NCBI GenBank assembly: GCA_947630155.1
Contig: CANRGM010000002.1
Coordinates: 1 to 44,003, forward strand
Direction of reading: 5' to 3'
Source of the DNA: an uncultured Clostridia bacterium
GTDB lineage: Bacteria > Bacillota > Clostridia > TANB77 > CAG-508
Length of the DNA: 44,003 nt
Of this stretch, positions 1 to 44,003 are shown in pieces. The notes below the pieces were generated by a model. It searched no databases, was not told the origin of the DNA, and was given only the letters and a program-made list of their open reading frames with translations. A program made the translations under genes and the position numbers. How positions within the stretch are numbered: the stretch's first letter is position 1; each line of letters opens with the position of its first letter.

Positions 1-1
1 T

Positions 2-733
2 AAGGAAAAAATTAATTTTGAAAATGTTGTTGGATTAAATCAAACTACAAATGACAATTATTCTATTGCTATAACAGGAGATGATACATATAAAATTCTA
101 GATAATCAAAAAAATGAAATTAAAGAAAATGAGTATGAATATTTGAATTATATAGATGGAGATTATTTTATAGCATGTAATAATCAAAAATATGGAGTTG
201 TAGATATTAATGGTCAACAAATAGTTGAATTCAAGTACGATTTTATTGAAAAAATAGGAAATACAAAATTGTTACAAGCATTGGTACTTCAAGAAAATAA
301 AACTGATTTGATATTAGAAAATAAGGTAATATCAAGTATGATAAATTGTGATATATACCTTGAAGACAATTATCTAATTCAGAGATCAAGTTCTGATTTA
401 AAATATATAGGAATTGATGGAACTATATTAAAGAATACGCAGATTTTGAATAATGAACTTTATGCATCTAAACAAGGCGAAAAATGGGGATTTGTTAATA
501 AAAATGAAGAAACAATTGTAAAGGCAGATTATGATTTTGTAACAGAATTCGATGAATATGGTTATGCAGGAATAAAAAAAGACGGAAAATGGGGAGTTAT
601 TAATCTAAATGGAAATGTAGTGATTGAGCCAACATATACAATTGATTGGAACAGTCCAAAGTTTATTGGAAAATATTATGAATATGATACTGGGTACAAT
701 GAACCATATTATATATGTAATGATATTTTATAA
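2..733 (+). CDS. WG-repeat protein, 5'-truncated by window edge
   Basis: Frame is open from base 2 through the listed ORF (143 is only a TTG codon); repeats such as KYGVVDINGQQIVEFKYD, KWGFVNKNEETIVKADYD, KWGVINLNGNVVIEPTY. Confidence 0.8.
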   Translation, partial: KEKINFENVVGLNQTTNDNYSIAITGDDTYKILDNQKNEIKENEYEYLNYIDGDYFIACNNQKYGVVDINGQQIVEFKYDFIEKIGNTKLLQALVLQENKTDLILENKVISSMINCDIYLEDNYLIQRSSSDLKYIGIDGTILKNTQILNNELYASKQGEKWGFVNKNEETIVKADYDFVTEFDEYGYAGIKKDGKWGVINLNGNVVIEPTYTIDWNSPKFIGKYYEYDTGYNEPYYICNDIL

Positions 734-790
734 AAGGTTTATAGGTAGAGCCATTTTTAAAACCTAAATAATTTAGATAGGGAGATTAAA

Positions 791-2038
791 ATGTATAAAA
801 AATTAGGAATTAGTGAAAAAGTATTAGAGTTATCAAAAAAAGTAGAATTAGATATAGAAGATGAATTCAAAAAAATAGATGAAATATGTGAGTATAACAC
901 AGCTAAGGTATTACATGCATTTCAAAAATATAATATATCTGATATGCATTTTGGAACTACAACAGGATATGGTTATGGAGATATAGGAAGAGATACAACA
1001 GAAAAAGTATTCGCAGAAGTTTTGGATGCAGAAGATTGTTTGGTAAGAAATCAATTTATATCTGGAAGTCATGCATTAACAGTAGCATTATTCGCATTTT
1101 TAAGGCCAGGGGACACAATGCTTAGTATAAGTGGTAAGCCATATGATACTTTAGATAAAGTTATTGGAATAGAGGAGAATAATAGCTCTTTAAAATCATT
1201 TGGTGTTAAATATGAACAAATAGATATGATTGAAAATGATTTTGATTATGAAAAAATCAAGGAAAGAGTATTACAAGGAAATGTAAAACTTATTGAAATA
1301 CAGCGCTCAAGAGGATATGCTACCAGAAAAAGCATAACATTAGATAAATTAGAAAAAGTTATAAAGTTGATAAAAGAAAACAATAAAGATGTCATAATAA
1401 TGGTAGATAATTGTTATGGAGAATTTGTTGAAAAATATGAACCAACTTCTATAGGTGCAGATGTTATTGTTGGATCATTAATAAAAAATCTTGGGGGCGG
1501 AATTGCTACAAATGGGGCATATATTGCCGGAAAGGCTGACTTAGTAGAACTTGCTGCAGAGAGATTAACAGTGCCAGGTCAAGGGAAAGAAGTTGGACCA
1601 AGTCAGGGAATGAATAAATATATTTTACAAGGTTTATTTATGGCACCAAGTGTTGTAAGAAGTAGTTTAAAAACTGCAGTTTTTGCAAGTAAAATATTGG
1701 AAGATTTAGGATATAATCCTGTTCCAAAATTTAATGAAAAAAGATCAGATATAGTTCAGACTATTGAGTTTGGAAGTGCAGATAAGGTTATTAAATATTG
1801 CCAAGGAATACAGATGGGTTCTCCTATAGATTCTAATTCTGTACCAGAACCTTGGGATATGCCTGGATATACTGACAAAGTAATAATGGCTGCTGGTGCA
1901 TTTACACAAGGTTCATCAATTGAATTATCTTGTGATGCACCCATTCGTCCACCATATATAGCATTTATGCAAGGTGGCTTAACATATGAGTATGGTAAAC
2001 TAGGCGTGATGAGAGCAATATCAAACTTAGAAGATTAA
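791..2038 (+). CDS. Methionine gamma-lyase family / aluminium-resistance protein (PLP-dependent)
   Basis: HFGTTTGYGYGDIGRDTTEKVFAEVLDAED...SGSHAL and GSLIKNLGGGIATNGAYIAG motifs; RBS upstream. Confidence 0.85.
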   Translation: MYKKLGISEKVLELSKKVELDIEDEFKKIDEICEYNTAKVLHAFQKYNISDMHFGTTTGYGYGDIGRDTTEKVFAEVLDAEDCLVRNQFISGSHALTVALFAFLRPGDTMLSISGKPYDTLDKVIGIEENNSSLKSFGVKYEQIDMIENDFDYEKIKERVLQGNVKLIEIQRSRGYATRKSITLDKLEKVIKLIKENNKDVIIMVDNCYGEFVEKYEPTSIGADVIVGSLIKNLGGGIATNGAYIAGKADLVELAAERLTVPGQGKEVGPSQGMNKYILQGLFMAPSVVRSSLKTAVFASKILEDLGYNPVPKFNEKRSDIVQTIEFGSADKVIKYCQGIQMGSPIDSNSVPEPWDMPGYTDKVIMAAGAFTQGSSIELSCDAPIRPPYIAFMQGGLTYEYGKLGVMRAISNLED

Positions 2039-2091
2039 GTGGTTTATAAGTCCGTATAAAACTTAAATATTATAAATGGAGAATTGAAAAA

Positions 2092-3474
2092 TTGAAGGTT
2101 GTAATTATAGGTGGAGGACCTGCAGGAATGATGGCTGGAATTTCTTCTGCTAGAAATGGTAATGAAGTTGTAATTTTAGAAAAGATGAATATGCTAGGTA
2201 GAAAATTGCTAATTACAGGAAAAGGTAGATGTAATATAACTAGTAGTTTAGATATTTCTGAGTTTATTCAAAATATACCAGGAAATGGAAGATTTTTATA
2301 TAGCTGTTTTGAAAGATTTACAAATAAAGATATAATAGAGTTTTTGGAAAAACACAAGGTTAAAGTAAAAGAAGAAAGAGGTAATAGAATCTTTCCTGTA
2401 AGTGATAAATCCATGGATGTATTGAATGCTTTTGTAGAAGAATTAAAAAGTTTAAATGTTAAAGTTGTAACTAATGCAAAGGTTGAAAAAATACTAGCTG
2501 AATATTCAGAGACAGACAAAAATGAAAAATCAGACTCACAGGAATCTTTTACAACAGAAAATAAGAAATTGACTACAAAAAAAGTAATAGGTGTAGAATA
2601 TATAAAAAATGGAAATAAGTTAGTAGAAAAAGCTGAGAAAGTAATTTTAGCTACAGGTGGAAATAGCTACCAAGCAACAGGTTCCACCGGTGATGGTTAT
2701 AAAATTGCTAAAGAATTAGGACATACTATAACTAAGATTGTACCATCATTAGTTCCAATGGTAGCTAACAATGTAAAAGAAATAGAAAAAAATAATCAAG
2801 TTATATATAATAGTCAATATGCATGTTCTCAAAGATTATGTAAAGATTTACAAGGCTTAAGTTTAAGGAATGTTGAAATCAAATTTATTGATGTAGATAA
2901 AAATAAGACTATATATGAAGATTTTGGAGAAATGGTATTTACTCATTTTGGTATATCTGGTCCAACTATATTAAGTGGAACTGCACATTTATTAAGATAT
3001 AAAAATGTGGAAGAATTATTGAAAAATGGAAAGATAATCTTAAAGATTGATCTAAAGCCTGCATTAAATGAGGAAAAATTGGATTTGAGAATTTTGAGAG
3101 ATTTTGAAAAAGATAAAAACAAAAATTTCAAAAATAGCTTAAATGAGTTATTACCTCAGAAATTAATAAAACCAGTTATATATTTGTCAGGAATTGATGA
3201 GAATAAAAAAGTAAATATGATTACAAAAAATGAAAGATTAAATTTAGTAAAAATATTGAAAAATTTTTCAGTAGTAGTTACTGATTATAGTTCTATCAAT
3301 GATGCAATAATTACTTCTGGTGGAGTTAGCATTAAGGAAATTAATCCTAAAACCATGGAATCAAAGTTAGTAGAAGGATTATATTTTGCTGGTGAGATAA
3401 TTGATGTAGACGCATATACTGGTGGATTTAACTTACAAATAGCGTATTCAACTGGATATGTGGCAGGAGAATAA
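2092..3474 (+). CDS. HI0933/YhiN-family FAD-dependent oxidoreductase (TTG start)
   Basis: N-terminal VVIIGGGPAGMMAG Rossmann motif, GRCNITS, C-terminal GLYFAGEIIDVDAYTGGFNLQIAYSTG. Confidence 0.9.
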   Translation: MKVVIIGGGPAGMMAGISSARNGNEVVILEKMNMLGRKLLITGKGRCNITSSLDISEFIQNIPGNGRFLYSCFERFTNKDIIEFLEKHKVKVKEERGNRIFPVSDKSMDVLNAFVEELKSLNVKVVTNAKVEKILAEYSETDKNEKSDSQESFTTENKKLTTKKVIGVEYIKNGNKLVEKAEKVILATGGNSYQATGSTGDGYKIAKELGHTITKIVPSLVPMVANNVKEIEKNNQVIYNSQYACSQRLCKDLQGLSLRNVEIKFIDVDKNKTIYEDFGEMVFTHFGISGPTILSGTAHLLRYKNVEELLKNGKIILKIDLKPALNEEKLDLRILRDFEKDKNKNFKNSLNELLPQKLIKPVIYLSGIDENKKVNMITKNERLNLVKILKNFSVVVTDYSSINDAIITSGGVSIKEINPKTMESKLVEGLYFAGEIIDVDAYTGGFNLQIAYSTGYVAGE

Positions 3475-3533
3475 TGTGTGAAAGTGATAAATTCTACAAT
3501 AATATTTAAGTTTTATAATAAAGGAGAAAATGT

Positions 3534-4163
3534 ATGTTTTTAACAATTCAAGAAGAAAGATTAGAAGAAGAAATTGTGGAAAAAAAATCAAAATTTATCG
3601 GAACTTTATTTTATGTTCAAAAAGAAGATGATGCACAAGAAATAATAAAACAAATAAAAAAACAGTATCATGATGCTAGACATAATTGTTTTGCATATAG
3701 AATAATGACTGAAAATGGTGTTGTAGAAAGATTTAGTGATGATGGTGAACCAAGTGGAACAGCAGGTGGACCAATGTTGAATATTTTGAGCAAAAATAAT
3801 TTATGTAATGTTTTAATTATTGTAACAAGATATTTTGGAGGAATTTTGCTTGGAACAGGTGGTTTGGTAAGAGCATATTCTGAAGCAACAACCAAAGTTA
3901 TAAATACTGCAAGTATAGCAAACGAGACTATAGGTATGGAATTAGAAGTTGAGATTGAATATACTCAATTAGAATTACTTAAATATTATTGTAAGAAAAA
4001 TAATATAAATATAGTAAATATTATATATGAAAATAATATAAAGTGTTATTTAGAGGTTACAGATGAGGAGTTAAAAGATTTCTTAGATAAAAATAAGAAT
4101 GATTGTAATATTTTAGAATATAAAATTATTATGAGAAAAAATATAAGGAAAACGCTAGTTTAA
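3534..4163 (+). CDS. YigZ/IMPACT family protein
   Basis: KSKFIGTLFYV, DGEPSGTAGGPML, VTRYFGGILLGTGGLVRAYSEA motifs. Confidence 0.92.
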   Translation: MFLTIQEERLEEEIVEKKSKFIGTLFYVQKEDDAQEIIKQIKKQYHDARHNCFAYRIMTENGVVERFSDDGEPSGTAGGPMLNILSKNNLCNVLIIVTRYFGGILLGTGGLVRAYSEATTKVINTASIANETIGMELEVEIEYTQLELLKYYCKKNNINIVNIIYENNIKCYLEVTDEELKDFLDKNKNDCNILEYKIIMRKNIRKTLV

Positions 4164-4334
4164 CAACAAAAATGAACATCAAAAATATTAATAAAAATAC
4201 ATCAGATGGAAAAAATTTACAATTATTGGAAAAAATTTCCAAAAACTATTGCAAAATTTTTATACAAAGAATATAATATGAATTGTAAAATTTTTCCAAT
4301 TTTACAAAAATATTTAAACAGGAGGATGAAAAAG

Positions 4335-5153
4335 GTGGATAATAAAATAACAGTATTAATAGCAGATGATAATCATGATTTTGCTATGACATTATTACAA
4401 GCATTAAAAGAAGAAAAAGATTTAGAAGTAGTAGGTGTAGCAAAAGACGGAAAAGAAGCATCTGAATTAATATCAATTACAAAACCAGATATAGCAATAT
4501 TAGATGTTATAATGCCACATTTAGATGGACTAGGTGTATTAGAAAAAATAAACGAATCACAAATGGAAAAGAAACCAATGTGTATAATGTTATCAGCAGT
4601 AGGACAAGAAAAAATAACACAAAAGGCAATAGATTTAGGAGCACAATATTACATAATTAAACCATTCGAAATAAATGTATTAATAAAAAGAATAAAAGAA
4701 ATAAAAGCAGTTCAACCAATGGGAAACAAAGTAAGTTTTATGAGTAAAGAAATTAGAGCACCTTACATAGAGATACAACAGGAAAAAAGAAATTCATCAG
4801 ATAATTTGGAGGCGTTAGTTACAAACATAATTCATGAAGTTGGAGTACCAGCACATATTAAAGGATATCAATATTTGAGAGAAGCTATAATGATGGTTGT
4901 AAATGATATTGATGTAATTAATCAAATTACAAAACAATTATATCCAGAAATAGCTAATAAGTACCACACAACTCCAAGTCGTGTTGAACGTGCGATTCGT
5001 CATGCCATAGAGGTTGCATGGGCACGTGGACAGATTGATACAGTAGAAAGTATATTTGGATATACAGTTTCAACAACTAAAGGAAAACCTACTAATTCTG
5101 AGTTTATTGCTATGATAGCAGATAAGTTAAGATTAGAAATGAAGACAGCATAA
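4335..5153 (+). CDS. spo0A: Sporulation transcription factor Spo0A
   Basis: Receiver domain ([30 protein letters not shown]) plus Spo0A C-terminal DNA-binding domain ([19 protein letters not shown]...FGYTVS-like). GTG at 4335 sits ~9 nt after GGAGG; the ORF-track start 4206 is probably too early. Confidence 0.93.
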
Positions 5154-5164
5154 ATAATTAAAAG

Positions 5165-5205
5165 ACCATAAATCTTTATGGTCTTTTAATTATTTTATGA
5201 AATAA
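5165..5205 (+). terminator. Intrinsic terminator after spo0A
   Basis: AAAAGACCATAAATCTTTATGGTCTTTTAATTATTTT hairpin. Confidence 0.75.
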
Positions 5206-5288
5206 AATTTTTTAAATTTATATATCATAGAATAAAAAGCAAAAAATAGCATACTCTACAATAATAAGTTACAAATTGTGGAGGAATT

Positions 5289-5849
5289 ATGTATAGCAAT
5301 AGTGTACAATATAAAAGATTCGTATGGGAGTTGAATAACATTATCAATTTAAGTAGTGGTGAAAGAAATATAGTTTTTCTTTGTTTGGGAACAACAACAA
5401 TTATAGGAGATTCTTTTGGACCAATTGTGGGGACTTTGTTAAAGAAAAAATTTGAGAAAAGTAATACAGTAAAAATTATGGGTGATTTGAAAGATGCGAT
5501 GACATACTCTAAAATAGAAGAAAATATTGATTATATAAAAGAAAAATATTCGAATAGTTTAATAGTAGTATTGGATGCAGCGTTGTCGGACAAACACGAT
5601 ATAGGAAAAATTTTTATTCAAAATAGAGGATTGAGATATGCAGAATCTTTACACAAACAGAATAATTTTCTTGGGAATATTAGTATAAAGGCAGTTGTTG
5701 GTGAAGATATGAATAATAATATACAAAATTTTAAAACTTTAAAGAATGTATCATTTGAACAGGTAAAATCAATGTCTGATATTGTTTCAAAAGGTATTAT
5801 TGATGTTATGAATAAAAAAGAAAATAATGGAAAAAATATCTGTAAATAG
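5289..5849 (+). CDS. yyaC: Spore protease YyaC
   Basis: FLCLGTTTIIGDSFGPIVGTLL and VVLDAALS...IFIQNRGLRYAESLHK motifs; follows spo0A. Confidence 0.85.
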   Translation: MYSNSVQYKRFVWELNNIINLSSGERNIVFLCLGTTTIIGDSFGPIVGTLLKKKFEKSNTVKIMGDLKDAMTYSKIEENIDYIKEKYSNSLIVVLDAALSDKHDIGKIFIQNRGLRYAESLHKQNNFLGNISIKAVVGEDMNNNIQNFKTLKNVSFEQVKSMSDIVSKGIIDVMNKKENNGKNICK

Positions 5850-5944
5850 TTTCTAATAATTTGAGGAAAGGGGAATATAGTTATTTAATAAGGCATTAGT
5901 GCTAGACAAAAAAATGTATTAAATAAGCTATATAATTAAAATTT

Positions 5945-6295
5945 ATGGATATTAATAAAATGAGAAATATTGTTATTTTAAAGAATTTACCCTCTAATAT
6001 TGTTGAAGAGGCATTTGTTATATTGAAAAAAAATCAGAAGATAAAGAAATTGGAATATGCAGATAGTAAATCTGATAATTTCTCGGAGAACATTGAAAGA
6101 AATGATGAGGATGAGTATGTTGTAAAAGAAGCTGAATTATTAATATCCAATTATATAAATGAATTAGAAAATCAGGATTTATCAGGTAAGAAGGCAAGTT
6201 CTGATTTAGCTAGAAAATATAAGAATTTAAAAAGATTTGCGATTTTTTTAGGGTGTGTTGTATCAATAAGTTTTTTATATATTGTTAGTTTGTAG
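5945..6295 (+). CDS. Hypothetical protein with C-terminal membrane anchor
   Basis: Open frame, C-terminal hydrophobic segment FAIFLGCVVSISFLYIVSL; no family recognised. Confidence 0.55.
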   Translation: MDINKMRNIVILKNLPSNIVEEAFVILKKNQKIKKLEYADSKSDNFSENIERNDEDEYVVKEAELLISNYINELENQDLSGKKASSDLARKYKNLKRFAIFLGCVVSISFLYIVSL

Positions 6296-6349
6296 TATAT
6301 TTAATCATAAAAAAATTATTGTGCATAAAACCTACAATGTAACATATAA

Positions 6350-6387
6350 ATTAAAAGACAAGTATTACGTAATACTTGTCTTTTAAT
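6350..6387. terminator. 38-bp perfect palindrome, probable terminator
   Basis: attaaaagacaagtattac/gtaatacttgtcttttaat: 19-nt arms, no spacer. Confidence 0.65.
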
Positions 6388-6414
6388 ATTATACAAATAG
6401 GGAGATGGTTGCAT

Positions 6415-7431
6415 ATGGAAAGAGTTATTTCCCCAGAGGAAAGAATTAGAAGGGCAGAGGAAATTTATTATAGAAGAAGAGCACAGGGGATAAGAGTATC
6501 TACAAGCTCAGTAAATGTAGGAAATGGTAATAAAATTTCATTAGGAAGAAAAATGATTATACAAATTCTGATTTGTGTTGTTATATATACTACGTTTTGG
6601 TTAATAAAAGGATATAATAATGTATTTAGCGAAAATGTAATAAATGAAACTAAAAACATATTAAGTTATGATATTAATTTTCAAAATTTGTACAATCAAT
6701 GTATGGAATATTTTAACAAGAATTTTAATAGTATTATAAAAACAGATGATAATCCACAAGATAGTAATAATGCTAATGATGATGGATCAAATCAAAATAA
6801 TTCAGGTAATCAAGATACACAAAATTCTGAGGAAAATGTAAATGCTGAAAATCAACAAGGAACTGAAAGTGATACAAATGAGCAAGGACAAACAGATAAT
6901 AATGATACTAATGAAAATGATAATTCTCAAAATATTTCGGAAGAAAATAACACATCTCAAGGTGAAATAACAGATGGAACAAAAAAAGCTAAAATTGATG
7001 CTGAGAATACAGCACAAATGAATGAAGATGTAGAATACATAAAACAAAATTATAATTTAATACATCCAATTGAAGGAATAGTAACTTCAAGATTTGGAGA
7101 TAGAGATGAAACCGAGATAATATCAGCGTTTCATCAGGGGATAGATCTATCAGGAACAACTGGAACTCCAATTCATGCTGCAATGGAAGGTACTGTTGTT
7201 GCAGCATCATATGCTGGAGGTTATGGAAATCATTTAAAAATTCAAAATGGAGATGTTTTAACAGTGTATGCACATTGTAGTGAATTAGAGGTAGAAGTGG
7301 GTGATTATATTAATCAAAACCAAGAGGTTGCTAAGGTTGGTGCGACAGGAGATGTAACAGGTTCACATTTACACTTTGAAATAAGAAGAGATGGCAGATA
7401 TGTTAATCCAGAATTAATAATGAGTTTTTAA
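6415..7431 (+). CDS. SpoIVFA-like M23 (LytM) peptidase-domain protein
   Basis: TM segment, acidic/Asn-rich linker, C-terminal LytM domain (FHQGIDLSG, SHLHFEIRRDGRYVNPE); directly upstream of an M50 SpoIVFB-like protease. ATG at 6415 preferred over 6376. Confidence 0.8.
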   Translation: MERVISPEERIRRAEEIYYRRRAQGIRVSTSSVNVGNGNKISLGRKMIIQILICVVIYTTFWLIKGYNNVFSENVINETKNILSYDINFQNLYNQCMEYFNKNFNSIIKTDDNPQDSNNANDDGSNQNNSGNQDTQNSEENVNAENQQGTESDTNEQGQTDNNDTNENDNSQNISEENNTSQGEITDGTKKAKIDAENTAQMNEDVEYIKQNYNLIHPIEGIVTSRFGDRDETEIISAFHQGIDLSGTTGTPIHAAMEGTVVAASYAGGYGNHLKIQNGDVLTVYAHCSELEVEVGDYINQNQEVAKVGATGDVTGSHLHFEIRRDGRYVNPELIMSF

Positions 7432-7486
7432 AGGATTCAATAATCAAATTTAAATGGAAATTTTAGGGGAAAGGGCAATATGAAAA

Positions 7487-8149
7487 ATGCAAATAAAAAT
7501 AAATCTAAAGATATTTATTTTCATAGTAATTTTCTATATAACAAGGCAAATAGAAATATATGGAATATTAATGCTATTTGCTTTTTTACATGAATTAGGT
7601 CATTTATTTGCTGGTATTTGTTTAGGATTTAAGCCACAATCACTAACTATAAATCCCTTAGGATTGTCCGTAAATTTTAAAGTGAAAGCCAATGATTATA
7701 ATGATAAAGTAAAAAAAGGAAATATATTAGCTATAAAAAAATTAATAATAGCTATTAGTGGTCCATTGGTTAATTTTATGTTAGTAATACTTGTTTCTAT
7801 ATTTGATTTAAAAATATTTGGAATTACACATGAACAACTAGTTTATTCAAATTTATTGATAGGGTTATTTAATATGATACCTATATATCCATTAGATGGG
7901 GGAAGAATTTTAAAAAATGTTTTACATATTACAACTGGTTTAAAAGATACATATAATTATTTGAGTCTTATATCACATATAAGTGTGATAATTCTAACAA
8001 TGTTTGCTAGTATAAGTATATTATATTTAAAAAATATAGCAATTTTATTTATTATAGGATATTTGTGGTATTTGGTAATAACAGAAAATAAATTATATGC
8101 TCAAAAAATGAGAATGTATGAAGTTATAAGTAATTCAAAGGAGTTATAA
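7487..8149 (+). CDS. SpoIVFB-like M50 site-2 intramembrane metalloprotease
   Basis: HELGH and YPLDGGR motifs, polytopic membrane protein, downstream of SpoIVFA-like gene. Confidence 0.87.
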   Translation: MQIKINLKIFIFIVIFYITRQIEIYGILMLFAFLHELGHLFAGICLGFKPQSLTINPLGLSVNFKVKANDYNDKVKKGNILAIKKLIIAISGPLVNFMLVILVSIFDLKIFGITHEQLVYSNLLIGLFNMIPIYPLDGGRILKNVLHITTGLKDTYNYLSLISHISVIILTMFASISILYLKNIAILFIIGYLWYLVITENKLYAQKMRMYEVISNSKEL

Positions 8150-8164
8150 TATTTAAAGTAACCA

Positions 8165-8210
8165 AATAAAAAACAGAGAAATTTGGAGTTTCTCTGTTTT
8201 TTATCTGGTT
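8165..8210. terminator. Bidirectional terminator between convergent genes
   Basis: aaaaaacagagaaatttggagtttctctgtttttt hairpin. Confidence 0.75.
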
Positions 8211-8246
8211 ATCTATAAATATTATGTAATATCATTTAAAAATTGA

Positions 8247-8723
8247 TTAATCAACATGAGTATGTTCTTTTTCTAATTCAGAAGTACAATGTGGGCATCT
8301 TGTTGCTTTGTAAGAAATTTCTGTATAACAGAAAGGACATAATTTTGTTTCTGGTTCTTTCTCTTCTTCAACTTTTTCTGATTTATGTCTTTTACCAACA
8401 GGAACTTTAGCTGATAATTTTTCTAGTTGCTCTTTACTTTTTCTATTTGCTGTGTTAACTAATTTTATCATTAAGAATAAGATGAAAGCAACTATTAAAA
8501 AGTTGATAACTGCAGTGATAAATGAACCATAATCTAAGGCTTGGTCATTCCATAGTGGGATAGTTCCTTTTACATCAGCGCCACCGATTAGGCCTAGTAG
8601 TGGTTTTATGAAGGAATCTGTAAATGCAGTAACTATGTCGGCGAAGGCACCTCCGATTATGACACCAATTGCTAGGTCCATTACATTACCTTTTGAGATA
8701 AATTCTTTGAATTCTTTGAACAT
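8247..8723 (-). CDS. mscL: Large-conductance mechanosensitive channel MscL with C-terminal zinc-ribbon
   Basis: [24 protein letters not shown]-terminus; C-terminal CPFC...CPHC. Confidence 0.93.
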
Positions 8724-8815
8724 AAAATTTCCTCCTTATAAGTTTTCGTATAGTTTTAATATACAGTAAAATGCGAAATTTGTCAAATTTTTGGGGGTGG
8801 GGAGGTGCTTTTTTG

Positions 8816-8989
8816 GGGGGCCGTCCAATTTACTAATTATGTAACACCATTAAATATATTAACATTCCGTTCGTTTGCTGGCGTGGGGATTTGGGAGGAA
8901 GACGTGGGGTGGGGGCGCCAAACTGCGCACTCCACTTCATGTTAATATATTTAATGGTGTTACATAATTAGTAAATTGGACTACTCTAC
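8816..8989. repeat. Large hairpin element, copy 1 (43-bp arms, 73-nt GC-rich loop)
   Basis: Arms 8823-8865 and 8939-8981 are exact reverse complements; loop 8866-8938; same architecture and 67/73 loop identity with 43678-43851. Confidence 0.95.
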
Positions 8990-9066
8990 TGTTGGGGGGT
9001 GGAGAGTAACTAAGGGGGAAGAAAAAAATGTTAATAAAAGTGTGATTTGTAGAATAAATATTAAAT

Positions 9067-9772
9067 ATGAGTAAGTTTATTATTTTGTTTATAATTTTAA
9101 GGATGACGTATATGAATCAAGATATTGGAAAGTTAAATATTAATACAAACAGTAATGGGGTTGAAGTATTTAATAATCAAGAAGAAATAAGGAAAGAAAA
9201 CGTTTTTACTTCAGAACCAATACCTAATAATGTATATGAAAAAATGCTGGGAAAATCTATTCCTATGGAGTACAAAGATGTGGTAAATATAGACGAATTG
9301 AGATATTTGAAAATAACATATTGGGGATTTGATAGTAAAACTCATGTTGGAGAAATGATAGTAAATTCTAATGTTGATCAAGAGGTTTTAGATATTTTTA
9401 ATGAGTTGTATGAAATAAAATATCCGATAGAAAAAATTAATTTAATAGATAAGTATAATGCTAATGATGAATTATCTATGTCAGATAATAATACCTCTAG
9501 CTTTTGTTATAGAGTGGTTTCAGGCACTAATAATTTATCTAACCATGCAAAACGGTGTAGCAATAGATATTAATCCATTATATAATCCTTATGTAGTAAA
9601 TGGGACAGTAAGTCCAGTGTCTGCTAAATTATATGTTGATAGAAATTTAAATTTAGAACATCAAATAAATAGAGATGATGATGTGTATAAGATTTTTGCT
9701 AAATATGGTTGGGATTGGGGAGGAGATTGGAGTAATAAAAAAGATTATCAACATTTTGAGAAAACAAAATAA
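9067..9772 (+). pseudogene. M15-family D-alanyl-D-alanine carboxypeptidase-like, +1 frameshift
   Basis: ORFs 9067-9573 and 9458-9772 join at about 9547-9553 to give SNHA(n)GVAIDINPLYNPYV...DWGGDW...QHFEK. Confidence 0.75.
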
Positions 9773-9818
9773 ATTTGATTATGATTATTATGTATTAATA
9801 TATACAGTTTATTAATGA

Positions 9819-9868
9819 GCCATTCAACTCAACAGCTAGACCATAATATGCAAGTTGGGTTAAATGGC
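9819..9868. repeat. Imperfect inverted repeat / hairpin
   Basis: gccattcaactcaac ... gttgggttaaatggc, 15-nt arms with one wobble and one mismatch. Confidence 0.5.
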
Positions 9869-9872
9869 ATAT

Positions 9873-10391
9873 TCATTTCTCATCATATGTTACATGTTGT
9901 TTGTTTTGTGAATTTTTAACAGTTTTCTTATACATTTCTAAAGCCTCCATATTTTTATCATAATCGTCTAATAAAATTCCAAGCCTTAATTGCCTATCTT
10001 TTAGCTGATTTGATACTGATTTACATGCATCAGTATTTTTATTTTTAGATAGTCGTGTATATATCTTTTCTAATCTTTCTTGTAATTTTCTTTTTATAAT
10101 TCTGTCTAAAGCTATTTTATAGGAGCCAAAATCTGATGAGTGAGATGAATTTGATGATTGATATTTTCTATAGTTTTCTATAATTTTCATGTTATAATTA
10201 AAATTTTTAAAAATATATAGAATTCCATTTTTTCTATTTCTGATATGTCTTCCATATTCTGGAACATCAGAAGAAAGTTCTAATTTGCTTAATTCATGAG
10301 AGATAGTATCTCTAATTTTTTTATCTATTTTTTTAGAATTTTTTGTTATGGATTCTATGTTAACTTTTAAATTATCTTTAAAATCATTCAT
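9873..10391 (-). CDS. Hypothetical charged protein
   Basis: 172-aa ORF, Lys/Asn/Glu-rich; AAGGAAGTG-type RBS before ATG; no family recognised. Confidence 0.5.
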   Translation of the reverse strand: MNDFKDNLKVNIESITKNSKKIDKKIRDTISHELSKLELSSDVPEYGRHIRNRKNGILYIFKNFNYNMKIIENYRKYQSSNSSHSSDFGSYKIALDRIIKRKLQERLEKIYTRLSKNKNTDACKSVSNQLKDRQLRLGILLDDYDKNMEALEMYKKTVKNSQNKQHVTYDEK

Positions 10392-10498
10392 AATATCACT
10401 TCCTTTTTACTCCATATAATATATTTTATGATTTTGATTTATATTAGATTACAGATTTTGAAAAAATTAGTATTATTTTGTCTACTTTTAGTCTGTAT

Positions 10499-10577
10499 TT
10501 GTTGTCAATGGGGACGGAGATTTTTGACACACCTTTTTATTTATTGTGTCAAAAATCTCCGTCCCCATTGACAACAA
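10499..10577. repeat. 33-bp-arm hairpin with GGGGACGGAGATTTTTGACAC motif
   Basis: Arms 10499-10531 and 10545-10577 are exact reverse complements around a 13-nt loop. Confidence 0.92.
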
Positions 10578-10707
10578 TTTTAAAAGAAAAAAATAAAAGA
10601 AGTATTGTAATAAAATCAACCTTATGATATGATTTCATCAAGGTTTAGTGTGGCTAACTAAAGATAAAATTAAAACAAACATAACAAAAGAAAGGGGAGA
10701 TTAAATA

Positions 10708-13700
10708 ATGAAAAAAGTGCTAAGATTTATGATTGTCATTAGCATTTTATTTTCTTTATTGGCTGGGAATATCTCGGCAATTGCTGTTAATGTTGAAAAT
10801 GATAATACATTACAAAGTACAAGCAGTAAAGAAAATGAAAATGCAAATAACAATGAAAAGGATACAGCAACAGATGATACTAATGAAAGTGAACCAAAAG
10901 ATGATGCTAATGAAAGTGAACAAACAGATAATTCTAATGGTAGTGTAACAACAGATTCAAGTGATAATTCAAACCAAAGTACAGATCAAGAAAATTCAGG
11001 TGAAGGCAATGATGACAAAGTATCTGAAGAGACAAGCTCTGGCAATGAAGATAATAATGAGTCTGATGAAGTGAGTTCAAAATCAACAAGTAGTTCAACT
11101 AATGGAACAGAAAATAATAATTATACTAATAAAGGTACAAGAAACATAAGTACACAAGAAAATGAAAACTTAAATCAAATAAGTAATTCTATAGAAGAAC
11201 CTGAAATAAAAACTGGAAAACTCTTTATTAATATAGATTTAAGATTACCACAGAGTCAACCAGATTTAAATGTTAGCCTAAACAAACAACATACTTCTGA
11301 TTATGAAAAAATTACAGAAAAGTCATATGATGGTGAAAAAGCATATTATACATATGATAATTTAAATCCAGGGATATATATTTTATCTATAAGTGGAAAT
11401 GGATATCAAAAATTTACCCAAAATATTGAAATACAGGAAAATATGACATCAGAACTAAGCCTTATTAATGGACATGATAGTGATAATTTATCAATAGTGG
11501 AATCAAAGCAAGTTGGTGTGATTGGAATTGGAGATATTTATCCAAATGGTCAGCCAGATGGAATAATAAATTCAAATGATGAAACAGAAATGGTCAACCA
11601 AATTGAAAGTAGAAAATATAATTCTAAATATGATTTAAATCAAGATGGAAAAATAGATATTATAGATTTATCTTATATTTCAATAAATAAAGATAAGGGA
11701 TATACAGGAGGTAAAATTTCGTATATAGCAAATATAGATTTAGCTGAAGCTAAAATAACATCTGATATAGGCGTTGTAGAAGAAACAAATGGTACATTAG
11801 AAGATTTATTAAAGAATAATGAAAAATATGTAACTTTGAAACCAACACAAGGAGAAATTTCATCTGTAAATCCTGTAGAAATTACTTTAGATTTAGGGGA
11901 AAATAATGCTCCTTCAGAAGCTATTACAATTGCTCCATCTGCAAATTCTGAAAATAATATAGAAAGTGGTATAGTTACAGTTGAAACTGTTGAGGGAGAT
12001 ATAATAGAAGCTAAAATAGCAAAGAATACTATAGATGCTATAAAAAATAATTTAGCAACTATAAATAGTGAAAATGTTATGGCAAATAATAATAAACCAT
12101 TATATAAAATTGCTACATTAGGTGATACACCAATTGCATTAAAAGCAGAAACTACAAAAGCTGAAACAAATGCATTGGTTACTATAGATAATGATGGTAC
12201 TATTGTAATAAATTTAGGAAATAAAGTTGCAGTAAAGAAAGTTACAATAAAAGTAACAGGAACTAAAAGTAATAAATTAGCAGATATATCAAAAGTAGAA
12301 TTTTTAAATGGAATGGATGATAGAATTCCAGCACCACAACTAGATATTCCTACAAATGTTACAGGAATTCCAGGTAGTGAGCAATTTACTGTATCATGGG
12401 ATAGTATGAAAAATGTAACAGGTTATGAAGTATCTATTACATCTAATGGAATAACAGAGCATATTATTGCAGAAGGTCATACTGTAACAATAGAAAGTTT
12501 CAATAATGATAAAATTGTAAATTATACAGAATATGAAGTAAAAGTTCAATCTATAAATGGTGAGTGGAAGAGTGGATATAGTAGAGCAATTAAAGTAACA
12601 CCAAAACCAGATAATAGACCAGAACCACCAGATAATTTGAAGCTTACAGGTGGCAATAAGGAAATTTCTGCTACATGGAAAAATATGAAAAGCACACAAT
12701 CATACAATGTATATTATAGATTATATGAAACAGGTAATTACATAAAAGTTGCAGAAAATATTCCAACAAATAGTTATACAATTACAGGTTTAGCTGAAAA
12801 AGAGAAATATCAAGTATATGTAACAGGTGTTAATGAATTGGGTGAAAGTAAACCATCAATAGTTAGTGTTGCAGAAACATCAGTTATTGAACCTGCAAAA
12901 CTGCCAAAATATAAATTAATTAATACAGCAACAGAAGAAGGTAAGGTAACAAATCATATTACTAATGCAACATTAAATAAGTGGAGTATGGTTGATAGTC
13001 CATTAGATTCAGGAAAAACTGCATTAGGTGTTGTGGATAATAATTTCCGTTCATATTATCAAGCAGATGATTGGGATGTTGGTGGACATTATACAGGTGA
13101 AAAAACACCTACAATAGAATTTGATAATTATTATACAATGAGTTATTTTACAATGGCACAAATTGAAAATTTAGGATCAATTGAAAAAGCTCATGTAATG
13201 TATTGGGACAAATCAGGAAATAAAAAATTAGTAGAAGCATCACAGGTAGTTACAAGAAAAGATGATAACGGAAGAGATTATACTGTTATAAAACTTGATG
13301 AGCCTATAACTACAAATAAAATAAATATAGGTGTTGGTAGAGGTTCATCATACATAAGAAAGATTACTATTGCTGAAATGTGTTTCTATTATGATGATTC
13401 ACTTGAAAGAGATATAAATGCATTATATGCAGACCAAATGCATGTAACATTAAAAGATAATGTAACAAGCGCTACAATAGATGAATTACAAAAAAGATTA
13501 GATACACCTGATGAAGTAAGTGGAGAATATAATCCAGAAAAAGAAAATCTTCAAAAAGAAATTGATACAGCAAGAGAGATATTAAATAATAAAAACTTAA
13601 ATAAAGCTGTACAAATAGATACAACTGTAACATCTGCAAAAGATGGACATATTACATTTAAAGGTGGATTAAATGCTTGGCAACCATTAGGAGTTGTTGC

Positions 13701-16332
13701 ACATGGTGGAGAAACTATTACAATTTATGTAGGAAATCCAAACAAAAAAATAGGAGATAATACAAACTTACAATTAATTTCAACTCAATACCATCCAGAA
13801 GCAGCATATTGGAAGAGTAATTCTACTCCAACATTAAAGGTTGGTAAAAATGAAATAACTATTCCAAAAATTGGAAGCTTGGATACAGAAAGTGGAGGTT
13901 CTTTGTATATTAATTATACAGGAAATAACCCAAATGAGGTTTATGGTGTTAGAGTAAGTGGTGGTCATGAAATTCCAGTATTAGATTTAACAAAGGTAAC
14001 TACTGAACAAGATAAAAAGACAGCTGTTAAAACTTATGTTGAAGAATTGGAAAAGGTAGTTCCACAAATTGAAAGCGAACACAATAAGGTTCATAAAGGA
14101 AGCGGAAAATCTGAAATAGATCGTAACTATGTTGAAAAAGATTGTATACTTGGTGCAACAGAAATAGTTTTAGATCAAATGATGTATTCTGTATCATCAA
14201 AGAGAATACTTGCAGGCTTAGGTGATGGAACAATAGATGAAAAAACAGAAAAATTATATAATTCATTAGTAGCAATGAGTGATATGGTAGATTTATTCTA
14301 TTCTCATAAAGGATTAACTAAAGATCCTGAAGCAGAAAAAATAAATCAATATCCATCAAGTAGATTAAATATTCGTTATCATAGAATGTTCGCAGGTGCA
14401 TTTATGTATGCTGGAGGACAACATATTGGTATTGAATGGAATGAAGTTGCAGGATTATCACAAGGAAATCCAATAGTAACAAATGCACAAGGAAAATATG
14501 TATCAGGGAATTATTTTGGATGGGGAATTGCCCATGAAATTGGACATATCATAAATGAAAGTGCTTATGTACATGCCGAAGTTACAAATAACTATTTCTC
14601 AGTATTAGCACAAGCACAAGATACAAATGAATCAGTAAGATTCCAATATCCAGAAGTATACAAAAAAGTTACATCAGGAACAATTGGAAAAGCTTCAAAT
14701 GTATTTACTCAATTAGGTTTATATTGGCAATTACACTTAGCTTATGATAAAGGTGGATATAACTTTAAAATGTTTAACACATATCAAGAACAATATAATA
14801 ACTTAGTATTCTCAAGAATGGATACATATGCAAGAATGTACGCAAGTTTAAGTGCAAAGGATAAACCTGCAGGAGTAAAGGTTGAAGAAGGAAATGCAAT
14901 TGGATTAGTTTTAGATTCAAATTCAGATAATAATTTAATGAGATTAGCTTGTGCAGCAACTAAGAAAAACTTACTAGAATTCTTCGAAAGATGGGGAATG
15001 GTTCCAAATGAACAAACTATAGCATTTGCAGAACAATTTGAAAAAGAAACTAAAGCAATCTACTATATAAATGATGAAGCAAGAGCATATCAATTAGCAA
15101 AGAAATCTGCAATGGTTTCAGGAACAACAGTAGTTGCTTCATTAGAAAAAGAGGATAACAGCAATCAAGTAAAAATTAAATTAGGAAATAATAATCAATC
15201 AGCAAACTCAGAAGCAATGTTAGGATATGAAATAATCAGAAGTTATTGGGATAATGATAAAGAAGTTTCAAGACCAGTAGCATTTGTAACTGCTGATAAC
15301 ACAGAATATATAGATACAATTGAAACTGTAAACAATAGAGTATTTACATATAAAGTTATAGGATATGATAAATATCTAAATGAAACTAAAGAGTTAGTAT
15401 TAGATCCAGTAAAAGTATCACATGATGGAAGTCTTGGAAAAGATGATTGGGTAATAGAAACAAACTTAGTTTCTGATGAGGATTCTACACAAGATGCAGA
15501 TGACAATTCTGGAACACCATGTGAACCAGAAAAGGTAAAAGCAATTTCAAAAATAGCTAATAAAGATTATAGTGATGATTATGAAGGAACAGCTCCAAAT
15601 AATCAAAATGGAGAAATTATAATATCTTTAGATGAAGTTAAAACTTTAGTTGGACTAAAATATAAAGCTGGTAATGTTAGAGCAATTACAGATTATGAAA
15701 TTCAAATAAGTACAGATAAATCAAATTGGGAAACAGTAAAAGTAGGTAAATTTAGATTAGATGATAACAAAACACAAACTGTCTACTTTAACAAAGATAA
15801 TGATGACAGACTATATACATATAGAGCATCATATGTAAAACTTGTAATAACTGATCAAAAAGTAGTTTCCATTGCAGAATTAGATTTACTTGGTGAAACA
15901 GGTGATAATGTAGAATTAGTACCTAATGGAATTGGTAAATTAACTTCAGATTTACAATATGGAACTAAAGAGCAAGTTATTCCAGCAGGATCTATTGTAT
16001 TTACAGGAACTTATAAAGGTAACCCAGCTTATAATGTTGTAAAACTATGGAATGAGAATAATGAAATAGTTGAAGGAAGTCAAATAATATTAGCTGATGA
16101 ACCTGCTCATGGAGAATTAGGAGAAGTAAGTGAAGGTATATGGATTTACTGGATTGAGCCAACTGATACAGAAGCCTATAATAAGATTCCAAAATCAGTT
16201 AGAGCAGAATTGTATCGTGTTGATAATGCTGAAACAAATGAAGGAGAAAGATTAACAAGTGATACATTACGTGTAAGTGTACCAAGTAAATTACCTTCTA
16301 TCACACTTGATAATATAAAAACTTTAGAATAA
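10708..16332 (+). CDS. Large secreted M60-like metallopeptidase with dockerin-like, FN3 and F5/8-type-C-like modules
   Basis: Signal peptide; Ser/Asn/Glu-rich N-terminus; dockerin-like DLNQDGKIDIIDLSYI; two FN3-like repeats; HEIGH...E gluzincin signature (WGIAHEIGHIINESAYVHAEVTNN). Confidence 0.85.
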   Translation: MKKVLRFMIVISILFSLLAGNISAIAVNVENDNTLQSTSSKENENANNNEKDTATDDTNESEPKDDANESEQTDNSNGSVTTDSSDNSNQSTDQENSGEGNDDKVSEETSSGNEDNNESDEVSSKSTSSSTNGTENNNYTNKGTRNISTQENENLNQISNSIEEPEIKTGKLFINIDLRLPQSQPDLNVSLNKQHTSDYEKITEKSYDGEKAYYTYDNLNPGIYILSISGNGYQKFTQNIEIQENMTSELSLINGHDSDNLSIVESKQVGVIGIGDIYPNGQPDGIINSNDETEMVNQIESRKYNSKYDLNQDGKIDIIDLSYISINKDKGYTGGKISYIANIDLAEAKITSDIGVVEETNGTLEDLLKNNEKYVTLKPTQGEISSVNPVEITLDLGENNAPSEAITIAPSANSENNIESGIVTVETVEGDIIEAKIAKNTIDAIKNNLATINSENVMANNNKPLYKIATLGDTPIALKAETTKAETNALVTIDNDGTIVINLGNKVAVKKVTIKVTGTKSNKLADISKVEFLNGMDDRIPAPQLDIPTNVTGIPGSEQFTVSWDSMKNVTGYEVSITSNGITEHIIAEGHTVTIESFNNDKIVNYTEYEVKVQSINGEWKSGYSRAIKVTPKPDNRPEPPDNLKLTGGNKEISATWKNMKSTQSYNVYYRLYETGNYIKVAENIPTNSYTITGLAEKEKYQVYVTGVNELGESKPSIVSVAETSVIEPAKLPKYKLINTATEEGKVTNHITNATLNKWSMVDSPLDSGKTALGVVDNNFRSYYQADDWDVGGHYTGEKTPTIEFDNYYTMSYFTMAQIENLGSIEKAHVMYWDKSGNKKLVEASQVVTRKDDNGRDYTVIKLDEPITTNKINIGVGRGSSYIRKITIAEMCFYYDDSLERDINALYADQMHVTLKDNVTSATIDELQKRLDTPDEVSGEYNPEKENLQKEIDTAREILNNKNLNKAVQIDTTVTSAKDGHITFKGGLNAWQPLGVVAHGGETITIYVGNPNKKIGDNTNLQLISTQYHPEAAYWKSNSTPTLKVGKNEITIPKIGSLDTESGGSLYINYTGNNPNEVYGVRVSGGHEIPVLDLTKVTTEQDKKTAVKTYVEELEKVVPQIESEHNKVHKGSGKSEIDRNYVEKDCILGATEIVLDQMMYSVSSKRILAGLGDGTIDEKTEKLYNSLVAMSDMVDLFYSHKGLTKDPEAEKINQYPSSRLNIRYHRMFAGAFMYAGGQHIGIEWNEVAGLSQGNPIVTNAQGKYVSGNYFGWGIAHEIGHIINESAYVHAEVTNNYFSVLAQAQDTNESVRFQYPEVYKKVTSGTIGKASNVFTQLGLYWQLHLAYDKGGYNFKMFNTYQEQYNNLVFSRMDTYARMYASLSAKDKPAGVKVEEGNAIGLVLDSNSDNNLMRLACAATKKNLLEFFERWGMVPNEQTIAFAEQFEKETKAIYYINDEARAYQLAKKSAMVSGTTVVASLEKEDNSNQVKIKLGNNNQSANSEAMLGYEIIRSYWDNDKEVSRPVAFVTADNTEYIDTIETVNNRVFTYKVIGYDKYLNETKELVLDPVKVSHDGSLGKDDWVIETNLVSDEDSTQDADDNSGTPCEPEKVKAISKIANKDYSDDYEGTAPNNQNGEIIISLDEVKTLVGLKYKAGNVRAITDYEIQISTDKSNWETVKVGKFRLDDNKTQTVYFNKDNDDRLYTYRASYVKLVITDQKVVSIAELDLLGETGDNVELVPNGIGKLTSDLQYGTKEQVIPAGSIVFTGTYKGNPAYNVVKLWNENNEIVEGSQIILADEPAHGELGEVSEGIWIYWIEPTDTEAYNKIPKSVRAELYRVDNAETNEGERLTSDTLRVSVPSKLPSITLDNIKTLE

Positions 16333-16363
16333 AAAAATCACAAAATTCTGAAAGGAGGACAAA

Positions 16364-17281
16364 ATGAAATTTAAGAAATCAATTATAATAGGTATTGTAC
16401 TTCTAGTTATAGTTATTATTGCTGTTAAAAGTCAAATATCGGCTAGTAATGATGATCAAGATAATTCTGTTCCAATAGATAGAACAAGTGTAATATTAGT
16501 CAAAGATGAAAATGATGAAAAATTAATTCATGTTCGTCTAGGAATGAAAGAAGACGCAAGTGTTGCATCTTTCCAAATTGGTTTAGATTTAAATATAACA
16601 AATGATGCAGAAGTTGAATTTACATGGAGTGAAAATTTAAATGAAGAAAAATTCAAAGAGTACAGATATAACAAACCAAGCAATGATACATCAGATAGAT
16701 TAGAAAAAAGATTGAATCTATATTATGTTGGAACACAAGAATTAAATGATGGGGAAAATAATGAACTTGATATTGGAACAATCAAAATTACAGAAAATAA
16801 AGAAGCAACAGTAAAAATATCTCCAGATGCTGAATTTACAACTATTGAGTCAATAGGTTATACACCTACTGAATTAGAAATTAAAGAAGAGGATACGTTG
16901 AGTTATATAATGAATGATGAAACACCAGGAACTTCAGAAACACCAGGAACTTCAGAAACTCCAGAGACTCCAGGAACTCCAGAGACCCCAGGAACTCCAG
17001 AGACTCCAGGAACTTCAGAAACTCCAGGAACTCCAGAAACACCAGGAACACCAGGAAACCCAGGAACCACAGAAACTCCAGGAATCCCAGGAACTCCAGA
17101 AACTCCAGAAGAACAAAAGGATAAGGGAGTTGCAGGAATAATTCCAATTATATATCCAAATACAGGTATAGTTTGGGTAAATAATGTATTATTTGCAGCT
17201 GAAATAGTGGTATTTGCCGTAATAATTTTGGCTATTATACGCAGAATAAATAAAAAACAAGTAAAACGCAGTAAACATTAA
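16364..17281 (+). CDS. Surface-anchored protein with cohesin-like N-terminal domain and (ETPGTP)n stalk
   Basis: N-terminal hydrophobic signal, beta-rich VASFQIGLDLN...IGTIKITENKEATVKIS region, TPGTPE repeats, C-terminal YPNTG + hydrophobic segment + RRINKKQVKRSKH tail. Confidence 0.65.
   Translation: MKFKKSIIIGIVLLVIVIIAVKSQISASNDDQDNSVPIDRTSVILVKDENDEKLIHVRLGMKEDASVASFQIGLDLNITNDAEVEFTWSENLNEEKFKEYRYNKPSNDTSDRLEKRLNLYYVGTQELNDGENNELDIGTIKITENKEATVKISPDAEFTTIESIGYTPTELEIKEEDTLSYIMNDETPGTSETPGTSETPETPGTPETPGTPETPGTSETPGTPETPGTPGNPGTTETPGIPGTPETPEEQKDKGVAGIIPIIYPNTGIVWVNNVLFAAEIVVFAVIILAIIRRINKKQVKRSKH
16921..17110 (+). repeat. Tandem repeat encoding Pro/Thr/Glu/Gly stalk
   Basis: Iterated variants of ccaggaact / ccagaaact 9-mers. 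Confidence 0.9.
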
Positions 17282-17287
17282 AATATT

Positions 17288-17328
17288 AAGAGAAATTTAG
17301 GGACGTCCCTTAAATTTCTCTTTTTTTC
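17288..17328 (+). terminator. Intrinsic terminator
   Basis: agagaaatttagggacgtcccttaaatttctctttttttc. Confidence 0.85.
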
Positions 17329-17361
17329 TACTCTACTAAAAAATCAATTCTTTAAAATTGG

Positions 17362-17390
17362 TTTACACTGATAAATAAAGATGTTATAAT
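17362..17390 (+). promoter_or_regulatory. Sigma-A-type promoter for leader/MFS/ABC-F
   Basis: TTTACA, 17-nt spacer, TATAAT. Confidence 0.75.
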
Positions 17391-17426
17391 AAATAAAAAT
17401 AATCTATTTAAAAGGATGTGATAATT

Positions 17427-17462
17427 ATGATTAAAAGTAACAGCAAAGTGATTTTGAACTAA
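17427..17462 (+). CDS. Putative 11-aa leader peptide MIKSNSKVILN
   Basis: ATG preceded by AAAAGGATG; ORF ends in TAA; agtgatttt (17447-17455) pairs with aaaatcact (17520-17528) and aatatataa (17461-17469) with ttatatatt (17506-17514). Confidence 0.6.
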   Translation: MIKSNSKVILN

Positions 17463-17570
17463 TATATAATATAAAAAGCTAAATGTTAATTACATATATT
17501 TGAGGTTATATATTTTTTGAAAATCACTGAAAAAGAAAATTTAACAAATAAAAAATAAGGAGAACTGAAA

Positions 17571-18788
17571 ATGAAAAAATATATAACAAAAACAAAAGAA
17601 AAAAATGTAATTAAAATAAATATGAGAATAATGGGATTATTAAACCTGTTAATGGATTTCAAATTGTATGGAGCATTTGCTATAATTTATTATTCAGAAA
17701 TATCAAATTCAATGATGTTAGGAATGAGTATATTTAGCATAACAATGATATCTGCTGCCATTTTTGAATTCCCAACAGGTATTATTGCAGATAAAATAGG
17801 AAGAAAAAACACAGTGATTATGGGATGCATAAATTCATTGATTTATGCAATTATTCTGGCTTTGACTAACTCATATACTGGTTTAGTTGTAGCTGCAATA
17901 TTTGAAGGATTAGAAAGAGCATTCTTTAGTGGAAATAACACTGCTTTTATATATGATACATTGAAAGAAAATGACAAAGAAAATGAATATAAACATTATT
18001 TAGGAAAAGTAAATTCTATGTATTATGTAGCTGGAATTTTAAGCACAATATTAGGAGCTGTAATATCATATTTCACTTCAATAAAAGTATTAATTGTGTT
18101 TTCTGTAGTTCCAAGAATATTTGAAGTAATATTAGCATTTGCCTTGAAAGATGTAAAAAAATATTCAAATGAAGATGAAAATATTTTTGCTCAAGTAAAA
18201 AATGTAATGAAATTAGTAAAAAACAATAAAATACTAAAAAAACAAATAATAGCAGATGGAATTTCTGAGGGAATAGGAGAAGCTACATATCAATTTAGAA
18301 GTGAATTTTACAAAATGGTGTGGCCGTTATGGAGTGTTGGAATTCCTGGTATTCTATGTAATGTTGGAGCTTTTATTGGAAGTTGGTTTAGCGGAAAAGT
18401 ATTGAAAAAATGGGCTAATGAAAAAGTAATAATATTTTCAAACCTATTTAGCATTGCATCAAATTGGCTTAGTTTATTAATGAACAATGTGTTATCTCCA
18501 TTTGTAATGATTACAAATTCAGTATTTACAACAGATGTAGCTACAAGTGATATATCTCAAAGTTTATATAAAGATGAATATAGAAGTAGTATGGGCTCAT
18601 TAAAATCTCTTGTAGCAAGTGTGTTATATGCCATCTTTGCTATTTTAGTAGGATTTATTGCTGATTGGAAAGGTGCTGTAGTAGCTTTATTTTTAGCACA
18701 GATATTGAAATTTATTGTTGTGGGATTATATGGTAAAATTTATGTAATGAGAAAAAATGATAAAATTTCTAAAAAAGTGTTGACATAG
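17571..18788 (+). CDS. MFS transporter (probable drug efflux)
   Basis: 12-TM-like hydrophobic profile, FPTGIIADKIGRKNTVIMG MFS motif; RBS aaggag. Confidence 0.85.
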   Translation: MKKYITKTKEKNVIKINMRIMGLLNLLMDFKLYGAFAIIYYSEISNSMMLGMSIFSITMISAAIFEFPTGIIADKIGRKNTVIMGCINSLIYAIILALTNSYTGLVVAAIFEGLERAFFSGNNTAFIYDTLKENDKENEYKHYLGKVNSMYYVAGILSTILGAVISYFTSIKVLIVFSVVPRIFEVILAFALKDVKKYSNEDENIFAQVKNVMKLVKNNKILKKQIIADGISEGIGEATYQFRSEFYKMVWPLWSVGIPGILCNVGAFIGSWFSGKVLKKWANEKVIIFSNLFSIASNWLSLLMNNVLSPFVMITNSVFTTDVATSDISQSLYKDEYRSSMGSLKSLVASVLYAIFAILVGFIADWKGAVVALFLAQILKFIVVGLYGKIYVMRKNDKISKKVLT

Positions 18789-18808
18789 TTTATAGAGGAG
18801 GAATTTTC

Positions 18809-20476
18809 TTGTTAAGAGTAAATAATATATCAAAATCTTATAAAGGTAAAACTATTTTAAATCAAATTGGGTTTACATTAAATTCCGGAGAAAAAATAGG
18901 TTTAGTAGGTTGCAATGGAGTAGGAAAGTCAACATTAATGAGAATTATTTCTGGTATTGAAAAGGCTGATGAAGGAACAATTGAAATAGACAATCCAGAA
19001 TTTGTGGGATATCTAAGGCAAGAATTCAAGATTAATGAAGAGAATGAAACAATAGTTTCATTTCTAAAAAAGGAAATTGGTATAGATGATATAGAAGCAA
19101 ATTTAAAAACACTGGAAGAAACAATGGGGGAAGACACAGAAAAAATAGAAAAATACTGCGAATTACAGGAAAAATATTCGTTATTAGATGGTTATAATTT
19201 TGATTATAAATTAGACACAATTTTAAATGGCTTAGGTATGGGAAAAGAATTTAAGGATAGAAGAATAAGCGAATTAAGTGGTGGTCAAAAAAATAAAGTA
19301 ATGCTTGCACTAGTATTATTAAAAGGTGCGGAATTAATTTTATTAGATGAACCGACTAATAATTTAGATTTAAAATCAATTGAATGGTTAGAAGAATATC
19401 TAAGTACATTAGATATTCCATGTTTAATAGTATCACATGATAGGAGATTTTTAGATAAAGTAACTACTAAAACTATTGAGATTGATGAATTTGAAAGAAC
19501 ATGTAAAGAGTATCCTGGAAATTATTCACAATATGTGGAATTTAAGAAAAAAGAAGAAGAAAAACAATTAGAATTATATAGCAGTCAACAAGAACAAATA
19601 AAAGTTTTACAAGATAGTATAAAACAGAAAAAGGATTGGGCAATTAAAGGAAGAAAACAAGGAGTAAAAGACAATGATAAATATACTAGAGGCTATGAAA
19701 GAGATAGGGCTAGTGGCCTAGCTAGTAAGGCAAAACAAATAGAAAAGCAAATTCAACAAATGGACAAAATTGAGAGACCAAAAACAAGAAATAAATTACA
19801 AATTAAAATTAATACTTCAAAAATGAAAGGATCTACAAATATTTCTTTTAAAGATTTAGTTTGTGGATATGAAAAAGGTTTTCAAACTGAACCTGTTTCT
19901 TTAGATTGTCATTTTGGTCAAAAAATAATCATAATTGGTGATAATGGTTCAGGTAAAACAACTTTTTTAAAAACATTGATGAAAGAACAAAAACCAATTT
20001 CAGGGAATGTTGATATTGGAAGTGCATTGAAAATAGGATATATTGCGCAAGATACTAAGGAAAATACAGATTTAACAATTGATGAATATATAAAAAAATC
20101 AATAGATTATGAAAATTTACAAGACAAATCAATGATATATACAGTTATGAAACAATTTAATTTTGCATATGAAGATAAGGATAAAAAATATTCTGAATTA
20201 AGTCCTGGTGAAAGAACAAGAATTCATCTAGCAATATTTTCATTATTGGATATAAACACACTAATTTTAGATGAACCCACAAATCATCTTGATATAGAAG
20301 CATTAGAAGCATTAGAGGAAGTTCTAGAAAATTTTGAAGGAACTGTAATTGCAATTAGTCATGATAGAGAGTTTATAGAAAAAGTTTGTCCAGATAGAAT
20401 TTTAGAAATGGTTGATGGTAAATTTAGAGAAATAAGAGTGGAAAATATAGAAAAAAGAAGAACGGAAAAAAAATGA
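18809..20476 (+). CDS. ABC-F family ATP-binding protein
   Basis: Two Walker A (GCNGVGKST, GDNGSGKTT), two signature motifs (LSGGQ, LSPGE), no TM, charged interdomain linker; TTG start with GAGGAGG RBS. Confidence 0.92.
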   Translation: MLRVNNISKSYKGKTILNQIGFTLNSGEKIGLVGCNGVGKSTLMRIISGIEKADEGTIEIDNPEFVGYLRQEFKINEENETIVSFLKKEIGIDDIEANLKTLEETMGEDTEKIEKYCELQEKYSLLDGYNFDYKLDTILNGLGMGKEFKDRRISELSGGQKNKVMLALVLLKGAELILLDEPTNNLDLKSIEWLEEYLSTLDIPCLIVSHDRRFLDKVTTKTIEIDEFERTCKEYPGNYSQYVEFKKKEEEKQLELYSSQQEQIKVLQDSIKQKKDWAIKGRKQGVKDNDKYTRGYERDRASGLASKAKQIEKQIQQMDKIERPKTRNKLQIKINTSKMKGSTNISFKDLVCGYEKGFQTEPVSLDCHFGQKIIIIGDNGSGKTTFLKTLMKEQKPISGNVDIGSALKIGYIAQDTKENTDLTIDEYIKKSIDYENLQDKSMIYTVMKQFNFAYEDKDKKYSELSPGERTRIHLAIFSLLDINTLILDEPTNHLDIEALEALEEVLENFEGTVIAISHDREFIEKVCPDRILEMVDGKFREIRVENIEKRRTEKK

Positions 20477-20538
20477 ACAATAGATCAATTGAATAGTAAA
20501 AGATAAAATGTATAGATGATGAAGAACAAAAAAATTTC

Positions 20539-20591
20539 ATAAACCTCCTAAAATAAGCATAAAATTAAATAGCTTATTTTAGGAGGTTTAT
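20539..20591 (+). promoter_or_regulatory. 20-bp hairpin containing the RBS of the downstream gene
   Basis: ataaacctcctaaaataagc (20539-20558) and gcttattttaggaggtttat (20572-20591) exactly complementary; AGGAGG lies in the 3' arm, ATG at 20594. Confidence 0.8.
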
Positions 20592-20593
20592 TT

Positions 20594-21365
20594 ATGTTTT
20601 TAGTATTTAATAAACAGAAAATATATTCTTATCTAGTAGCACTAAGTACAGTGATTGCATTATTTATTTTTGCAGCTACATTTACAAGTAAATCAGGTGA
20701 GATAGTAGAAACAATGTCTCAAGCAAAGCTAGTACCAATTTATAATGTTGAGACAGAAGAACCCAAGGTAGCATTTACCATGAATTGTGCATGGAATGCA
20801 GATGATATTGATTCGATATTAGCGACACTTGAAAAACATAAAACTCACATAACGTTTTTTATGGTGGGAGACTGGGTGGATAAGTATCCAGAAGCGGTGA
20901 AAAAAATATCGGATGCAGGGCATGAAATAGCAAATCATTCAGATGGGCATAAACATGTAAATAATTTAAGTTTAGGAGATAATGAAAAAGAAATTATAAA
21001 TTGTTCGGAAAAGATAAAGAAAATAACTGGAAAATCAACTACTTTATATAGAGGTCCTTATGGGGAATATAACAATACTGTAATACAAGCAGCAGAAAAT
21101 CAAAAACACACTACAATTCAATGGTCTTTAGATACGTTGGATTATCAGCGGTCTTACTGGGGATGAAATGTGGGCAAGACTTAACAACAAAATTAAAAAT
21201 GGGGATATTATATTATCACATAACGGAACAGATCATACCGCAGATAGTTTAGATAAACTGCTTACTAATATAGAGAAAAAGGGGTTTAAAGTTGTTACTG
21301 TTTCTGACTTAATTTATAGTGATAATTATGAAATTGACAGCAATGGAACGCAAAAACAAAAATAA
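20594..21365 (+). pseudogene. PdaB-like polysaccharide deacetylase, +1 frameshift
   Basis: ORF1 ends ...TLDYQ(RSYWG*); reading frame at 21150 gives GLTGDEMWARLNNKIKNGDIILSHNGTDHTADSL; extra C at about 21149. Confidence 0.85.
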
Positions 21366-21445
21366 TTGCACAATTGGGAACGCGTACCAATTGTGCATAA
21401 TTTGGGAAATTTGCGATATACTAATAAAAAGGAGATTGAAATAAA

Positions 21446-21955
21446 ATGGTATTTATTGGTCTTATTACAGATTCAAAAAGTGAGAGCAATATTGAGAAAT
21501 TATTATCATATAATAAATTTTTGGTAGAAAATAAAGTAATATTTATAAAAGAAAAGAATATAGATAATATAAAGAATGTTCATTTTGATACAGTAATAAT
21601 AAATAAGAAATTTGAAAAAATTGATGAGTTAAATAAAATATTACAAAATGCAAAAAATGTAATTATTAATATGGATATTGATGCAAAATATGAAGAATTA
21701 AATATCACAAATTCCAATTTAATAACTTATGGTTTTAATTCTAAATCAAGTATTACAATATCAAGTGTAACTGATGATGATGTATTAATTTGTGTGCAAA
21801 GAAATATATATAATAATTATGGAGAAATTGAATTGCAGGAAATAAAACTAGAATATAATGAAAACTATAGTATATATGATTTAATAATTGTTTTAGTGCT
21901 ATTTTTGATATATGTACCAGATTATGACAAAATTAACATAAATGGTATAAAATAA
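21446..21955 (+). CDS. Hypothetical protein
   Basis: Intact ORF with GGAG RBS; SNLITYGFNSKSSITISSV vaguely Mur-ligase-like but unassigned. Confidence 0.65.
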   Translation: MVFIGLITDSKSESNIEKLLSYNKFLVENKVIFIKEKNIDNIKNVHFDTVIINKKFEKIDELNKILQNAKNVIINMDIDAKYEELNITNSNLITYGFNSKSSITISSVTDDDVLICVQRNIYNNYGEIELQEIKLEYNENYSIYDLIIVLVLFLIYVPDYDKININGIK

Positions 21956-22083
21956 AAAATATTGAAAAATATAACTTTTTATGTAGACAAAACCAAAAAA
22001 ATAGTGTATAATAATAAATATGATATAAAAATTTGTACATTATGATTAAAAATATAATAAACAAATAAGGGGAGGAAATAAAT

Positions 22084-22776
22084 TTGAATACAAATTATTT
22101 AGAAAATAACCACTTAGTATTAGTGGGAAAGGTAACAAGTGAAAAAAGACTTAGTCATGAAATTTATGGAGAAAAATTTTACATATTTGATTTAGCAGTA
22201 CCTCGTTTAAGCGGTAATGCAGACATTATTCCAATAACTGTATCAGAAAGATTACTTTCAATTAATGATTTGAAAATTGATTCAAAAATTACAGTAGAAG
22301 GTCAATTTAGATCATATAACAGTTATGAAAATGAGAAAAACAGATTAGTACTTACAGTTTTTGCTAAAGAAATTAAGTTTATGGAGAATCAAGAACAAGA
22401 AATTGAAGTCAGCAAAGATGTAGTTTCAAATGAAGTAACATTAAATGGTTACATATGTAAAAAACCTATTTACAGACAAACTCCATTTGGAAGAGAAATT
22501 TCAGATTTATTATTAGCAGTAAACAGAGCATATAATAAATCAGACTACATACCATGTATAGCATGGGGAAGAAATGCTAGATTTTGTGAAAATATTCTAG
22601 TAGGAACTGAGGTAAAAATAGTAGGTAGAGTTCAATCAAGAACATATGAGAAGAAATATGAAGATGGTAGAGTTGAAACAAAAGTAGCATATGAAGTTTC
22701 AGTTTCAAGTTTAGAAGTAGTAAATCAAGAAGATGATTCAGTTCAAAATGAAGAAACAGTTGAACAAGCAATGTAA
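22084..22776 (+). CDS. Single-stranded DNA-binding (OB-fold) protein, possibly two OB domains
   Basis: N-terminal LVLVGKVTSEKRLSHE and second VTLNGYICKKPIYRQTPFGREISDLLLAVNR...IPCIAWGRNARF; acidic C-terminus; TTG start after GGGGAGG. Confidence 0.8.
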   Translation: MNTNYLENNHLVLVGKVTSEKRLSHEIYGEKFYIFDLAVPRLSGNADIIPITVSERLLSINDLKIDSKITVEGQFRSYNSYENEKNRLVLTVFAKEIKFMENQEQEIEVSKDVVSNEVTLNGYICKKPIYRQTPFGREISDLLLAVNRAYNKSDYIPCIAWGRNARFCENILVGTEVKIVGRVQSRTYEKKYEDGRVETKVAYEVSVSSLEVVNQEDDSVQNEETVEQAM

Positions 22777-22821
22777 TCAAACAAAATAGATAACCCAATA
22801 GCAATATAACTCATAAAAGCA

Positions 22822-22865
22822 GATATCCAGTCTAGACATAGATTCAGACTGGATATTTGTTTTTA
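22822..22865. terminator. Terminator between convergent genes
   Basis: gatatccagtctagacatagattcagactggatatttgttttt. Confidence 0.75.
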
Positions 22866-23009
22866 TTTTTTTTCTTTTGGTATGATTATTTTATTTTTAT
22901 CTGTTTTATTTTTAGGCTTTTCAACATCTAAATGTGTACTAACTGGAGATATACCTAAACGACCTTTTCCTTTAACTACTTCAATTTTAGGTTTTTTATC
23001 ATTTGACAT
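22863..23009 (-). CDS. 48-aa basic small protein
   Basis: MSNDKKPKIEVVKGKGRLGISPVSTHLDVEKPKNKTDKNKIIIPKEKK; AAAAGGAG RBS. Below ORF-track length cutoff. Confidence 0.65.
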   Translation of the reverse strand: MSNDKKPKIEVVKGKGRLGISPVSTHLDVEKPKNKTDKNKIIIPKEKK

Positions 23010-23152
23010 ATTATCGCACTCCTTTTATACTTTTTCTAATATTATCATATAAACATCATTTGTTCAAGAGATGAAATACAAAAAAACTTGAACCTTGACA
23101 TATATAATCAGAAATGATTTAATATGAAAGATGAGAAAAGGAGAGAGTAAAT

Positions 23153-23779
23153 ATGGACTATAAAAAACAACAAGGTATAATAGAATCAATTTTATTTGCT
23201 GCTGGTAGGCAGGTTGAAATAAAGGAATTAATGTCAGCTACAGAATTAGGACAAGACGAAATTACTTCAATTGTGGAAATTATGAAAAATGAATATAATA
23301 ATGAAAATAGAGGAATTGAAATAATAAAAGTAAATGATGCATATCAATTGTGTGCCAAAAAAGAAAACTATGAGTATATATATCCAATTTTTGATAAAAG
23401 AAGCAAACCAAATTTATCACCAGCAGCATTAGAAGTTATTTCAATAATTGCATATAATCCAAAAATAACAAGAGCTGAAATTGAATCAATCCGTGGTGTG
23501 GGGTCAGATGGAACAATATATAAATTATTAGAATATGAATTAATACAAGAAGCTGGAAGATTAGATGCACCAGGTAGACCTACTATGTATGAAACAACTC
23601 CTAAATTTCTAAAAATGTTTGGATTAAGCAATTTAGACGAATTGCCAGAATTACCTAGATATAAATTAGATGAAAATCAACAAATTGTTATTGATGAGTA
23701 TATTAAAAATGAACAAAATAATGTGAATGAAGATAAACAAGAAGAAAACATAGTTGAAGAAAGTGATAATAATAAATAG
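23153..23779 (+). CDS. scpB: Segregation and condensation protein B
   Basis: IIESILFAAGRQVEIKEL, LSPAALEVISIIAYNPKITRAEIESIRGVGSDGTIYKLLE, GRPTMYETTPKFLKMFGL. Confidence 0.93.
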   Translation: MDYKKQQGIIESILFAAGRQVEIKELMSATELGQDEITSIVEIMKNEYNNENRGIEIIKVNDAYQLCAKKENYEYIYPIFDKRSKPNLSPAALEVISIIAYNPKITRAEIESIRGVGSDGTIYKLLEYELIQEAGRLDAPGRPTMYETTPKFLKMFGLSNLDELPELPRYKLDENQQIVIDEYIKNEQNNVNEDKQEENIVEESDNNK

Positions 23780-23790
23780 AAATAGATGAA

Positions 23791-23847
23791 GTCCTAGTGT
23801 TAGTGTGATAAAAATTATAGTATTCCATAAACTAGGACTCCTTTTTT
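23791..23847 (+). terminator. Terminator after scpB
   Basis: gtcctagt...actaggactccttttttaag. Confidence 0.65.
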
Positions 23848-23971
23848 AAGTTCTTTTTTTAAAATATGCACAATCATGGTTAGTATTGAAAGATTGACGT
23901 ATTGTGTTATTTAGTGTACATTTTCCATCTTTTTGATGTACACAATTTAATGAACAATTAATATTGGTCAA
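23846..23971 (-). CDS. 41-aa Cys-rich small protein (DUF1540-like)
   Basis: (M)TNINCSLNCVHQKDGKCTLNNTIRQSFNTNHDCAYFKKRT from TTG with AGAGGTG RBS; C-x3-C...C...C pattern. Confidence 0.65.
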   Translation of the reverse strand: MTNINCSLNCVHQKDGKCTLNNTIRQSFNTNHDCAYFKKRT

Positions 23972-24118
23972 TTTTATCACCTCTAACAAGGTTAGTATGT
24001 GTATATTTTGCAAAATTATGTGAAAGAAAAAATTTCCAAAAACACTTGATTTTTTTTGTAATATATGTTAGTATTATAAATAGTCAATTTAATAAACGCA
24101 TATAGGAGGTGCAATAAA

Positions 24119-24316
24119 ATGGCTAATTGTGCAATTTGTAATAAAACAAAAAGTTGGGGAAATAAAATAAGCATTGCTCGTTCACATGTAAGTAGAAGAG
24201 CTTCAAGAACTTTTTCACCAAATTTAAGAACAGTAAAAGCAGAAATAGATGGTGAAGTAAAAAGAATACATGTATGTGCAAAATGTTTACGTTCAGGTAA
24301 AGTAAAAAGAGCATAA
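24119..24316 (+). CDS. rpmB: 50S ribosomal protein L28
   Basis: MANCAICNKTKSWGNKISIARSHVSRRASRTFSPNLRTVKA; GGAGG RBS. Confidence 0.95.
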   Translation: MANCAICNKTKSWGNKISIARSHVSRRASRTFSPNLRTVKAEIDGEVKRIHVCAKCLRSGKVKRA

Positions 24317-24322
24317 TTTTAT

Positions 24323-24392
24323 AAATAAATTGGGTTAAATTAAATTATAAATTTTGTATAGTGTAGTTTAATTTAATTCAATTTATTTTTAT
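24323..24392 (+). terminator. Terminator after rpmB
   Basis: 22-nt arms 24323-24344 / 24367-24388 (two G-U in RNA), followed by T-run. Confidence 0.7.
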
Positions 24393-24504
24393 ATATTTAA
24401 TATTATTATGAAAAAGTAAGAAATATATGCTATTACTATATAAAACATATATTTCTTATTTTTAATGTTTTAAATCATGGATAATTTTAATTAAAATATG
24501 TAGT

Positions 24505-24579
24505 TTAATCTTTGATGCCAAAAATAAACTTAACAATTCCTCGTAAACATTTAGGAACTTTTTTTACAACAATAGTCAT
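24505..24579 (-). CDS. spoVM: Stage V sporulation protein SpoVM
   Basis: MTIVVKKVPKCLRGIVKFIFGIKD, matches SpoVM amphipathic-helix pattern (P-K-x-L-x-G-I-x-K/R-x-x-F/L-G); AAAGGAG RBS. Confidence 0.88.
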   Translation of the reverse strand: MTIVVKKVPKCLRGIVKFIFGIKD

Positions 24580-24600
24580 TTTTCAACACACTCCTTTATA

Positions 24601-24750
24601 CTAACATGCTAGCCAAACAAGGCCAACTATGCATACTGCGATACCAATAGCGAAAAGCCATCCCGTAAGTGGAAGTAATAGTACTAATAATATTCCTAAA
24701 CCTAAACCAATTAAACATACTCCTAAAGTCTTTTTAAATAAACAGAACAT
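24601..24750 (-). CDS. 49-aa small hydrophobic membrane protein
   Basis: MFCLFKKTLGVCLIGLGLGILLVLLLPLTGWLFAIGIAVCIVGLVWLAC; GAGGAGG RBS; 21 nt upstream of spoVM ATG. Confidence 0.75.
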   Translation of the reverse strand: MFCLFKKTLGVCLIGLGLGILLVLLLPLTGWLFAIGIAVCIVGLVWLAC

Positions 24751-24947
24751 AATGTATTACCTCCTCTATTTAATATATAATATTAAATTTTAATTCAAAT
24801 GTTACATAAAATGGGTAAGAATTTTTACATGACCACCTGAATCGTAAAACAATCAAATTCAACTACAATAATTTTGGTAAAAAGTATTTGCGAAATCCAA
24901 TTTATATGTTATGATAAATAATATAAAAAATAAGGGAGAAATGTAGA

Positions 24948-26699
24948 ATGAAACATGAAATTGATGAAAAACCAAAAGGAGTAGTGAAAAAAATAGGCGG
25001 TGTTTTATTAAAACTGATAGTAATAGCCGTTCTTTTAATAGGTGCAGTTTTTATACTTAGAATCGCTCCAAATTATATAAGAAATGAAATAACTGATAAA
25101 ACTAATCTAGTAATAAATTTTTCAAATGTCACAGGTAAAACTAAGCAGGAAGTTCTAATTGAAGATGATGTTATATATCTATCTTTTGATGATATTAAAA
25201 ATTATTATGATGATAATATATATTATGATGAAGAATATAATCAGATAGTAACTTCAACTGAAACAAAATTGGCTGTTTTAGGAATTGATGAAAACGAGAT
25301 ATTAGTAAATGGTGAAATTACTAGAATTGATAATAGTGCAAAAGTTGAAAATGATATTTTTTATATTCCTATCTCAGAAATGGAAGATATATATAATATA
25401 AAGGTTACAAAAGTAGAAAATAAAGTTATTATAGAATCTTTAGATAAAAAGCTAACAACTGCAATAGCAGATAAAAATCTTCATATTAGATATAAAGCAA
25501 CCGTATTTTCAAAATCTATAGAAAAAATTAATGAAGGAGATAAATTAGTAATAGCAGAAGTTGAAGAAAATACATTACCTGAAGGTTGGGTAAAAGTTCG
25601 TTCACAAAATGGAAATATAGGATATGTTGAAGAAAAGAAGTTAAGAGATATAAAGGTTGAAAGAGAAGAAGAAAAATATGAAAATCGAATTGATGGAAAG
25701 GTTAGTTTAGTATGGGAATATTTTTCAAAATATGCGACAGCACCAGACAATACAGGAGAAAAATATGATGGAGTTAATGTTGTTTCACCTTCATTCTTTA
25801 ATTTAGATTTAAAAGATACAGAAATAGAAAATGTTACTAAAATGGATGTGGTTTCACAGGCTAAACTTGTTGAAAATGTTGGAGATGAAGGAGTTGATTA
25901 TATTAATTGGGCAAAACATAATGGTTATAAAGTATGGCCTAAAGTTACAAATGATACATTGTCATCAACAATAGACGAGTTTTCAGTTATAATAAATGAT
26001 TATGAATTACGTGAAAGTATTATAAATGATATTTTAAATTATGTAAAAAGATATGATTTAGATGGAATTAATTTAGATTTTGAATATATGTATAAAGATG
26101 ATAGTGAAGCATTTTCAAGATTTGTTATAGAATTAGCACCACAATTACGAGACATAGGAGCATGTTTATCTGTTGATGTTACAGCACCTAATGGATCAGA
26201 TAATTGGTCATTATGTTATAATAGACATATAATTGGTGAAGTGGCAGATTATATTGTGTTTATGGGATATGATCAATATGGAACAAGTGCTTTTGGAACA
26301 ACATCTGGATATAATTGGGTAGAAAATAGCATAAATAATTTTTTAAATGGTGAAGATGTGCCAGCTGAAAAAATAATTTTAGGCTTACCTTTCTACACAA
26401 GACTTTGGAAAACAAAAAATGATGAGGTTGTTGGAAAGTCACAGGTTGTTGGCATAAAAAATATGGAGGATTCAATACCTGATAATGCATCAAAAGACTG
26501 GTTAGAAGATTTAAAACAATATTTTATTCAATATGAAGAAAATGGATATGTATATAAAATGTGGGTTGAGGATGAAGAGTCATTTTCTTTAAAATTAGAT
26601 TTAGTAGAAAAATATAATTTAGCTGGAGCCGCATATTGGAGAAAGGGTTTTGAATCAGATAAAATTTGGGAAATTGTAAAGCAAAAATTTGAAATGTAA
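24948..26699 (+). CDS. GH18 (YaaH/SleL-like) glycosidase with SH3-like domain
   Basis: N-terminal TM, SH3-like GWVKVRSQNGNIGYVEEKKL, GH18 DGINLDFEYM catalytic motif. Confidence 0.88.
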   Translation: MKHEIDEKPKGVVKKIGGVLLKLIVIAVLLIGAVFILRIAPNYIRNEITDKTNLVINFSNVTGKTKQEVLIEDDVIYLSFDDIKNYYDDNIYYDEEYNQIVTSTETKLAVLGIDENEILVNGEITRIDNSAKVENDIFYIPISEMEDIYNIKVTKVENKVIIESLDKKLTTAIADKNLHIRYKATVFSKSIEKINEGDKLVIAEVEENTLPEGWVKVRSQNGNIGYVEEKKLRDIKVEREEEKYENRIDGKVSLVWEYFSKYATAPDNTGEKYDGVNVVSPSFFNLDLKDTEIENVTKMDVVSQAKLVENVGDEGVDYINWAKHNGYKVWPKVTNDTLSSTIDEFSVIINDYELRESIINDILNYVKRYDLDGINLDFEYMYKDDSEAFSRFVIELAPQLRDIGACLSVDVTAPNGSDNWSLCYNRHIIGEVADYIVFMGYDQYGTSAFGTTSGYNWVENSINNFLNGEDVPAEKIILGLPFYTRLWKTKNDEVVGKSQVVGIKNMEDSIPDNASKDWLEDLKQYFIQYEENGYVYKMWVEDEESFSLKLDLVEKYNLAGAAYWRKGFESDKIWEIVKQKFEM

Positions 26700-26754
26700 T
26701 AAATAATAAATCATCAGCATAATATATAAAAATATCTATTATGTTGGTGATTTT

Positions 26755-27669
26755 ATGTCATATAAAAATAATGTAAAAGTAGGTTATGTTAGAACTGATA
26801 GTAGAATTTATGAAATGCCTAGAGAGAAGTGTAAAAAGCTTTCTAAATATATATTCTTTAAAATCAAAGTAGAATTAATAGATAATGGAATAATTTTTTT
26901 AATTCCAAAATATAAAAAAAATAATAATAAAATTATGAAAAAATTAATCAAACAATTAAATTATTATATCAAATTATATGAAATTGATTATTTAGTTTTT
27001 GAAAAAGACTTGAAATTTTTAGAGAAAAATTTTAACAGTACTAATATATTAAATGGAAAATTCTTGATGAAGGATTCGTTGGTAGAGATTTTAGAGTATA
27101 TATTTGCTATAAAAAAAGAAAATATGAATTTAGAAAATATTTATATTTTTGTAAATAAATATTCAAAAAACAACATATATTTAATACAAAAACTTATTTC
27201 TAAATTTAGAACTGTAAATATAATTACAGAAAATCTAAGATATTATAAAAGATTGGAAAATTCATTATATGAAGATGGAATTTTAATTACAGTTTCAAAT
27301 AATAAGCGAAAGAGTGCTAGAAATGCAAAATATATTATAAATATAGATTTTGAGAAAGATGTTTTTGAAAAATATAATATTAACATGAATTCTACTATTA
27401 TCAATCTTACAGATGAATCGATTTTCTTTAAGAAATCTTTCAATGGTGTTCAAGTAAACAATTTTGAAGTGGTTATGGATGAAAATAATCAAATATTTGT
27501 TGAAGAATTTTATGGAGATATTAATAAAAAAATTTTTATAGAAAGTCTTGTATATTCTGGCAGACAATACTATGAAAAAGCTGAGAAATTATATAAACAG
27601 TATGGTTGTTATATATGTTCACTAATAGGTATAAGAGGTGCATTACAGAAATGTGAATTTTTAGTGTAA
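26755..27669 (+). CDS. Hypothetical protein
   Basis: Intact 304-aa ORF; no confident family. Confidence 0.65.
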   Translation: MSYKNNVKVGYVRTDSRIYEMPREKCKKLSKYIFFKIKVELIDNGIIFLIPKYKKNNNKIMKKLIKQLNYYIKLYEIDYLVFEKDLKFLEKNFNSTNILNGKFLMKDSLVEILEYIFAIKKENMNLENIYIFVNKYSKNNIYLIQKLISKFRTVNIITENLRYYKRLENSLYEDGILITVSNNKRKSARNAKYIINIDFEKDVFEKYNINMNSTIINLTDESIFFKKSFNGVQVNNFEVVMDENNQIFVEEFYGDINKKIFIESLVYSGRQYYEKAEKLYKQYGCYICSLIGIRGALQKCEFLV

Positions 27670-27747
27670 AGTATTGACAAAAAGTCAAAACTGATTTAAG
27701 ATATGTAAGACACTTAAACAAGAAAATTACATAAAGGAGGAAAAAAT

Positions 27748-28224
27748 ATGGAGGAAAAAGAAGTAATATTAACACAAGAAGGATTTGAAAATCTAGAAAA
27801 AGAATTAGAATATTTAAAAACAGAAAAAAGGGCTGAAATAGCCGAAAGAATAAAAGTAGCTTTAGGATTTGGAGATTTATCTGAAAATTCAGAGTATGAT
27901 GAAGCTAAAAGTGCACAAGCTGCTAATGAAGATAAAATAGCAGAATTAGAAAATAAGATTAGATATGCTAAAATTATAAATGGATCTGAAATAGATACAA
28001 AAACTGTGCAAGTTGGAAATACTGTTAAGTTATGGGATGAAGAATTTGAGGAAGAAGTAGTATATACTATAGTTGGATCAACAGAAGCAGATTTATTACA
28101 AAATAGAATTTCAAATGAATCTCCTATAGGAAGTGCTTTACTTGGTGCTAAGAAAAATCAAATAGTAGAGGTTCAAGCACCTGTTGGAGTTACTAAGTAT
28201 AAAATATTATCAATTACAAAATAA
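27748..28224 (+). CDS. greA: Transcription elongation factor GreA
   Basis: LTQEGFENLEKELEYLKTEKRAEIAERIKVA...GDLSENSEYDEAK; GGAGG RBS. Confidence 0.95.
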   Translation: MEEKEVILTQEGFENLEKELEYLKTEKRAEIAERIKVALGFGDLSENSEYDEAKSAQAANEDKIAELENKIRYAKIINGSEIDTKTVQVGNTVKLWDEEFEEEVVYTIVGSTEADLLQNRISNESPIGSALLGAKKNQIVEVQAPVGVTKYKILSITK

Positions 28225-28336
28225 TGAGAAACGAAAATTTTCGTTTCTTTTTTTGTAATATAAGATTATTGACTTTTACAATGTTCTATGTGATAATTAA
28301 AATATGTTAATTTATAAAAATAAAGGAGGAAATATT

Positions 28337-28888
28337 ATGTGGATTGTTTATGTATTAATAGCAATTGTAGTAATAATTTTATTGTATGTTTTGGCAACAT
28401 ATAATGGTTTGGTAAAACTAAGAAATCGTGTAAATGAAGCTTTTTCAACAATGGATGTATATTTGAAAAAAAGATGGGATTTGATTCCTAATATTGTTGA
28501 AACAGTAAAAGGATATGCAAAACATGAAAAAGAAACATTAGAGGAGGTAATAGGCCTTAGAAATACTCCTTATGAAAAAATGAGTAATGAGGATAAAGTA
28601 GAATTAAATAATAAGTTATCACAAGGAATAAATAAATTAATTGCAATTTCAGAAGCCTATCCAGATTTAAAAGCAAATCAAAATTTTATAGACCTATCAA
28701 ATCAATTATCTAAGGTTGAAGAGGATATTGCTAACTCTAGAAAATTTTATAATGCAACAGTAAGAACTTTAAATGACAAAATACAAATTTTCCCAAATAA
28801 TATAATTTCAGGAATTATGGGATTTAAAGTTCAAACAATGTTTGAAGCTGATGAAAGTGAAAGAGAAAATGTTAATGTTAAATTTTAA
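28337..28888 (+). CDS. LemA family protein
   Basis: YNGLVKLRNRVNEAFSTMDVYLKKRWDLIPNIVETVKGYAKHE; ATG at 28337 follows AAGGAGG. Confidence 0.93.
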   Translation: MWIVYVLIAIVVIILLYVLATYNGLVKLRNRVNEAFSTMDVYLKKRWDLIPNIVETVKGYAKHEKETLEEVIGLRNTPYEKMSNEDKVELNNKLSQGINKLIAISEAYPDLKANQNFIDLSNQLSKVEEDIANSRKFYNATVRTLNDKIQIFPNNIISGIMGFKVQTMFEADESERENVNVKF

Positions 28889-28904
28889 TCATTGGGAGGA
28901 ATAC

Positions 28905-30917
28905 ATGAAACAAACAATAAGTAAAGTACTATTGTCTTTTATAATTATTCTATCAGTTTTTTGTATAAGTTGGACCAGTGTAGAAGCTACTAATAATATT
29001 AGTAGCTTAGATTATTATTTGAAAGATTCGGAATATAATAACATTAGCGAAACATCTGATACAACTCCAAGTCAAAACAGCCTATATAAAACAAATGATT
29101 ATGTGATAGATAGTTATGATATTGATATAAAAGTAAATGAAAATAATACTTATGATATAACAGAAACTATAGATGCCTATTTTAATGCAAGCAATAAACA
29201 TGGAATCTTTAGAAAAATTCCATTAAGAAATACTATTACAAGACTAGATGGTACAACAACGGAAAATAAGGCTAAAATTACTAATATAAGTGTTAATGAT
29301 AGTTATTCAATTTCAAGAGAAAATGATAATTATGTTATAAAAATAGGTTCAGCAGAAAAAACAATAAAAGGTAAGAAAAGATATATAATTAAATACAATT
29401 ATAATATTGGAAAAGATCCCTTAAAAGATATTGATGAATTGTATTACAATATTATAGGCGATAAATGGGATACTGTAATTGGTAATATAACTTTTAAAAT
29501 AACTATGCCAAAGGAATTTGATAGTGATAAATTAGGATTTTCATCAGGATATAGAGGTTCTATAGAGAATTCTGAAATTAATTACAATGTAGACGGAAAT
29601 ACTATTTCAGGTAGCTATAATGGAATTTTGTCACCATATCAAGCTTTAACTATAAGATTGGAATTACCAGAAGGGTATTTTGTTGGAGCAGGTTTTTTAA
29701 CAATGTCTGATTATATTATTTTTGCGATACCTGTAATATTTGTGTTTATATCACTGATTTTGTGGTATAAATATGGGAAAGAAGATGAAACTGTTGAAAC
29801 TGTAGAATTTTATCCGCCTAATGGATTAAATAGTTTAGAGGTGGGTTATATATATAAAGGTGAAGTTACCAATAAAGATGTAATATCATTATTGATTGAT
29901 TTAGCCAATAAAGGGTACATAAAGATTGAGGAATATAAAGAAGATGAGGGAAGTAAAGTATTAAGTAGCAAAAATAAAGGCTTTAAAGTTATTAAATTAA
30001 AAGAATATGATGGTAATAATGAAATAGAAAAAAAATTTATTAATGGTTTATTCAAAAAATTTGCTGGTGTAGGTGAAGAAGTAACAAGTGATGCTTTGAA
30101 TTATAAATTTTATAGTACAATTGATGAAATAAAATCAAAATTTAAAAATAAAAAAGAAGATAAAATATTTAGCTATAACACTAAACAAAAAATAATTATA
30201 AATATTATGATAATTATAACGATATTATTAATTACAATAAAACCATTAATAGAATATTCATTTCCAGAAATGATAATTCCAGCATTAGTGTTTCCAGGTA
30301 TTGCACTTTTAACTATAAATGAACTCGTGTTTAATAACAAAAATTCTTATGAAAAGGTATTTGGAATTATATGGGCATTTATGTTTGGAGGAATACCATG
30401 GAGTATTATGGTACTACCGGCTCTTTTATCTGAACCTTTTTATCTTGTAGGCTATTTAATAGGTATTGCATGTATTATTATGATGATGAGATGTAAAAAA
30501 TATCTGAATAAAAGAACACCATATGGTAATGAGTTATATGGAAAAATAAAAGGTTTTAAAACATTTTTAGAGACAGTGGAAAAGGAAAGACTAGAACTTA
30601 TGGTAGAAAAAGATCCAACATATTTTTATAATATTCTTCCATATACATATGTTCTAGGTATTTCTGATAAATGGATAAGTAAGTTTGAAACAATAGCATT
30701 ACAGCCACCTAGTTGGTATGATAGTACTAATGCTTTTGATGTTATTACCTTTGCTACATTTGTTACAGGAACAATGAGTACAGCTAACAGGGTAATGACA
30801 TCTACGCCACGTAGCAGTTATGGTGGAGGATATTCAGGAGGATTTTCAGGAGGTGGTTCTTCTGGAGGAGGATTCTCAGGAGGCGGCTCTGGCGGAGGCG
30901 GAGGCGGTTCTTGGTAG
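28905..30917 (+). CDS. DUF2207 domain membrane protein
   Basis: DYDIDIKVNENNTYDITETIDAYF...HGIFRKIPLRN, TM segments, Gly/Ser-rich C-terminus; follows lemA; ATG 28905 after GGGAGG. Confidence 0.88.
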   Translation: MKQTISKVLLSFIIILSVFCISWTSVEATNNISSLDYYLKDSEYNNISETSDTTPSQNSLYKTNDYVIDSYDIDIKVNENNTYDITETIDAYFNASNKHGIFRKIPLRNTITRLDGTTTENKAKITNISVNDSYSISRENDNYVIKIGSAEKTIKGKKRYIIKYNYNIGKDPLKDIDELYYNIIGDKWDTVIGNITFKITMPKEFDSDKLGFSSGYRGSIENSEINYNVDGNTISGSYNGILSPYQALTIRLELPEGYFVGAGFLTMSDYIIFAIPVIFVFISLILWYKYGKEDETVETVEFYPPNGLNSLEVGYIYKGEVTNKDVISLLIDLANKGYIKIEEYKEDEGSKVLSSKNKGFKVIKLKEYDGNNEIEKKFINGLFKKFAGVGEEVTSDALNYKFYSTIDEIKSKFKNKKEDKIFSYNTKQKIIINIMIIITILLITIKPLIEYSFPEMIIPALVFPGIALLTINELVFNNKNSYEKVFGIIWAFMFGGIPWSIMVLPALLSEPFYLVGYLIGIACIIMMMRCKKYLNKRTPYGNELYGKIKGFKTFLETVEKERLELMVEKDPTYFYNILPYTYVLGISDKWISKFETIALQPPSWYDSTNAFDVITFATFVTGTMSTANRVMTSTPRSSYGGGYSGGFSGGGSSGGGFSGGGSGGGGGGSW

Positions 30918-30980
30918 AATTAAACTTCGTAAAGATGAACTTTTCATGAATTTAAGCCAAAGAATTTATTTTTTTAAATC

Positions 30981-31022
30981 AATAATTCGAAGAAATAAAA
31001 GTTTATTTCTTCGAATTATTTT
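30981..31022. terminator. Bidirectional terminator
   Basis: aataattcgaagaaataaa-ag-tttatttcttcgaattatttt, 19-bp perfect stem. Confidence 0.85.
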
Positions 31023-31035
31023 GATTATAAAAAAA

Positions 31036-31755
31036 TCAGATTTTTAAAGATGTTTCTAAAGCAAGAAGAATCATATCATTTAGAGACTTTTCTCTATCTT
31101 CAGAAGAAATTTGTTGCTTTTTGTAGTGAGAGTCAACTACTGTTAGTAGGCAAGCTGCCTTTTTATTTAAGTATTTTGCTGTGTAGAATAAAGCAAAAGA
31201 TTCCATTTCAGCAGCTTTTAAATTAAAATCTTTAGGTAATCTGTCAAGTAAAATATTTAAATTTTCAACATAATAATCAAAACATTCTCCACAAAGTACA
31301 TTTGCAGGAATGCAATTTATATTTTTTTCATTTGAAGTTTCTTTTATAAGTGAATTTAAATGTTCATCAGCTTCAATTAAATGACAATCTGCATTATTTA
31401 ATGCTTTAGAAAAATTGCCTTCAGTGTAACTTTTTTCAACTAAAATAGTATCAAAAATATTTAATGATTCATCATATGCTCCACAAGAACCTATACGAAT
31501 TATAGTATCTACATCATAGAATTTATATAATTCATAACAATAAATTCCCATACTAGGCATTCCCATACCAGATGAGAAAATTGTTATTTCCTTTCCTTTA
31601 TATGTTCCGGTATAAGCTAACATATTTCTAACTGAATTGACTAATCTAGGATTGTCTAAAAAATTTTCTGCAATATATTTTGCACGTAATGGATCTCCAG
31701 GACATAAAACTATTTTTGCAATATCATCCTTTTGAGAACTAATATGTGGTGTCAT
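31036..31755 (-). CDS. deoD: Purine-nucleoside phosphorylase (DeoD type)
   Basis: VLCPGDPLRAKYIAENFL, SSGMGMPSMGIYCYEL, RIGSCGA, AAEMESFALF. Confidence 0.94.
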   Translation of the reverse strand: MTPHISSQKDDIAKIVLCPGDPLRAKYIAENFLDNPRLVNSVRNMLAYTGTYKGKEITIFSSGMGMPSMGIYCYELYKFYDVDTIIRIGSCGAYDESLNIFDTILVEKSYTEGNFSKALNNADCHLIEADEHLNSLIKETSNEKNINCIPANVLCGECFDYYVENLNILLDRLPKDFNLKAAEMESFALFYTAKYLNKKAACLLTVVDSHYKKQQISSEDREKSLNDMILLALETSLKI

Positions 31756-31996
31756 AATAAATTCCTCCCTTACATTTTTAGAATTACTATAGTATATCTT
31801 AAATTTGATATTTTACTATAATATAAAATTAATTTATAAATAGTTGAGTTATTTTAAGTATATACTACTTACTGGTTTTGGTCAATGAGAAAATTTTATT
31901 GACTTTACTGACACAATATGTGATAATTAATTCATAGAAAAACTGTTAATAATGATTTAAGTTTATTATATAATATTTAAGTAAAGGAGCAAAAAA

Positions 31997-32635
31997 ATGG
32001 CTATATTTTGTATTTTAGTTGGATTTATTATTTTAGGAATATCATTATATATTATAATAAAAACTAAACAATTAAATAAAAAAGGAGTTAAAATTATAGC
32101 GACTGTTGTAAATTGCGAAAAAATAGAAAAAAAACTTAATGATAAAACAGTAGAACTTGGATACAATACTACTTTTAGTTTAGAATATAAAGGAGATATT
32201 TATGAAGAAACTCTAAAAACATCTAAATCATATGAAGTAGGAAGTAATCATAAAGGAACATATATTCATAATGGAAAACAAGGAAATTTGTATTTAGAGA
32301 AAGAAGGAATTTTTAATGGGAGCATACAAAGCGGGCTCCTTGTGCTTTATTTATCAGGAATTCCTTTCTTATTAGCACTAATTTTTGCAGCTCCTGTTAA
32401 TCAAGAAATATCATTTGCTATTTTATTCATATATATTTTGGCATTTGTAATAGGCATTAGTCTAGCACCTAATACTTTTTCAAGGTTTAAATATGATGAT
32501 CCTCAAAGTGCCAAAGGAGTTAGTTTAAAGGAATTTTTTAAGATAATAGAAAAACCTAACAAAGATGATGAAAATATAGATAAGAACGAATTAGATAGTG
32601 ATCCTATTAAAAATAATAATAAGGATGAACAATAA
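31997..32635 (+). CDS. Membrane protein, DUF3592-like
   Basis: Two TM regions flanking KKGVKIIATVVNCEKI...YNTTFSLEYKGDIYEETL. Confidence 0.6.
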   Translation: MAIFCILVGFIILGISLYIIIKTKQLNKKGVKIIATVVNCEKIEKKLNDKTVELGYNTTFSLEYKGDIYEETLKTSKSYEVGSNHKGTYIHNGKQGNLYLEKEGIFNGSIQSGLLVLYLSGIPFLLALIFAAPVNQEISFAILFIYILAFVIGISLAPNTFSRFKYDDPQSAKGVSLKEFFKIIEKPNKDDENIDKNELDSDPIKNNNKDEQ

Positions 32636-32664
32636 CATTTTATTTATAAATTTAACTAAAACTA

Positions 32665-32693
32665 TTGAAAAATAAAAAAATACATGCTAGAAT
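32665..32693 (+). promoter_or_regulatory. pyrG promoter
   Basis: TTGAAA, 17-nt spacer, TAGAAT. Confidence 0.7.
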
Positions 32694-32699
32694 AATTTT

Positions 32700-32752
32700 A
32701 GATTTAAAAAAAACCGCGTTTTTTGTGGAAATTTTTTAAATCTTTTTTTATT
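32700..32752 (+). promoter_or_regulatory. pyrG leader hairpin/terminator (candidate attenuator)
   Basis: agatttaaaaaa...ttttttaaatct arms (32700-32711/32732-32743) then tttttta tttt, ~60 nt upstream of pyrG. Confidence 0.65.
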
Positions 32753-32767
32753 TTCAAAATATCATAA

Positions 32768-34417
<1,650 letters not shown>

Positions 34418-34494
34418 TCTTGTAAAAGGTTGTAATTACTTGACAAAAGCTATGTTCATTGATAATATAATGGTGAAATGCAAGGGGGAATATA

Positions 34495-35001
34495 ATGCTA
34501 ATTTATCCAGATTTTTATTTTGATAATGTTAGAGATGTGAAATTAGACTTTCTAAGAAAGCATAATATAAAAGGTCTTATTTTAGATGTTGATAATACAT
34601 TAATTGATTTCTATAAAAAGTTTGAAGAGGGTACTGAACAATGGGTACAAGAATTAAAAAACGCTGGAATAAAATTTTGTATAGTTTCTAATACTAATAA
34701 AATTGAAAAGGTTAAATATGTTGCAGAAAGTTTAGATATTCCATATTTTTATTTTTCAAAAAAACCATCAAAAAAGGGATTTATGAAAGCAAAAGAAGAA
34801 ATGGGATTGAATGTAGAAAATATTGCAGCAATAGGTGATCAAATAATGACTGATGTTATAGGGGCTAACAGATGTAAAATGTTATCAATATTGGTAAAGC
34901 CAATATCAGAGCAGGATATTTTTATTACCAAAATCAAAAGACCATTAGAAAACAAAATTATTAAAAGATATTTGAAAAAAATGAAGAAAGAGAAGGTATA
35001 A
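34495..35001 (+). CDS. YqeG-family HAD-IIIA phosphatase
   Basis: YPDFYFDNV...GLILDVDNTLIDF; IGDQIMTDVIGANR. Confidence 0.92.
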   Translation: MLIYPDFYFDNVRDVKLDFLRKHNIKGLILDVDNTLIDFYKKFEEGTEQWVQELKNAGIKFCIVSNTNKIEKVKYVAESLDIPYFYFSKKPSKKGFMKAKEEMGLNVENIAAIGDQIMTDVIGANRCKMLSILVKPISEQDIFITKIKRPLENKIIKRYLKKMKKEKV

Positions 35002-35002
35002 A

Positions 35003-35752
35003 ATGTTTATTAATAATATACATATTTTCTGGTTTGTTGGAATAGGATTATTAGGTTTAGTAGTTGGAAAATTTATAGGACTAATGAATCAAAATTTGCC
35101 TGAACATAAGGAAATTCTAGATATAGAAACCATAAAAGAATATATGAAAAACTCAAATGCTAATTATGCATTAATGATAATTACAAGTGTAATATATATA
35201 GCTCTTTTACGCGTAATAGGAATGGAAGATATAATAGAATTACTACAATTCTTAATTCTTACTCCTATGTTAATTTCTGCATTTTGTATTGATTATAAAT
35301 TACAAATAATTCCAAATAGATTAACTATAACAATGTTAGAGGTTGGTATTGCATTTAGTTTTTTTAGAGGAATAAATAACTTAAATATAGCAGTAGAAAT
35401 GTGGCTTGGAATGATAGTTGGTGCAACAATATTTTTAGTATTAACATTTTTAGGAAACTTGGTATTTAAAAAGAAAACAATGGGATTTGGCGATGTAAAG
35501 CTTATGGGAACTCTGGGCTTGTTTTTTGGCTGGAGAAATATAATAGCAATATCAATATTGTCATTCTTCATTGCCGCAATATTCAGTATTATGCTAATAA
35601 TAAAATGTAAAGTAAAAAAACAAGAAGTAAATGAATTTATTCCATTTGGACCATTTATAGTATTAGCTGCTTTTGTAGTGATGTTCATACCCTTAAATAT
35701 TTGGATAAGGTTAATTTTTACTGTTTTCACATTTGGTAGATATAATATATAG
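35003..35752 (+). CDS. A24 prepilin peptidase
   Basis: AFCIDYKLQIIPNRLT and GFGDVKLMGTLGLFFGW aspartate motifs; polytopic. Confidence 0.85.
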   Translation: MFINNIHIFWFVGIGLLGLVVGKFIGLMNQNLPEHKEILDIETIKEYMKNSNANYALMIITSVIYIALLRVIGMEDIIELLQFLILTPMLISAFCIDYKLQIIPNRLTITMLEVGIAFSFFRGINNLNIAVEMWLGMIVGATIFLVLTFLGNLVFKKKTMGFGDVKLMGTLGLFFGWRNIIAISILSFFIAAIFSIMLIIKCKVKKQEVNEFIPFGPFIVLAAFVVMFIPLNIWIRLIFTVFTFGRYNI

Positions 35753-35809
35753 TTACACATAAGAAAAAAATATTAATGTAATTATTTAGAAAGATAAAAG
35801 GGTGATGAT

Positions 35810-36877
35810 ATGAATGAAAAAATAGAAGCTTTAAGAGAAAAATTAAAGAATTTAGATTTACAAGGAATGATAATTACAAATCCTGTAAATATTAGGTATT
35901 TAACTAATATAAATGCAGAAGGAGTATTGCTTTTAACAAGAAGAGAAAATGTGTATATTACAGATGGAAGATATATGGAAAAAGTTAATAATACTCTTAC
36001 AATTAATGATGAAATAATAGTTTATGATTTTAAAGAATTGAGCAGAGAGGATTACGAAAATTTCTTTACTTTTTGTGAAAATGTAGGCTTTGAAGAAGCT
36101 AATTTGACTTATGCTAAATATAAGGAATATATGCATAAATATAAAATAAATAACTTTGAAGAGACCGAAGGTTTACTAGAAAAAATGCGAATTGTAAAGA
36201 AGGAAGAAGAAATAGACTCAATAAAAAAAGCATGTATTATTACTGATAATTGTTTTGAGTATATAAAAAAATTCATAAAAATCGGTATGACGGAAAAAGA
36301 AATTGCTTTTGAAATAGAAAAATTCTTTTTAATGAATGGAGCTGATGGATTAGCATTTGATACAATAGTTGCTTCAGGTGTTAATTCTTCTATGCCACAT
36401 GCTATACCTACTGATAAAAAAATTGAAGATGGAGATCCTATTACAATAGATATGGGTTGTAGATATAATGGATACTGTTCTGATATGACAAGAACAATAT
36501 TTGCAGGACATGTTCCTGTGTATATGAAACCGGTATATGATTTAGTTTTAAAAAATCAATTAAGAGTTTTAGAAGAATTAAAAGAAGGTGCTAATTTAAA
36601 ATTAATTTCAAAAGGAGTTGATAGTGATTTTAAATTAAATGGTGTTAGTATGGTTCATAGCCTTGGCCATGGAGTTGGATTAGATATTCATGAATATCCT
36701 TTTATAAATTCTAAGAATGATTTTGTTTTAAAGGAGAATATGGTTGTTACTGATGAACCTGGAATTTATATTCCTGGAAGGTTTGGAGTTAGAATAGAGG
36801 ACACTGTTTTAATTACTAAGTATTCATCTCAGAATTTGACAATGTCTGAAAAAGGATATGTTGTAGTTGGAGTGTAA
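35810..36877 (+). CDS. M24 Xaa-Pro aminopeptidase family
   Basis: GLAFDTIVASGVNSSMPHA, ITIDMGCRYNGYCSDMTRT, HSLGHGVGLDIHE, VVTDEPGIYIPG. Confidence 0.94.
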   Translation: MNEKIEALREKLKNLDLQGMIITNPVNIRYLTNINAEGVLLLTRRENVYITDGRYMEKVNNTLTINDEIIVYDFKELSREDYENFFTFCENVGFEEANLTYAKYKEYMHKYKINNFEETEGLLEKMRIVKKEEEIDSIKKACIITDNCFEYIKKFIKIGMTEKEIAFEIEKFFLMNGADGLAFDTIVASGVNSSMPHAIPTDKKIEDGDPITIDMGCRYNGYCSDMTRTIFAGHVPVYMKPVYDLVLKNQLRVLEELKEGANLKLISKGVDSDFKLNGVSMVHSLGHGVGLDIHEYPFINSKNDFVLKENMVVTDEPGIYIPGRFGVRIEDTVLITKYSSQNLTMSEKGYVVVGV

Positions 36878-36968
36878 TAATACCTAAACTGTGAAATTGA
36901 GGAAATAATAGAATAAATATAACAATTATGGAAATACTATAAAAAAAGTTTAATAGGGAGTTTGACTT

Positions 36969-38969
36969 ATGAGAAAAAAACTTTTTTATATAGTATTTTT
37001 TTTACTCGTTTTTTATCTAATAAATATATTTAACGAATCACAGGCAACTACAAAACTAAATGGTATAGAAAACTTCCCAGATAGTTATAAACCATATTTA
37101 TACGAATTAAAAAAGAAGTATCCCAATTGGGAGTTTACTGCATTATATACTGGGATTGACTGGAATACAGCAGTTGATAATGAATATGCTAATGATAAGA
37201 ATTTAGTCCCTTTATCATATTCTGATGAGTGGAAGTGTTTGTTACCTGGAAAGTATAATGTAGAAATAGATTCTGGTTGGGTTAATGCATCAAAACATGC
37301 AATTAGATATGTTATGGATCCCAGAAATTTTTTAAATGAAGTCAGGATTTTTCAGTTTGAAAAATTAACATATGATGAAAATATAAATACGGAAAGTGGT
37401 GTTGATAAGATTCTGTATGGTACAGAGTTTTATAATAAGGCTGTTTCATATAGAGAGGCTAATGGAAATGTAGTTAATACTACAAACACATATGCTAATT
37501 TAATAATGAATGCAGGAGTTTATAGTGGAGTTAGTCCATATCATTTGGCAGCTAGAATTAAGCAAGAAGTAGGACCTTTTTTAAGCCATAATTCAATAAG
37601 TGGTAAAGTTCAGGGATATGAAGGTCTATATAATTTTTATAATATAGGTGCAACAAGTTCAGCAGAAGTTTTAGGTGCAATAAAAAATGGATTAGATTAC
37701 GCCAGAAATGGAAGTGGAGGATTGTCAAATGAAGAAATTCAAAATCAATTAATACCATGGAATACTCCAGAAAGGGCTATAAAAGGTGGAGCTGTTTTTA
37801 TAGGTAAAACCTACATTTTAGTAGGTCAAAATTGTTTATATTTACAAAAGTTTGATGTAAATAATGATAGGTCTAGTAGTTTGTTTTGGCATCAATATAT
37901 GACAAATTGCCTAGCTCCATATAGTGAATCAAAATCTATATATAATGGTTATGATAAGTTAAATATGCTTAATTCATCTATTGGATTTGTTATTCCAGTC
38001 TATGAAAATATGCCAAGTGAACCTGTAAGTAGTCCAAATATTAGTTCAAACGATTTTGTTGAAGATAATACTAAAGTATATGCAAATGTTACAGGAAATC
38101 TTAATGTTAGAAGTGGCCCTGGAACATCATATGAAATATTAATTTCAATTCCAGCAAATCAAACATTCACCAGAATAGGAAAAGGTGTTCAAAATGGGGA
38201 AAGATGGGATAAAATTTTACTAGATAATGGAATTATAGGGTATGTATTCCAATCATATGTGGAAGAGGTACCTGCTCAAGTTCCAGCACAAAGTATTCGT
38301 TTAGATATTAATAATCTCCAACTTATTGAAGGTAAAACTATGAAAATTAATGCATATGTTCTTCCAGCTGATGCAACAAACAGAGATTTAATATGGAGTT
38401 CTGAAAACTCCAATATAGCAGAAGTTAATCAAAATGGTGAGATTACAGCAATTTCTGAGGGGCAGACAGTTATAAATGTAAAATTAAAAGATGGAGAACT
38501 TAATGCAAAATGTAATATAAATGTAATTAATATAGATGAAGAGTTTTACTTTGAATTAGATGAAAGAGTTACTTTAAATGGAGATGAAATTTCTAGCATA
38601 AATTCAAGTAGTGTAGGCGATTTTAAAAAGTTGGTAAATACAAATCTTAATATGGAATTTTATGATTCAAAAGGTGTATTATTAAAAGATGATTCTATGA
38701 TTGGTACAGGTTATAGATTATGTCTTAAAAATGATAATGGTGATGAAATATATAATTATTATTTCATTATATATGGTGATGTTAATGGTGATGGTTCAAT
38801 AAATTCATTAGATGTTTTAGTTTTACAAAAATATATTTTGGAAATGAAAGATTTAGATGAATTATATTTAAAGGCAGGAAATATATCTAAAAATGGCAAT
38901 TTGCCTTCATCATTAGATGTGCTTAAAATTCAAAAGCATATTTTAGAAATTAAAAATATTGAGCAATAG
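36969..38969 (+). CDS. Secreted glucosaminidase-like protein with SH3, Ig-like (BIG2) and C-terminal dockerin-like domain
   Basis: Signal peptide; FPDSYKPYLYELKKKYPNWEFTALYTGIDWNTAVDNE; VRSGPGTSYEIL SH3; VLPADATNRDLIWSSENSNIAEV BIG2; YGDVNGDGSINSLDVLVLQKYILE dockerin. Confidence 0.88.
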   Translation: MRKKLFYIVFFLLVFYLINIFNESQATTKLNGIENFPDSYKPYLYELKKKYPNWEFTALYTGIDWNTAVDNEYANDKNLVPLSYSDEWKCLLPGKYNVEIDSGWVNASKHAIRYVMDPRNFLNEVRIFQFEKLTYDENINTESGVDKILYGTEFYNKAVSYREANGNVVNTTNTYANLIMNAGVYSGVSPYHLAARIKQEVGPFLSHNSISGKVQGYEGLYNFYNIGATSSAEVLGAIKNGLDYARNGSGGLSNEEIQNQLIPWNTPERAIKGGAVFIGKTYILVGQNCLYLQKFDVNNDRSSSLFWHQYMTNCLAPYSESKSIYNGYDKLNMLNSSIGFVIPVYENMPSEPVSSPNISSNDFVEDNTKVYANVTGNLNVRSGPGTSYEILISIPANQTFTRIGKGVQNGERWDKILLDNGIIGYVFQSYVEEVPAQVPAQSIRLDINNLQLIEGKTMKINAYVLPADATNRDLIWSSENSNIAEVNQNGEITAISEGQTVINVKLKDGELNAKCNINVINIDEEFYFELDERVTLNGDEISSINSSSVGDFKKLVNTNLNMEFYDSKGVLLKDDSMIGTGYRLCLKNDNGDEIYNYYFIIYGDVNGDGSINSLDVLVLQKYILEMKDLDELYLKAGNISKNGNLPSSLDVLKIQKHILEIKNIEQ

Positions 38970-38997
38970 GAAATATTCCTAGAAAGGATGGATTTTT

Positions 38998-40332
38998 ATG
39001 AAAAAAATCGTTATTAGTGTATTTTTTGTATTATTGTATTTTGTGTATTTTTCACATGTTGAGGCAGCTGGAACAGTGAATTTATCAGCAAGTAGCAATA
39101 CTGTTAATGTTGGAGATAATTTCACAATTAGTGTAAACTTAAGTGGAGCTTCAGTTGCTACATTGACTACAAGATTAAGTATAGATGAAGAAAAGGTTCA
39201 ATATGTTTCTGGACCAAGTAATAGCAATTATTTGAATGGTAGAGTAATATATACTTGGACAGATCCAACTGGTGGAGCATCTCCTTTAACAGCAGGGAAT
39301 ATAGCCACATTTACTTTTAAAGCTATAAGTGCTGGTAATGCAAATTTTGGAGTATCTGGAGAGTTTTTTACACCTGATGAAACATCTGTAGAACCTGTAT
39401 TTTCTGGAGTTACAGTTAATGTAAATGATGGTAATAATATGGATAATCCAAATGAAAATAATGGTCAAACAGAAAATCAACAAGGTCAGCAAAATGATGG
39501 ACAAGATGAAAATATAGTAGGAGGACAAACAAATAATCAAGATGTTGAAAATAATGTAACAAATGAAGGAACTAACACAGATGAGAATAATCCTAATATT
39601 AATCAACAGGATTCAAGAAGTAGTAATAATAATTTAAGAACCTTGCAATTAAATGTAGAAGGGATAAGTCCAAGATTCAATAGTAGAACAACTCAATATT
39701 ATCTTACTATTACAGAGGATGTAAATAATATAGAGGTTATTGCAGAACCTGAAGATACTAAAGCAAGTGTTCAGGTTATAGGAAATACTAATATACCATT
39801 AGGTTCAAGCCAGATTAGGATAATTGTAACAGCAGAAAATGGAAACAGAAAGGAATATTATATTAGTGTTAGTAAAACAAATGATATAGAACTAGCAAAT
39901 GCCAATTTGGAAAATTTAGCTATTGAAGATGTTACTCTTGTACCAGAATTTAGTCCTGATATTACAGATTATACAGCAGAAGTATTTGGAGATATAGATA
40001 GTCTTAATATTTTAGCAGTTCCTCAAAAGGAAAATGCACAAGTTTTGATAGAAGGAAATGAAAATTTGCAGTATGGGGAAAATTTAATAAGTGTTATTGT
40101 TAATGCTGAAGATGGAATAAGCAGTAAAGTTTATAATATAACTGTTGTCAAAACTGAAGGAATTCTTAGTGATACAAATGAAGATACTGAATTACAGAAT
40201 ACCGAAAATGTGGATAATGCTGTTGAAAACAATGTGAAGATGCAAAGAATTATAATAGTAGTGTTTGTTATTGCCTTGGCAATTTGTCTAATTATTTGGG
40301 CTGTTTGGAGAAAAAGAAAAAATCAACAATAA
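38998..40332 (+). CDS. Membrane-anchored cohesin-domain protein with two cadherin-like beta-sandwich repeats
   Basis: Signal peptide; VNLSASSNTVNVGDNFTISVNLSGASVATLTTRLSIDEEKVQYVSG...IATFTFKAISAG cohesin-like; two LxxLxxxxxxxxPxFxxxxxxYxxxV repeats; C-terminal TM + RKRKNQQ. Confidence 0.83.
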   Translation: MKKIVISVFFVLLYFVYFSHVEAAGTVNLSASSNTVNVGDNFTISVNLSGASVATLTTRLSIDEEKVQYVSGPSNSNYLNGRVIYTWTDPTGGASPLTAGNIATFTFKAISAGNANFGVSGEFFTPDETSVEPVFSGVTVNVNDGNNMDNPNENNGQTENQQGQQNDGQDENIVGGQTNNQDVENNVTNEGTNTDENNPNINQQDSRSSNNNLRTLQLNVEGISPRFNSRTTQYYLTITEDVNNIEVIAEPEDTKASVQVIGNTNIPLGSSQIRIIVTAENGNRKEYYISVSKTNDIELANANLENLAIEDVTLVPEFSPDITDYTAEVFGDIDSLNILAVPQKENAQVLIEGNENLQYGENLISVIVNAEDGISSKVYNITVVKTEGILSDTNEDTELQNTENVDNAVENNVKMQRIIIVVFVIALAICLIIWAVWRKRKNQQ

Positions 40333-40384
40333 TTACTATTTTGGAGCTTTTTAGAATACCTAAAAAGCTCCAAAAAATTTATAT

Positions 40385-41299
40385 TTATTTTACTCTATTA
40401 ATGAAAGATTGTATTGAATCACCTTTAGACATCCTAACTCTAGGTAATTCATAAGGATCATCACCCGGAAATACTCTTCCTCCTTTAGTGGTAAAAGCTA
40501 AAATGTAATTGCAGTCCTTTAAAGTTTGTTTACATTTATCATTAAAATGACCAAATGGATAGCAGAAAACTTTACAAGTATCACCTATTGATGAACGAGA
40601 GGCTTCCAGGTCTGCACATGCATTTTCATATGACATTGTTAGAAATGCACCTTTACCATCTGAACCTGCAATATGCATGTTATTTGAATGTGATTGAAAA
40701 TCTATTGAATCAGATTTATATTCAGATAATGTATTTCCATACCATGATGTTATTACAAAAGAGGTTGCTTTAAAATTATATTTTTCTAATATAGGTACAG
40801 CTAATCTAAAGAATGATTCATCACCATCATCTACAGTAAGTACTACACTTTTTAGAGGTAAACCATTTGAACCTGAAATATAACCTAAAACCTCATCCCA
40901 TGTTGGAGTATAGTAATTATTTTCAGACAGATATTTAATTTGTTCTTCAAAATTTGAGATTTCCATATAGTTGTTATCACGGCCAGTTTCACCTGCACTT
41001 GCATCATAGAAAAAGTGATACATTAGAACAGGTAGACCGCGTTCTTTAGAAAGTTGTATTTCTTCAGAAGATAAGCTTTCTATAACAGATGGCGTTGGTT
41101 CAGGTGTTGGTTCAGGTGATAGATTATCTGCACCTTCTGAGCTTGCTGATGTAGTGTTTGTGTTTTCATCTGTAGAGGTATTTGATTTGTTTTTATTAAA
41201 TAGCCAGATGATTAATATGATCAATAGTATGATTATGATAATAAAAAACTTTTTTGAATTATTTTTTTTCTTTTTTCTTGTTGGTGACAATGTAATCAA
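40385..41299 (-). CDS. Polysaccharide deacetylase (membrane-anchored)
   Basis: N-terminal TM; PVLMYHFFYD; LTVDDGDESFFRLAVPILEKYNFKATSFVI; FQSHSNNMH. Confidence 0.92.
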   Translation of the reverse strand: MITLSPTRKKKKNNSKKFFIIIIILLIILIIWLFNKNKSNTSTDENTNTTSASSEGADNLSPEPTPEPTPSVIESLSSEEIQLSKERGLPVLMYHFFYDASAGETGRDNNYMEISNFEEQIKYLSENNYYTPTWDEVLGYISGSNGLPLKSVVLTVDDGDESFFRLAVPILEKYNFKATSFVITSWYGNTLSEYKSDSIDFQSHSNNMHIAGSDGKGAFLTMSYENACADLEASRSSIGDTCKVFCYPFGHFNDKCKQTLKDCNYILAFTTKGGRVFPGDDPYELPRVRMSKGDSIQSFINRVK

Positions 41300-41470
41300 C
41301 TCCTTATTTTTTTGTCTTATAATATAATAAGGTATTAGTGTGATTTTTTCAAGTGTTTTTTTGAGAGTCCTAAAGAATAATATTCGTATATAGTTGCTTG
41401 AAAATTCACAATATGGACATAAAAGGGTATTATAATGTATAATAAAGATTGTAGAAAGGTTAGGGATTAT

Positions 41471-42148
41471 ATGACAGATATAACTATTTTAGTGGTTGAT
41501 GATGAATCAAGAATGAGAAAGTTAATAAAAGATTTTTTAGTTATAAAAGAATATAAAATATTGGAGGCTGTTGATGGAGAAGATGCCATAGATGTTTTTG
41601 AGAAAAATCAGGAAAAGATTGATTTAATTTTACTTGATGTAATGATGCCAAAATTAGATGGATGGTCAGTATTAAGGCAAATTAGGCAAAAGTCTAATGT
41701 TCCAATAATAATGCTTACAGCTAGAGGCGAGGAGCAGGATGAGTTATTTGGGTTCGAATTAGGTGTTGATGAGTATATATCAAAGCCCTTTAGTCCTAAA
41801 ATTTTAGTAGCTAGGGTAGAGGCCCTATTAAAAAGAACTAAAAAACAAGTTAGTAACATTTATGAGGTTGGTGGAATAGAGATAGATTCAGATGGTAGAA
41901 CAGTAAAGGTTGATTCTAAGTTAATCGAATTAAGTTTAAGAGAGTATGAATTATTAAAATATTTGGTAGATAATAAGGGAATAGCTTTATCAAGAGACAA
42001 AATTTTAAACAATGTGTGGAATTACGATTATTATGGGGATTCTAGAACAATAGATAGCCATATAAAAAAGATAAGACATAAATTAGGAAAAAAAGGTAAG
42101 TATATAGAAACTATTAGAGGGGTAGGATATAAGTTTGAAGTTAAATGA
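41471..42148 (+). CDS. OmpR/PhoB-family response regulator
   Basis: VVDDESRMRKLIKDFL, LLDVMMPKLDGWSVL, winged-helix LSLREYELLKYLVDNKG...TIRGVGYKFE. Confidence 0.95.
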   Translation: MTDITILVVDDESRMRKLIKDFLVIKEYKILEAVDGEDAIDVFEKNQEKIDLILLDVMMPKLDGWSVLRQIRQKSNVPIIMLTARGEEQDELFGFELGVDEYISKPFSPKILVARVEALLKRTKKQVSNIYEVGGIEIDSDGRTVKVDSKLIELSLREYELLKYLVDNKGIALSRDKILNNVWNYDYYGDSRTIDSHIKKIRHKLGKKGKYIETIRGVGYKFEVK

Positions 42149-43655
42149 GGAATTTTGTAAAATAAAAAAATGGTTAAAATCTGTAAGAATTAAACTTTTT
42201 TTTACACTATGTATTGTTATTACAATGATTATATTATTATTGATTATTGTAAATAATATTGTTTTAGAAAAATTTTACTTATATAACAAAACTAAAACAA
42301 TGAAATTGATTTATGAAGAAATTAATAAATCATATAATAATAATTTATCTTATGAAACAATAGAGCATAATTTAAAAGATTTGTCTATAAGAAATAATCT
42401 TGATATTGTGATAAAAACAAATGATAATATTTTAATTCTTGCAACTGATAAATATAAGATAGATTATGAAAATCAAATAAAATTTTTCTATAATTTAAAG
42501 AATAATGGAGAAAAGTTACAATCATTATATAATGAAGAAAATATTAATATAAATTTAATGAAAGAAGATGACACGAAAGTTAATTATATAGTAGTTTCAG
42601 CAGATTTGGATAATGGATATGAATTATATATGGAAACTCCAACAGCTGACTTACAAGAGAGTGCTAAAATTTCAAACAATTTATTGATAACTCTTGGAGG
42701 TGTGGTTATTATTATTTCTGGAATTATTGCATCTTTTGTGTCAAGAAAATTTACTGCACCAATATTGGAATTGAATGGAATTGCACAGAAAATGTCCAAT
42801 TTAGATTTTTCACAAAAATATGAAACTAAAGATGCAGAAGATGAAATTAATAATTTAGGTAAAAGTATCAATACAATGTCAGATAAATTGGAGAAAACTA
42901 TAAATCAATTGAAGGTAAATAATAGTGAACTAGAAAAGGATATTGAGCGAAAATCTAAAATAGATGAGATGAGAAAACAATTTATATCAGATGTATCTCA
43001 TGAATTAAAAACTCCTATTGCATTAATTCAAGGATATGCAGAGGGATTGGTTGAAAATGTGAATGTGGATAATGAGTCTAGAGAATTTTATGCAAATGTT
43101 ATACTAGATGAGGCTAATAAAATGGATATGCTTGTTAAACAATTATTGGAGTTAATGAAATTGGAGTATGGAAAACTTGAGTTTAATAATGAAAGCTTTG
43201 ATATTGTTTCTTTAATTAATGAGGTTATAAGAAAATCTAATGTTATGTTGGAAGAAAATAATATAAAAATTACATTTGATGAGAGTAATTCTATAATGGT
43301 TTATGCTGATGTATTTTATATAGAACAAATTATTACGAATTATCTTACAAATGCTATTAGGTATTCTAAAGAGATTGATGGAGAAAGGAAAATTGTTGTT
43401 AGTGTATCTTTGAATCCAGAGAAAAATAGAGTTAGAGTTAGTGTGTTTAATTCTGGTGATAATATTGAAGATAGTGAGTTACAGAAGATTTGGGGAAGGT
43501 TTTATAAGATTGATTCTTCTAGAAATAGAGAAAATGGTGGAACAGGGATAGGTTTGGCTTTTGTTAAGGCTATTATGAATAATTATAAGAATGAGTATGG
43601 AGCAGTTAATAAGGTTGGGGGAGTTGAGTTTTTCTTTGAGGTTGAGGTAGGTTGA
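42135..43655 (+). CDS. HAMP-domain sensor histidine kinase (TTG start, overlaps RR by 14 nt)
   Basis: Two TM segments, HAMP, SDVSHELKTPIALIQGYAEGL H-box, GGTGIGLAFVKAIM G-box. Confidence 0.94.
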   Translation: MKLNEEFCKIKKWLKSVRIKLFFTLCIVITMIILLLIIVNNIVLEKFYLYNKTKTMKLIYEEINKSYNNNLSYETIEHNLKDLSIRNNLDIVIKTNDNILILATDKYKIDYENQIKFFYNLKNNGEKLQSLYNEENININLMKEDDTKVNYIVVSADLDNGYELYMETPTADLQESAKISNNLLITLGGVVIIISGIIASFVSRKFTAPILELNGIAQKMSNLDFSQKYETKDAEDEINNLGKSINTMSDKLEKTINQLKVNNSELEKDIERKSKIDEMRKQFISDVSHELKTPIALIQGYAEGLVENVNVDNESREFYANVILDEANKMDMLVKQLLELMKLEYGKLEFNNESFDIVSLINEVIRKSNVMLEENNIKITFDESNSIMVYADVFYIEQIITNYLTNAIRYSKEIDGERKIVVSVSLNPEKNRVRVSVFNSGDNIEDSELQKIWGRFYKIDSSRNRENGGTGIGLAFVKAIMNNYKNEYGAVNKVGGVEFFFEVEVG

Positions 43656-43677
43656 TGTTTTTTGGGGGGCTTTTGCA

Positions 43678-43851
43678 GGGGGCCGTCCAATTCAATAGTT
43701 ATGTAACGCCGTTAAATATATTATTATTCCGTTCGTTTGCTGGCGTGGGAGTTTGGGAGGAAGACTTTAGGTGGGGGCGCCAAACTGCGCACTCCACTGC
43801 ATAATAATATATTTAACGGCGTTACATAACTATTGAATTGGACTACTCTAC
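43678..43851. repeat. Large hairpin element, copy 2
   Basis: Arms 43685-43727 and 43801-43843 exact reverse complements; loop 43728-43800; same as 8816-8989. Confidence 0.95.
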
Positions 43852-43913
43852 AGTTTCTTCCTTGAAAAAATATTAAATAGTAATTGTTATTTCGTTGATT
43901 TTGCGGAAAATAC

Positions 43914-43942
43914 TTGACTTTTCTTAAAAAAAAACATATTAT
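43914..43942 (+). promoter_or_regulatory. Putative promoter for right-edge gene
   Basis: TTGACT, 17-nt spacer, TATTAT (overlapping TATAAT). Confidence 0.6.
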
Positions 43943-43973
43943 AATAGAAAAAATAAAAAGGAGAGACAACCAT

Positions 43974-44003
43974 ATGCATACACAAATTTTAACTTCTAAG
44001 TAT
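43974..44003 (+). CDS. 5' end of a CDS truncated by window edge
   Basis: AAGGAGAG RBS then ATG CAT ACA CAA ATT TTA ACT TCT AAG TAT. Confidence 0.5.
   Translation, partial: MHTQILTSKY

What the first reader, a model, noticed from the sequence alone, without database searches (positions are those of the whole stretch)
43678..43851. Second copy shows seven fully compensated arm substitutions
Left arms differ at arm positions 9 (T/C), 11 (C/A), 14 (A/G), 24 (A/G), 27 (A/G), 40 (A/T), 41 (C/T), and each right arm carries the exact complement, so both stems stay 43/43 Watson-Crick paired with no G-U. Such covariation implies selection on the fold, or arm homogenisation by intrastrand template switching / hairpin copying. 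Absence of any G-U intermediate leans toward a DNA-level mechanism; that is inference.
Basis: partly seen in the sequence, partly recalled or inferred. Interest (0 to 1): 0.85.

Follow-up and report, generated by a model that had tools for sequence, protein, structure and literature searches.

The report
Mobile hairpins whose arms mutate together
In a genus of uncultured gut and rumen Clostridia, a small mobile DNA repeat carries a long hairpin whose two arms keep changing sequence yet stay perfect mirror copies, most likely because one arm is repeatedly re-copied from the other at the DNA level.

Summary
They belong to a 225-260 bp MITE-like family (ends GTTACTGTTTAAYACTTTT, 8-bp target duplications). 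I found 104 copies in nine assemblies: one genus plus one stray MAG contig.

In 45 copies with canonical arms, 99.6% of cells pair. 26 of 43 pairs vary, every one with double changes (213 cells), none one-sided only. Three lines favour DNA-level arm copying over RNA-level compensation. G.T and A.C mismatches are equally rare (21 and 18 of 4060 pairs). Private compensated changes are mostly transversions (39 of 51). At five orthologous loci, pairs diverge as fast as flanking DNA (12 compensated, 1 not).

Three further cases fit. One right arm is an inverted copy of the upstream gene's 3' end, stop codon included. One element is homogenised out to its termini. One mismatch is shared by eight insertions and also occurs in both resolved states.

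Quasipalindrome correction by template switching explains this best (about 0.72). The process is known; the family and scale are new. Conserved loop and arm motifs suggest an additional, unidentified function.

The parts
43685..43727 (+). Left hairpin arm of copy 2 (43 nt)
   Evidence: Exact reverse complement of 43801-43843
43728..43800 (+). Loop/core of copy 2 (73 nt), conserved across the family
   Evidence: Conserved motifs CCGTTCGTTTGCTGGCG, AAGAC and GCGCCAAACTGCGCACT in 96 distinct copies
43801..43843 (+). Right hairpin arm of copy 2 (43 nt)
43651..43884 (+). Putative full MITE-like element around copy 2 (ends inferred, degenerate: GTTGATG... and ...ATTAAATAGTAAT; no target duplication visible)
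   Evidence: By comparison with intact G002/G012/G014 elements with ends GTTACTGTTTAAYACTTTT and 8-bp duplications; read directly
8823..8865 (+). Left hairpin arm of copy 1 (43 nt)
8866..8938 (+). Loop/core of copy 1 (73 nt)
   Evidence: conserved core
8939..8981 (+). Right hairpin arm of copy 1 (43 nt)

Best explanation
This is a genus-specific MITE-like element. Intact copies are about 225-260 bp, with inverted ends GTTACTGTTTAAYACTTTT and 8-bp target duplications, and they carry a long hairpin with a conserved ~75-nt loop. The arms evolve in concert because one arm is occasionally used as template to resynthesise the other during DNA replication or repair (quasipalindrome correction, short-range template switching). 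A point change in one arm is then either erased or copied to the partner, so pairs keep changing while pairing stays near-perfect. Longer switches can extend the arms into flanking DNA. Shown: the copies, target duplications, compensated divergence, G.T/A.C symmetry, transversion excess, outward homogenisation, and an inverted copy of host coding sequence. Inferred: the replication-level mechanism itself. Sequence conservation of the loop and of arm motifs TTATGTA and TATATTA implies an additional protein- or RNA-level role that I could not identify.
For:: 213 double-changed cells against 5 G.U and 7 unpaired of 1934; no pair varies on one side only. G.T 21 and A.C 18 of 4060 pairs (binomial p = 0.75); 51 private compensated states against 7 private mismatches; 39 of 51 are transversions, versus 49 of 120 flank substitutions (Fisher p = 2e-5); five G000/G009 orthologous loci, 12 compensated and 1 half-changed of 210 pairs (about 6%) against about 4% in flanks; right arm of L167 is an inverted copy of the 3' end of the upstream gene, stop codon included. 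L220 is perfectly palindromic for 75 bp from its ends, with its target duplication intact; one pair exists as A.C, A:T and G:C in 14 near-identical copies.
Against: Template switching was not observed directly. G012 copies keep a one-base bulge of variable identity in the inner arm, which arm copying has not removed. Loop and arm motifs are conserved in sequence and orientation relative to genes is biased, so selection acts too. The neutral-rate comparison rests on five loci with partly coding flanks. Changes cluster in a few copies, so the 51 private states are not all independent. The genomes are metagenome bins.
Confidence: 0.72

Rival explanations
1. RNA-level selection: the hairpin is transcribed and works as RNA (mRNA 3' end, RNase III site or ncRNA), and independent compensatory mutations keep it paired.
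For: Strong covariation; conserved loop; orientation bias 40 to 12 in tandem-gene contexts; some copies directly after stop codons at sites where other species have ordinary terminators; variable-identity bulge in G012.
Against: G.U no commoner than A.C; mostly transversions; pairs diverge at about the flank rate, too fast for two-step compensation (population-genetic argument, inference); a single mismatch in a 43-bp helix should matter little; inverted host coding sequence in one arm.
Confidence: 0.12
2. Ectopic gene conversion between dispersed copies replaces whole hairpins, moving both arms together, so compensated differences are shuffled rather than newly made.
For: Many similar copies per genome; L203 has a loop mixing two subfamilies; clustered differences at the orthologous pair L014/L058.
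Against: 51 compensated states are private within their genome, so no known copy could donate them; the double changes must still originate somehow.
Confidence: 0.08
3. Hairpin copying at transposition: each new copy is made through a single-stranded hairpin intermediate in which one arm is resynthesised from the other.
For: Most young copies are perfect.
Against: Eight G014 copies at different sites, several with clear 8-bp target duplications, share the same A.C mismatch; compensated changes also occur between orthologous, non-moving copies; no RVT_1 domain found in G000 or G009.
Confidence: 0.04
4. Assembly artefact: all genomes are metagenome bins, and short-read graph simplification merged slightly different arms into perfect ones.
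For: All loci come from bins and some hairpins lie near contig ends; G008, the least fragmented bin, shows the most mismatches.
Against: A graph bubble needs shared k-mers on both sides of a difference; the outer 14 columns lack a shared outer flank yet hold about 89 of the 213 double changes. Such merging should also have collapsed the many similar copies. G008 still has copy-specific, mostly paired arms. This argument is inference; reads were not available.
Confidence: 0.04

Closest known systems
Quasipalindrome correction / short-range template-switch mutation (PMC8794818, PMC7202029, PMC8604942)
   Same: Arms of imperfect inverted repeats made identical in one event; can create long perfect stems, multi-base changes and arm extension; described as transversion-biased in bacteria (PMC8604942).
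   Different: Usually studied at single hotspots or in rRNA stems; here it appears across dozens of dispersed mobile copies and can be followed between orthologous sites.
Long perfect inverted repeats of nematomorph mitochondrial genes (PMC6649704)
   Same: Long perfect arms whose sequence and length vary between species while arm identity is kept; the authors propose a repeat-conversion mechanism.
   Different: Those are within mitochondrial genes; these are dispersed, intergenic, mobile bacterial elements with a conserved loop.
Bacterial MITEs and small mobile repeats (reviewed in PMC2229807)
   Same: Short, non-coding, inverted ends, target-site duplication, many intergenic copies.
   Different: Carries an internal hairpin with 40 bp or longer arms that co-vary; no partner transposase found.
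REP/REPIN elements (PMC3116915)
   Same: Dispersed palindromic intergenic repeats.
   Different: REPs are 20-40 bp palindromes (PMC3733652); these elements are about 230 bp with inverted ends and 8-bp target duplications.

Membership tests
MITE | Short non-coding element with terminal inverted repeats | tested here: met
   225-260 bp, ends GTTACTGTTTAAYACTTTT in G002, G012, G014; ends degenerate in the window copies
MITE | Target-site duplication of fixed length | tested here: met
   8-bp duplications in several copies of G002, G012 and in most copies of a G014 subfamily; not detectable at the window copies
MITE | Related autonomous transposon with the same ends | tested here: inconclusive
   None found; only the ISL3 and IS256-type (Transposase_mut) families were searched and both were absent
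Quasipalindrome correction by template switching | Both arms change together without one-sided intermediates | tested here: met
Quasipalindrome correction by template switching | No preference for RNA-type (G.U) mismatches | tested here: met
   21 G.T and 18 A.C of 4060 pairs
Quasipalindrome correction by template switching | Inverted copy of sequence from the other side of the hairpin | tested here: met
   L167 arm copies gene 3' end; L220 homogenised to its ends
Quasipalindrome correction by template switching | Conversion event observed during replication | not testable with these tools
   Needs an experiment
Known structured RNA (Rfam) | Match at gathering score | tested here: not met
   No match in the window; only a spurious long-hairpin miRNA model at E = 1.5e-7, far below its gathering score
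Intrinsic terminator | GC-rich stem, short loop, T-run after the stem | tested here: not met
   No terminator-like site near copy 2; some G005/G006 copies have T-rich arms
REP/REPIN-RAYT | 20-40 bp palindromes associated with RAYT transposase | not tested
   Element size and target duplications differ; no RAYT search was made

The most novel reading that the evidence does not exclude
The hairpin is a self-perpetuating DNA structure: template switching both repairs it and lets its arms grow by copying host flank, so the palindrome outlives its transposon ends, exchanges its whole arm sequence at fixed sites, and may take over the role of terminators at gene ends.
Probability: 0.25. Interest if true: 0.75.

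Novelty: new variant of a known kind. Interest (0 to 1): 0.62.

Why it matters
Covariation is usually read as proof of RNA structure under selection. This family looks like a natural control in which a DNA process gives textbook covariation without G.U intermediates and at about the neutral rate. It offers simple diagnostics (G.T versus A.C symmetry, transversion share, rate relative to flanks, inverted host sequence) for telling DNA-level arm copying from RNA selection, and a dense set of loci for measuring template switching in bacteria.

Tried and rejected
Known ncRNA: no Rfam match. Phage origin: no viral contig carries the core. Autonomous transposase: the one candidate TIR pair (L137) encloses ABC-transporter genes and its right end is a weak chance match; ISL3 and IS256-type transposases absent from six carrier genomes. 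Loss of palindrome- or quasipalindrome-related nucleases: sbcD gives only weak matches in most genomes and none in G000, xseA is present in all 16, and neither tracks carriage. Reverse transcription: no RVT_1 in G000 or G009. Integron attC: considered from motif resemblance only, not pursued. Intrinsic terminator in the window: none scored. Core inserting into the loop of an existing terminator: suggestive arms in G005 and G006, but orthologous species do not show the same terminator sequence, so unproven. Outer-arm enrichment of mismatches: 11 of 28 in the outermost 10 bp, p = 0.08, not significant.

Full report
OBSERVATION. Window copies at 8823-8981 and 43685-43843 each have 43-nt arms that are exact reverse complements around a 73-nt loop. 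Folding of copy 2 gives z = -13.

FAMILY. The window is contig C2 of a 1.15 Mb bin (G000), which holds about 16 copies. Seven of 15 other genomes of the genus carry it at E <= 0.001, and none of the 43 genomes sampled from the rest of its family and order did. A scan of one genome per species for 85,488 species found the core only in those genomes and in one contig filed under UBA3803 (records near the window's own genome may be left out of that scan). No viral contig has it. I collected 104 distinct copies. The conserved part is the inner arm (AATATATTA) plus a ~75-nt loop: CCGTTCGTTTGCTGGCG, AAGAC, and GCGCCAAACTGCGCACTCCACTGC.

ANATOMY. In G002, G012 and G014 intact elements run from GTTACTGTTTAAYACTTTT to its inverted copy and are flanked by 8-bp duplications, for example ATAAAATG, CATAATTG and CGACAAAT. 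A second G014 subfamily, GTTACAATTCAGG..., has 14 near-identical copies, most with clear 8-bp duplications. A 69-bp derivative without the hairpin also has a duplication (L239, GTCTTTAG). The window copies have degenerate ends and no visible duplication. The same outer ends can enclose other long hairpins (L140, L237).

COVARIATION. For 45 copies of G000, G002 and G009 the structure count gives 99.6% paired cells, against 86% in shuffles and 34-40% for slid partners. 26 of 43 pairs show double changes and no pair varies on one side only; 213 cells are double-changed while 5 are G.U and 7 unpaired. 39 of the 45 copies are perfect, with 37 distinct left arms. Shuffles do not keep relatedness, so I add tests that do not rely on them.

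DNA OR RNA. (a) Strand symmetry: a G.T mismatch would be a G.U wobble in RNA from one strand, an A.C mismatch a G.U wobble in RNA from the other. Counts over 4060 pairs are 21 and 18. (b) Spectrum: private compensated states are 12 transitions and 39 transversions, while flanks show 71 transitions and 49 transversions. Part of this contrast comes from clustered changes in a few copies and from coding flanks. For comparison, 61% of instantaneous compensations in rRNA are of the transition type (PMC8794818), and earlier bacterial template-switch data are described as transversion-biased (PMC8604942). (c) Rate: at five loci shared by G000 and G009, 12 of 210 pairs differ by compensation and one is half-changed, while flanks differ at about 4%. 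A sixth difference at the very end of one arm is ambiguous because of an indel. Two more distant orthologous pairs add 4 and 8 compensated changes and no half-changes. If mismatches are copied either way with equal chance, pairs should diverge at the single-site neutral rate. If mismatches are purged by selection and rescued by a second mutation, they should diverge far more slowly. The data match the first; this argument is population-genetic inference, not a tool result.

FOOTPRINTS. L167 (G012) has 80-nt arms with four non-matching positions near the loop. Its left arm begins inside the last codons of a glucosaminidase-like gene (CTA AAA TAA), and its right arm contains the inverted copy of that stretch. 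The gene is intact and alignable in seven other genomes of the genus and on the UBA3803 contig, so the coding side is the original. L220 (G014) is perfectly palindromic for 75 bp from its ends, where canonical copies have unlike outer left and right segments, and it keeps its duplication TTTATTAC. L098 shows the same with four mismatches. In the 14-copy G014 set a single pair is A.C in eight copies, A:T in five and G:C in one, while nearly everything else is identical. So a mismatch can pass through transposition, and both resolved states exist.

LIMITS. Decay is seen. G008 copies have about 5% mismatches, and a relic at tsf in G014 has lost core and pairing while the orthologous G005 and G006 copies differ by four compensated changes and one G.T. 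Most G012 copies keep one unpaired base of variable identity in the inner left arm, which arm copying has not removed. TTATGTA and TATATTA in the arms are invariant. In tandem-gene contexts 40 copies run with the genes and 12 against (ORF-based, orthologues not removed). These facts point to a further constraint, perhaps protein binding, transcription or replication direction. All genomes are bins; graph simplification should not homogenise differences near the outer arm ends, where about 89 of 213 double changes lie, but I had no reads to check.

SITE COMPARISON. Between the glucosaminidase gene and pfkA, four species have ordinary terminator-like hairpins, G012 and the UBA3803 contig have this element with unrelated 69-80 nt arms, and G000 and G009 have other long hairpins. 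The rhodanese and membrane-protein sites behave alike. This suggests hairpin turnover at gene ends, but does not show that the core inserts into terminators.

PLACE AMONG KNOWN THINGS. As an element it is a MITE by size, ends and duplication, with no partner transposase found. As a process it works like quasipalindrome correction. The nearest parallel is the set of long perfect repeats in nematomorph mitochondria (PMC6649704). What is new, as far as the searches here show, is an undescribed family in which the process acts over dozens of dispersed loci and can be measured between orthologous sites.

Noticed in passing
window 10486-10590: Another long hairpin, 46-nt arms 87% complementary, containing GGGGACGGAG; GGGACGG/GGGGACGCGTCCC hairpins also lie between genes in related genomes.
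   Followed up: no
L237, L245: A second long-armed hairpin family with a different loop (GCTTAAGTGGGAACCGGC...), in L237 enclosed by the same GTTACTGTTTAA ends.
   Followed up: partly
L244, L267, L271: A third hairpin family (GCCAAGAGAAATAAAATAATAAAAATAAAAATTT...) at gene ends in G000 and G009.
   Followed up: no
L255 (G014): Core-less, nearly loop-less palindrome GTTACAATTCAGG...CCTGAATTGTAAC with target duplication AAAAATTG: either the element before gaining the core or after losing it.
   Followed up: no
L218 (DFEL01000168.1, filed as Cyanobacteria bacterium UBA3803): Carries the element with 69-bp perfect arms between the same glucosaminidase and pfkA genes as this genus, so probably a mis-binned contig.
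   Followed up: partly
window 16892-17144: 9-nt tandem repeats encoding a Pro/Glu/Thr/Gly-rich stretch in ORF 16364-17281.
   Followed up: no
G000 genome: No sbcD (TIGR00619) match in this 99%-complete bin although 14 of 16 genus genomes give a weak one.
   Followed up: no
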